Assembly (NCBI GenBank): GCA_947472765.1
Contig: CANJCM010000048.1
Span: 1-37,255 of the forward strand
Direction of reading: 5' to 3'
DNA: 37,255 bases
From: Opitutia bacterium
Lineage (GTDB): Bacteria > Verrucomicrobiota > Verrucomicrobiia > Opitutales > Opitutaceae
Within the stretch, counting starts at the first letter, position 1. Every line of letters begins with the position of its first letter. The position numbers and the translations under genes are program-made. The notes under the pieces were generated by a model. The model was not told the origin of the DNA, did not search any database, and saw nothing but the letters and a program-made list of their open reading frames with translations. This document shows positions 1 to 37,255 of this stretch, one piece after another.

Positions 1-980
1 CTGCGCAGCAGTCGGACGAGGGCGCGCAACCGCGGGTCGTGCGCCGACTGCGCGGGGAAACAGAAGTCGAGGCGCTCTTTCCGAACCGGCAGGAAATCGA
101 GGCCGGAGTCGGCCGCGGGCAGCCGGACGCAGACGCCGGCCTCGGCCCAGCCCGCGTGCACTGCGTCGGCGACGGCGTGATGACTCGGCACGACCTGACC
201 GGACACGCGAACGCCCTCGATGAGTTGATCGAGACATTCGCGGGCCGCCGAGCCGGTCTCGCGCAACGCCCAGCGGCGCGGCTGGCGCACCAGGGAACTG
301 ACGGAGTGGAAACCGCTCGTGGAGGAAACGGCCACGCCGGTCTCCCATTCCGCCGCGCGCAGGAGTTGATATTTTTCCGGCGACGAGGCGCGGACGACCT
401 CGGCATTCCGATCCGGCTGGTCGGGGGTGGAGTAGTGGAGGCCGGCGACATGCACCAACCCGCGGCGGAGCAGGTCCAACGCCGCCGCCCCGCCGCGCGG
501 GAGAACGAGCAGCCGTCCCCCGGTTTCACGGGCGTAGGCCGAGGCGAGCAAGCCGGCCGCGGGATCGCAGCAGGCGAGGACCAGCGTGGAGGCAGCGACC
601 TCGGGATTTCCGCCGCGGAGAACGCCTCCGGCGAAAACGCCGTCGTGGGGCGGCGGATTCAGGGACGGCGCCTCCACCGGGAAGAGCAGCCGCCGCCCGC
701 CGACCTCGGCCTCCCAGTAACGGACGGGATCCCGCGGCGGGGTCCACGCCCAGTCCGGCGAGGGCGAGGCAGCCGCGCCGCGGTTCCGGCCAAAAAGTTC
801 CTCCACCGAGCATTCGAGCGCGCCGGCCAAGGCGAGGGCGGCCGTGACCGCCGGAGTGAGCCTCCCCGCCTCGATGGCCCCGACAGAGCTCCGGGGCAGC
901 CCGGCGCGCCGGGCCAGTTCAACCTGGGACCATCCCTGCCGCTGACGCTGGACAATGACCGGGTGAAGAGTGGATGACAT
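1..980 (-). CDS. XRE-family HTH regulator with C-terminal periplasmic-binding-protein-like domain (3' end cut off by window edge)
   Basis: Reading the minus strand from an ATG at 980 gives an open frame of 326 codons that runs off the left edge. Residues about 5-63 form an XRE/Cro-type helix-turn-helix: QGWSQVELARRAGLPRSSVG followed by IEAGRLTPAVTAALALAGAL and the usual SVEELF ending. From about residue 85 the protein has an alpha/beta domain resembling the PBP-like domain found in ModE/excisionase-style regulators, with segments such as LVLACCDPAAGLLASAY, RGLVHVAGLHYSTPD and GVRVSGQVVPSHHAVADAVH. Regulators of this architecture usually bind a small ligand, often predicted to be molybdate or a related oxyanion. 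The ligand cannot be told here. The gene diverges from the Pho locus, with about 460 bp of repeat-rich DNA between. Plus-strand frames across this stretch are low-complexity shadows. The HTH is clear; the ligand domain is a family-level inference. Confidence 0.82.
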   Translation of the reverse strand, partial: MSSTLHPVIVQRQRQGWSQVELARRAGLPRSSVGAIEAGRLTPAVTAALALAGALECSVEELFGRNRGAAASPSPDWAWTPPRDPVRYWEAEVGGRRLLFPVEAPSLNPPPHDGVFAGGVLRGGNPEVAASTLVLACCDPAAGLLASAYARETGGRLLVLPRGGAAALDLLRRGLVHVAGLHYSTPDQPDRNAEVVRASSPEKYQLLRAAEWETGVAVSSTSGFHSVSSLVRQPRRWALRETGSAARECLDQLIEGVRVSGQVVPSHHAVADAVHAGWAEAGVCVRLPAADSGLDFLPVRKERLDFCFPAQSAHDPRLRALVRLLR

Positions 981-990
981 GATAAGAGCC

Positions 991-1005
991 GATCCAGCTA
1001 GGATC
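991..1005. promoter_or_regulatory. Short dyad upstream of the XRE regulator (possible operator)
   Basis: GATCC-agcta-GGATC is a perfect 5-bp dyad 10 bp upstream of the regulator start, where an autoregulatory operator could lie. A dyad this short can occur by chance, so this is only a candidate. Confidence 0.2.
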
Positions 1006-1044
1006 ATGGCAGCCGTCAAGGGCCGACTTCCTGCGGCACCCCTC

Positions 1045-1205
1045 TCGAGCCGGAACGATGCAGGGGAACGAAATCGGCGGGTGTGGGCACCCGCCCTCCA
1101 GGGTAGGGGGGATCGTTCAGACTTCATTTCGCGCTCCTCTCAAAGAGCAATCCCTGGAGGGACGGTGACCCCACCGTCCAGGGCTGCCATATCGTTCCGG
1201 CTCGA
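1045..1205. repeat. Composite repeat: 15-bp inverted repeats enclosing two opposed hairpins
   Basis: The outer arms 1045-1059 (TCGAGCCGGAACGAT) and 1191-1205 are perfect inverted complements. Inside lie two copies of the dispersed 'GGAGGG' hairpin family in opposite orientation: 1077-1103 (stem GCGGGTG/CACCCGC) and 1152-1183 (stem GGACGGTG/CACCGTCC). Single or paired copies of this hairpin recur at 11527, 17230, 17281, 25621, 30256 and 30334. No reading frame in 981-1287 looks like a gene. Confidence 0.7.
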
Positions 1206-1287
1206 AATGGGTGGCGCGCAGCGCCGGGGTGTGTCGTCCGGTCTGTTATAACCCGCGACACCCGCCCGGGCGGCCGGATTGAGCCTC

Positions 1288-1334
1288 GTCACCTGTTCGT
1301 CACCCGTTTGGCACCGCCGTAACGAATCCGTAAC
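1288..1334 (+). promoter_or_regulatory. Pho box array, distal cluster (five half-sites)
   Basis: GTCAC at 1288, GTCAC at 1299, GGCAC at 1310, GTAAC at 1319 and GTAAC at 1330. The steps are 11, 11, 9 and 11 bp. Direct repeats of a GTCA(C/T)-like core at one-helical-turn spacing are the hallmark of PhoB binding sites. They lie upstream of the porin and pst genes, which are classical PhoB targets. The spacing is read directly; PhoB binding is inferred. Confidence 0.75.
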
Positions 1335-1361
1335 ACGGAAAACGGTACTCGTTCCCCGTTT

Positions 1362-1388
1362 GTCACGCGACCGACACACAACTGTAAC
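1362..1388 (+). promoter_or_regulatory. Pho box array, proximal cluster (three half-sites)
   Basis: GTCAC at 1362, GACAC at 1373 and GTAAC at 1384, with exact 11-bp steps. The cluster ends 53 bp before the chosen porin start at 1442, a normal place for an activator site overlapping the -35 region. An in-frame ATG at 1400 would leave almost no room for a promoter and leader, which supports the later start. Confidence 0.78.
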
Positions 1389-1441
1389 ATGGCTGGGCGA
1401 TGGTGGAGCGGCCGGATTGCACCCCGGCCACCCTCATCCAA

Positions 1442-2734
1442 ATGACCATCACCCAACTCACCCGCGGCCTCGCCTTTCTGGCGGGTCTGCTTGCCGTCAC
1501 GGCGACCCTGCCCGCGCAGGACAACAGCACGCTGCTGAATCTGCTCGTCCGGAAAGGCATCCTTTCCGACCAGGAGGCCGACGATCTTCGCGCCGACCTC
1601 GCCAAGGAGAATTCCGCGGCGCTCGTCACCACCTCGAAGACGAACAACCTCGAGAAACTGTCGCTGACGATGCGCATGCAGACGCAGTTCGTCGATCTCG
1701 ACACCGATGCGGGCGGCAGCGTGGCGAATCCCGCGAACATCCAGCACTTCTTTCAGCGCCGGATCTACTTCGGCGTGCGCGCGCAATTTTCGGCCAACTG
1801 GTCCTCGTACCTGAATTACGATTTCGCCGGCTCGACCTTCGACCAGGCGACCATCACCTGGAAGCCGAGCGAGCGGTTCGTCCTCGACCTGGGTCTGCGC
1901 AAGGTGCCGTTCGGTTACGACGAATGGTCGATCTCGAGCGGCGCGCTGAAGAGCATCGAACGCTCGACCGTCACGCGCTTCTTCGTCGAGTCGAACAACG
2001 GCCGCCGGCTCGGCGCCGGCAGCTATCACCAGGGCGTTTTCCTCGGTGGCACGTCGGACAGCGGCGAATGGACCTACAATGTCGCCGTGACGAATCCCGA
2101 GCGCGGTGAGGACGCCGTGGCCGCCGTCCCGGGCGTGGGCAATGCGACCAACAACAATTTCGCCTACTGGGCGAATGTGGGCTACACGAAGAAGTTCGGC
2201 CCCACGCTGCTGAATTCGTTCAAGGTCGGCGTCTCCGCCGGTCTGCTGCCCGATCAGGGTGGACCCACGAACGCCAGCCTCGGCCGCGGCTACGACCTCT
2301 CGGTTTATTCCGCCTACGCCGACCTCTACGCCGGCCCGTACTCGGTCGTCGCCGAGTATTACTGGGCGAACAACGAGCGCGGCGCCTCGCTCACGCAGGA
2401 CGCGAAGCCGACCGGTTTCTGGATTCAGCCCTCGTATCGGATCGGCGCCTTCGAACCGGTCGTGCGTTACAGCTTCGCCGACTCCGATGGCCGCGGGATC
2501 GTTCCCGGCGACCTCGTCCGTTCCTCGCCGAATCCGGCGGCCCTCACGTTTGATCACCTCGCAGAATGGTATGCCGGGGTGAACTGGTACCTCGTCGGCA
2601 ACGATCTGAAGCACGAGGTCAAGTTCCAGCTCGGCTACATCCACGCCGAGTCCACCCACCGCCTCACCGGCGCGGCCACGGTCGATCATCTCACGACCGA
2701 CGGCGTGCGCAGTCAGATGCAGGTCAATTTCTAA
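1442..2734 (+). CDS. OprP/OprO-like phosphate-selective outer-membrane porin
   Basis: This predicted 430-residue porin would let phosphate or polyphosphate cross the outer membrane. A signal peptide ([20 protein letters not shown], ending near LPAQ) is followed by the short helical segment typical of the phosphate-selective porin family ([20 protein letters not shown]). The rest alternates aromatic and polar residues as in a beta-barrel, for example [34 protein letters not shown] and [15 protein letters not shown]. It ends in a terminal Phe (SQMQVNF), the usual outer-membrane assembly signal. The start at 1442 gives the signal peptide directly at the N-terminus; an ATG at 1400 would add 14 unlikely residues. 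It is the first gene after the Pho boxes and lies 61 bp before pstS. Family assignment is good; the exact anion is inferred from context. Confidence 0.85.
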
Positions 2735-2795
2735 CCATCGCACGGGTCTCCCGACCCGGATCGTTCCCTTCCCACCTTCTTTTCATTTTTCACCC

Positions 2796-3770
2796 ATGAA
2801 CACGTTCAACTTCAAATCGTTCGCCGCCGCCGGCGCGCTGCTCCTCGGTGCCCTCACCGCGTCGGCCCAGGCCATCAAGGTCGACCCGGCTTTGCCCGAG
2901 TATCACCCGGCCAGCGGCATCTCCGGCAAGATCAGCTCCATCGGTTCCGACACCCTGAACAACCTGATGACTTACTGGGCCGAGGAGTTTAAGCACCTCT
3001 ATCCGAACGTCTCGGTCGAGATCGAGGGCAAGGGCTCCTCGACCGCTCCGCCCGCGCTCATCGCCGGCACCGCCCAGCTCGGGCCGATGAGCCGCAAGAT
3101 GAAGAACGAGGAAATCGACGCCTTCGAAAAAAAGTACGGCTACAAGCCGCGCCTCATCGGGGTCGCGATCGATGCGCTCGCCATCTACGTCAACAAGGAC
3201 AACCCGATCAAGTCGCTGACCATGCAGCAGGCCGACTCGATTTTCTCGGCCACCCGCAAGCGCGGCGGCCAGAACGTCACGACCTGGGGCCAGCTCGGCC
3301 TGACCGGCGAATGGGCCAACAAGCCCGTCTCCCTCTACGGCCGCAACAGCGCCTCGGGCACCTACGGATTCTTCAAGGAGCACGTCCTCTCGAACGGCGA
3401 CTACAAGGGCAGCGTCAAGGAGCAGCCGGGTTCCGCCTCGGTCGTCCAGGGCGTCGAAAAGGAGCTCGGTGGCGTCGGTTACTCTGGCATCGGCTACAAG
3501 ACCTCGGGTGTTCGCGCCCTGCCGGTTTCGGACAAGGGCGGCCCGATCGAGGCCAGCCAGGAAAACGCGGAAACCTTCAAATATCCGATCTCCCGCTACC
3601 TCTACATCTACATCAATGCCAACCCCGCGACCGGGCCCGACCCGCTGGTGAAGGAATTCATCCGCTTCGTGCTCTCGAAGCAGGGTCAGGACGACACCGC
3701 CAAGGACGGCTACTTCCCGCTGCCGGCGAAGAAGGCCGCCGAGTTCCTCGAGAGCTCCGGCGCGAAGTAA
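2796..3770 (+). CDS. pstS: Phosphate ABC transporter, periplasmic phosphate-binding protein PstS
   Basis: PstS captures inorganic phosphate in the periplasm and delivers it to PstC/PstA. The 324-residue product has a signal peptide ([20 protein letters not shown], cleaved near ASAQA). It keeps the family signatures: the phosphate-loop region [19 protein letters not shown], the [20 protein letters not shown] segment with SRKM, and [18 protein letters not shown] in the second lobe. It starts 61 bp after the porin with no terminator between, so co-transcription from the Pho boxes is likely. The 234-bp gap before pstC holds a two-hairpin repeat that could stabilise the upstream mRNA or attenuate transcription, giving more PstS than permease. 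The ATG is preceded by a pyrimidine-rich stretch rather than a Shine-Dalgarno site. Confidence 0.95.
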
Positions 3771-3790
3771 CGCTTCACACGGCAATCCTT

Positions 3791-3907
3791 GAAGTCCGAC
3801 GTTGGCCTCGTGGCCCGCTGCGTGAGCAGCGGGATGACGTCAGGCGAAGCGATACCGAAGTCCCTGCCCTCACGGGCAGGGCTACGCCGAATCGTTCGAT
3901 TGAAGTC
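3791..3907. repeat. BIME-like two-hairpin repeat, copy 1 (between pstS and pstC)
   Basis: First hairpin 3812-3833: stem CCCGCTGC/GCAGCGGG with loop GTGA, preceded by GTGG. Second hairpin 3862-3881: stem CCCTGCCC/GGGCAGGG with loop TCAC, followed by CTAC (GTAG on the other strand). The two halves are inverted copies of one REP plan. A further small dyad (ACGGGCGC/GCGCACCCGT, imperfect) follows at 3910-3933. Confidence 0.8.
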
Positions 3908-4004
3908 CCAACGGGCGCGCGAAGCGCACCCGTCCGTCGCCTGAATGTCACAATCCGCCCCTTGTGGGTCCCCTGAGATCCCGGGGTAATCGCCTGCCAC
4001 TCTC

Positions 4005-6248
4005 GTGTCTCTTCCTTCTCCTACGCTCCCGACTCCGCCCGCCCGACGCCTCGTCGGCTATGCAGTCTCGCGCCGGGTGAAGTGGATCGACTCGGCCGCG
4101 AACATCCTCATCCGCGCCGGGGGCGTCAGCATCATCGCGATTGTCGCGCTGATGTTCGTGTTCCTCGGCTTTGAAACCCTCCCGCTGTTCCGCGGGGCGA
4201 AGCAGAAGGTGGTCTTCGAGTCCCCGCTGCCCGGTGCCCCGGCCCCGGCCGCGATGCTGGCGCTCGGTCTCGATGAGTACGAATCGCACCTCTATTACGT
4301 CGATGCCACCGCCGGCGTGCTGCGGTTCGTGGACGCCGCCACGCGCAAGCCGGATTCGGAGTTTCCGATCCGGGCCCTCGGGAAGTCCAGGATCACCGCG
4401 GCCTATCGCACGCCTTCGCGGGACAAGATCGTGCTCGGGACCGACGACGGCCGGCTGATCTTTGTGGAGGCCAAGTTTGCGATTTCCTACACCGACACGG
4501 CCGAGCGCACGGTGAAGTCCGGCGTCGGCGAAATGGGCCAGGTCGCGGCGGTCGTGCCGGCGGCGATCGTGAAGGTCCACGCCCGGCAAAATTCGACGGG
4601 AGATTTTTTCTACGCCTACGCCACCGCCGACGGCGCGGTCTATTCCGGCAAGTTCGTCGAGGGCGAGCCCGCAGACGCGCCGCAGCCGGTGGGCCGACTC
4701 CGGGCCGGAACCATCGTTGGCCTCGCGACCGACTACGAGGGCAACAAGCTCTTCATCGCGACCACGGCCGCGAAGCTCTACCAGTATTATCTGGCCGAGC
4801 AGCGGGAGGAGCCGTTCCGCGTCTACGATCTCCCTGCGCCGATCACCGCGCTCGATTTCATCATCGGCGATGTCTCGCTGCTGCTGGGCTTCGCGGACGG
4901 TCGCGTCGAGTCGTGGTTCGGAGTGCGCGAGAAGGAAACCGACACGCTCAAGCCCATCCACCGGATCCACACCTTCGAAGCGATGCCGGCGGCGGTCACG
5001 TGGATCCAGCCGTCCGCTCGCGACAAGGGCTTCGCGGTGGGCTCCGCCGATGGCACGCTGAAACTCAACTTCACGACGTCGGAGCGGACGCTGCTCACTT
5101 CGAAGCTCCCGTCCGGCATCGCCGCCATCGCCTACGCCCCGAAACTGACCTCGCTGCTGGCGCTGGGCACGGATGGCACCACCCGGCTCACGGCGGTGGA
5201 TAATCCGCACCCGGAAATTTCCTTCAAGGCCCTGTTCGGCCGCGTGCACTACGAGGGCTATGACGAGCCCGATTACATCTGGCAGAGCACGGGCGGCACG
5301 GACGACTTCGAGGGCAAGTTCTCGCTCGTGCCCCTGACGGTTGGGACGTTGAAGGGCGCGTTTTACGGACTGCTCTTTGCGATCCCGGTGGCCGTCTTCG
5401 CCGCCTTGTACACCTCGCAATTCATGGCGCCGTCGCTGCGGGTCTACTTCAAGCCGACGATCGAGATCATGGCGGCGCTGCCTTCGGTCGTGATTGGTTT
5501 CCTCGCCGGCCTCTGGCTCGCGCCGCTGCTGGAGGAAGTGATGATCGGAACGCTGCTCGCCGGCATCATGATCCCGCTCGCCATCGTCCTGGGCATGGTC
5601 GGCTGGGTGCTGCTGCCGCGCACGGTGCGCCGGCGCGTGCCCCCGGGGCTGGAATTGATTCTCGTGCTCCCGCTCGTCGCGCTCGGCTTTGCGGCGGCGC
5701 AGGCGCTCGGGCCCACGGTCGAGGGCCTGCTGTTCGGCGGGAATTACCGGCAGTGGATCTTCGACGCGTTCGGCCGGCAGTTCGAACAGCGCAACTCGAT
5801 CGTGATCGGCATCGCGATGGGCTTCGCGGTCATCCCGATCATCTTCACGATTTCCGAGGACGCGTTTTCCAACGTTCCCCGCGCGTTCCGCAGCGCGAGC
5901 TTCGCCCTCGGCGCGAGCCGCTGGCAGACGGCCTGGCACGTCATCCTGCCCACCGCCAGCCCGGGCGTCTTCTCCGCGGTGATGATCGGCTTCGGTCGCG
6001 CCGTCGGCGAAACGATGATCGTGCTGATGGCGACGGGTAACACGCCGATCATGAGTTTCAGTCCTTTCAACGGCATGCGCACGCTCGCCGCCAACACCGC
6101 CGTCGAAATTCCGGAGGCCCCGATGGGCGGCACGCTGTACCGCGTGTTGTTCGTCGCCTCCCTCCTGCTGTTCGGGCTCACCTTCATCTGCAACACGGTC
6201 GCAGAGGTCGTGCGGCAGCGGCTGCGGGAGAAATATCAGGCCGTATGA
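4005..6248 (+). CDS. pstC: Phosphate ABC transporter permease PstC with large periplasmic insertion
   Basis: One of two membrane subunits of the Pst importer. At 747 residues it is more than twice the length of E. coli PstC. Residues about 39-58 form a first membrane helix, followed by roughly 370 residues of soluble beta-rich sequence with repeated FxxAxxDGxxxS-like blades (such as GTDDGRLIFVEAKF and LGFADGRVESWFGVRE), suggestive of a beta-propeller. The canonical permease starts near residue 445 (GTLKGAFYGLLFAIPVAVFA). It contains the coupling EAA loop FALGASRWQTAWHVILPTAS near residue 633 and GRAVGETMIVLMATGN. Large PstC proteins are also known from Pseudomonas-type systems. The GTG at 4005 was chosen because it gives a natural cytoplasmic N-terminus. 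The gene overlaps pstA by 4 nt (ATGA). Confidence 0.92.
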   Translation: MSLPSPTLPTPPARRLVGYAVSRRVKWIDSAANILIRAGGVSIIAIVALMFVFLGFETLPLFRGAKQKVVFESPLPGAPAPAAMLALGLDEYESHLYYVDATAGVLRFVDAATRKPDSEFPIRALGKSRITAAYRTPSRDKIVLGTDDGRLIFVEAKFAISYTDTAERTVKSGVGEMGQVAAVVPAAIVKVHARQNSTGDFFYAYATADGAVYSGKFVEGEPADAPQPVGRLRAGTIVGLATDYEGNKLFIATTAAKLYQYYLAEQREEPFRVYDLPAPITALDFIIGDVSLLLGFADGRVESWFGVREKETDTLKPIHRIHTFEAMPAAVTWIQPSARDKGFAVGSADGTLKLNFTTSERTLLTSKLPSGIAAIAYAPKLTSLLALGTDGTTRLTAVDNPHPEISFKALFGRVHYEGYDEPDYIWQSTGGTDDFEGKFSLVPLTVGTLKGAFYGLLFAIPVAVFAALYTSQFMAPSLRVYFKPTIEIMAALPSVVIGFLAGLWLAPLLEEVMIGTLLAGIMIPLAIVLGMVGWVLLPRTVRRRVPPGLELILVLPLVALGFAAAQALGPTVEGLLFGGNYRQWIFDAFGRQFEQRNSIVIGIAMGFAVIPIIFTISEDAFSNVPRAFRSASFALGASRWQTAWHVILPTASPGVFSAVMIGFGRAVGETMIVLMATGNTPIMSFSPFNGMRTLAANTAVEIPEAPMGGTLYRVLFVASLLLFGLTFICNTVAEVVRQRLREKYQAV

Positions 6249-7918
6249 GCGAATCGCACCTGACCCAGTCCACGAATCCGGGCACCCGGCTGCGCCAGAT
6301 TTTCCGGCGTGGCGATCACCTGCTGTGGATGAGCGGCGGTGCGATGGGCCTCGCCATGCTGCTGATCGCGGGGCTGCTCGGCCTCGTTTTCGTCAGCGGG
6401 TTCACCTACTTCTGGCCCCACGAAGTCACGGCCGCCGATCGCGCGGACGGCACCAAGTTGCTCGGCCGGATCACGGATCAACAGCCCGGGCATCGCGATG
6501 CGGGTGGCCAGGTCATCAAGACGGCGCAGATCCAGTTTCGGATCGGGAACCGCGAGTTGTACGGCTTCGACTTTGTCTGGGTGCCGACGGCCGAGTTGGG
6601 AAATTTTCGCACGCTGCCGGACGTCGTGCAGCTCGAGCGGCAGGAGTATGGTGACTTTCTCGGCTTCCTGAAGCGGGTCGAATCCGCCGACGGCGCCCGG
6701 GTCGAAGGCCCGGCGGGTTGGGATCTGCTGCTCTCGCGTCAGCCCGTGGCGCGTGAACTCGCCGCCCGGGCCTCCCGGCTCCAGCGCGATGACATCGGCG
6801 CGGTCAATTACCAGATTCAGAAGGCCAAGCTCCGGCTCACGGTCGCCCAGCGCCGCGCCGGGCCGAACGGCCGGGTGCCATCGGAATTGCAGGGTGCGGT
6901 GGACGCCGAACTGTCCCGCCTCAACGCCGACTACGAGCGGCTCCGGGCGGAGAGCGCCGCGCTGCTCAAGCAGGCGACCGCCTGGCAGGCCGTGTTCACC
7001 ACCATCGACGGGCAGGAGAAGAAGGTCCCGCTGGCCTCGATCGTCCGCGCGTTCCGGCCGAATGCGATGACCGTGACCGAGAAGGTCCGGCATTACCTCA
7101 GCCGGGCCGCCGAGTTCGTCTACGGCGAGCCGCGCGAGTCGAACACCGAAGGCGGCGTGTTTCCCGCGATCTTCGGCACCGTCATGATGACGATCCTCAT
7201 GAGCCTCGTCGTGACGCCATTCGGCATCGTGGCGGCCTTCTACCTGCGGGAGTACGCCAAGCAGGGCCCCGTGGTGCGGATTGTCCGGATCGCAATCAAC
7301 AACCTCGCGGGCGTGCCCTCGATCGTCTTCGGCGTCTTCGGCCTCGGCTTCTTCGTTTACTTCATCGGCGGCGGCATCGACCGGATGTTCTTTCCGGAGA
7401 TGCTGCCGACGCCGACCTTCGGCACCGGCGGAATTCTCTGGGCGTCGCTGACGCTTGCGCTGCTGACGGTGCCGGTGGTGATTGTGGCCACCGAGGAAAG
7501 CATCGCCGCCGTGCCGCGCGGGGCCCGGGAAGGGTCGCTCGCCCTCGGCGCGTCCAAATTCCAGACCATCCTCAAGATCGTCCTCCCGGCCTCGGTGCCC
7601 GGCATTCTCACGGGGGTCATCCTCGCGATGGCGCGCGGCGCCGGTGAGGTCGCCCCGCTGATGATCACGGGAGTGGTGAAGCTCGCGCCCGAGATGCCGT
7701 TCGATGCCCACTTCCCGTTTCTGCACCTCGACCGGAAGTTCATGCATCTCGGCTTCCACATCTACGACGTCGGCTTCCAGTCTCCGAACATCGAGGCCGC
7801 CAAGCCGATGGTGTTCACCACCACGCTCCTGCTCATCGGGATCGTCATCCTCCTCAACCTCGCGGCCATCCGGCTGCGAGATCGCATTCGCAAGAAATAC
7901 CAAACCGGAGTTTTCTGA
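6245..7918 (+). CDS. pstA: Phosphate ABC transporter permease PstA with extended N-terminal region
   Basis: Second permease subunit, 557 residues against about 300 in E. coli. A membrane helix near residues 30-57 is followed by about 245 extra residues, including a charged helical stretch ([19 protein letters not shown], then [20 protein letters not shown]) likely to form a coiled coil. The conserved permease begins near residue 303 ([20 protein letters not shown]). It carries the EAA loop [20 protein letters not shown] near residue 431 and [14 protein letters not shown]. The start ATG overlaps the pstC stop and the stop overlaps the pstB start, so the three genes are translationally coupled. 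PstC and PstA are both enlarged, so the extra regions may pack together on the periplasmic side; that is inference. Confidence 0.92.
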
Positions 7919-8766
7919 TGTCCTCTGCCGCCGTCCTCGAAAAACCTCCCGTGACCGCTCCCGCTCCCTTGCCACCCTCCCTGCCCGGGCGTCCCACCGC
8001 GGGCGCGGCCGCGCCCATCACCCTGCGCGTCGATCGCCTGAACCTCTCCTATGGCACGAAGCAGGCGCTCTTCGATGTCTCCCTCGACATCATCGAGCGG
8101 AAGGTCACCGCCTTCATCGGGCCCTCCGGCTGTGGCAAGTCGACCCTGCTCCGGTGCTTCAACCGGATGAACGATCTGGTGGACGGCGTCCGGCTCGACG
8201 GCCGGGTGCTGCTCGGCGGTCAGGATATCTTCGCCCCCGCCGTCGATGTGATCGAACTGCGCAAGCGGGTGGGCATGGTGTTCCAGAAGTCGAATCCCTT
8301 TCCCAAGTCCATCTACGAGAACGTGGCTTACGGCCTCCGCATCGCGGGTGTCACCAGCAAGAGCCAGCTCGACGAGGTCGTTGAGCGGTCATTGCAGCGG
8401 GCGGCGCTCTGGGACGAGGCCAAGGATCGCCTCCACGACAGCGCCCTCGGACTCTCCGGTGGCCAGCAGCAGCGACTTTGCATCGCCCGCGCCATCGCGG
8501 TGGAGCCCGAGGTGATCCTGATGGACGAGCCGTGCTCCGCCCTCGATCCCATCGCCACCGCGAAGATCGAGGAGTTGATCGTCACCCTCCGCGAGCAGTT
8601 CACGATCGTGATCGTGACCCACAACATGCAGCAGGCCGCCCGCGTCTCGGATCGCACGGCGTTCTTCTATCTCGGAAAACTCATCGAGTACGCCGATACC
8701 GGAGACATCTTCACCCGCCCCGCGAACCCGCAGACCGAGGCCTACGTCTCCGGCCGCTTTGGCTGA
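7918..8766 (+). CDS. pstB: Phosphate ABC transporter ATP-binding protein PstB
   Basis: PstB is the cytoplasmic ATPase that powers PstCA and, with PhoU, relays phosphate status to the PhoR kinase. All nucleotide-binding motifs are present: Walker [10 protein letters not shown] (about residues 68-76), Q-loop [20 protein letters not shown], signature LSGGQQQR (about 179-186), Walker [14 protein letters not shown] and switch His in [18 protein letters not shown]. The QKSNPFP and ENVAYGLR segments are typical of PstB rather than other ABC ATPases. The protein has 282 residues, including a Pro-rich 32-residue N-terminal extension of no obvious function. Its ATG shares one base with the pstA stop. 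Confidence 0.97.
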
Positions 8767-8773
8767 TCTCATT

Positions 8774-8880
8774 GCCGAGTGCCGAATTCCGAGTGCCGAG
8801 TTTTCAAACCAGTCCTCCTGAATTCTAGCCTCCGCCCTCAACACTCAACTCTCAGCTCTCAACTGGATCGCACCTCTCAA
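8774..8880. repeat. Short direct repeats between pstB and phoU
   Basis: CCGAGTGCCGA occurs at 8775-8785 and again at 8789-8799 (14-bp period). Further on, CTCAAC/CTCAGC units recur several times between about 8838 and 8880. The 124-bp gap has no reading frame of interest and no terminator, so pstB and phoU are probably still co-transcribed. Confidence 0.5.
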
Positions 8881-8890
8881 CTTCCGTCCG

Positions 8891-9550
8891 ATGTCACACT
8901 CCGCCGAAGAAATCAGCCGCCTGAAGGAAAGTCTGCTCGCCATGGCCAGCCACGCCGAGTCCGCGGTCGCCCGCGCCATGCGGGCGCTCGTCGAGCGGGA
9001 CGATGCCCTCGCGCGGCAGGTGCAGGAGGACGACAACATCCTCGACCGCTATGAAATCGAGATCGACGAGGCCGCGATTCACATCCTGACCAAGGCGCCG
9101 CTCGCGACCGATCTCCGGCTCACGACCGTGGCGATGAAGATTTCCCAGAATCTCGAGCGGGTGGGGGACGAGGCGGTGACCATTGCCCGCCGGGCCATCG
9201 ACCTCGGGGCCGAGCCGCAGCTCAAGCCGTACGTCGACCTGCCGCGGATGGCGACGATGTCGCTCGAAATGCTGCGCGACGCAATTTCCGCCTTTATCAA
9301 CCGGGAGACGGACAAGGCCCGTGCCGTCGTGCCGCGCGACACGGATGTCGACAATCTGAACCGTCAGCTGCACCGCGAGCTCTCGAGCTACATGGTCGAA
9401 CGGCCCACGACGATCACGCGCTGCCTGCACTTGATGGTCATCTCCAAGAGCCTCGAGCGCATCGCGGACCATGCCACGAACATCGCCGAGGAGGTCGTGT
9501 ACCTCTACGAGGCGAAGGACATCCGGCACGCCGGAACCAAGTCGGAATGA
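8891..9550 (+). CDS. phoU: Phosphate signalling regulator PhoU
   Basis: PhoU links the Pst transporter to PhoR and keeps the Pho regulon off when phosphate is plentiful. The 219-residue all-helical protein shows the two repeated PhoU three-helix bundles. Metal-binding-type motifs appear in each half: NLERVGDEAVTIARRAI near residue 92 and SLERIADHATNIAEEVVYLY near residue 190. The opening helix KESLLAMASHAESAVARAMR also fits. Length is normal for the family. The phoU stop overlaps the phoB start by 4 nt (ATGA), so regulator synthesis is coupled to PhoU synthesis. Confidence 0.95.
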   Translation: MSHSAEEISRLKESLLAMASHAESAVARAMRALVERDDALARQVQEDDNILDRYEIEIDEAAIHILTKAPLATDLRLTTVAMKISQNLERVGDEAVTIARRAIDLGAEPQLKPYVDLPRMATMSLEMLRDAISAFINRETDKARAVVPRDTDVDNLNRQLHRELSSYMVERPTTITRCLHLMVISKSLERIADHATNIAEEVVYLYEAKDIRHAGTKSE

Positions 9551-10233
9551 AGCAGAAAATTCTCGTCGTCGACGATGAGCCGGACGCGCTCGAAATCCTG
9601 GCCTTCAAGCTGAAGGAGGCGGGCTACGCGCCCCTGCTCGCCAAGGACGGCGCCCGGGCCATCACCCTCGCCCGCGACGAGCGGCCGGCGCTGATCGTGC
9701 TGGATCTGATGCTGCCCGAGGTCGACGGACTCGAGGTCTGCAAGATTTTGCGGCAGGATCCCGGCACCTCCGGGATTCCGATTATCATGCTCACCGCCCG
9801 CGCGACCGAAATGGACCGCGTGATTGGGCTCGAGCTGGGCGCCGACGACTACGTCACGAAGCCCTTCAGTCCGCGCGAACTCGTCCTGCGAATCAAGAAG
9901 CTGCTCGGGCGCGTGAAGGCCTCCGAGGAGCCCGTGGCGCACCTGCGCTTTCCGCTGCTCGAGATCGACGTGCCCAAGCATCAGGTGAACGTGGCGGGCA
10001 CAGTGGTGTCGCTCACGGCCACGGAATTCAAGCTCCTCGAACTGCTGGCGCGGCGGCGCGGCCGGGTGCAGACGCGCGATCGGCTGCTCCAGGATGTCTG
10101 GGGTTACGACAACCCGATCGACAGCCGCACCGTCGACACGCACATGCGCCGGCTGCGCGAGAAGATTGGCCAGGCGGCCGACTATCTGGAGACGATCCGT
10201 GGCGTGGGCTACCGTTTCAAGGCGGAGGACTGA
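9547..10233 (+). CDS. phoB: Phosphate regulon response regulator PhoB
   Basis: A 228-residue OmpR/PhoB-type response regulator. The receiver domain (1-120) has the acidic pair D9/D10, the phospho-acceptor D53 (LIVLDLMLPEVDG), the conserved T in MLTAR and K in YVTKPFSPRELVLR. The C-terminal winged helix (about 130-228) has SLTATEFKLLELLARRRGRV and the recognition segment DSRTVDTHMRRLREKIG, ending in TIRGVGYRFK. It is predicted to bind the 11-bp direct repeats seen at 1288-1388 and 12030-12056. Its place between phoU and a histidine kinase in a pst cluster makes the PhoB identity secure beyond sequence family alone. Confidence 0.93.
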   Translation: MKQKILVVDDEPDALEILAFKLKEAGYAPLLAKDGARAITLARDERPALIVLDLMLPEVDGLEVCKILRQDPGTSGIPIIMLTARATEMDRVIGLELGADDYVTKPFSPRELVLRIKKLLGRVKASEEPVAHLRFPLLEIDVPKHQVNVAGTVVSLTATEFKLLELLARRRGRVQTRDRLLQDVWGYDNPIDSRTVDTHMRRLREKIGQAADYLETIRGVGYRFKAED

Positions 10234-10313
10234 AGGTGGGGAGCCGGGCCTGGTCCGGCCTGCATCGTGTCTCGCCAAGCTCAGACCCTCCTCCTTGAGT
10301 CGCTGAATCAGCC

Positions 10314-11495
10314 ATGACCGCCGGCGGTGCCATTCTTTTCCTGCTTTTAGTCGCGGCCCTGGGCCTGGCCTGGTGGTTGCACAGCCGCCTGGAGGCGGCG
10401 CAATCACGCCATGAGCGTGAACTGGCGGAGGAACGCGCGCGCCACGCCACGGCCCTGCATGAGCAAACGTCCCGCATGGAGGCGATGCTCGATGGCATGA
10501 TCGAGGGACTCGTGGTGCTCGACGGGCGCGGCCGGATTGCGCGCGCGAACCGCGCGGCCGAAGCCATGTTCAGCTTCTCCCGCATGATGATCGGCGGCAC
10601 GCTGCTCCAGGCGATCCGCAACCATGAGGTCGCGGCACTGGCCGCGCGGGCGGCGGCCGGGACGACTGCGATCGAACACGAGGTGCGGCTCGAGGGCACC
10701 AAGCCGCGAATCCTGCAGGTGAGCGCGGTCGCGCTGCGCGATCCCAATGGCGCCACCACGGGTGCGGTGCTCGTCTTTCACGAGGTGACGCGGCTGCGGG
10801 AACTCGAGGCCATGCGCCAGGACTTCGTCGCAAACGTCAGCCATGAGCTGCGGACGCCCCTCTCGCTGATCAAGAGCGCGGCGGAAACCCTGATCGACGG
10901 CGGACGTAACGATCCTGCAATCACTACCCGCTTCCTTGAGATCATCGACAAGCATGCGACCCGGCTGAACCTGCTGATCGACGATCTCTTGCTGCTCGCG
11001 CGGCTCGATTCGGGGCGCGTCGAGTTGAAATTCCAGCCGGTGGCTCTGCGGCCCGCGGCCCAGGAGGCGCTGCAGGATGCGGCTCTGGCGGCCCGCTCCC
11101 GGAACGTCACCCTCGAAAACCAGATGCCGGCGGAGGTCGTCGTGCGCGGTGATCCCGAGCGGCTGCACCAGGTGCTGACCAACCTGATCGACAATGCGAT
11201 CAAGTACGGTCGTATCGATGGCCGTGTGGTCGTAGCCGGCCGCTTGCTGCCGTCCGGCGGGGCCGAATTCTCCGTCCGCGACGACGGGCCCGGCATCCCG
11301 CCCGAGGCGCTCGCGCGGATTTTTGAACGCTTCTACCGGGTCGACAAGGCGCGGTCGCGCGAGCAGGGCGGCACCGGCCTCGGCCTCGCGATCGTCAAGA
11401 ACGTGGTGCAGGCCCATGACGGCGAAGTCCGCGTCGAGAGCGCGCCCGGCGCCGGCACGGAGTTCATCATCACGCTGCCCGCGGCGGCAAAATAG
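10314..11495 (+). CDS. phoR: Phosphate regulon sensor histidine kinase PhoR
   Basis: A 393-residue membrane kinase expected to phosphorylate PhoB under phosphate limitation. One N-terminal membrane segment (AILFLLLVAALGLAWWL) is followed by a charged coiled coil (about 25-60) and a PAS domain (about 55-160: GMIEGLVVLDGRGRIARANR). There is no periplasmic sensor domain, as expected for PhoR, which senses through PstSCAB-PhoU. The dimerisation domain has the phospho-acceptor His177 in FVANVSHELRTPLSLIKSA. The ATPase domain has the N box (HQVLTNLIDNAIKYG), G1 (VRDDGPGIP), F box (FERFYRVD) and G2 (GGTGLGLAIVKNVV). It starts 80 bp after phoB without an obvious terminator. The ATG at 10314 directly precedes the membrane segment. 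Confidence 0.92.
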   Translation: MTAGGAILFLLLVAALGLAWWLHSRLEAAQSRHERELAEERARHATALHEQTSRMEAMLDGMIEGLVVLDGRGRIARANRAAEAMFSFSRMMIGGTLLQAIRNHEVAALAARAAAGTTAIEHEVRLEGTKPRILQVSAVALRDPNGATTGAVLVFHEVTRLRELEAMRQDFVANVSHELRTPLSLIKSAAETLIDGGRNDPAITTRFLEIIDKHATRLNLLIDDLLLLARLDSGRVELKFQPVALRPAAQEALQDAALAARSRNVTLENQMPAEVVVRGDPERLHQVLTNLIDNAIKYGRIDGRVVVAGRLLPSGGAEFSVRDDGPGIPPEALARIFERFYRVDKARSREQGGTGLGLAIVKNVVQAHDGEVRVESAPGAGTEFIITLPAAAK

Positions 11496-11526
11496 CGCGG
11501 CCTTGTTTTCCCTGCCGTCCCTCCTG

Positions 11527-11554
11527 CCCTGGAGGGCGGGTGCCCTCAACCGCC
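11527..11554 (+). repeat. GGAGGG-family hairpin
   Basis: CCCTGGAGGGCGGGTG... with partner ...CAACCGCC, the same family as the pairs at 1077/1152 and 30256/30334. It lies 32 bp after the phoR stop and could act as a weak 3'-end structure for the Pho transcript. There is no T-run. Confidence 0.5.
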
Positions 11555-11656
11555 GAGTTCCTTCGACGGAGGGAATGGACAGTGCTCTTCTGCAATCGGA
11601 GTGATTTGAGCCTGAAGCTAGGAATTCAGGAATCGAACTCCAACCGATTCAGCCGC

Positions 11657-11761
11657 TGTCATTCTGAGCGCAGCGAAGAATCCATGCTCTCGAGGTAAGT
11701 GCCTGTGTGGATGACCAAGCCTGTCGCTGCGCTCGGTAACTTCGCTGCGCTCAGAATGACA
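11657..11761. repeat. TGTCATTCTGAGCGC inverted-repeat element, empty form
   Basis: The left arm 11657-11677 and right arm 11741-11761 are perfect 21-bp inverted complements, starting TGTCATTCTGAGCGC. They are separated by 63 bp without a gene. The same arms flank the GIY-YIG gene at 36427-36988. When translated, this repeat gives the widespread spurious peptide HSERSEE. Confidence 0.75.
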
Positions 11762-11816
11762 GGGTATTCACACAGTCTGGTGAGCGAGTGGGCGAGTACG
11801 TTGTCGCAGACTGCTT

Positions 11817-11915
11817 GGATTCCGAAGTTGGCCTCGTAGCCCGCGGCGTGAGCAGCGGGACAACATTAAGCGAAGCGATCGAGAAGTCCCTGTCCTCACG
11901 GACAGGGCCACGAAG
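11817..11915. repeat. BIME-like two-hairpin repeat, copy 2
   Basis: GTAG then stem CCCGCGGC/GCAGCGGG with loop GTGA (one stem mismatch), then stem CCCTGTCC/GGACAGGG with loop TCAC followed by CCAC. A further GC-rich dyad of the GTAGGGGCGC type follows at about 11930-11956 in reverse orientation. The whole 11496-12029 interval holds repeats and no gene. Confidence 0.8.
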
Positions 11916-12029
11916 AATCGGCAAGACAGCAGGCGCGCGCACGAGGCGCGCCCCTGCGAAATGCGGCTCGAAGTGCGGAACGAAGCGGGCAGCGGGATGA
12001 GCGTAGGGCCTGCGGTTCTTCGCCCGATT

Positions 12030-12056
12030 GTAACGTGAGCGCCACGTGATCGGCAC
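12030..12056 (+). promoter_or_regulatory. Pho box array upstream of the lipid-remodelling operon
   Basis: GTAAC at 12030, GCCAC at 12041 and GGCAC at 12052, with exact 11-bp steps. This matches the spacing and core variants of the array before the porin. It ends 40 bp before the GTG start of the first operon gene. An upstream in-frame ATG at 12046 lies inside the array and is therefore unlikely to be used. Confidence 0.68.
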
Positions 12057-12096
12057 CCGCTCATGTTCTTCTGTGGGCGGTCTTTCGCACCGTCCC

Positions 12097-13257
12097 GTGA
12101 AAATCGCCCTCGTCACCGAAACCTTTCCGCCGGAAATCAACGGCGTGGCCATGACGTTTGGCGTGATCGTGCGCCAGCTCGGCAGCCGCGGGCATCAGGT
12201 GACGGTGTATCGGCCGCGCCGTGACGATCTGCCGGCGGGAGAAACGCATCCCGAATTCACCGAGGTGCCGATGCCGGGCATCCCGATTCCGCGCTACCCG
12301 CAATTGCGCCTGGGCTTTCCGGCGGCGGGGCGGCTCCGGCGCTGGTGGAGCGAGGACCGTCCGGACTTGGTGCACGTGGCGACCGAGGGGCCGCTCGGCG
12401 CCTCGGCGGTGACCGCGGCGCGCGCGCTCGGAGTGCCGGTGACCTCGAGCTTTCACACCAACTTCCACGCCTACACCCGGCATTACGGTTTCGGACTGGC
12501 GCACCGGCCGGTGCTCGCCTGGCTGCGCCACGTGCACAATCGCACGCGGCGGACCTTCGCCCCGACCCCGGAGTTGTGCGAGGAGCTGACCGCCCTCGGC
12601 TTTCGGGACGTGGCCCTGCTTTCCCGCGGGATCGACACCTGGCAGTTTCATCCCGTCCGGCGGGCCGAGGAGCTGAGGGCGAAGTGGGGCGCCGGGCCCG
12701 ACGATCCGGTGGTGATTCATGCCGGACGGATGGCGGCCGAGAAAAACTACGGGCTGCTCGCCCGCACCTACGCCGCCATGCAGCAGGCGAATCCGCGCTG
12801 CCGGTTCGTGCTTGTGGGCGACGGACCCCTGCGCGTCCGGCTGCAGCGCGAGCATCCGGGCTGGATCTTCACGGGCTTCATTTCCCGGGCCGATCTGGCC
12901 CGCCACTATGCCTCGGCGGACATCTACGTTCATGCCAGCCTCACGGAGACTTTCGGCAACGTCCTGACCGAGGCCATGGCCAGCGGGTTGGCGGTCACGG
13001 GTTTCAACTACGCCGCCGCGCGCCAGTTCATCCGTCATGGGGCGAACGGCCTGGTGGCGGACTGCGAACAGCCCGAGACGCTGATCGACACGGCGGTCTA
13101 TCTCGCCACCGACCCGCTGCTGCGCGCGCAGATCCGGCCGGCCGCCCGCGCGGCGACGGAGCACCAGTCGTGGGACCAAATCATCGCCCGGTTCGAGGCC
13201 GATCTCCTCCAGGTCGCAGGTGCGCCGAGTTCCTGCCCGGAACCGGTCCTGGCGTGA
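12097..13257 (+). CDS. GT4 glycosyltransferase, probably acting on diacylglycerol (glycolipid synthesis)
   Basis: A 386-residue GT-B fold enzyme of family GT4. The N-terminal acceptor domain opens with VKIALVTETFPPEINGVAMT and carries the SFHTNFHAYTRHYG motif common to SqdX/MgtA/PimB-type lipid glycosyltransferases. The C-terminal nucleotide-sugar domain has VIHAGRMAAEKNYGLLARTY, FVLVGDGPLR and the EX7E motif in SLTETFGNVLTEAMASG. The GTG at 12097 places the first beta strand at the N-terminus and leaves the Pho box free. It is the first of four genes overlapping by 4 nt, ending with a PlcP-like phospholipase C. In other bacteria PlcP is paired with a GT4 enzyme (Agt) that glycosylates the released diacylglycerol, and the same role is inferred. 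The sugar cannot be told; no sqdB is present to argue for sulfoquinovose. Confidence 0.8.
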   Translation: MKIALVTETFPPEINGVAMTFGVIVRQLGSRGHQVTVYRPRRDDLPAGETHPEFTEVPMPGIPIPRYPQLRLGFPAAGRLRRWWSEDRPDLVHVATEGPLGASAVTAARALGVPVTSSFHTNFHAYTRHYGFGLAHRPVLAWLRHVHNRTRRTFAPTPELCEELTALGFRDVALLSRGIDTWQFHPVRRAEELRAKWGAGPDDPVVIHAGRMAAEKNYGLLARTYAAMQQANPRCRFVLVGDGPLRVRLQREHPGWIFTGFISRADLARHYASADIYVHASLTETFGNVLTEAMASGLAVTGFNYAAARQFIRHGANGLVADCEQPETLIDTAVYLATDPLLRAQIRPAARAATEHQSWDQIIARFEADLLQVAGAPSSCPEPVLA

Positions 13258-14450
13258 GTGCCCGCATCCTGATTCTCACCGCGGGATTCGGCGAGGGCCA
13301 CAATGCCGCCGCGCGCGCGCTGGCGGCCGCCTGCGACGCCCGCGAGGGTCCCGGCACCGCCCGCATCGTGGATGCGTTTGCCCTCGCCTCGCCCCGACTC
13401 AATGCCGTCGCGCGCTCGACCTATGTCGCCCTGATAACCCGGGCGCCCGGGCTGTGGAGCGCGGTCTACCGCTGGCTGGATTGCTCGCCCTCCGCTGATC
13501 GCGTGATGGCTCTGCTCGCCCGCGAACGCCGGGTCCTGCTGGACGTGATCGACCGGGAGCGACCGCGGATCATCTGCAGCACCTATCCGGTGTACGCCTT
13601 TCTCCTCCGGCAGCTCGCTGCGGCCGGCCACCGGCTTCCTCCGCACTACAATGTCGTCACCGACTCGATCAGCATCAACTCGCTCTGGTGGCGTGCGGGC
13701 GCGGCCGGCTGGTTCGTGCCCAATCCCGAAAGCGGCGAGGTGATGATCGCGGCGAAGGTGCCGGCGGAGAAGATTCACGTGCTCGGCTTTCCCGTGACCT
13801 CGCATTTCGCGGATCACGGGGCGGGCGTGACGCCCGGGGCAATTTCGGCCGGATGTCCGCCGCGCGTGCTGTGCATCGTGAACTCGGGCACTCCGGCCGC
13901 CGCGGAGATCGCGCGTCGCATCCTGACTGACACCGACTGGGAGGTGACCTGCACCGTGGGAAGAAACTCCGCGCTTGAGGCCGAGCTCATGCGGCTCGCG
14001 CTCCGCCGCCGGCCGCCGACCCGCATCCTTGGCTGGACGGATCAAATTCCCCAACTGCTGCTCACGCATCATGTGGTCGTGACGAAGGCGGGAGGCGCCA
14101 CGACGCAGGAGGCGCTGGCGGCCCGTTGTCCGATGATCGTGAACCAGATCGTGCCGGGGCAGGAGGAGGGCAACTATGAGCTGCTGCGCCGCCATGGCAT
14201 CGGCGCCCTGGCCGAGACGCCGGCCGCGGTGCTGGCCGCCTTGCGCGGGGCGTTTGCCAACGATGGCGCGGTCTGGCGCGAGTGGCGGCAGGCGATTGCC
14301 GTTTTGCACCGGCCGGAAGCGGCGGCGGAGATTGCCGGATTCCTGCTTCGCCATTCCGGGTCCACGGTCGCCGGCGTGACGAAGGCCGGGCCGGCCGCGC
14401 TGCCCGACCTGGTGCCCGCGACGGTCTCACCGACGGGAGCCCGCGGGTGA
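13254..14450 (+). CDS. MGDG-synthase-like GT28 glycosyltransferase
   Basis: A 398-residue GT-B enzyme resembling plant and bacterial monogalactosyldiacylglycerol synthases and processive diglucosyl-DAG synthases. The N-terminal motif SARILILTAGFGEGHNAAAR corresponds to the GxGHxxAA signature. The C-terminal donor site has ILGWTDQIPQLLLTHHVVVT followed by KAGGATTQEALAARCPMIVN and PGQEEGNYELL, the GT28 pattern KxGxxTxxEAL...PGQEEGN. These enzymes move galactose or glucose from a UDP-sugar to diacylglycerol. The GTG start at 13254 overlaps the GT4 stop (GTGA) and the stop overlaps the kinase start in the same way, so the genes are tightly coupled. With GT4 it could build mono- and diglycosyl lipids, or the two may act separately on DAG. 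Confidence 0.82.
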   Translation: MSARILILTAGFGEGHNAAARALAAACDAREGPGTARIVDAFALASPRLNAVARSTYVALITRAPGLWSAVYRWLDCSPSADRVMALLARERRVLLDVIDRERPRIICSTYPVYAFLLRQLAAAGHRLPPHYNVVTDSISINSLWWRAGAAGWFVPNPESGEVMIAAKVPAEKIHVLGFPVTSHFADHGAGVTPGAISAGCPPRVLCIVNSGTPAAAEIARRILTDTDWEVTCTVGRNSALEAELMRLALRRRPPTRILGWTDQIPQLLLTHHVVVTKAGGATTQEALAARCPMIVNQIVPGQEEGNYELLRRHGIGALAETPAAVLAALRGAFANDGAVWREWRQAIAVLHRPEAAAEIAGFLLRHSGSTVAGVTKAGPAALPDLVPATVSPTGARG

Positions 14451-15376
14451 AGACGCGCTTCATTTTTAATCCCAATTCCGGCCGGAACCGTCGGCGCACG
14501 TGGCTCGCCGGGTCGATCCGGGATTTCATCGCCTTGCGCGGCCTCGACGCCGACGTCGCGATCACGGAAGGGCCGGGGCACGCGACGGTCCTGGCGGAGG
14601 AGGCGGTGCGGCAGGAATGCGGGATCGTCGTGGCCGTCGGTGGCGATGGCACAATGAACGAGGTCGCGCAGGCGCTGGTGGGAACCCGGGCGGCACTCGC
14701 CCTCGTGCCGTGCGGCTCGGGCAACGGACTCGCCCTGCATCTCGGACTCCCTCTCGCCACGACCGCGGCGCTGCACCTCGCCGCGGGTGGCGAGGGGCGG
14801 ATTGCGGCGATCGACACCGGCGTCGCGAACGGGCACCCCTTCTTCAATGCGATGGGCCTCGGGCTCGATGCCGAGGTCAGCCACCGCTTCAACCGGCTGA
14901 CCCGCCGCGGGCTGCCGGCGTATGCCCGCGTGGCATTCGGCGCCCTCCGCTCGCTGCGGGGCGAAACGTACACGATCACCAACGGGGCGACCCACGAGAC
15001 GATGGACGCCTTGCTGGTCGCCGTCGCGAACTCCGACCAGTACGGCAACAATGCGCGCATCGCCCCCGGTGCGCGGGTCGACGATGGCAGCCTTGACCTG
15101 GTGGCCGTGCGCCCGGTCGGTCTGCCGGGAGCGTGCGGCCTCGCCCTGCGACTTTTTCTTGGCGGCTTTGATCGCAGCGCGAAGGTGCGACGGCTGCGCG
15201 GCCCGCGCTTCCAGATCTCCCGCCGGGCCCCCGGGTTGATCCACACTGACGGCGAGACCCACGAGACGGATGCGATGGTCGTCATCGAGGTGCGGCCCCG
15301 CAGCCTGCGTCTCGTCGTTCCCGCCCGTTGTGCGGCCGTGGCCGCCCTGCCTTCTCCCGAACTTCAACTCACATGA
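14447..15376 (+). CDS. Diacylglycerol kinase family lipid kinase (YegS/DgkB type)
   Basis: A 309-residue soluble lipid kinase with the DAGK catalytic domain. KTRFIFNPNSGRNRRRTWLA starts the first strand, VVAVGGDGTMNEVAQALVG is the GGDGT nucleotide-binding motif near residue 65, and LVPCGSGNGLALHLGLP is the GSGN(D) motif. The C-terminal beta-sandwich includes NAMGLGLDAEVSHRFN, ARIAPGARVDDGSLDLVAVR and LIHTDGETHETDA, as expected for lipid or sphingoid-base kinases. It would phosphorylate diacylglycerol or a related lipid with ATP. Its presence in an operon that seems built to generate and glycosylate diacylglycerol is unexpected. It may return surplus DAG to phosphatidate or act on another lipid. 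The GTG at 14447 overlaps the previous stop. Confidence 0.85.
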   Translation: MKTRFIFNPNSGRNRRRTWLAGSIRDFIALRGLDADVAITEGPGHATVLAEEAVRQECGIVVAVGGDGTMNEVAQALVGTRAALALVPCGSGNGLALHLGLPLATTAALHLAAGGEGRIAAIDTGVANGHPFFNAMGLGLDAEVSHRFNRLTRRGLPAYARVAFGALRSLRGETYTITNGATHETMDALLVAVANSDQYGNNARIAPGARVDDGSLDLVAVRPVGLPGACGLALRLFLGGFDRSAKVRRLRGPRFQISRRAPGLIHTDGETHETDAMVVIEVRPRSLRLVVPARCAAVAALPSPELQLT

Positions 15377-16173
15377 AACTGCACGTCCGAACGGTGATCA
15401 TCTCCGACGTCCACCTGGGTACGTCGGACTCGAAGGTGAACGAAGTGAATCACTTTCTCCGTCACGTCCGCTGCGCCAAGTTGATCCTCAACGGCGACAT
15501 CATCGACGGCTGGCAGCTCACCCGCAGCGGGCAGTGGCAGAAGCCACACACGCGCTTCGTGCGAATTGTCCTGAAGATGATGGAGAAGAAGGACACCGAG
15601 GTCGTGTACCTGCGCGGCAACCACGACGATGTCCTGGCTTCCTTTCTTCCGCTCGACTTCGAGAACCTGCGCATCGTCGAGGACCACGTCCACGAGGGCC
15701 CGGCGGGACGCTACCTCGTTCTGCATGGCGATGTCTTCGACGTCGTGACCAAGAATTTCGTCTTCCTCGCGCACCTTGGCGACTGGGGCTACCGCGCGCT
15801 GCTGGGCATCAACCGGCTCTATAATGTATGGCGGAGCTGGCGCGGCCTGAAGTACTGGTCGCTCAGCCGCGCGATCAAGGCCCGGGTGAAGAAGGCCGTG
15901 AACCACGTCTCGAACTTCGAGGAACACATCGCGCGGCTCGCCCGGGAGCGGGGCTGCATTGGCGTGATGTGCGGGCATATTCATACCGCGGCCGACAAGC
16001 GCATTGGCGATATTCATTATCTGAACAGCGGCGACTGGGTCGAATCGATGACCGCGGTGGTGGAACACTGGGACGGCCGGTACGAGCTGATCGAGTTTAC
16101 GCAGTTTGTGCAGCAGTACCCGATGGCGCGGGAAGTGCCCGAAGACTCGCCCGAGGAGTTGGTGGCAAAGTAG
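15373..16173 (+). CDS. plcP: PlcP-like phospholipase C (metallophosphoesterase) of phosphate-starvation lipid remodelling
   Basis: A 266-residue calcineurin-like phosphoesterase. The metal-binding motifs run in order: IISDVHLGTSDSKVNE (DxH), LILNGDIIDGWQL (GDxxD), VYLRGNHDDVLAS (GNHD), LVLHGDVFDVV and GVMCGHIHTAADK (GHxH). The region HLGDWGYRALLGINRLYN, the YWSLSRAIKARVKKAVNHVS stretch and YLNSGDWVESMTAVVEHWDG matches the PlcP group. PlcP hydrolyses phosphatidylcholine, -ethanolamine or -glycerol to diacylglycerol when phosphate is scarce, releasing the phosphate head group. The distant relative LpxH (UDP-diacylglucosamine hydrolase) is the main alternative. The two upstream glycosyltransferases and the Pho box argue for PlcP. 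The ATG at 15373 overlaps the kinase stop (ATGA). Confidence 0.84.
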   Translation: MKLHVRTVIISDVHLGTSDSKVNEVNHFLRHVRCAKLILNGDIIDGWQLTRSGQWQKPHTRFVRIVLKMMEKKDTEVVYLRGNHDDVLASFLPLDFENLRIVEDHVHEGPAGRYLVLHGDVFDVVTKNFVFLAHLGDWGYRALLGINRLYNVWRSWRGLKYWSLSRAIKARVKKAVNHVSNFEEHIARLARERGCIGVMCGHIHTAADKRIGDIHYLNSGDWVESMTAVVEHWDGRYELIEFTQFVQQYPMAREVPEDSPEELVAK

Positions 16174-16193
16174 GTCGACGCCGACGCGCGAAC

Positions 16194-16220
16194 GACACGG
16201 TGACGTTGGCGAATTGTCAC
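16194..16220 (+). promoter_or_regulatory. Degenerate Pho-box-like repeat
   Basis: GACAC at 16194, GTTGG at 16205 and GTCAC at 16216 sit at exact 11-bp steps, 85 bp before a small gene. The middle unit is poor, so this is a weak candidate. Confidence 0.3.
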
Positions 16221-16304
16221 GCCCGACCCCTTGTCAGTCGCCTCCGGGCCGGCACCTTCTTGAGACACTTCGCTGTCCAACTTTCGAACCCGCTTTCCCT
16301 CGTG

Positions 16305-16511
16305 ATGACCATGCTCTCCCTTTCCGCCGCCCGGCGGATGCCGTCGGTCGAAGTGCCGGCCGACGTCGGATCGGATCCGCTCCTCCAACTGCAACTGCGG
16401 GTGGCGCGACGCGCGGATGAGGTGGCGCGGGAGTCGGCCTCCGCGCCGGGACTGGAGTGGATGGCGTGGATCCAGGCCGAGCGCGAAGTGTTCACGGGAC
16501 TCGAATTGTAA
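16305..16511 (+). CDS. Small DUF2934-like protein
   Basis: A 68-residue frame starting MTMLSLSAARRMPSVEV and ending in RRADEVARESASAPGLEWMA followed by WIQAEREVFTGLEL. The second half resembles DUF2934-type small helical proteins, which show a pattern of RAxELaxxxG...WLxAERE. Their function is unknown. A GTG one codon earlier or an ATG two codons later could also serve as start. It follows plcP by 131 bp and may have its own weak Pho-box-like site at 16194-16220. Opposite-strand frames here are shadows. I rate it as a probable real gene because of the C-terminal motif. Confidence 0.5.
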   Translation: MTMLSLSAARRMPSVEVPADVGSDPLLQLQLRVARRADEVARESASAPGLEWMAWIQAEREVFTGLEL

Positions 16512-16596
16512 CAATCCCCGGGTTGCCCGCGGGAAGGAAGTGGCTTTGGGATGTCCGGGGGCGCCAATGCCTGGCGCCGTTCAGCCCCAATACCCC

Positions 16597-17061
16597 ATGA
16601 CCACGTCCCGGAACAAGCATCACGCCGCCCCGACGGCGAGGGAACTGCGACTCGACCTCGGCCTGGCCCAGCGCTGGGCGAAAACCGCGGCCGGCAACGC
16701 GAAGGTCGCCCGGACCGAGTACAAGCGCAGCCGCAAGGCGTACCGGCAGGCGAAACGCATCGCCAAGGAGGCCCGGAAGGAACTCAAGGCGCTCAAGAAG
16801 AAATTGGAGGCCACGCTCGCGTCCGCCTCGGCGCCGAAGCCGGCAAAGTCCGCGTCGCGTCCGACGAAGAAATCCCCACCGGCGGTGCGGAAATCCCGGG
16901 CGACGAAACCGGTCGGGACGAACCCGCCGAAGTCTCGTCCGGACGCGGCGATCGTGCCCCCGGTGGTGACGGCGGATTCCTCTGTCGCGTTCGAGACGGA
17001 CCCGACAGCCGCGCCCGCCGCGAGCGGCTCCGCGGCGACGACCTCGGATCAAGCGTCCTAG
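16597..17061 (+). CDS. Lys/Ala-rich coiled-coil protein with disordered tail, unknown function
   Basis: A 154-residue basic protein. Residues about 12-75 are a highly charged helix likely to form a coiled coil (RELRLDLGLAQRWAKTAAGN, then YKRSRKAYRQAKRIAKEARK and ELKALKKKLEATL). The remainder is low-complexity Lys/Pro/Ala/Ser/Thr sequence (KPAKSASRPTKKSPPAVRKS) that turns acidic and Ala/Ser-rich at the end. The composition recalls histone-H1-like or other DNA-associated proteins, but no domain is recognised. The start at 16597 was chosen because upstream codons in this frame overlap the preceding small gene and look non-coding. It sits 85 bp after the DUF2934-like gene. Real, but of unknown role. 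Confidence 0.55.
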   Translation: MTTSRNKHHAAPTARELRLDLGLAQRWAKTAAGNAKVARTEYKRSRKAYRQAKRIAKEARKELKALKKKLEATLASASAPKPAKSASRPTKKSPPAVRKSRATKPVGTNPPKSRPDAAIVPPVVTADSSVAFETDPTAAPAASGSAATTSDQAS

Positions 17062-17093
17062 CGCGGACTAGGAAGGGCCGCAGCCATCCGGGC

Positions 17094-17412
17094 GTGGACG
17101 AGCCCCGCCCCGACGACGCCTTTCGTAGGGGCGCGTCTCGTGAGCGCCCGTCTCGTCGGCTGACAGGCGGCGAGCACGAGTGCGATTACGAGCAAGAGTC
17201 CGATCGGCCACGCGGCGGAGCCACCGTAACCCTTGGAGGGCCGGTGCCCCCACCGGCCGGGGGAGAACGATGAAACATTTCGGCGGGTGAGGGGGCACGC
17301 CCTCCATGTTCAGGCTCTCGTGCTCGTGATCGTATTCGTGCTCATGCTCTCAGCCGTGGACGAGCTCCGCCCCGACGACACCTTTCGTAGGGGCGCGCCT
17401 CGTGCGCGCCCT
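17094..17412. repeat. Pair of direct repeats carrying GTAGGGGCGC hairpins, with two GGAGGG-family hairpins between
   Basis: Segments 17094-17150 and 17356-17412 are near-identical direct repeats 262 bp apart. Each contains CCGACGAC(G/A)CCTTTCGTAG and then a GC hairpin starting GTAGGGGCGCG with partner GCGCCC (17125-17149 and 17387-17411). Between them lie GGAGGG-family hairpins at 17230-17260 (plus) and 17281-17308 (minus). From 17463 to about 17530 there is a third, unstructured repeat type (CTCTGCGCCCTCTGTGTTCC) that recurs near 30440. No credible gene lies in 17062-17679. Confidence 0.65.
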
Positions 17413-17679
17413 GAATCAGGATTCGAACCCGGTGTATTCTGTGCACTCCGGGGTACAAAAATCTCCGGACTTAACCACCGAGAGTGCCCCTCTGCGTCCT
17501 CCCTTCACCTCTGCGCCCTCTGTGTTCCATCCGATCGCCGCACACCCAAACCGCCACTCGCTCACGCTCGCCGCCACGAGACGAAGTTCGCGCCTCCGAT
17601 CTCCTAGCCGCGCGGAGCGCGCGCTCCGCGACGCCCTCGAATCACGGACGGCCCGGCCGGGCTCAGGCGCGCATGACCT

Positions 17680-18342
17680 TCAGGTTTCGAAATATTTTTC
17701 CCGGGCGCGGACCTGCACGAGCGTCCGTCCGGGCAGGATACAGGCCGTCAGGTAGCCGCCGTGCACGCAGCCGGTGTCGATGCCAAGCGACCAGCGTTCC
17801 CGCGCCGGTTCGGGGCGGGGAGTGTGTCCGTAGATCACAAAAGGTGGTCCGACCCAGAGCTGGGACCAGTGCGGCGCTGCCGGAAATTCGGAACGCTTGT
17901 GCGGCTGGCCGTCGGGTCCGACCACCTGGATGCGGGTCACGATGCGCGAGGCCTGACCGCGCCACGGACGGCCCGGCAGAAATCCGCCATGCACGAGGAC
18001 GGTCGCCTGGCCGGGCACGCCATACGTCAGCCGCATCGCCTCGAGATAGGCCCAGTCCTTGGCGCGGAGTTGTTTCAACGTCTCGTAGTCGGACTTTTTG
18101 AGGTGGGTCGGGTCGCCGGTGCGGCGATAGTTCAGCAGGCGCAGCTCATGGTTGCCGAGCAGGGCGAGGTCCGCATGTTCCCGGGCGAGGTCCAGCACGC
18201 GCCCGCTCTCGGGGCCGCGGTTGACCAAGTCGCCGAGCAGGACGACACGGTCGCGACGCCCGGGCTGAATCTTCTGCAGCAACTCCTCGAACTCGGCCGC
18301 GCATCCATGGATGTCGCCGATGACTATGGTCCGTTCCTTCAT
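17680..18342 (-). CDS. PPP-type metallophosphatase (ApaH/PrpE-like), coupled to ppk
   Basis: A 220-residue enzyme with the phosphoprotein-phosphatase metal-site motifs in order: MKERTIVIGDIHGCAAEFEE (GDxHG), VVLLGDLVNRGPES (GDxVxRG), ALLGNHELRLLNYRRTGD (GNHE), VLVHGGFLPGRPW (HGG) and FVIYGHTPRPEP with GIDTGCVHGGYLTA. Relatives hydrolyse diadenosine tetraphosphate (ApaH, PrpE) or phosphoproteins (PphA). The substrate cannot be decided here. Its ATG (18342) overlaps the ppk stop by 4 nt, so the two proteins are made together. A role in polyphosphate or nucleotide-polyphosphate turnover is plausible but inferred. Confidence 0.83.
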   Translation of the reverse strand: MKERTIVIGDIHGCAAEFEELLQKIQPGRRDRVVLLGDLVNRGPESGRVLDLAREHADLALLGNHELRLLNYRRTGDPTHLKKSDYETLKQLRAKDWAYLEAMRLTYGVPGQATVLVHGGFLPGRPWRGQASRIVTRIQVVGPDGQPHKRSEFPAAPHWSQLWVGPPFVIYGHTPRPEPARERWSLGIDTGCVHGGYLTACILPGRTLVQVRAREKYFET

Positions 18343-20483
18343 CGGGCCGTCGGACGGGGGGCGGGCGGAGCCGCGTTCCGCAGCGTCGCCTCGGCCATGA
18401 AGTACCGCTGGGCGGAGAAAGGCGCGGCGGGCGGGAGCACGGGCACGGCGGCATACGAGCCGTCGGGCTGCAGCACCCGGGCGTCCTCGGTGTCCTCCAG
18501 TTCGTTCCGGAGGATGTCCTGCAGCAGGTGCTGCTGCAGGGCCGGGTCCTCGATCGGGAACAGTGTCTCGATCCGGCGGAAGAAGTTGCGCGGCATCCAG
18601 TCGGCGCTCCCGCAGTAGACGAGCGGCTGACCGCCATTGCCGAAGTGAAAGATGCGGGCGTGCTCGAGGAACCGGCCGACGATGCTGCGCAGCCGGATGT
18701 TTTCGCTCAGGCCGGGGACACCCGCGCGCAGGCAGCAGGTGGCGCGGACGATCAGGTCGATTTGGACTCCCGCAGCCGAGGCGGCGTAGAGGTTGTCGAT
18801 CGTCTCCGGGTCGACCAGTTTGTTCATCTTCGCGATGATGCGCGCGGGTCGTCCGGCACTGGCGTGCGCGGCCTCGGCCGCGATCAACTCCTGGGTGCGG
18901 CGGTGCAGGTTGAACGGTGCCACCAGCAGCCGGTCGAACTGCGGGGTCCGGCCGAGCCCGGTGAGCACGTTGAACAACTGGGCAATCTCGGCCGCCACCT
19001 GCGGGCGGCAGGTGAGCAGGCTGACATCGGTGTAGAGCCGCGCGGTCCGTGGGTTGTAGTTGCCGGTGCCGAGGTGCACGTAGCGGCGAAGTTCGGCGCC
19101 TTCGCGGCGGACCACGAGGCAGCATTTGCAGTGCGTCTTCTGGCCGACGACGCCGTACACCACGTGGACCCCGGACTCCTCGAGTTCGCGGGCCCACTTG
19201 ATGTTGTTGGCCTCGTCGAAGCGGGCCATGAGCTCGACGAGCGCCGTGACCTGCTTTCCCGCCATCGACGCCTGAATCAGCGCCCGCACGATCGGCGAGT
19301 CGCCGCTCGTCCGATAGAGAGTCTGCTTGATCGCGAGGACATCCGGATCGCGGGCGGCCTCGTCGACGAACTGGACGACCGGGGCGAACGAATCGTACGG
19401 GTGATGCAGGAGGATGTCGCCCTCGCGGAGCGCCGCGAAAATTTCCGGCTGCCGGACGAGCGCCGGGCATTCAGCCGGGGTGAACGGCGGATACTTCAGG
19501 TCCGGCCGGTCGATCATGTCATAGAGGCTCATCAGCCGCGTGAGGTTCAACGCCCCCTGGATGCGATACGCGTAGACGGGGTCCAGATCGAGATGCCGGC
19601 ACAGGGTGGCGAGGAGCTCGGGATCGACCCCGTCGTCGATCTCGAGCCGGACCGCGGCGCCGCGGCGCAGGTTGCGCAGTTCCTGCTCGATGCGCTTCAG
19701 GAGGTTCTCGGCCTCCTCTTCGTCGATGTACAGGTCGCTGTTGCGCGTGACCCGGAAGGCGTGCGCGCCGCGCACCGTGTAGCCGGGGAGCAGGGCCGCC
19801 GCGCACAGCTTGATAATCTCGCTGAGAAAAATGTAGCCCTGCCGGCCGTCAGCCGAAGGCGGGAGCGGCACGATCCGCGGGAGGCTGCGCGGCACCGGGA
19901 CGAGAACCATCACGGATTCCGCGGTGCCCTCCGCGGGACTCGCGACGGACACGAGCACGTTGAGCGATTTGTGCGCGAGCTGCGGAAACGGATGCGCCTG
20001 ATCGACGGCGAGTGGCGTGAGCACGGGCAGCACCTGTTGATCGAAGTATTGGCGGACGTAGTCGCGTCCGGGCGCATCGAGCTCCGCCGCGCCTTGGATC
20101 GCGATGCCCGCGGTCGCGAGCCGCGGGATCAAGTCGTACTGCCAGCAGCGGTACTGTTCGCGCACCATCGCCGCGACCTCGCGTCCGACTGTCCGCAGCT
20201 GTTCGCGCGGCGTCGTGCCGTCGATCCCGGCGACCGCCGTGGCCGAGTCAGCCTGCTGCACCAGGCCGGCGACGCGGATCTCGAAGAACTCGTCCAGATT
20301 CGAGCTGACGATGGCGAGGAACTTCACCCGCTCGAGCAGCGGATTGCCGGGGTTGAGGGCCTGGTCCAGCACGCGGCGATTGAACGCGAGCCAGCTTTGT
20401 TCGCGATTCCCATAGATCGAGCGCGCCGGCTTCGGCACGGCGGAGGAAGTCAGGGTGCTGCGCTTGGCGCGGGAGGCGGACAT
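18339..20483 (-). CDS. ppk: Polyphosphate kinase 1
   Basis: PPK1 reversibly makes inorganic polyphosphate from ATP. The 714-residue product has all four family regions. The N-terminal domain is IYGNREQSWLAFNRRVLDQA and FLAIVSSNLDEFFEIRVAGL. The head domain includes FPQLAHKSLNVLVSV. The two phospholipase-D-like catalytic domains contain KQTLYRTSGDSPIVRALIQA, ARFDEANNIKWARELEESGV, the autophosphorylated His470 in YVHLGTGNYNPRTARLYTDV, and the second His in HARIFHFGNGG. Length is normal. The gene opens a two-gene minus-strand unit with the PPP phosphatase. Two 11-bp-spaced GTCAC cores lie 55-70 bp upstream but point towards the divergent methyltransferase gene. Confidence 0.96.
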   Translation of the reverse strand: MSASRAKRSTLTSSAVPKPARSIYGNREQSWLAFNRRVLDQALNPGNPLLERVKFLAIVSSNLDEFFEIRVAGLVQQADSATAVAGIDGTTPREQLRTVGREVAAMVREQYRCWQYDLIPRLATAGIAIQGAAELDAPGRDYVRQYFDQQVLPVLTPLAVDQAHPFPQLAHKSLNVLVSVASPAEGTAESVMVLVPVPRSLPRIVPLPPSADGRQGYIFLSEIIKLCAAALLPGYTVRGAHAFRVTRNSDLYIDEEEAENLLKRIEQELRNLRRGAAVRLEIDDGVDPELLATLCRHLDLDPVYAYRIQGALNLTRLMSLYDMIDRPDLKYPPFTPAECPALVRQPEIFAALREGDILLHHPYDSFAPVVQFVDEAARDPDVLAIKQTLYRTSGDSPIVRALIQASMAGKQVTALVELMARFDEANNIKWARELEESGVHVVYGVVGQKTHCKCCLVVRREGAELRRYVHLGTGNYNPRTARLYTDVSLLTCRPQVAAEIAQLFNVLTGLGRTPQFDRLLVAPFNLHRRTQELIAAEAAHASAGRPARIIAKMNKLVDPETIDNLYAASAAGVQIDLIVRATCCLRAGVPGLSENIRLRSIVGRFLEHARIFHFGNGGQPLVYCGSADWMPRNFFRRIETLFPIEDPALQQHLLQDILRNELEDTEDARVLQPDGSYAAVPVLPPAAPFSAQRYFMAEATLRNAAPPAPRPTAR

Positions 20484-20537
20484 GGAAGCGGCGAAATTCG
20501 AGGTGCGCTCCGGGTGAGACGAGCCGATACCAAATCC

Positions 20538-20553
20538 GTCACGAGATTGTCAC
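20538..20553 (+). promoter_or_regulatory. Possible two-unit Pho box in the ppk/methyltransferase divergent region
   Basis: GTCAC at 20538 and GTCAC at 20549, exactly 11 bp apart. Two half-sites make a minimal Pho box. No third unit fits on either side, and the orientation is towards the plus-strand gene rather than ppk. Confidence 0.4.
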
Positions 20554-20570
20554 CGACGGGGAGGAATTGA

Positions 20571-20688
20571 ATTCCGAAGTTGGCGTTGTAGCCCGCTGCG
20601 TGAGCAGCGGGACGACTTCAAGTGAAGCGTTCGGGAATTCCCTGTCCTCACGGACAGGGCCACGACGAACCGCTTAACTTCGGAATCC
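20571..20688. repeat. BIME-like two-hairpin repeat, copy 3
   Basis: GTAG with stem CCCGCTGC/GCAGCGGG and loop GTGA, then stem CCCTGTCC/GGACAGGG with loop TCAC and CCAC. The outer ends are themselves inverted repeats: ATTCCGAAGTT at 20571-20581 and AACTTCGGAAT at 20676-20686. The element fills most of the gap between the possible Pho box and the methyltransferase. Confidence 0.82.
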
Positions 20689-20759
20689 ACGGAGGAGTTG
20701 ACGGGAATGTAACCCTCGCGGTTTGCGGCCGCGCTCCGCCGCCCGCCTCAATCAAGCCG

Positions 20760-21581
20760 ATGACAAACGATTCGCAGGGGAACGCGGTCCTGAACGCGGC
20801 GGCGGCTCCAGTGGTCAACTACTTCACCACGCCGGACGCCGCGCGCCGTTACGCCCGCAGCCGGCCCGGCGGACACGATCAGGTGCTGGAGTTGCTCCAG
20901 CACGTGCTTGCGGCGCAGTTGCCGGTGGCCCGCGCCCTGGACGTCGGCTGTGGCACCGGCCACTCGACGGTGGCGCTTCTGCCCTATGCCCGGGCCATCG
21001 TGGGCATCGACTCCTCGTCGGAGATGCTCGCCCAGGTGCCGCCGGAACCGCGGATCGAATTTCGCAAGGGCTATGCCGAGGATCTGCCGTGCCGCTCGGC
21101 GGACTTCGACCTCGTGACGGTGAGTTCCGCCTATCACTGGTTCGATCACGATCGCTTCCTCTCCGAGGCGGCGCGCGTCCTGCGGCCGTCCGGCTGGCTT
21201 GTGTTGTACAAGGTCGGGTCGATGGGCCGCCTCCCGGACCGGCCGGATCTCGATCGCTGGCGTCGTGAGGTGCTGCGGGAGCGATATCCCAAGGTGGCGA
21301 AAAACCAGGAGCCGCTCACGGCGGAAAAGGCGGAGGACTTCGGCTTCCGCGAGGTGCGGGTGGAGACCATGCCGCACACCCGTCGGTACAGCCTGGATGA
21401 ATACGTCGACAACCTGATGACGCACAGTCGCGTGATCCGGGTGGTCGACGGCGGCCAGGAGTCCCCGGCGGCGGCGCGCGCCTGGCTCCGCGCGGAGCTG
21501 GCGGCCTTTATTCCCCCCGCGGGTGCCGAGTTCACCCACGAGGCGCGGATTCACGTGCTGCGGCGGCAGGCCGGCCCTTGA
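20760..21581 (+). CDS. Class I SAM-dependent methyltransferase
   Basis: A 273-residue methyltransferase of the Methyltransf_11 type. Motif I is ALDVGCGTGHSTVALLPYAR, motif II is AIVGIDSSSEMLAQV, and the post-motif regions include KGYAEDLPCRSADFDLVTVS and AARVLRPSGWLVLYKVG. The N-terminal segment VVNYFTTPDAARRYARSRPG is typical of small-molecule methyltransferases that act on quinone, fatty-acid or aconitate-like substrates. No substrate can be assigned. The ATG at 20760 was preferred because codons upstream in frame fall in the repeat element. The gene runs into the TPR gene (70 bp downstream). Confidence 0.78.
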   Translation: MTNDSQGNAVLNAAAAPVVNYFTTPDAARRYARSRPGGHDQVLELLQHVLAAQLPVARALDVGCGTGHSTVALLPYARAIVGIDSSSEMLAQVPPEPRIEFRKGYAEDLPCRSADFDLVTVSSAYHWFDHDRFLSEAARVLRPSGWLVLYKVGSMGRLPDRPDLDRWRREVLRERYPKVAKNQEPLTAEKAEDFGFREVRVETMPHTRRYSLDEYVDNLMTHSRVIRVVDGGQESPAAARAWLRAELAAFIPPAGAEFTHEARIHVLRRQAGP

Positions 21582-21651
21582 ATCCATGCGAACCCAGGGG
21601 CGAATCGTGATCGGCCGCCGCCCTCACCGTGAGTGGGCGAGGGCCGGCCGC

Positions 21652-22530
21652 ATGCTGCGGTCACGGACGTGGAGATGGATGCCGCTGTTGCTGGCGCTGG
21701 GGACTTCCCTCGGCCGGGCTAGCCCGCCGGACGATTGGTCAGCCGCGGTCGCCCTCTATGAATCCCGTTGCTACTCGGCCGCGCGCGAGGCTTTTGCGCG
21801 GATCGCGGGCGACCGGCCGGGCGATCCGGCGATCCACTTTTACCTCGGCCGGCTGGCCCTCTGGTTTGATGACGAGCCGGCGGCGCGGAGTCATCTGGAG
21901 TCCGCGGTGGCCGCGTCGCCGGCGGAAGCGCGCCTGTACAATGCGCTCGGCGACGCCTACGCCCTCGCCGCCAGGAATGCCCCGCTCCTCTCGAAGTTCG
22001 AGTGGGCCCGCCGGTGCAAAGCCGCCTACGATCGGGCGGTCGACCTCGAGCCCGACAACCCGGCGTATCGCTGGAGTCGAATGGCGTACTATCAACTGGC
22101 GCCGCGCCTGGCCGGCGGCGGTCTCGGCAAAGCCCACGCGGAAGCTGCGGAGATTGGCCGGCTGGACCCGATGAGCGGCCGCATCGCGCAGGCGACGCTT
22201 CTCCTGTCGGAGAGCCGGGCGGCCGACGCCTTCGCCCTGTTCGACGAAGTTCTGCGCCGGGCCCCGGATGATTTTCTGGCGCTTTATCATGTGGGTCGCT
22301 GTGCCGCGCTGAGTGGCGAGCAGCTGGCGCGCGGACGAGCGGCGCTGCAGCGCTGCCTCGACCTTCGTCCCCCGGTCGGCGACGGCCAGCCGACCCTCGC
22401 CAGTGTGCATTACCGGCTCGGCAACATTCATGAGCAGGAGGGCGATCGCGCCGCGGCCGCCCGTGAGTTCGCGACCGCCCGGGCGCTGCATCCCGACTTC
22501 CGGGCGGAGAAGATCGCGCTGAAAAACTGA
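21652..22530 (+). CDS. Exported tetratricopeptide-repeat protein
   Basis: A 292-residue protein with a signal peptide (MLRSRTWRWMPLLLALGTSL, cleavage near GRA) followed by at least five TPR-like helical pairs. Examples are ALYESRCYSAAREAFARIAG, AIHFYLGRLALWFDDEPAAR, ARLYNALGDAYALAARNAPL, FALFDEVLRRAPDDFLALYH and SVHYRLGNIHEQEGDRAAAA. TPR proteins serve as protein-interaction scaffolds; no partner is evident. The ATG at 21652 has a GAGGG purine tract just upstream and begins the signal peptide. An ATG at 21586 would add 22 Arg-rich residues and is less likely. It lies between the methyltransferase and phoD on the same strand and may share their transcript. Confidence 0.72.
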   Translation: MLRSRTWRWMPLLLALGTSLGRASPPDDWSAAVALYESRCYSAAREAFARIAGDRPGDPAIHFYLGRLALWFDDEPAARSHLESAVAASPAEARLYNALGDAYALAARNAPLLSKFEWARRCKAAYDRAVDLEPDNPAYRWSRMAYYQLAPRLAGGGLGKAHAEAAEIGRLDPMSGRIAQATLLLSESRAADAFALFDEVLRRAPDDFLALYHVGRCAALSGEQLARGRAALQRCLDLRPPVGDGQPTLASVHYRLGNIHEQEGDRAAAAREFATARALHPDFRAEKIALKN

Positions 22531-22656
22531 GGCGCGACGGGCGAATTCACGTCGTGCGGGAGATTGCCTGATGACCCGGCCCCGTCCCAATTACCTTCCT
22601 GCCACCCCCGGCCGCTCGAGTTCCCTTCGAGTGGAAATCCCTGACTCCGCTCCTCC

Positions 22657-24246
22657 ATGTCCCACATCCCCTTGTTTCCGATCTCCGGCCTCGGTCAGCC
22701 CCTGACGCGCCGGACTTTCCTCCGCGGCAGCGCCTCCTTTGCCGCCGCGGCTTTCCTTTCGAACCGCGTCGCGGGGGCCGTCACCGCGGCCCGGGCGCTG
22801 CCCGCCTATCCGTTCACCCTTGGGATCGCGTCGGGCGATCCGGCGCCGGATGGAGTGGTGCTGTGGACCCGGCTCGCGCCGCGCCCGCTCGAACCGGGTG
22901 GTGGCATGTCCCCCGAGCCCGTCGAGGTCGGCTGGCAGGTGGCGGAGGACGAGGCGATGAACCGGGTCGTCCAGCAGGGAACGGCGATCGCCAATCCGGC
23001 GTGGGCTCACTCGGTGCATGTGGAGGTGAACGGGCTCCAGCCGGGCCGCTGGTATTGGTACCAGTTCAAGGCGGCGGGTGAAATCAGTCCGAAGGGACGC
23101 ACGCGGACGATGCCGGCGGCGGGAGTGATCGCCGAGCGCCTGCGCTTCGCTTTCGTGTCCTGCCAGAAGTACGAGATGGGTTACTTCACCGCCTACGAGC
23201 ATCTCGCGCGCGAGGACCTCGATCTGGTCGTGCACCTCGGCGACTACATCTACGAGAAGGGCGACGACGCGCAGGCGGTGCGACCGCATGGGACGCCGGA
23301 GATTTTCACGGTCGACGACTATCGCGCCCGGTATGCGGTCTACAAAAGCGATCCGGCGCTGCAGGCGGCGCACGCGATGGCGCCGTGGATTGTGACGTGG
23401 GACGACCACGAGGTGGCGAACGACTACGCGAATGCGATTCCCGAGTTTCCCGATCAAGTGACGACGGCGGATTTTCTCCGGCGCCGGGCGGCCGGCTATC
23501 AGGCGTACTTCGAGCACATGCCGCTCCGGCGGAGCGCGCTCCCGAGCGGGCCCGACATGTTGCTTTATCGGCGACTGCATTACGGCGGGCTCGCGGCGTT
23601 CCACGTGCTGGACACGCGGCAGTATCGCACGGATCAGCCGCTGGGCGGCGGCACCAAGCCGCCGGGGCCGGCTCTGCTCGATCCGAAAGGCACGATCATG
23701 GGCGAGCGCCAGCGCCACTGGCTCTTCGACGGACTCGCCGCCTCGACGACTGCGTGGAACGTGATCGCCCAGCAGGTCATGGTCGCGCGGCCGGACCTCG
23801 TGGCCGGACCGGAGGTGGGCGTGAGCATGGACAAATGGGCGGGCTATGAACACGAGCGCCGGCTCCTGTTGCGGCACCTCCGCGATCGCAAGATTGCTAA
23901 TCCGCTCGTGCTGACCGGTGACGTTCACACCAACTGGGCCAACGAACTTCCCACGGACTTCGATCGGCCGGATGCGCCGAGTGTCGCGACGGAGTTCGTC
24001 GGCACCTCGATCACGTCCGGCGGCGACGGCACGGAGCGGTCCCCGACGCATGACGCGCTGATGTCCGAGAATCCGTTTGTGAAATTTCACAATCGCGAGC
24101 GCGGCTACGTGAGTTGCGAGGTCACGCCCAAGGCGTGGCGGTCGGATTTTCGGACGGTGCCGTATGTCCGGCGCCGGGGTGCTCCGTTGCAAACCCGGGC
24201 CTCGTTCATTGTCGAGTCAGGCCGGCCGGTGCTGCAGCGCGCGTGA
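22657..24246 (+). CDS. phoD: PhoD-type alkaline phosphatase, Tat-exported
   Basis: A 529-residue PhoD-family phosphodiesterase/phosphomonoesterase that releases phosphate from organic phosphoesters outside the cytoplasm. The N-terminus carries a twin-arginine signal (LTRRTFLRGSASFAAAAFLS). Next comes the PhoD N-terminal domain (YPFTLGIASGDPAPDGVVLW then TRLAPRPL). The metallophosphatase core has FAFVSCQKYEMGYFTAYEHL, LVVHLGDYIYEKG, WIVTWDDHEVANDYAN, WNVIAQQVMVARPDL and LVLTGDVHTNWANELP. PhoD enzymes use Ca/Fe and are regular members of Pho regulons. No Pho box is visible in the 126 bp before the ATG, so expression may depend on upstream promoters. Confidence 0.93.
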   Translation: MSHIPLFPISGLGQPLTRRTFLRGSASFAAAAFLSNRVAGAVTAARALPAYPFTLGIASGDPAPDGVVLWTRLAPRPLEPGGGMSPEPVEVGWQVAEDEAMNRVVQQGTAIANPAWAHSVHVEVNGLQPGRWYWYQFKAAGEISPKGRTRTMPAAGVIAERLRFAFVSCQKYEMGYFTAYEHLAREDLDLVVHLGDYIYEKGDDAQAVRPHGTPEIFTVDDYRARYAVYKSDPALQAAHAMAPWIVTWDDHEVANDYANAIPEFPDQVTTADFLRRRAAGYQAYFEHMPLRRSALPSGPDMLLYRRLHYGGLAAFHVLDTRQYRTDQPLGGGTKPPGPALLDPKGTIMGERQRHWLFDGLAASTTAWNVIAQQVMVARPDLVAGPEVGVSMDKWAGYEHERRLLLRHLRDRKIANPLVLTGDVHTNWANELPTDFDRPDAPSVATEFVGTSITSGGDGTERSPTHDALMSENPFVKFHNRERGYVSCEVTPKAWRSDFRTVPYVRRRGAPLQTRASFIVESGRPVLQRA

Positions 24247-24253
24247 CGGAGGG

Positions 24254-24310
24254 AACCACTGATTCGCACTGATAGGACACTAATCAATGCTGGCTGCCCG
24301 GATTAGTGTC
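24254..24310. repeat. AACCACT repeat followed by a 10-bp inverted repeat after phoD
   Basis: Segment 24254-24285 matches 36315-36346 at 27 of 32 positions (my count). Within it GACACTAATC (24276-24285) pairs perfectly with GATTAGTGTC (24301-24310). The hairpin could serve as a 3' end for phoD, but it has a 15-nt loop and no T-run. Confidence 0.5.
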
Positions 24311-24399
24311 AGCTCAGTGAAAATGAGTCGTTCAACCTCCGCACCGGCCGGTGGTTTTTCGTGGCGAGGTGAGTTCGTAATCGCACATCGTCACCGCCG

Positions 24400-25431
24400 A
24401 TGAGCACGCTGCACGGAAAATCCAAAATCAACGTTGGCCTCGTGGGCCTCGGTCGCATGGGCATGGACTATGCGCGATTCCTCTCGGGGCGCGTTCCTGG
24501 CCTCGTGCTCACCGCGATTTCCGATCTGCGCGCGGATTCCCTCACGGCGGCCAGCGCCGAGTTGGGTTCAGCCAAGGCGTGGGCCGATTACCAGGATCTG
24601 GTGAACGATCCGAACGTGGACGCGGTCGTGGTCGTCACGCCGACCCTGCGGCATCGTGAAGTCGTGGTCGCGGCGGCGGCGGCCGGAAAGGCGATCTTCT
24701 GTGAGAAGCCGCCGGCGGTGACGCTCGAGGAGGCGCGGGTGATGCAGGCGGCCGTCGCGCGGCACGGGGTGTTTTTCCAACTCGGTTTCATGCGTCGCTT
24801 CGACTCCGGGTATGCCGCGGCCAGGCAGAAGATTCTCGCCGGCGCGATCGGCCAGCCCTGCGTGTTCACGGCGACGTCGAAGGATCAGGTGCGCCCGCCG
24901 CTCGATTACCTGCGTCCGGAAAACAGCGGCGGCCTCTTCGTCGACATGGGTATCCACGATTTCGATCTGGCGCGCTGGTTCATGGGCGACGTGGCGAGCG
25001 TCTACAGCACGGCTGGTGTCCTCGCGTATCCCGAGATGAAAGCGATCGGGGATTGGGACAGCGCGCTGGCCAATCTCCGTTTCCAGAGCGGGGCGATCGG
25101 GATGGTGAGTCTCGGTCGCAAGGCGGTGCACGGTTACGCGATCTATGCGGAGATCGCCGGCACCGAGGGAACAATCCGGGTCGGCTACGATCGCGAAACG
25201 CCGATTCTGCTGCTGACCAAGGACACCGTGACCCACGACACCGTCCCGAGTTTCTCCGAGCGGTTCGAAAACGCGTTCGTGGCGCAGCTCCGGAATTTCG
25301 CGGAAAATCTCCGCGCCGGACGGCCGCCCGCGATCACGATCGAGGACGGCATCGCCGCTCTGAAGATCAGCCTCGCCGCCACGCATTCGGCCCGGAACAA
25401 CCAGATCGTCGAACTGACTCCGGGGAATTAA
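24400..25431 (+). CDS. Gfo/Idh/MocA family oxidoreductase, inositol 2-dehydrogenase-like
   Basis: A 343-residue NAD(P)-dependent sugar or inositol dehydrogenase. The Rossmann motif is INVGLVGLGRMGMDYARFLS. The active-site Lys is K103 in FCEKPPAVTLEEA. The catalytic D182/H186 pair lies in GGLFVDMGIHDFDLARWFMG, with the i,i+4 spacing seen in myo-inositol dehydrogenase. Length and motif order agree with IolG-type enzymes, but the family also includes glucose-fructose oxidoreductases and scyllo-inositol dehydrogenases. Unlike its neighbours it has no evident phosphate role. If it does use inositol it could serve phytate or phosphoinositide breakdown, which is speculation. Confidence 0.8.
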   Translation: MSTLHGKSKINVGLVGLGRMGMDYARFLSGRVPGLVLTAISDLRADSLTAASAELGSAKAWADYQDLVNDPNVDAVVVVTPTLRHREVVVAAAAAGKAIFCEKPPAVTLEEARVMQAAVARHGVFFQLGFMRRFDSGYAAARQKILAGAIGQPCVFTATSKDQVRPPLDYLRPENSGGLFVDMGIHDFDLARWFMGDVASVYSTAGVLAYPEMKAIGDWDSALANLRFQSGAIGMVSLGRKAVHGYAIYAEIAGTEGTIRVGYDRETPILLLTKDTVTHDTVPSFSERFENAFVAQLRNFAENLRAGRPPAITIEDGIAALKISLAATHSARNNQIVELTPGN

Positions 25432-25514
25432 GCGGACGCGCCGCACACCCCCCGGCGCTGTCCCACGCAGCGGACGACAAAGCGCTTGGCGATCGAAGGC
25501 TGGGCGCTCCGTGC

Positions 25515-25688
25515 ATTCTGTGCGCTCGGTGGTCAAAATTCCGGGATTTAACCACAGAGTGCACCGGGTTCACCGCGTGGAGCACTGATCGCTGAAGGTT
25601 CAGCTCGACGGAATGCGGCCGTGGACGGTGAGGGCACCGTCCCTCCATGGGAAAGAGCTTCCACTTGGAGTGCGGGTGTCGCACCCGC
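25515..25688. repeat. Intergenic repeat cluster (text-like repeat and two hairpins)
   Basis: 25515-25585 contains the unstructured AACCACAGAGTGCACCGGG repeat type related to 17440-17530. 25621-25651 is a GGAGGG-family hairpin in minus orientation (stem GGACGGTG/CACCGTCC). 25672-25688 is a tight GCGGGTG-tcg-CACCCGC hairpin. The interval 25432-26309 as a whole has no supported protein-coding gene. Confidence 0.55.
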
Positions 25689-25901
25689 CATTTCAGGACG
25701 GCGAGCGGATTCGAGCCCCGGTTTCGTTCCAAGTCACCTTTCTGGATTTAGAGTGAAGCCGCGTGAATCGATCCGTCGCACGCGTGGTTTGCGGACGTCA
25801 TTTGTGACAGGACGGTAAACTTCGCGATAAAACCGCACCGCCGCTGAACGGCTGAGCCGCGCCTGCGTCTTTCCCTCTGGTTATTGTGTGTGTTGTGGCA
25901 G

Positions 25902-25936
25902 GGGGCCGCCTGGCAACGGGCGGCCCCTTCGCTTTT
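25902..25936 (+). terminator. Strong GC hairpin, candidate Rho-independent terminator
   Basis: A perfect 9-bp stem GGGGCCGCC (25902-25910) / GGCGGCCCC (25919-25927) with an 8-nt loop is followed by TTCGCTTTT. It lies 470 bp after the oxidoreductase stop, so it may end that transcript or a small RNA starting in about 25780-25880. The T-run is short. Confidence 0.55.
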
Positions 25937-25993
25937 GCACCGCCCGTCTGAACCGGCCGCGCCGCCCCAAACCAAGTTTGTCATCTGTTACTT

Positions 25994-26110
25994 GGATTCC
26001 GAAGTTGCCTTCGTAGCCCGCTGCGTGAGCAGCGGGACGACATGATGCGAAGCGTTCGAGAAGTCCCTGTCCTCACGGACAGGGCTACGACGAACCGCTG
26101 AACTTCGGAG
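25994..26110. repeat. BIME-like two-hairpin repeat, copy 4
   Basis: GTAG with stem CCCGCTGC/GCAGCGGG and loop GTGA; then stem CCCTGTCC/GGACAGGG with loop TCAC and CTAC. Outer ends are TTCCGAAGTT and AACTTCGGAG. Confidence 0.82.
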
Positions 26111-26198
26111 TTCAGGTGTTAGATGACAAACGTGGCCAGCCTCATCGCGTCCCAGTCGTGGATGTAATCCATTAGATGACATCAGAGCTCGGGTGGGT

Positions 26199-26287
26199 TC
26201 GAGGTAGCCCTGCCCTGTGAGGGCAGGGACTGCTTCATCGCTGCACGATATGTTGTCCCGCTGCGCACGCAGCGGGCGACAATAGCA
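26199..26287. repeat. BIME-like two-hairpin repeat, copy 5 (opposite orientation)
   Basis: Read from the plus strand the order is reversed: GTAG with stem CCCTGCCC/GGGCAGGG and loop TGTGA, then stem CCCGCTGC/GCAGCGGG with loop GCAC. It lies 90 bp from copy 4 in inverted orientation and just past the coaX stop. Confidence 0.78.
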
Positions 26288-26309
26288 TGAAGCCCGTCCG
26301 CCGATTCGA

Positions 26310-27095
26310 CTACGCCGCGTCCGGATTGCGGTTCAGCGCCGCCGCGTAGCGAAGTCCGTCGAGGACAAGTTCGGGCACGATTTCGTCGAAGAGTCGCTCC
26401 TCCTCGAAGAGCCACGCAAAGCCGCCGGTGCCGATGACCTTTGGGGGCTGGGCGGAAAACGCCTCGGTGGTCAGTTGCGCGAGCAGATTCCGGATGGCGC
26501 CGACGTGGCCGTGATACACGCCCGAGTGAATGCTTTCGATCGTGCTACGGCCCAAGGCGGCGGCGGGGCGGGCAAGTTCGACGCGGGGCAGCTTTGCTGT
26601 GCGGCTCGCGAGGATGTCGAGTGAGAGTCCGATGCCGGGAAGAATGGCGCCGCCGAGATAGTCGCCGGTCGCCGTCACGACGTCGAAGGTCGTGGCCGTG
26701 CCGCAATCCACCACGAGGATGTCGGTGCCGGGATGACGCTGGAGCGCCCCGATCGCGTTGGCGATGCGATCGGAGCCGACCTCGTGCGGATTCCGATAGC
26801 GCACCTTGAGCCCGGTCTTCACGCCCGCCTGCAGGATGAACGGGTCGCTGCGGCAGTAAGCGATGCACGCCTGGCGCAGCGCGAACAGCGCCGCCGGCAC
26901 GACGCAGCAGATCGCGGTGCGGGTGATGGCGCGCGGATCGAGGCCGTTCTCGCGCAGCACCGCCGCGAAGAACACACCGAGTTCATCGGCAGTGCCGAGT
27001 GGATGGGTGGACTTGCGGAACTGGAGGCGCAGGGAGTCGCCCTCGAAGACGCCGCCGTGGATCTGGGTGTTGCCGACGTCGAGACAGAGTAGCAT
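26310..27095 (-). CDS. coaX: Type III pantothenate kinase
   Basis: CoaX phosphorylates pantothenate to 4'-phosphopantothenate, the first committed step of coenzyme A synthesis. The 261-residue protein has the ASKHA-fold motifs of the type III family: MLLCLDVGNTQIHGGVFEGD at the N-terminus, NPHEVGSDRIANAIGALQRH, VVDCGTATTFDVVTATGDYL, GGAILPGIGLSLDILASRTA and KVIGTGGFAWLFEEE. Length is normal. It lies 121 bp downstream of coaBC on the same strand, placing it with panB, panC and coaBC in one pathway cluster. Confidence 0.94.
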   Translation of the reverse strand: MLLCLDVGNTQIHGGVFEGDSLRLQFRKSTHPLGTADELGVFFAAVLRENGLDPRAITRTAICCVVPAALFALRQACIAYCRSDPFILQAGVKTGLKVRYRNPHEVGSDRIANAIGALQRHPGTDILVVDCGTATTFDVVTATGDYLGGAILPGIGLSLDILASRTAKLPRVELARPAAALGRSTIESIHSGVYHGHVGAIRNLLAQLTTEAFSAQPPKVIGTGGFAWLFEEERLFDEIVPELVLDGLRYAAALNRNPDAA

Positions 27096-27216
27096 GGGGA
27101 GGGACAGGTTGAAGCGGGAAAGGGTGAGGCGGAGGGAAACCGCGCTACACGCGAAAGGGCGCGGGCAGGCGACAGACTGGATTTGAACAGGAAGGCAGGG
27201 AGGATCGGGGAGGGGT

Positions 27217-28422
27217 TCAGGCCGGGATCAGGAGACGTTCGAGGGAGGCGGCCAGCTCGCCGCGCGAAGCGCAGGCGATGGGTTGGCCGTCCGCGGGGTG
27301 GATCGTGGCGGGAAATTCCGCCCCGGGGCGCTGGTCCGCGAGGTCGTTGTGCACGATGAAGTCGGGGCGGGCACGCTCGCGGAGGATTTGGATTTCGGTG
27401 GCGATTTCGTCGGCTGACGCGTGGTCGGTGAGCTTGAAGGCGACGAGGCGGATCCCGTGATTCGCGCTGCGCGATCGGAGCGTGTCGAGAAGCTTGGGAT
27501 TCGGGCGCAGCCGCAGCAGTCGCGAGGTGGAGGAATCGATCTTCGCCGGCGGATGAACATCGCCCGGTGGCACGTCAGCAAACTCCACCGAGAAATCTCC
27601 GACCGCAGCGGCATGAATCACGGCGTCGAAGCGAGTCCCGCCGAGGAGCCGGTTCAGCAGCGCATCGAGATCCGAAAATGTCGTGAACACTTCCTCCGCG
27701 ACGCCGGGCGGCGCGGTTTCGGCCAGACGTCCGCGGGCGAGGGTGACATGGTGACCGTGTTGGGCAAAGTGCGCGGCCAGCAATGCGCCGGTCCGGCCGG
27801 TGCTGAGATTCGTGAGCACCCGGACGCCATCGATCGGCTCCGCGGTGCCGCCGCTGGTGATGAGCACGCGCAGCCGGGGACCGGTCGGTGACAGGGCGGC
27901 TTCGACGGCGGCGACGATTTCGGGCGGGTCCGCAAGCCGGCCGGCCCCGATTTCGCCGCAGGCCGTGCGGCCGGCGCCGACGTCGATGAAGCGGGCGCCC
28001 CAGGACTGGAGCTTCTCCACCGCGGCCTGCGTCGCGGGATGGGCCCACATCGCGGGGTTCATCGCCGGTGCAATCAGCAGCGGCTGGTTGCGGTCCCGGG
28101 CGAGCAGGAGCGCGCCGGCGAGATCGTCCGCCAGGCCGGCGGCGGCGCGGTTGAGCGTGTTGGCCGTCGCGGGGCAGAGCAAAATCAGGTCGGCCCACCG
28201 CGCGAGTTCGATGTGATCGAGGGCCGAACCTTCGGCGAAGAGATCGGTGGCGACCAGCTCGCCCGTGAGGCCTTCGAGGGTGGCCGCACCGATGAACTGC
28301 CGCGCCGACGCGGTTGCGACCGTGCGCACCCGATGACCGCGCTGCACGAGCCGCGAGATGACATCGCACGCCTTGTACGCCGCGATCGAGCCCGAGAGAA
28401 TGACGAGAAGATTAGAGGGCAT
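27217..28422 (-). CDS. coaBC: Bifunctional phosphopantothenoylcysteine decarboxylase / phosphopantothenate-cysteine ligase
   Basis: CoaBC joins cysteine to phosphopantothenate and decarboxylates the product. The 401-residue protein has an N-terminal flavoprotein decarboxylase domain (VILSGSIAAYKACDVISRLV, ILLCPATANTLNRAAAGLAD, LLIAPAMNPAMWAHPATQAA). The C-terminal CoaB ligase domain begins near residue 190 (RVLITSGGTAEPIDGVRVLT, then NLSTGRTGALLA). Near the C-terminus are DTLRSRSANHGIRLVAFKLT and FIVHNDL. Its start overlaps the panC stop by 11 bp, so the genes are coupled. Confidence 0.94.
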   Translation of the reverse strand: MPSNLLVILSGSIAAYKACDVISRLVQRGHRVRTVATASARQFIGAATLEGLTGELVATDLFAEGSALDHIELARWADLILLCPATANTLNRAAAGLADDLAGALLLARDRNQPLLIAPAMNPAMWAHPATQAAVEKLQSWGARFIDVGAGRTACGEIGAGRLADPPEIVAAVEAALSPTGPRLRVLITSGGTAEPIDGVRVLTNLSTGRTGALLAAHFAQHGHHVTLARGRLAETAPPGVAEEVFTTFSDLDALLNRLLGGTRFDAVIHAAAVGDFSVEFADVPPGDVHPPAKIDSSTSRLLRLRPNPKLLDTLRSRSANHGIRLVAFKLTDHASADEIATEIQILRERARPDFIVHNDLADQRPGAEFPATIHPADGQPIACASRGELAASLERLLIPA

Positions 28423-29215
28423 CGCGTGGCTCCGGTTCGACAGCGGGCGCCGGCTCGACCGGGAAATGATCGATCAACCGCACGCCTTCGAGGCGGATGG
28501 CGCCGATGCGATGGCGGTCGCGGTCGTCGACATAATCGACCTCGAAGCCCTCCTCGCGGAGTTGGGCGGCAGCCTCGGCCGCGTTGGCGGCACGGCGGAG
28601 GAGGGCGGGAAAGTGCGCGAGCCGTGCCCGGGCGGCGGGCGACAGCCGCCGGTTGCGCGAGCTGAGGGCGACGCCGTCGGGATCGCGCACGGTCGGGCAC
28701 GGCACCACCGTCAGCGGCAGGAAGAACGCATCGACCATCCCGCGGACGAGTTGGAGTTGCTGCCAGTCCTTCTCGCCGAAGTAGGCGCGGTCCGGCCGGA
28801 CAATCTGAAACAGCTTCAGCACGACGGTGAGCACACCCTCGAAATGGCCGGGCCGGTGCAGGCCTTCGCCGCGGGTGCTGAGATCGTTTTCCGTCACCTG
28901 ATAGCGATACCCGTCCGGGTACATCGCCTCGGCGGGCGGGGCGAACACGGCGTCGGCGAACGGGCGCGCGAGATCGAGGTCGGCCTCGAGGGTGCGGGGA
29001 TATTTCGCGAGATCGGCGGGATCGTTGAACTGGGTGGGGTTGACGAAAATGCTGAGCACGACGCGATCGTTCTCGGCCCGGGCGCGCGCGAGCAGCGCGG
29101 CATGACCGGCATGGAGGGCGCCCATGGTGGGGACGAAACCGATGCGGCGGCCCGCCCAGTCAGGGCTGGCGCGAAGCCGCTGCCACGAGGGAAGGTCCGG
29201 GCAGTACGTGATCAT
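28412..29215 (-). CDS. panC: Pantothenate synthetase
   Basis: PanC condenses pantoate with beta-alanine using ATP. The 267-residue protein carries the nucleotidyl-transferase motif GFVPTMGALHAGHAALLARA (HxGH), SIFVNPTQFNDPADLAKYPR, DRAYFGEKDWQQLQLVRGMV and the KMSKS-equivalent ALSSRNRRLSP. The start at 29215 (MITYCPD) gives the normal length, since further upstream codons lie inside panB. Its ATG overlaps the panB stop by 4 nt. Confidence 0.95.
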   Translation of the reverse strand: MITYCPDLPSWQRLRASPDWAGRRIGFVPTMGALHAGHAALLARARAENDRVVLSIFVNPTQFNDPADLAKYPRTLEADLDLARPFADAVFAPPAEAMYPDGYRYQVTENDLSTRGEGLHRPGHFEGVLTVVLKLFQIVRPDRAYFGEKDWQQLQLVRGMVDAFFLPLTVVPCPTVRDPDGVALSSRNRRLSPAARARLAHFPALLRRAANAAEAAAQLREEGFEVDYVDDRDRHRIGAIRLEGVRLIDHFPVEPAPAVEPEPRDAL

Positions 29216-30003
29216 GCGATGAACTCCGCGGCGGCCGGGAACGTGCGCGCCTTCACGGACGTGGCGAAGTCGGTCAGGGCTCCGGTCACGAGTTCGTGCC
29301 CGGCGAGAAAGCGCCGCGCGAACCGGGGTTGAAACGACGGATTGAGCCCGAGCAGATCGGCGAGCACGAGCACCTGGCCGGAGGTTTCCCCGCCCGCGCC
29401 AATGCCGATCGTGGGAATGGTCAGCGTGCGCGTGACCGCGGCGGCGAGAGCGCCGGGCACGCATTCGAGCACGAGGGCGAAGGCCCCGAGTTGTTCCAAT
29501 CGGACCGCCTCGGCCTGAAGCTGGGCCGCCGCCTCCGGTTCGCGGGCCTGGATGCGGTAGCCGCCGAACTGATGCACGGATTGCGGCGTGAGTCCGAGGT
29601 GGCCCATCACCGGGATGCCGCTGCCGATCAAATGGGCGATCACGTCCTCGTGTCCGGCTACGCCCTCGATTTTCACCGCGTTGGCGCCGGCCTGGATCAG
29701 GGCGCCGGCGGCGGCGGTGGCCGGGGCCAGGCCCTGGCGCGTCGCGAGGAAAGGGAGGTCGGCGATGATGAACAGATCTCCGGCCCCGCGGCGCACCGCG
29801 GCGACGTGTGGCACCAGCAGTTCGACGCTCGCATGGACGGTGGACGGAAAACCGTGGGAGACCATCGCGACGCTGTCGCCGACGAGAATGGCGTCCACCG
29901 GCGACGCCGCCACGAGCCGCGCCATCAAGGCGTCGTAGGCCGCGACGATCGCAATGGGCTGCTGTTCCCGCCGGGCGCGGGCGAAATCAAGAATGGTCTT
30001 CAC
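29212..30003 (-). CDS. panB: Ketopantoate hydroxymethyltransferase
   Basis: PanB makes ketopantoate from 2-oxoisovalerate and methylene-tetrahydrofolate, the entry step to pantothenate. The 263-residue protein has the family motifs: ILVGDSVAMVSHGFPSTVHA (Mg-binding DS), FIIADLPFLATRQG, NAVKIEGVAGHEDVIAHLIG, GIPVMGHLGLTPQSVHQFGG and PTIGIGAGGETSGQVLVLAD. It is the first gene of the minus-strand panB-panC-coaBC(-coaX) run. No panD or panE is in the window, so beta-alanine and pantoate must be supplied from genes elsewhere. Confidence 0.95.
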   Translation of the reverse strand: MKTILDFARARREQQPIAIVAAYDALMARLVAASPVDAILVGDSVAMVSHGFPSTVHASVELLVPHVAAVRRGAGDLFIIADLPFLATRQGLAPATAAAGALIQAGANAVKIEGVAGHEDVIAHLIGSGIPVMGHLGLTPQSVHQFGGYRIQAREPEAAAQLQAEAVRLEQLGAFALVLECVPGALAAAVTRTLTIPTIGIGAGGETSGQVLVLADLLGLNPSFQPRFARRFLAGHELVTGALTDFATSVKARTFPAAAEFIA

Positions 30004-30502
30004 GCTGCCTCGATGGTTTCCGTGAGCGGAAGACCTGACGGCAGGTGAGGGAGGACTTGGGTGCTTGTCGCATGGCGATCAGGCCGCAGTTTCCCGGTGA
30101 CGGGAGTTGAAGTTGAACATCTCCGGTCGCGATCGTGTTCGCGCTAGAGGGGGCACATGGTCCGGGTACCCCGCGATTGCGCAAACGCAATCTGCGTCAC
30201 CGAGTGTCCGCGTTGGAGCAACGCGGACACGATGCCAGCCCGACGTGATGCAGCCGTGGACGGTGTGGGCACCGTCCCTCCATGGATTCCTCTTTGAGAG
30301 GAGGAGCAATCCCAGGTCTGAAAGATCTACATGCCATGGAGGGCGGGTGCCCTCACCCGCCGGTTAGCCGGACCGGCGCTACCCGACGAACAGGCGATTC
30401 GATTTACTCGAACCCAAGAAACTCTGCGTCCTTCCTTAACCTCTGCGCCCTCTGCGTTCCCGGTTTGAAAATCCGCACCGGTCGGAAACGCGGCCGGACG
30501 CT
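30004..30502. repeat. Gene-free interval with paired GGAGGG-family hairpins
   Basis: GGAGGG-family hairpins stand at 30256-30285 (minus, stem GGACGGTG/CACCGTCC) and 30334-30363 (plus, stem GGCGGGTG/CACCCGCC), forming an opposed pair. From about 30420 to 30460 the CTCTGCGCCCTCTGCGTTCC text-like repeat recurs. The rest of the interval shows no reading frame worth calling. Confidence 0.6.
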
Positions 30503-32161
30503 TTACCAGCGGTTCGAACGCTTCGAGACCTGGATTTCGCCGCGGGGGAGCGGGAGATCGAGTTTCTCCACCGCCCGATCGAAGAGCAGCCGGCGCTGTT
30601 CCGGCGAGAGACCGGGTTCGAGCGTCGCGATGCGATAGTCGCGATAGGCGTCGTCGTTTTCCTTCCGAATCGCGATGCGGCTCGCGACGATCAGCGCCTG
30701 ATCGACGCGTTCCTTCTTCGGGTCCTTCAAGAGTTCCGCGCCTTCGCTGCGGATGGTTTCCTGTTCGTTGACGAGTTCCGCGAGCCGGCGGCCGTAGGCG
30801 TCGGCGACCCGGGTGAGCTCGGCGTGCACCTTGGCGAGAATCTCCGCTTCGCCCGCCGGGGGAGCGGTGGCGGGATCGCGGGCCGGGAGCACAATCACCC
30901 TCATGCCGTTGTCGTCAAAACGGTACGCGCCGCGGATGCGGACGTCGTTGTCGTAACGGCGGGCGAGGATCGCGTCGGCTTTCGCGGTGGCATCGCGCAC
31001 GGCGAGGGCGCGATCGCGCATCACATTGGCGACGCGGTAGGCGAGAATCGGTGGCAGCGGGGAAAATTCCTCGGGCTTCTCTTCGGGGGGAAGATCGGCC
31101 AGCCCGCGGCGGATTTCCTCGGCCAGCGACTCGAGGGTCGCGAAGCCCGCGGCTTGCTGCTCGGCGAGTGACTTCAGCGAAGCGCGAAACGGCCCCAGGG
31201 CGGAGCCGTCGTAGGCATGCACCCGATCGTAGAGCTCCTTCTTGAGCTGTGATTTCTTCGTCTGATAGGCCGCGACCTTCGTGGCCAGCGCGGGCGGAAG
31301 GTTGTCCGGCAGCGTGATGCGGGCCGGCTCCGGGGAAAAGAAGATGGGGGCGGAGGCGTTGACAGCGGGTGGACCGCTCTCGGCGTCCACGGCGGACTGC
31401 AGCTCGATCACGATCTCGCGCATCAGCCGGCGCTGCGAGTTCGAGAGGGCCCGGTGGTAAAAGGCATAGCCACGCATCACCATGGCGATCTCGCCGGGCG
31501 AAAAGCCGCGCTTTTCCTCGTCGACGAGGTGCCACTCCCGCATCGCCGACCAGCTGAAGTTGGTCGTCACCAGGTCGCGGCGGAGCTCCTCGGCCATTTT
31601 CTCGAGTTCGGCGATCTTCGGTGTCTGCACCTTCGCGAGCGCCTCGAGGGCCTGGCGGCGGACGGCCGGCTCGGCCTCGCGGTGGCGATCCGCCGTGGTG
31701 CGAATCTCCGTCTGGAGCACCACCTTGGAGGTGCGGTAGACCTCGAGGTCCTGGCGCACGGACAGATAGAGCGTGTTCGTGAACAGCCGCGTGCCGAGCG
31801 CGGGGTAGAACGACTCGTTGACGAACTGGGCCAGCTCCAGCGGCGCGGCGAGCCGGCCGGGCGGAGTCACGAGGTGCGCCACGGGGCGGTCCAGGGCCGG
31901 CGGGTTCGGCGGATAAAAAATCGGGACGCGCTCATCGCGGCGCACGCGGCGCTCGGGGATCAGCGGGATTAGTTCGCGAAACGAGGGGTCGTCGAACTGC
32001 TCGCGCTGCTGCTGGCGCAACTGTTCGTTGATATTGCGCTGGGCCGACACGGGGACAGCGAAGCCCGTCAGCACGGCGAGCGCGACGAAAGCAGACCTGA
32101 GACGAACCGGGGAGCCGGCGGGGTAAGCGGTCCCGGCGCGAAGCGACACGGGGAGATGCAT
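30503..32161 (-). CDS. Large exported protein of unknown function
   Basis: A 552-residue protein with an N-terminal signal sequence (RLRSAFVALAVLTGFAVPVS, cleavage near SAQ) after about 20 extra residues. The mature part is strongly helical and charged, with repeated E/R/A-rich stretches such as KIAELEKMAEELRRDLVTT and AEILAKVHAELTRVADAYGR. It also has a Pro-rich N-terminal region (RVPIFYPPNPPALDRPVAHL). I recognise no domain, catalytic motif or membrane anchor beyond the signal. Many Glu/Arg-rich helices suggest an elongated or coiled-coil periplasmic protein. It lies 82 bp downstream of the PiT transporter on the same strand and may be co-transcribed with it. Probably a lineage-specific family. 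Confidence 0.7.
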   Translation of the reverse strand: MHLPVSLRAGTAYPAGSPVRLRSAFVALAVLTGFAVPVSAQRNINEQLRQQQREQFDDPSFRELIPLIPERRVRRDERVPIFYPPNPPALDRPVAHLVTPPGRLAAPLELAQFVNESFYPALGTRLFTNTLYLSVRQDLEVYRTSKVVLQTEIRTTADRHREAEPAVRRQALEALAKVQTPKIAELEKMAEELRRDLVTTNFSWSAMREWHLVDEEKRGFSPGEIAMVMRGYAFYHRALSNSQRRLMREIVIELQSAVDAESGPPAVNASAPIFFSPEPARITLPDNLPPALATKVAAYQTKKSQLKKELYDRVHAYDGSALGPFRASLKSLAEQQAAGFATLESLAEEIRRGLADLPPEEKPEEFSPLPPILAYRVANVMRDRALAVRDATAKADAILARRYDNDVRIRGAYRFDDNGMRVIVLPARDPATAPPAGEAEILAKVHAELTRVADAYGRRLAELVNEQETIRSEGAELLKDPKKERVDQALIVASRIAIRKENDDAYRDYRIATLEPGLSPEQRRLLFDRAVEKLDLPLPRGEIQVSKRSNRW

Positions 32162-32243
32162 GGCAGTCGGGGACGGTAAGCGGACCGCGGGAAGTTGGTG
32201 AAACCCGGAAAAAAAGCCAACACTACCTGCGTAACAATTCGGA

Positions 32244-33311
32244 CTAGAATCCGAGCGTGACCGCCAGCCGCTCCAGTCCGTAGCCGAGGAGTCCCGTGAT
32301 CGGGATGGTCAGCACCCACGCCCAGATGATGCGTTCGACGACGCCCCATTTGACGGCGCTGAAGCGCTTGGAAGCGCCGACCCCCATGATGGCCGTGGAA
32401 ATGACGTGGGTCGTGGAAACGGGAATGCCCTTCAGGGCGGTGATATGGAGAATGAGGGCGGCGGTCGTCTCGGCGGCGAACCCATGGACGGGCTGCATTT
32501 TGACCATCTTGTGCCCCATCGTGCGGATGATCCGCCAGCCGCCCGCGGCGGTGCCGGCCGCCATTGTGATGGCGCAGGTGAGGACGACCCAGGTGGGGAT
32601 ACCCTTGAACTCCGTCACCCGCAGGAACGAGGCCCACTCCGGCAAATCCTTGAACGCGCCGGTGCTCGTGCCGCTGAACAAGGCGAGGGTGATGATACCC
32701 ATGGTTTTCTGGGCGTCATTCGAGCCATGACCGAAACCCATGAAGCCGGCGCTCAGGAGCTGGGCCTTGCCAAAGATGGTGTTCACCAGCCGCGGGGTCA
32801 CCCGGTGCAGGCAGATGGTGAGGATCCACATGAGGACGGCGCCGCCGACAAAACCGACGAGCGGCGAGGTGAACATCGGCAGCACCACCTTGGGCCAGAG
32901 GCCGACGGCGGCACCCTTGGAGTCCTGCGCGGACCAGATGAGGACGTCCCAGTTGCCCTGCGCGGTGGCGAGCGCCGCTCCGCACAGGCCGCCGATCAGC
33001 GCATGGCTCGAGCTCGAGGGCAGGCCGAGCCACCAGGTGAAGAGATTCCAGATGATCGCGCCGAACAGGGCGCAGAAAATCGTCAGCATGTTGACGGCGC
33101 TCGCCTCGACGAGCCCGCCGCTGATGGTCTTGGCGACGGCGGTGCCGGCGAGGGCGCCAACGAGATTCCAGAAGGCGGCCCACATCACCGCCTGGCGCGG
33201 GGTCAGCACCTTCGTCGAGACCACGGTCGCGATCGCGTTCGCGGTGTCGTGAAACCCGTTGATGTACTCGAAGACGAGTGCCGTGAAGAGAACGAGCAGG
33301 AAGAGCGTCAT
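32244..33311 (-). CDS. pit: Low-affinity inorganic phosphate transporter, PiT family
   Basis: A 355-residue membrane protein of the PiT family, importing metal-phosphate with protons or sodium. The two inverted signature motifs are present: EYINGFHDTANAIATVVSTK near residue 15 and FMGFGHGSNDAQKTMGIITL in the second half. LGLPSSSSHALIGGLCGAAL and GIPVSTTHVISTAIMGVGAS are the paired SSSHA/STTHV motifs. About ten hydrophobic segments are visible. The DUF47 partner lies just upstream. PiT systems usually work when phosphate is plentiful, complementing the high-affinity Pst locus 23 kb away. Confidence 0.94.
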   Translation of the reverse strand: MTLFLLVLFTALVFEYINGFHDTANAIATVVSTKVLTPRQAVMWAAFWNLVGALAGTAVAKTISGGLVEASAVNMLTIFCALFGAIIWNLFTWWLGLPSSSSHALIGGLCGAALATAQGNWDVLIWSAQDSKGAAVGLWPKVVLPMFTSPLVGFVGGAVLMWILTICLHRVTPRLVNTIFGKAQLLSAGFMGFGHGSNDAQKTMGIITLALFSGTSTGAFKDLPEWASFLRVTEFKGIPTWVVLTCAITMAAGTAAGGWRIIRTMGHKMVKMQPVHGFAAETTAALILHITALKGIPVSTTHVISTAIMGVGASKRFSAVKWGVVERIIWAWVLTIPITGLLGYGLERLAVTLGF

Positions 33312-33334
33312 GACTTCGGCTTGAGATCGCTGGC

Positions 33335-33414
33335 TGTTGTAGCCCGCTGCGTGAGCAGCGGGACAGCATCGACCGGAGCAATGAAGAGGTCCCTGCCCTC
33401 ACGGGCAGGGCTAC
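33335..33414. repeat. BIME-like two-hairpin repeat, copy 6 (between DUF47 gene and pit)
   Basis: GTAG with stem CCCGCTGC/GCAGCGGG and loop GTGA; then stem CCCTGCCC/GGGCAGGG with loop TCAC and CTAC. It lacks the outer AAGTT ends of copies 3 and 4. It occupies the 175-bp gap inside a likely operon. Confidence 0.82.
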
Positions 33415-33486
33415 CCAAACCGACGGCCATGGCGCGGAACTGCAGACCCGTCACTGCGGCTGAAAGGAGAATCACCAGCCGGCAAA

Positions 33487-34128
33487 TCATGAGTGCTTCA
33501 GGACGATCTGCACCACGATGTTCCCGGCGTTGCGGCAGCGGTCGACGGCCTGCTCGACCATCTCGTACAGCTCCTGGAGAATCACGAGCTCCTTGGCGTC
33601 GTAGGGCCCGTGATAAAGATCTTTCAGCAAGGTGAGCATGACCTTGTCGGCCTCGCCCTCCGCGTATTGCAGCCGGTCGTTGGCCTCGCGGATCTTCTCG
33701 ATGTTCGTGCCGCCACGGAGCTGCTTCACCATGAAGGCCACGGCCTCGGCCGCCTGCAGCATCAACTCGGCCTGGCGCGCGAACGCGGCGTTGGGCACGC
33801 GGCCCGGATAGATGGAAAGGCGCTCGACGATCTTCTCGACCTGCTTCGGGATCCGGTAGAGCGCAAACGAAAGTGCCTCGATGTCCTCGCGTTCCAGCGG
33901 GGTGACGAAAGTCTTGCTCAGTTCCTCGGTCATTGTCGCCCGGATCCTCTTTTCCTTCCGCCGCGTCTGGATGAATTCGTCCAGCGTCGCGGCATTCGTG
34001 CCGCCGGCGGCGATCTTCTTCAAGTACGCTGCAAAGAGATCGACACTCGTCTTGGCCTCCTCGGCCCCCGCCTCGAGCAAATCAAAGAATTTGTCATCTT
34101 TTCCCAGCAGCTTTTTGAGCGAGAACAT
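33487..34128 (-). CDS. DUF47 / PhoU-like accessory protein of the PiT transporter
   Basis: A 213-residue all-helical protein of the DUF47 (YkaA-like, PhoU-related) family, which is almost always encoded next to PiT transporters and is thought to control them. The sequence starts MFSLKKLLGKDDKFFDLLEA. It has TPLEREDIEALSFALYRIPK in the middle (the conserved TPxDREDIxxL motif) and ends with ELYEMVEQAVDRCRNAGNIV followed by VQIVLKHS. The ATG at 34128 is the conserved family start; 14 more upstream codons are open but not conserved in style. It lies 49 bp after elyC and upstream of pit. Confidence 0.9.
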   Translation of the reverse strand: MFSLKKLLGKDDKFFDLLEAGAEEAKTSVDLFAAYLKKIAAGGTNAATLDEFIQTRRKEKRIRATMTEELSKTFVTPLEREDIEALSFALYRIPKQVEKIVERLSIYPGRVPNAAFARQAELMLQAAEAVAFMVKQLRGGTNIEKIREANDRLQYAEGEADKVMLTLLKDLYHGPYDAKELVILQELYEMVEQAVDRCRNAGNIVVQIVLKHS

Positions 34129-34177
34129 GATGCGAGTTGAGTAGTGCGGAAGGTTACGATGGCGAAACAAATCGCGG

Positions 34178-34963
34178 TCATCCCTTGCCCCGGAGACGGA
34201 TCCAGAGGTTGCCCAGGGTCTCGCGCACCGCCGCCGTGCTGCGTTCGAGCGCGGGGATGTCCCAGAGCAAGTCCGTCCACGACCAGTCCGCGTTGTTCTG
34301 CGCCAGATAGTCAGCCGGGCAGGGGACCGCGTTCACGCCGGCATGGCGGAACAGGGCCATGGCCCGCGGCATGTGCCACGCGGTCGTAACCAGCGCGACG
34401 GGGGCGTCGCCGATTTCCCGTTTCACGGCGAGCGACTCGTCCTCGGTGTCCCGAACCTGTTCACTGAGGATAATCCGGCCGGGGTCGACCCCGAGGGAGA
34501 CGGCGGCGCGGGCGAGGACGGTGGCGTGACTCGGGTTGGTGCCTTCCGGTGGACCGGAGGCGAGGAGCTTCGCGTTCGGCAGGACGCGCAGAATGCGGAC
34601 GGCCTCGGTGAGCCGGCGGGACGCGGACTGCGAGAGTTGAGCGAGACCCGAGCGCCCCGGGCTGTAACCATTGCCGGAACCGAGCACGACAACGTAGTGG
34701 CAGGCGGCGAGATCCGGCGGCACGTTGCCAGCGGTCAGCTCGGGAATGGGAGGATAGCGATTCTCGAATGGCCGAATCAGCCAGTAACTGATCTGGATGT
34801 TGCTCGCCGCCAGCAGCACCGCGCCGGCCAGCAGCATGAGGCTCGGGCCGATCCGGCTCGGGCGACGCCGCCAATACACCACCCCGCCGACCAGCAGCAA
34901 AATCAGGCAGAGGGGGAGCGGCATGAGACCGTAAGCCGCGAGTTTCTTCGCCCAGAAAAACAT
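34178..34963 (-). CDS. elyC: ElyC/YdcF-family (DUF218) envelope protein
   Basis: A 261-residue protein with two N-terminal membrane segments (LMPLPLCLILLLVGGVVYW and GPSLMLLAGAVLLAASNIQI) and a DUF218 domain. The domain has CHYVVVLGSGNGYSP, RLTEAVRILRVLPNAKLLAS, GRIILSEQVRDTEDESLAVK and VALVTTAWHMPRAMALFRHA. The closing ETLGNLWIRLRGKG matches the E. coli ElyC end. ElyC affects peptidoglycan and lipid-carrier metabolism at low temperature in E. coli, but its biochemistry is poorly defined. Here it precedes the DUF47-pit pair by 49 bp, which may be chance or a shared transcript. Confidence 0.84.
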   Translation of the reverse strand: MFFWAKKLAAYGLMPLPLCLILLLVGGVVYWRRRPSRIGPSLMLLAGAVLLAASNIQISYWLIRPFENRYPPIPELTAGNVPPDLAACHYVVVLGSGNGYSPGRSGLAQLSQSASRRLTEAVRILRVLPNAKLLASGPPEGTNPSHATVLARAAVSLGVDPGRIILSEQVRDTEDESLAVKREIGDAPVALVTTAWHMPRAMALFRHAGVNAVPCPADYLAQNNADWSWTDLLWDIPALERSTAAVRETLGNLWIRLRGKG

Positions 34964-35251
34964 CGGAGCAGCGAAAGGAACGCCTGTGGTCGGGGCGAGC
35001 CATGAAATTGGCGTCCGGCGTCCTCCCCCCGGATCCTGATCAGGAAGATCGGGGAGTTCGGGAAGCGGGCGGATTGGACCTCTCCGCGATCTTCCCGGCC
35101 TTCCTGTTTAATCCGGCTTGGCCCCCGTTGGTAGCGGCTCCGCTGCGCTGCGACCTCTCCTTTCCCGATCCCGTCATCGCCCACTCGAGCGCCACTCGCT
35201 CACTCTTGCCGCCGCGAGCGGAAATTTTTGCGCCTCTTGACTGCATCCGGC
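34964..35251. other. Gene-free divergent region between elyC and the sugar-binding protein
   Basis: No gene is seen. A segment at 35191-35235 (CCACTCGCTCACTCTTGCCG) resembles one at 17560-17595, another dispersed repeat. A TTGACT hexamer at 35237-35242 could be a -35 element for the downstream gene, but no clear -10 follows at 16-18 bp. Confidence 0.4.
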
Positions 35252-35267
35252 CGAAAGAATTCTTTCG
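35252..35267. promoter_or_regulatory. 16-bp perfect palindrome, candidate operator
   Basis: CGAAAGAATTCTTTCG is fully self-complementary and lies 52 bp upstream of the sugar-binding-protein start, just after a TTGACT hexamer. Sugar ABC operons are often controlled by LacI- or ROK-type repressors binding palindromes of this size. No repressor gene is in the window. Confidence 0.5.
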
Positions 35268-35319
35268 TGGTCGCGCGGTCCGCCGGAGCTGAGGCGGCCC
35301 AGCTATTTTCCAACCCCCC

Positions 35320-36300
35320 ATGAAGAAACTTCTCTGTCTCCTGACGCTGGCCATCGCGGGCGTCACCGTCGCCGCCGCGGCCGAAACCTACCGGATTGCC
35401 GTCATTCCGAAAGGGACCACCCACGAGTTCTGGAAGTCGATCAACGCCGGCGCGATCAAGGCGCAGCGCGAACTCGCGACCCAGGGCATCACGGTGAACG
35501 TGATCTGGAAGGGTCCGCTGAAGGAGGATGACCGCGAGGCGCAGGTGCAGGTCGTCGAGAATTTCGTCGGCCAGCGGGTCAGCGCGATCGTTCTCGCCCC
35601 GCTCGATCGCCGCGGCCTCGTGGCTCCGGTCGAGACCGCCGCCCGCGGTAAGATCCCGGTGGTCATCATCGACTCCTCGCTCGATTCGAAGGCGCCCGTG
35701 AGCTTTGTCGCCACCGACAATCGCGAGGGCGGCCGGATCGCGGCGCGCAATCTCGGGAAGCTGCTCGGCGGCAAGGGCAACGTCATCCTGCTCCGTTATC
35801 AGGTCGGCTCCGCCAGCACCGAGGACCGCGAGGAGGGGTTTCTCGAAGTGATGAAAAAGGATTTTCCCGAGGTTAAGCTGCTCTCGACCGACCAGCACGC
35901 CGGTCCGACTCGCGACACCGCCAAGCGCGTCGCGGAAACGTTGCTCAATCGTCACGGCCGCCAGGTGAACGGTATCTTCGCATCGAACGAGTCATCCGCC
36001 ACGGGCATGCTGCTCGCGTTGCGCGATGCGGGCCTTGCGGGCGGCAAGGTGAAGTTCGTCGGCTTCGACGCCGGCGAGACCCTCAACGCCGGACTGAAGG
36101 CCGGCGACATGGCCGGCTTCGTGGTGCAGAATCCGATGCGCATGGGCTACCTCGGCGTGAAGACGGCGGTGGCCGCGCTGCGGGGTGAGAAAGTCGCCCC
36201 CGTCGTGGACACCGGTGTCGGCTTTGTGACCAAGGAGAACATGAACACGCCGGAAATGGCGGAGCTCCTGAATCCGCCGCTGGATCAGTATTTGAAATGA
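35320..36300 (+). CDS. Sugar ABC transporter substrate-binding protein (ribose-binding-protein-like)
   Basis: A 326-residue periplasmic binding protein of the Peripla_BP_4 family. The signal peptide is MKKLLCLLTLAIAGVTVAAA. The first lobe has YRIAVIPKGTTHEFWKSINA and VSAIVLAPLDRRGLVAPVET; the hinge region has IPVVIIDSSLDSKAPVSFVA and TDNREGGRIAARNL. The second lobe has GIFASNESSATGMLLALRDA, KVKFVGFDAGETLNAGLKAG and FVVQNPMRMGYLGVKTAVAA. This pattern is that of ribose, xylose, galactose or autoinducer-2 binding proteins. The ATPase gene at 37098 confirms an importer operon, now separated from it by an inserted GIY-YIG element. The ligand is unknown. Confidence 0.9.
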   Translation: MKKLLCLLTLAIAGVTVAAAAETYRIAVIPKGTTHEFWKSINAGAIKAQRELATQGITVNVIWKGPLKEDDREAQVQVVENFVGQRVSAIVLAPLDRRGLVAPVETAARGKIPVVIIDSSLDSKAPVSFVATDNREGGRIAARNLGKLLGGKGNVILLRYQVGSASTEDREEGFLEVMKKDFPEVKLLSTDQHAGPTRDTAKRVAETLLNRHGRQVNGIFASNESSATGMLLALRDAGLAGGKVKFVGFDAGETLNAGLKAGDMAGFVVQNPMRMGYLGVKTAVAALRGEKVAPVVDTGVGFVTKENMNTPEMAELLNPPLDQYLK

Positions 36301-36314
36301 TCCGACCGGGGTTG

Positions 36315-36346
36315 AACCACTAATTGGCACTCATCGGACGCTAATC
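36315..36346. repeat. AACCACT repeat, second copy
   Basis: It matches 24254-24285 at 27 of 32 positions. It lies 14 bp after the binding-protein stop. Unlike the first copy it is not followed by a perfect inverted arm. Confidence 0.5.
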
Positions 36347-36426
36347 CGGCACGCACCGGCCCAACCGGGTCGTGGTTCGGCTCACCATCCGTATCCGATT
36401 AGTTCTCCTGAACTCTTTCTCTGGTC

Positions 36427-36457
36427 TGTCATTCTGAGCGCAGCGAAGAATCCACTC
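36427..36457 (+). repeat. Left 31-bp inverted repeat flanking the GIY-YIG gene
   Basis: Begins TGTCATTCTGAGCGCAGCGA and is the perfect inverted complement of 36958-36988 over 31 bp. The first 21 bases also form the arms of the empty element at 11657-11761. Confidence 0.88.
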
Positions 36458-36579
36458 AGCCGCCGTTGCGCAGCCGTTGGCCTCTTCGCTCCCCACAGGA
36501 TGGGCGGAGAATTTAAGCACCCTCTTTTTGGGGCCGTTCATGTTTCGAGTCGGAAGGGCAGCGGCAGCACAAAGGCTGC

Positions 36580-36885
36580 GTGTCTTTTCATGCCACCCAC
36601 CGTACTTACTGGGTGTACATTCTCGCGAATCGCGTGAACGGCGCCTTGTACGTGGGTGTGACTCGTTCGCTCGAGCGGCGAATGTGGCAGCACAAGACCG
36701 GTGCGAACGAAGGCTACTCCAAGCGGTACGGCCTGAACCGGCTCGTTTACTGCGAAGACTTTCGAGATGTCACCAATGCGATCGCGAGAGAGACGCAGCT
36801 GAAAGGATGGCGGCGCAGCCGAAAGATTTCGCTGATCCGAAAGCAAAACCCCGGTTGGGAGGACCTCTCGGCGACGTGGTTTTAG
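36580..36885 (+). CDS. Small single-domain GIY-YIG endonuclease
   Basis: A 101-residue protein of the stand-alone GIY-YIG (YhbQ/UPF0213-like) type. WVYILANRVNGALYVGVTRS provides the GIY (here WVY) and YIG (YVG) tripeptides. The catalytic Arg region is SLERRMWQHKTGANEGYSKR, followed by LVYCEDFRDVTNAIARETQL with the metal-binding Glu, and KGWRRSRKISLIRKQNPGWE. Start is a GTG at 36580 preceded by AAAGG. Such proteins are predicted DNA nucleases of unknown role. The gene sits in the 797-bp gap splitting a sugar ABC operon, between 31-bp perfect inverted repeats, which suggests that it moved in with or is maintained by the repeat. Confidence 0.86.
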   Translation: MSFHATHRTYWVYILANRVNGALYVGVTRSLERRMWQHKTGANEGYSKRYGLNRLVYCEDFRDVTNAIARETQLKGWRRSRKISLIRKQNPGWEDLSATWF

Positions 36886-36957
36886 CCCGGGCGTCAGCTC
36901 TTGGTCGCCGGTCATTCCGAGCCGAGCGGGGAGGCCAACGCCTTCCCGCGACTGGCC

Positions 36958-36988
36958 GAGTGGATTCTTCGCTGCGCTCAGAATGACA
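36958..36988 (-). repeat. Right 31-bp inverted repeat flanking the GIY-YIG gene
   Basis: Ends ...CTGCGCTCAGAATGACA and is the perfect inverted complement of 36427-36457. An imperfect opposed copy (TCATTCCGAGCCGAGCGGGG) at about 36913-36932 could pair with it to make a local hairpin of the same family. Confidence 0.88.
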
Positions 36989-37097
36989 ATCCGGGGAGGC
37001 AGGGAGTAAGTGCAGATCGGAGCTTCGAGACTTTTGGCTTGAGCGTATTGAAGGTGGATTCCCGCCCATCACCTTCCTTTACTCGCTCGCTCCGGAC

Positions 37098-37255
37098 ATG
37101 CCCGCCCCCGCACTCCCTTCCGCCCTCCGCCTCGCCGGCATTGCGAAGAGCTTCGGCGCGACGCAGGCGTTGCGCGGCGTTTCGCTGGAGGTGGTCCCCG
37201 GCACGGTGCACGCCTTGATCGGCGAGAACGGCGCGGGCAAGAGCACGCTGATGAA
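37098..37255 (+). CDS. Sugar ABC transporter ATP-binding protein, N-terminus only (cut off by window edge)
   Basis: An ATG at 37098 opens a frame of 52 codons that runs off the right end. The sequence [20 protein letters not shown] is the typical first strand of RbsA/MglA-type ATPases. It is followed by [16 protein letters not shown], where GENGAGKST is the Walker A motif in the form used by carbohydrate importers of the CUT2 class. It is almost certainly the partner of the binding protein at 35320-36300, and the permease genes should follow outside the window. Confidence 0.85.

Follow-up and report, generated by a model that had tools for sequence, protein, structure and literature searches.

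The exchange of phospholipid head groups for sugars is known from other bacteria. The closest described systems are the PlcP-Agt pairs of Pseudomonas aeruginosa (PA3219-PA3218), Methylosinus trichosporium and Phaeobacter, in which the phospholipase C PlcP and a GT4 glycosyltransferase form a unit with a Pho box (PMC8528852, PMC9239053, PMC4796936). The products described for the P. aeruginosa pathway are monoglucosyl-diacylglycerol (DAG) and glucuronosyl-DAG (PMC8528852). The original prediction held that PlcP is accompanied in known systems by one GT4 enzyme or by betaine-lipid enzymes, which is too strong, as the accessible parts of three papers give other partners (PMC4796936, PMC9239053, PMC5082522). 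Six plcP contexts have been distinguished, some with other glycosyltransferases (PMC4796936), and a B. subtilis-type DAG glycosyltransferase, likened to an enzyme making mono- to tetraglycosyl-DAG, is described near plcP in several type Ia methanotrophs, including Methylobacter and Crenothrix (PMC9239053). In Pseudomonas putida BIRD-1, DagK was enriched alongside PlcP when phosphate was low and is termed PHO-dependent in the Discussion; in the accessible text, PlcP and OlsAB are named among the proteins absent in the phoBR mutant, but DagK is not (PMC5082522). A UgtP-type enzyme next to plcP has thus already been published, as has a DagK that responds to phosphate along with PlcP. In Firmicutes, UgtP and DgkB belong to the DAG cycle of lipoteichoic acid synthesis, in which LtaS supplies the DAG, and their genes are not known to share an operon there.

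The phylum Verrucomicrobia is sparsely covered in the cited PlcP literature: the sections available to us mention one single-cell genome from the phylum with PlcP (PMC4796936) and report none in verrucomicrobial methanotrophs (PMC9239053). The lipids given for a Coraliomargarita are PG, PE and unidentified lipids, in the available part of the source, which contains no experiment at low phosphate (PMC11165907), and our literature search for PlcP in Akkermansia and for Akkermansia glycolipids gave nothing on the subject among the matches listed.

The window, the whole 37,255-nt stretch of DNA analysed here, contains four linked genes on the forward strand (12097-16173), encoding in order a GT4 glycosyltransferase, a GT28 glycosyltransferase of UgtP/MGD type, a lipid kinase of YegS/DgkB type and PlcP. 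Judged from their sequences, these genes probably let an Opitutaceae-like bacterium strip phosphate from its membrane lipids and substitute sugars when phosphate runs out. Like the PlcP-Agt systems, the locus combines PlcP and a GT4 enzyme under a Pho box, but here the GT4 gene comes first and PlcP last, with the GT28 and kinase genes between them. In contrast to the type Ia methanotrophs, in which no agt was reported to adjoin plcP (PMC9239053), it holds GT4, GT28 and kinase together; the word "kinase" is absent from that paper. While the basic lipid swap is known, the set of four genes is new.

The genes end at 13257, 14450, 15376 and 16173, and the following starts lie at 13254 (GTG), 14447 (GTG) and 15373 (ATG), so that all three junctions (3/3) overlap by exactly 4 nt, as the original prediction stated. 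The most likely start of the GT4 gene is GTG 12097, not the listed ORF start, 12046, because GTG or ATG occupies the aligned position in 22/22 GT4 genes measured in relatives. In 26 loci from relatives, the same 4-nt overlap was found at 21/22 measured GT4/GT28, 16/17 GT28/kinase and 16/18 kinase/PlcP junctions; in a set of 80 named loci, which overlaps with the former in its organisms, the counts were 43/69, 46/52 and 40/56. Scanning the window for Rfam families and tRNAs gave no matches.

The same contig carries porin-pst-phoU-phoBR upstream of the operon and ppk1 and phoD downstream. A PhoB-type response regulator (9547-10233, forward strand), the presumed activator, and a PhoR-type histidine kinase (10314-11495, forward strand) were recognised by their domains and named from their place, the former lying between phoU and phoR. 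A hexamer matrix was trained on the nine Pho-box sites of the porin-pst promoter (1256-1388, forward strand). Its top site on the contig outside that promoter, at 18.8 bits, is an array of three hexamers with an 11-bp period (12029-12056, forward strand; TGTAAC-N5-CGCCAC-N5-CGGCAC) that ends 40 nt upstream of the first operon gene. In 50 simulations of first-order Markov sequence, sites of equal score occurred at a mean of 0.02 per 37 kb, a figure that is optimistic because the pattern choosing the training hexamers was written after inspection of these upstream regions. Conservation of the array in relatives is the stronger support. Among the 73 of the 80 named loci with 160 nt upstream (the other seven were short of upstream sequence or without a measured GT4), 68 have an array scoring at least 12 when eight of the nine hexamers serve as training, compared to 1.4% of random 160-nt stretches from the same loci, and in 61/73 the site upstream of GT4 is the top-scoring one of the entire locus. 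The 11-bp-spaced array of the original prediction is thereby corroborated, and Pho control of the operon, a trait shared with PlcP genes, is supported as a prediction from sequence. A perfect inverted repeat of 23 nt (11656-11678/11740-11762) also lies in this region; it holds CTGTCAT and was considered as a Pho box, but rejected, as it lies about 335-440 nt upstream of GT4 and differs from the conserved array.

The GT4 protein (12097-13257; 386 aa, GTG start) carries an E-x7-E motif at residues 284-292. An Agt1-type P. aeruginosa protein, taken from the locus L141, has a single match in the genome at E ≤ 1e-5, and this is the operon GT4 (7.4e-32), which is thus the best match of a characterised Agt. 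Identity to Agt1 is 32-36%; between the PlcP-Agt pair on L141 and the operon proteins it is 47% for PlcP and 32% for GT4. All NCBIfam scores fall under their cut-offs, the best being glucosaminyl-PG (GlcN-PG) synthase (138 bits, cut-off 480) and Mgs (90 bits, cut-off 400). The Agt1 match suggests an Agt-type enzyme, predicted to place the first sugar on DAG.

For the GT28 protein (13254-14450; 398 aa), the PF06925 (MGDG_synth) domain, matches to both UgtP and MGD1, and the GxGH (GEGH, residues 13-16) and GQE-x-GN (GQEEGN, 302-307) motifs identify a putative DAG glycosyltransferase. Nearly the whole protein aligns to plant MGD1 and to the B. subtilis-type diglucosyl-DAG synthase model; the match to the UgtP-type structure 9wde covers profile positions 91-377 and a short segment at the N terminus. 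It had been described as a plant-like MGDG synthase homologue. The assignment to the UgtP/MGD type stands, but "plant-like" does not: UgtP-type 9wde and plant MGD1 4wyi were matched alike in the profile search (8.8e-39 and 6.1e-37), and 9wde was matched better in the single-sequence search (3.6e-21 versus 2.9e-14), so the enzyme is no nearer to the plant MGD enzymes than to UgtP of bacteria and a plant origin is without support. The diglucosyl-DAG synthase model scores 145 bits, under its cut-off of 500, and the protein is therefore not called an equivalog.

The kinase (14447-15376; 309 aa) has DAGK_cat and YegS_C domains and GGDGT at residues 65-69, which places it in the YegS/DgkB family and bears out the expected addition of a lipid kinase to a PlcP operon. 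Its best matches by both sequence and fold are bacterial DAG kinases (BmrU, DgkB) and YegS, its fold also resembles sphingosine kinase 1, and TIGR00147 scores 117 bits, slightly under the cut-off of 118.65. For the P. putida BIRD-1 DagK, which is enriched with PlcP at low phosphate, the accessible text gives neither a kinase type nor a linkage of the two genes (PMC5082522); the present kinase belongs to the YegS/DgkB type, and its gene is translationally coupled to that of PlcP. The likeness to Firmicutes lies in a homologous glycosyltransferase and kinase working on one DAG pool, which would here be supplied by PlcP instead of LtaS.

The four-gene order, for which a genome search had been proposed, is present in 53/80 named Verrucomicrobia loci, in Opitutaceae and their kin; these 80 lean toward the window's kin because they are the best 80 of 495 relatives. 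GT4-GT28-PlcP without the kinase occurs in 15/80 (L096 included), and in 2/80 (L113, L122) there is no GT4 match despite ample upstream sequence. Adjacency was counted by hand in a 240-genome sample of the phylum, with thresholds of 1e-30 (PlcP), 1e-20 (GT28) and 1e-45 (kinase) at which weaker copies are missed. In this sample the kinase adjoins PlcP in 9/16 PlcP-positive genomes of the window's family, Opitutaceae, and in 0/57 outside it. Twenty loci were picked from the sample, not drawn at random. Among these, L145, L147 and L148 have operons with GT4 and without GT28, and L156-L159, from other classes, have GT28 adjoining PlcP with no GT4 found (L158 and L159 on shorter stretches). Fusions of GT4 and GT28 were seen in four of the 128 loci examined (L087, L095, L106, L120). 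GT4 and PlcP form a single fused protein in another family (L154, L186-L191, and L193 with a weak GT4 match). On these comparisons, GT28 and the kinase look like additions to a GT4-PlcP core. An in-frame GT28-kinase fusion in L047 is possibly a one-base assembly error and is not relied on.

We favour, with a probability of roughly 0.75, a role of the operon in PhoB-activated membrane remodelling, in which phospholipid head groups are exchanged for sugars at low phosphate. When phosphate is short, PhoB would bind the array and induce all four genes together, as a unit coupled in translation. PlcP would then remove phosphate head groups from phospholipids, leaving DAG, to which GT4 would attach glucose or glucuronic acid, by analogy. 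GT28 would most likely extend the GT4 product to diglycosyl-DAG, or alternatively act on DAG in parallel, and the kinase would convert surplus DAG to phosphatidic acid, which would keep DAG from accumulating and allow the few phospholipids still required to be resynthesised. The kinase fits poorly with pure phosphate sparing, since ATP phosphate would be spent on lipid during shortage, and its absence from the 15 GT4-GT28-PlcP loci and from the neighbourhoods outside the family counts against this explanation.

The remodelling reading depends on the last gene (15373-16173; 266 aa), and the original prediction had named an LpxH identity as fatal. Such a UDP-2,3-diacylglucosamine hydrolase, in a cluster for lipid A or envelope polysaccharide synthesis, is extremely improbable. 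LpxH and PlcP both belong to the calcineurin-like phosphoesterases, the annotation "UDP-2,3-diacylglucosamine diphosphatase" is carried by 23 of 28 plasmid relatives (the other five lack annotation), and the nearest solved structures are those of LpxH, which match weakly in sequence and rank first in fold; these fold ranks are weak evidence because the model has a pLDDT of 78 and superposes poorly on LpxH structures (rmsd about 10-13 Å). Yet the protein shares 42-50% identity with seven PlcP-type proteins and 30% with an eighth, including 47% to the PA3219-type Pseudomonas protein (L141) and 43% to a Sinorhizobium protein, as against 20% over 171 aa with E. coli LpxH, which is the outermost row of the tree on a very long branch. 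(The Sinorhizobium reference lies near AHL synthase and LuxR genes.) The LpxH model scores 30 bits against a cut-off of 134, and GNHD and GDWV(E/D) occur in 9/9 aligned PlcP-type rows but not in E. coli LpxH, which has GNRD. The metallophosphoesterase motifs are intact (D-x-H 12/14, GD 41-45, GNHD 82-85, HGD 118-120, GHxH 201-204), with residue roles that we take to be those of this enzyme class. The genome also encodes LpxI (3e-40). Identities, model score, GNHD, LpxI and the Pho boxes all favour PlcP, and sequence homology identifies the last gene as plcP and not as an LpxH gene. A role in making a glycolipid anchor or envelope glycan, with the pho genes nearby by accident, gains some plausibility from UgtP, which in Gram-positives has a further role in lipoteichoic acid anchors; we think it very unlikely, given the array in 68/73 loci, the presence of PlcP in the operon and the GT4-PlcP fusions.

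Within the remodelling reading, a relay from GT4 to GT28 is an even call. The GT4-GT28 fusions and the tight GT4/GT28 coupling suit it better than parallel action on DAG, which would give two different monoglycosyl lipids and which we consider a somewhat less probable arrangement. Such a division has a model in P. aeruginosa, where two enzymes, Agt1 and Agt2, serve two head groups (PMC8528852, in its accessible part). It also draws support from the operons with GT4 but no GT28, and the loci with GT28 and PlcP but no detected GT4 favour direct action of GT28 on DAG. A GT4-GT28 fusion would also suit two enzymes with one common substrate. For the kinase, DAG is the somewhat favoured substrate, as bacterial DAG kinases and YegS give the top matches. 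However, GLALHL is found in 14/15 operon kinases, including that of the window, and GLGR/GLAR in 19/19 other compared copies; the nucleotide-loop Arg after GxxN, as in BmrU, is Leu in the same 14/15 and Arg in 19/19, by a distinction derived in this analysis, and for this reason the substrate may not be DAG. The genome has a second YegS-type kinase, on contig C55, and the operon kinases group on one branch (support 83/89), with the kinase of L122 and one stand-alone copy (G072), apart from a branch of 17 other copies (99/89). Together with the sphingosine kinase 1 fold match, this makes another lipid conceivable, such as glycosyl-DAG, monoacylglycerol or a sphingoid base, yielding a new anionic lipid instead of phosphatidic acid, though we regard that as rather unlikely. 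In five genomes (G143, G030, G099, G191, G138) the kinase adjoining PlcP belongs to the other lineage and is the sole one found at 1e-45, which suggests a general DAG task. The tree suggests two independent recruitments of kinases beside PlcP, but a kinase present in the ancestral operon that later duplicated would fit it equally well, the operon branch having a support of 83/89. More speculatively, and in our view unlikely, Opitutaceae may have a phosphate-free lipid line of four steps, where a GT4-GT28 relay, fused in some species, makes diglycosyl-DAG and a dedicated kinase of separate lineage and altered loop phosphorylates a lipid of the line, not plain DAG, giving either a charged lipid as replacement or a return valve, which other PlcP systems lack.

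If the remodelling reading holds, Pho-driven phospholipid-to-glycolipid exchange extends to Opitutaceae and their kin, and a phosphate-spending kinase inside a phosphate-saving operon poses a puzzle. The fusions offer a clear test case for direct passing of DAG between enzymes. Record titles of the relatives mention, among other sources, lakes, ponds, bogs, fens and groundwater. The lipid prediction is testable, since GT4-GT28-PlcP is present in the record of Geminisphaera colitermitum TAV2 (L115), presumably a cultured isolate.

Among the 80 named loci, the best 80 of 495 relatives found (labelled e.g. Opitutae, Opitutaceae or Verrucomicrobia bacterium), 53 contain all four genes and 15 contain GT4-GT28-PlcP without the kinase; the remaining 12 are truncated by a contig end or have no GT4 match. 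Of the 26 re-fetched loci, which share organisms with the named set, 17 carry the four genes, with PlcP truncated by the contig end in one of them, and two further loci together make up a single operon that is divided between contigs. GT28 was found in 26 of the 57 genomes searched, including the host. Across 240 sampled genomes of the phylum, PlcP occurs in 73 and GT28 in 86; by manual joint counting, both are present in 46 and adjacent in 15.

The window corresponds to one entire contig (C48) of the 157 that make up the 4.97 Mb host genome. The genes for GT4 (12097-13257), GT28 (13254-14450), the lipid kinase (14447-15376) and PlcP (15373-16173), all on the + strand, overlap by 4 nt at each of the three junctions, as claimed from the sequence initially. 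This overlap is kept in relatives, at 21/22 GT4/GT28, 16/17 GT28/kinase and 16/18 kinase/PlcP junctions measured in the re-fetched loci, and at 43/69, 46/52 and 40/56, respectively, of those measured in the named loci. Upstream, the + strand carries a phosphate-selective porin, a PstS-type binding protein, two permeases, PstB, PhoU, a PhoB-type regulator and a PhoR-type kinase (Pho and Pst names were assigned from domains and gene order), and about 600 bp separate the latter from GT4. Between phoR and the operon lies a REP-like inverted repeat, whose 23-nt arms (11656-11678/11740-11762; CTGTCATTCTGAGCGCAGCGAAG) match perfectly and are 61 nt apart. The operon is followed by a small metallophosphoesterase gene, ppk1 and phoD. 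On the - strand (17680-20483), ppk1 overlaps with a small calcineurin-like phosphoesterase gene; a relative is found near the operon in two other loci (L029 and L036) and next to ppk1 in a third (L161).

A three-unit array, TGTAAC-N5-CGCCAC-N5-CGGCAC, is present upstream of GT4 (12029-12056). With a hexamer matrix trained on nine sites of the porin-pst promoter, it scores highest of all sites on the contig, this promoter excepted, and equal matches are expected by chance 0.02 times per 37 kb. As the training pattern was composed after inspection of the upstream regions, we give more weight to conservation: of the 73 named loci tested, 68 have a site scoring at least 12 in the 160 nt upstream of GT4, a score reached in 1.4% of random stretches, and in 61 of the 73 the site ranks first in the whole locus. 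The repeated GTAAC...GCCAC...CAC pattern is also visible in 23 anchored upstream regions, a few rows of which have a misplaced anchor. These data support the predicted Pho-box array in front of the operon. A Pho-box-like triplet upstream of ppk1 (20526-20553, 13.9 bits) suggests that this gene might be part of the regulon as well.

The last protein of the operon is 42-50% identical to seven PlcP-type proteins and 30% identical to an eighth, from Thioclava. It shares 47% identity with the PlcP-type protein of a P. aeruginosa plasmid locus (L141), and 43% with a Sinorhizobium protein encoded near AHL synthase and LuxR genes, which we take to be SMc00171. The L141 gene adjoins a glycosyltransferase gene and cyaB, and this stretch was taken to be the PA3219-PA3218 region, as the 46.6% identity of its protein to the Sinorhizobium protein fits the 46% quoted for PA3219 (PMC8528852, available excerpt). 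The alternative raised with the original prediction was an LpxH. In the genome, the LpxH model matches this gene alone, at 30 of 134 bits. Identity to E. coli LpxH is 20% over 171 aa, and the genome encodes an LpxI (3e-40). Moreover, GNHD and GDWV(E/D) are aligned in 9/9 PlcP-type proteins, whereas LpxH has GNRD. Identities, model score and motif all argue for a PlcP and against an LpxH.

The plcP-glycosyltransferase-cyaB stretch of L141 (CP075839.1), presumably a chromosomal region, lies on a P. aeruginosa plasmid here, and the same PlcP match occurs on two more P. aeruginosa plasmids. The AHL synthase/LuxR/PlcP region, which we assume to be chromosomal, is present in L135 (CP090106.1), a record of 3.7 Mb under the label S. 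meliloti pSymB; the label looks wrong. In Parabacteroides (L137, 4977-6898), a PlcP with 50% identity to that of the window overlaps by 4 nt with a PF13528 glycosyltransferase gene, an additional pairing of PlcP with a glycosyltransferase, here from another Pfam family.

The operon GT4 contains the E-x7-E motif of retaining GT4 enzymes, and is the single match in the genome (7.4e-32) at E<=1e-5 for the Agt1-type protein of L141. The operon GT28 is a member of PF06925. Although the latter was initially called plant-like, its profile hits the UgtP-type structure 9wde and plant MGD1 (4wyi) with about the same strength, and 9wde is the better match of the single sequence; on these grounds we prefer the label UgtP/MGD-type.

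The pairing of PlcP with GT4 resembles the PA3219-PA3218-type locus, in which a PlcP-type gene lies beside a glycosyltransferase gene. According to the available parts of the respective papers, the products of Agt1 and Agt2 have been shown (PMC8528852), six plcP contexts have been described, with PlcP in one verrucomicrobial single-cell genome (PMC4796936), and several type Ia methanotrophs carry a UgtP-like (B. subtilis-type) DAG glycosyltransferase in the plcP neighborhood, while verrucomicrobial methanotrophs lack PlcP (PMC9239053). Among the matches listed from the open-licence literature, no title or start of an abstract indicated an account of this four-gene operon.

Gene sets vary among 20 chosen loci. 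We observed GT4-PlcP (L152-L155), GT4-kinase-PlcP without GT28 (L145, L147, L148), GT4-PlcP-GT28 (L160-L162), kinase-PlcP alone (L149), PlcP with none of the other three (L146, L150, L151, L164) and, in more distant families, PlcP and GT28 with no GT4 found (L156-L159). From these gene sets we read GT4-PlcP as the core and GT28 and the kinase as separate additions, though loci without GT4 exist and the core is therefore not universal. In other Verrucomicrobiota, a small protein is encoded between PlcP and GT28 (L156, 6826-7338; L157, 6050-6592; L158, within 4057-4689). It has no Pfam match in the L156 copy checked and, judged by eye, looks like a multi-span membrane protein, making it a candidate new lipid-remodeling component, such as a flippase.

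GT4 and GT28 form a single open frame of ~760 aa in 4 of 128 loci examined (L087, L095, L106, L120; around 4846-7134), three titled Verrucomicrobia and one Rariglobus. GT4 and PlcP are fused in L154 (5754-7637) and six loci of the same other family (f23; L186-L191), with ~630-760 aa from the first ATG, and also in L193, where the GT4 part is weakly matched (25%); in L194, of this family too, they are unfused. Such fusions suggest that these enzymes act in a common pathway, in which DAG may be passed on directly. In L047 (6030-8108), GT28 and the kinase share one open frame, which may be a genuine fusion or result from an assembly error of one base.

At low phosphate, PhoB would switch on the four-gene unit. 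Judging from their families, PlcP would then release DAG, GT4 would add a first sugar, GT28 would add another or make a second kind of monoglycosyl lipid, and the kinase would convert excess DAG back into phosphatidic acid. Of these steps, the last is the least secure: the kinase would consume phosphate although the operon serves to save it, and its loop is altered. In print, DagK is enriched together with PlcP at low phosphate and both are termed PHO-dependent (PMC5082522); the mutant list in the available excerpt of that paper does not name DagK.

Both YegS-type domains are present in the operon kinase, its best profile matches are BmrU-type and DgkB structures and YegS, and its predicted model superposes best on DgkB and YegS, followed closely by sphingosine kinase 1. 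The host encodes a second copy on another contig (C55; L170, 4993-5868), ~51% identical. In a tree of 35 kinases, all 15 operon kinases fall on one branch (83/89), together with the L122 kinase and a single stand-alone copy; a second branch (99/89) comprises 12 stand-alone copies and the five PlcP-adjacent kinases of other genera. The altered loop reads GLALHL in 14/15 operon kinases and GLARFL in one (L092); an Arg occupies the replaced position in 19/19 other copies, including the host's second, and the aligned position of the BmrU-type structure. The same loop differs in both host paralogs: the operon copy lacks the Arg a few residues after the GSGD/GSGN site, and the second copy, like those of two relatives, has GSGD where most other compared copies have GSGN.
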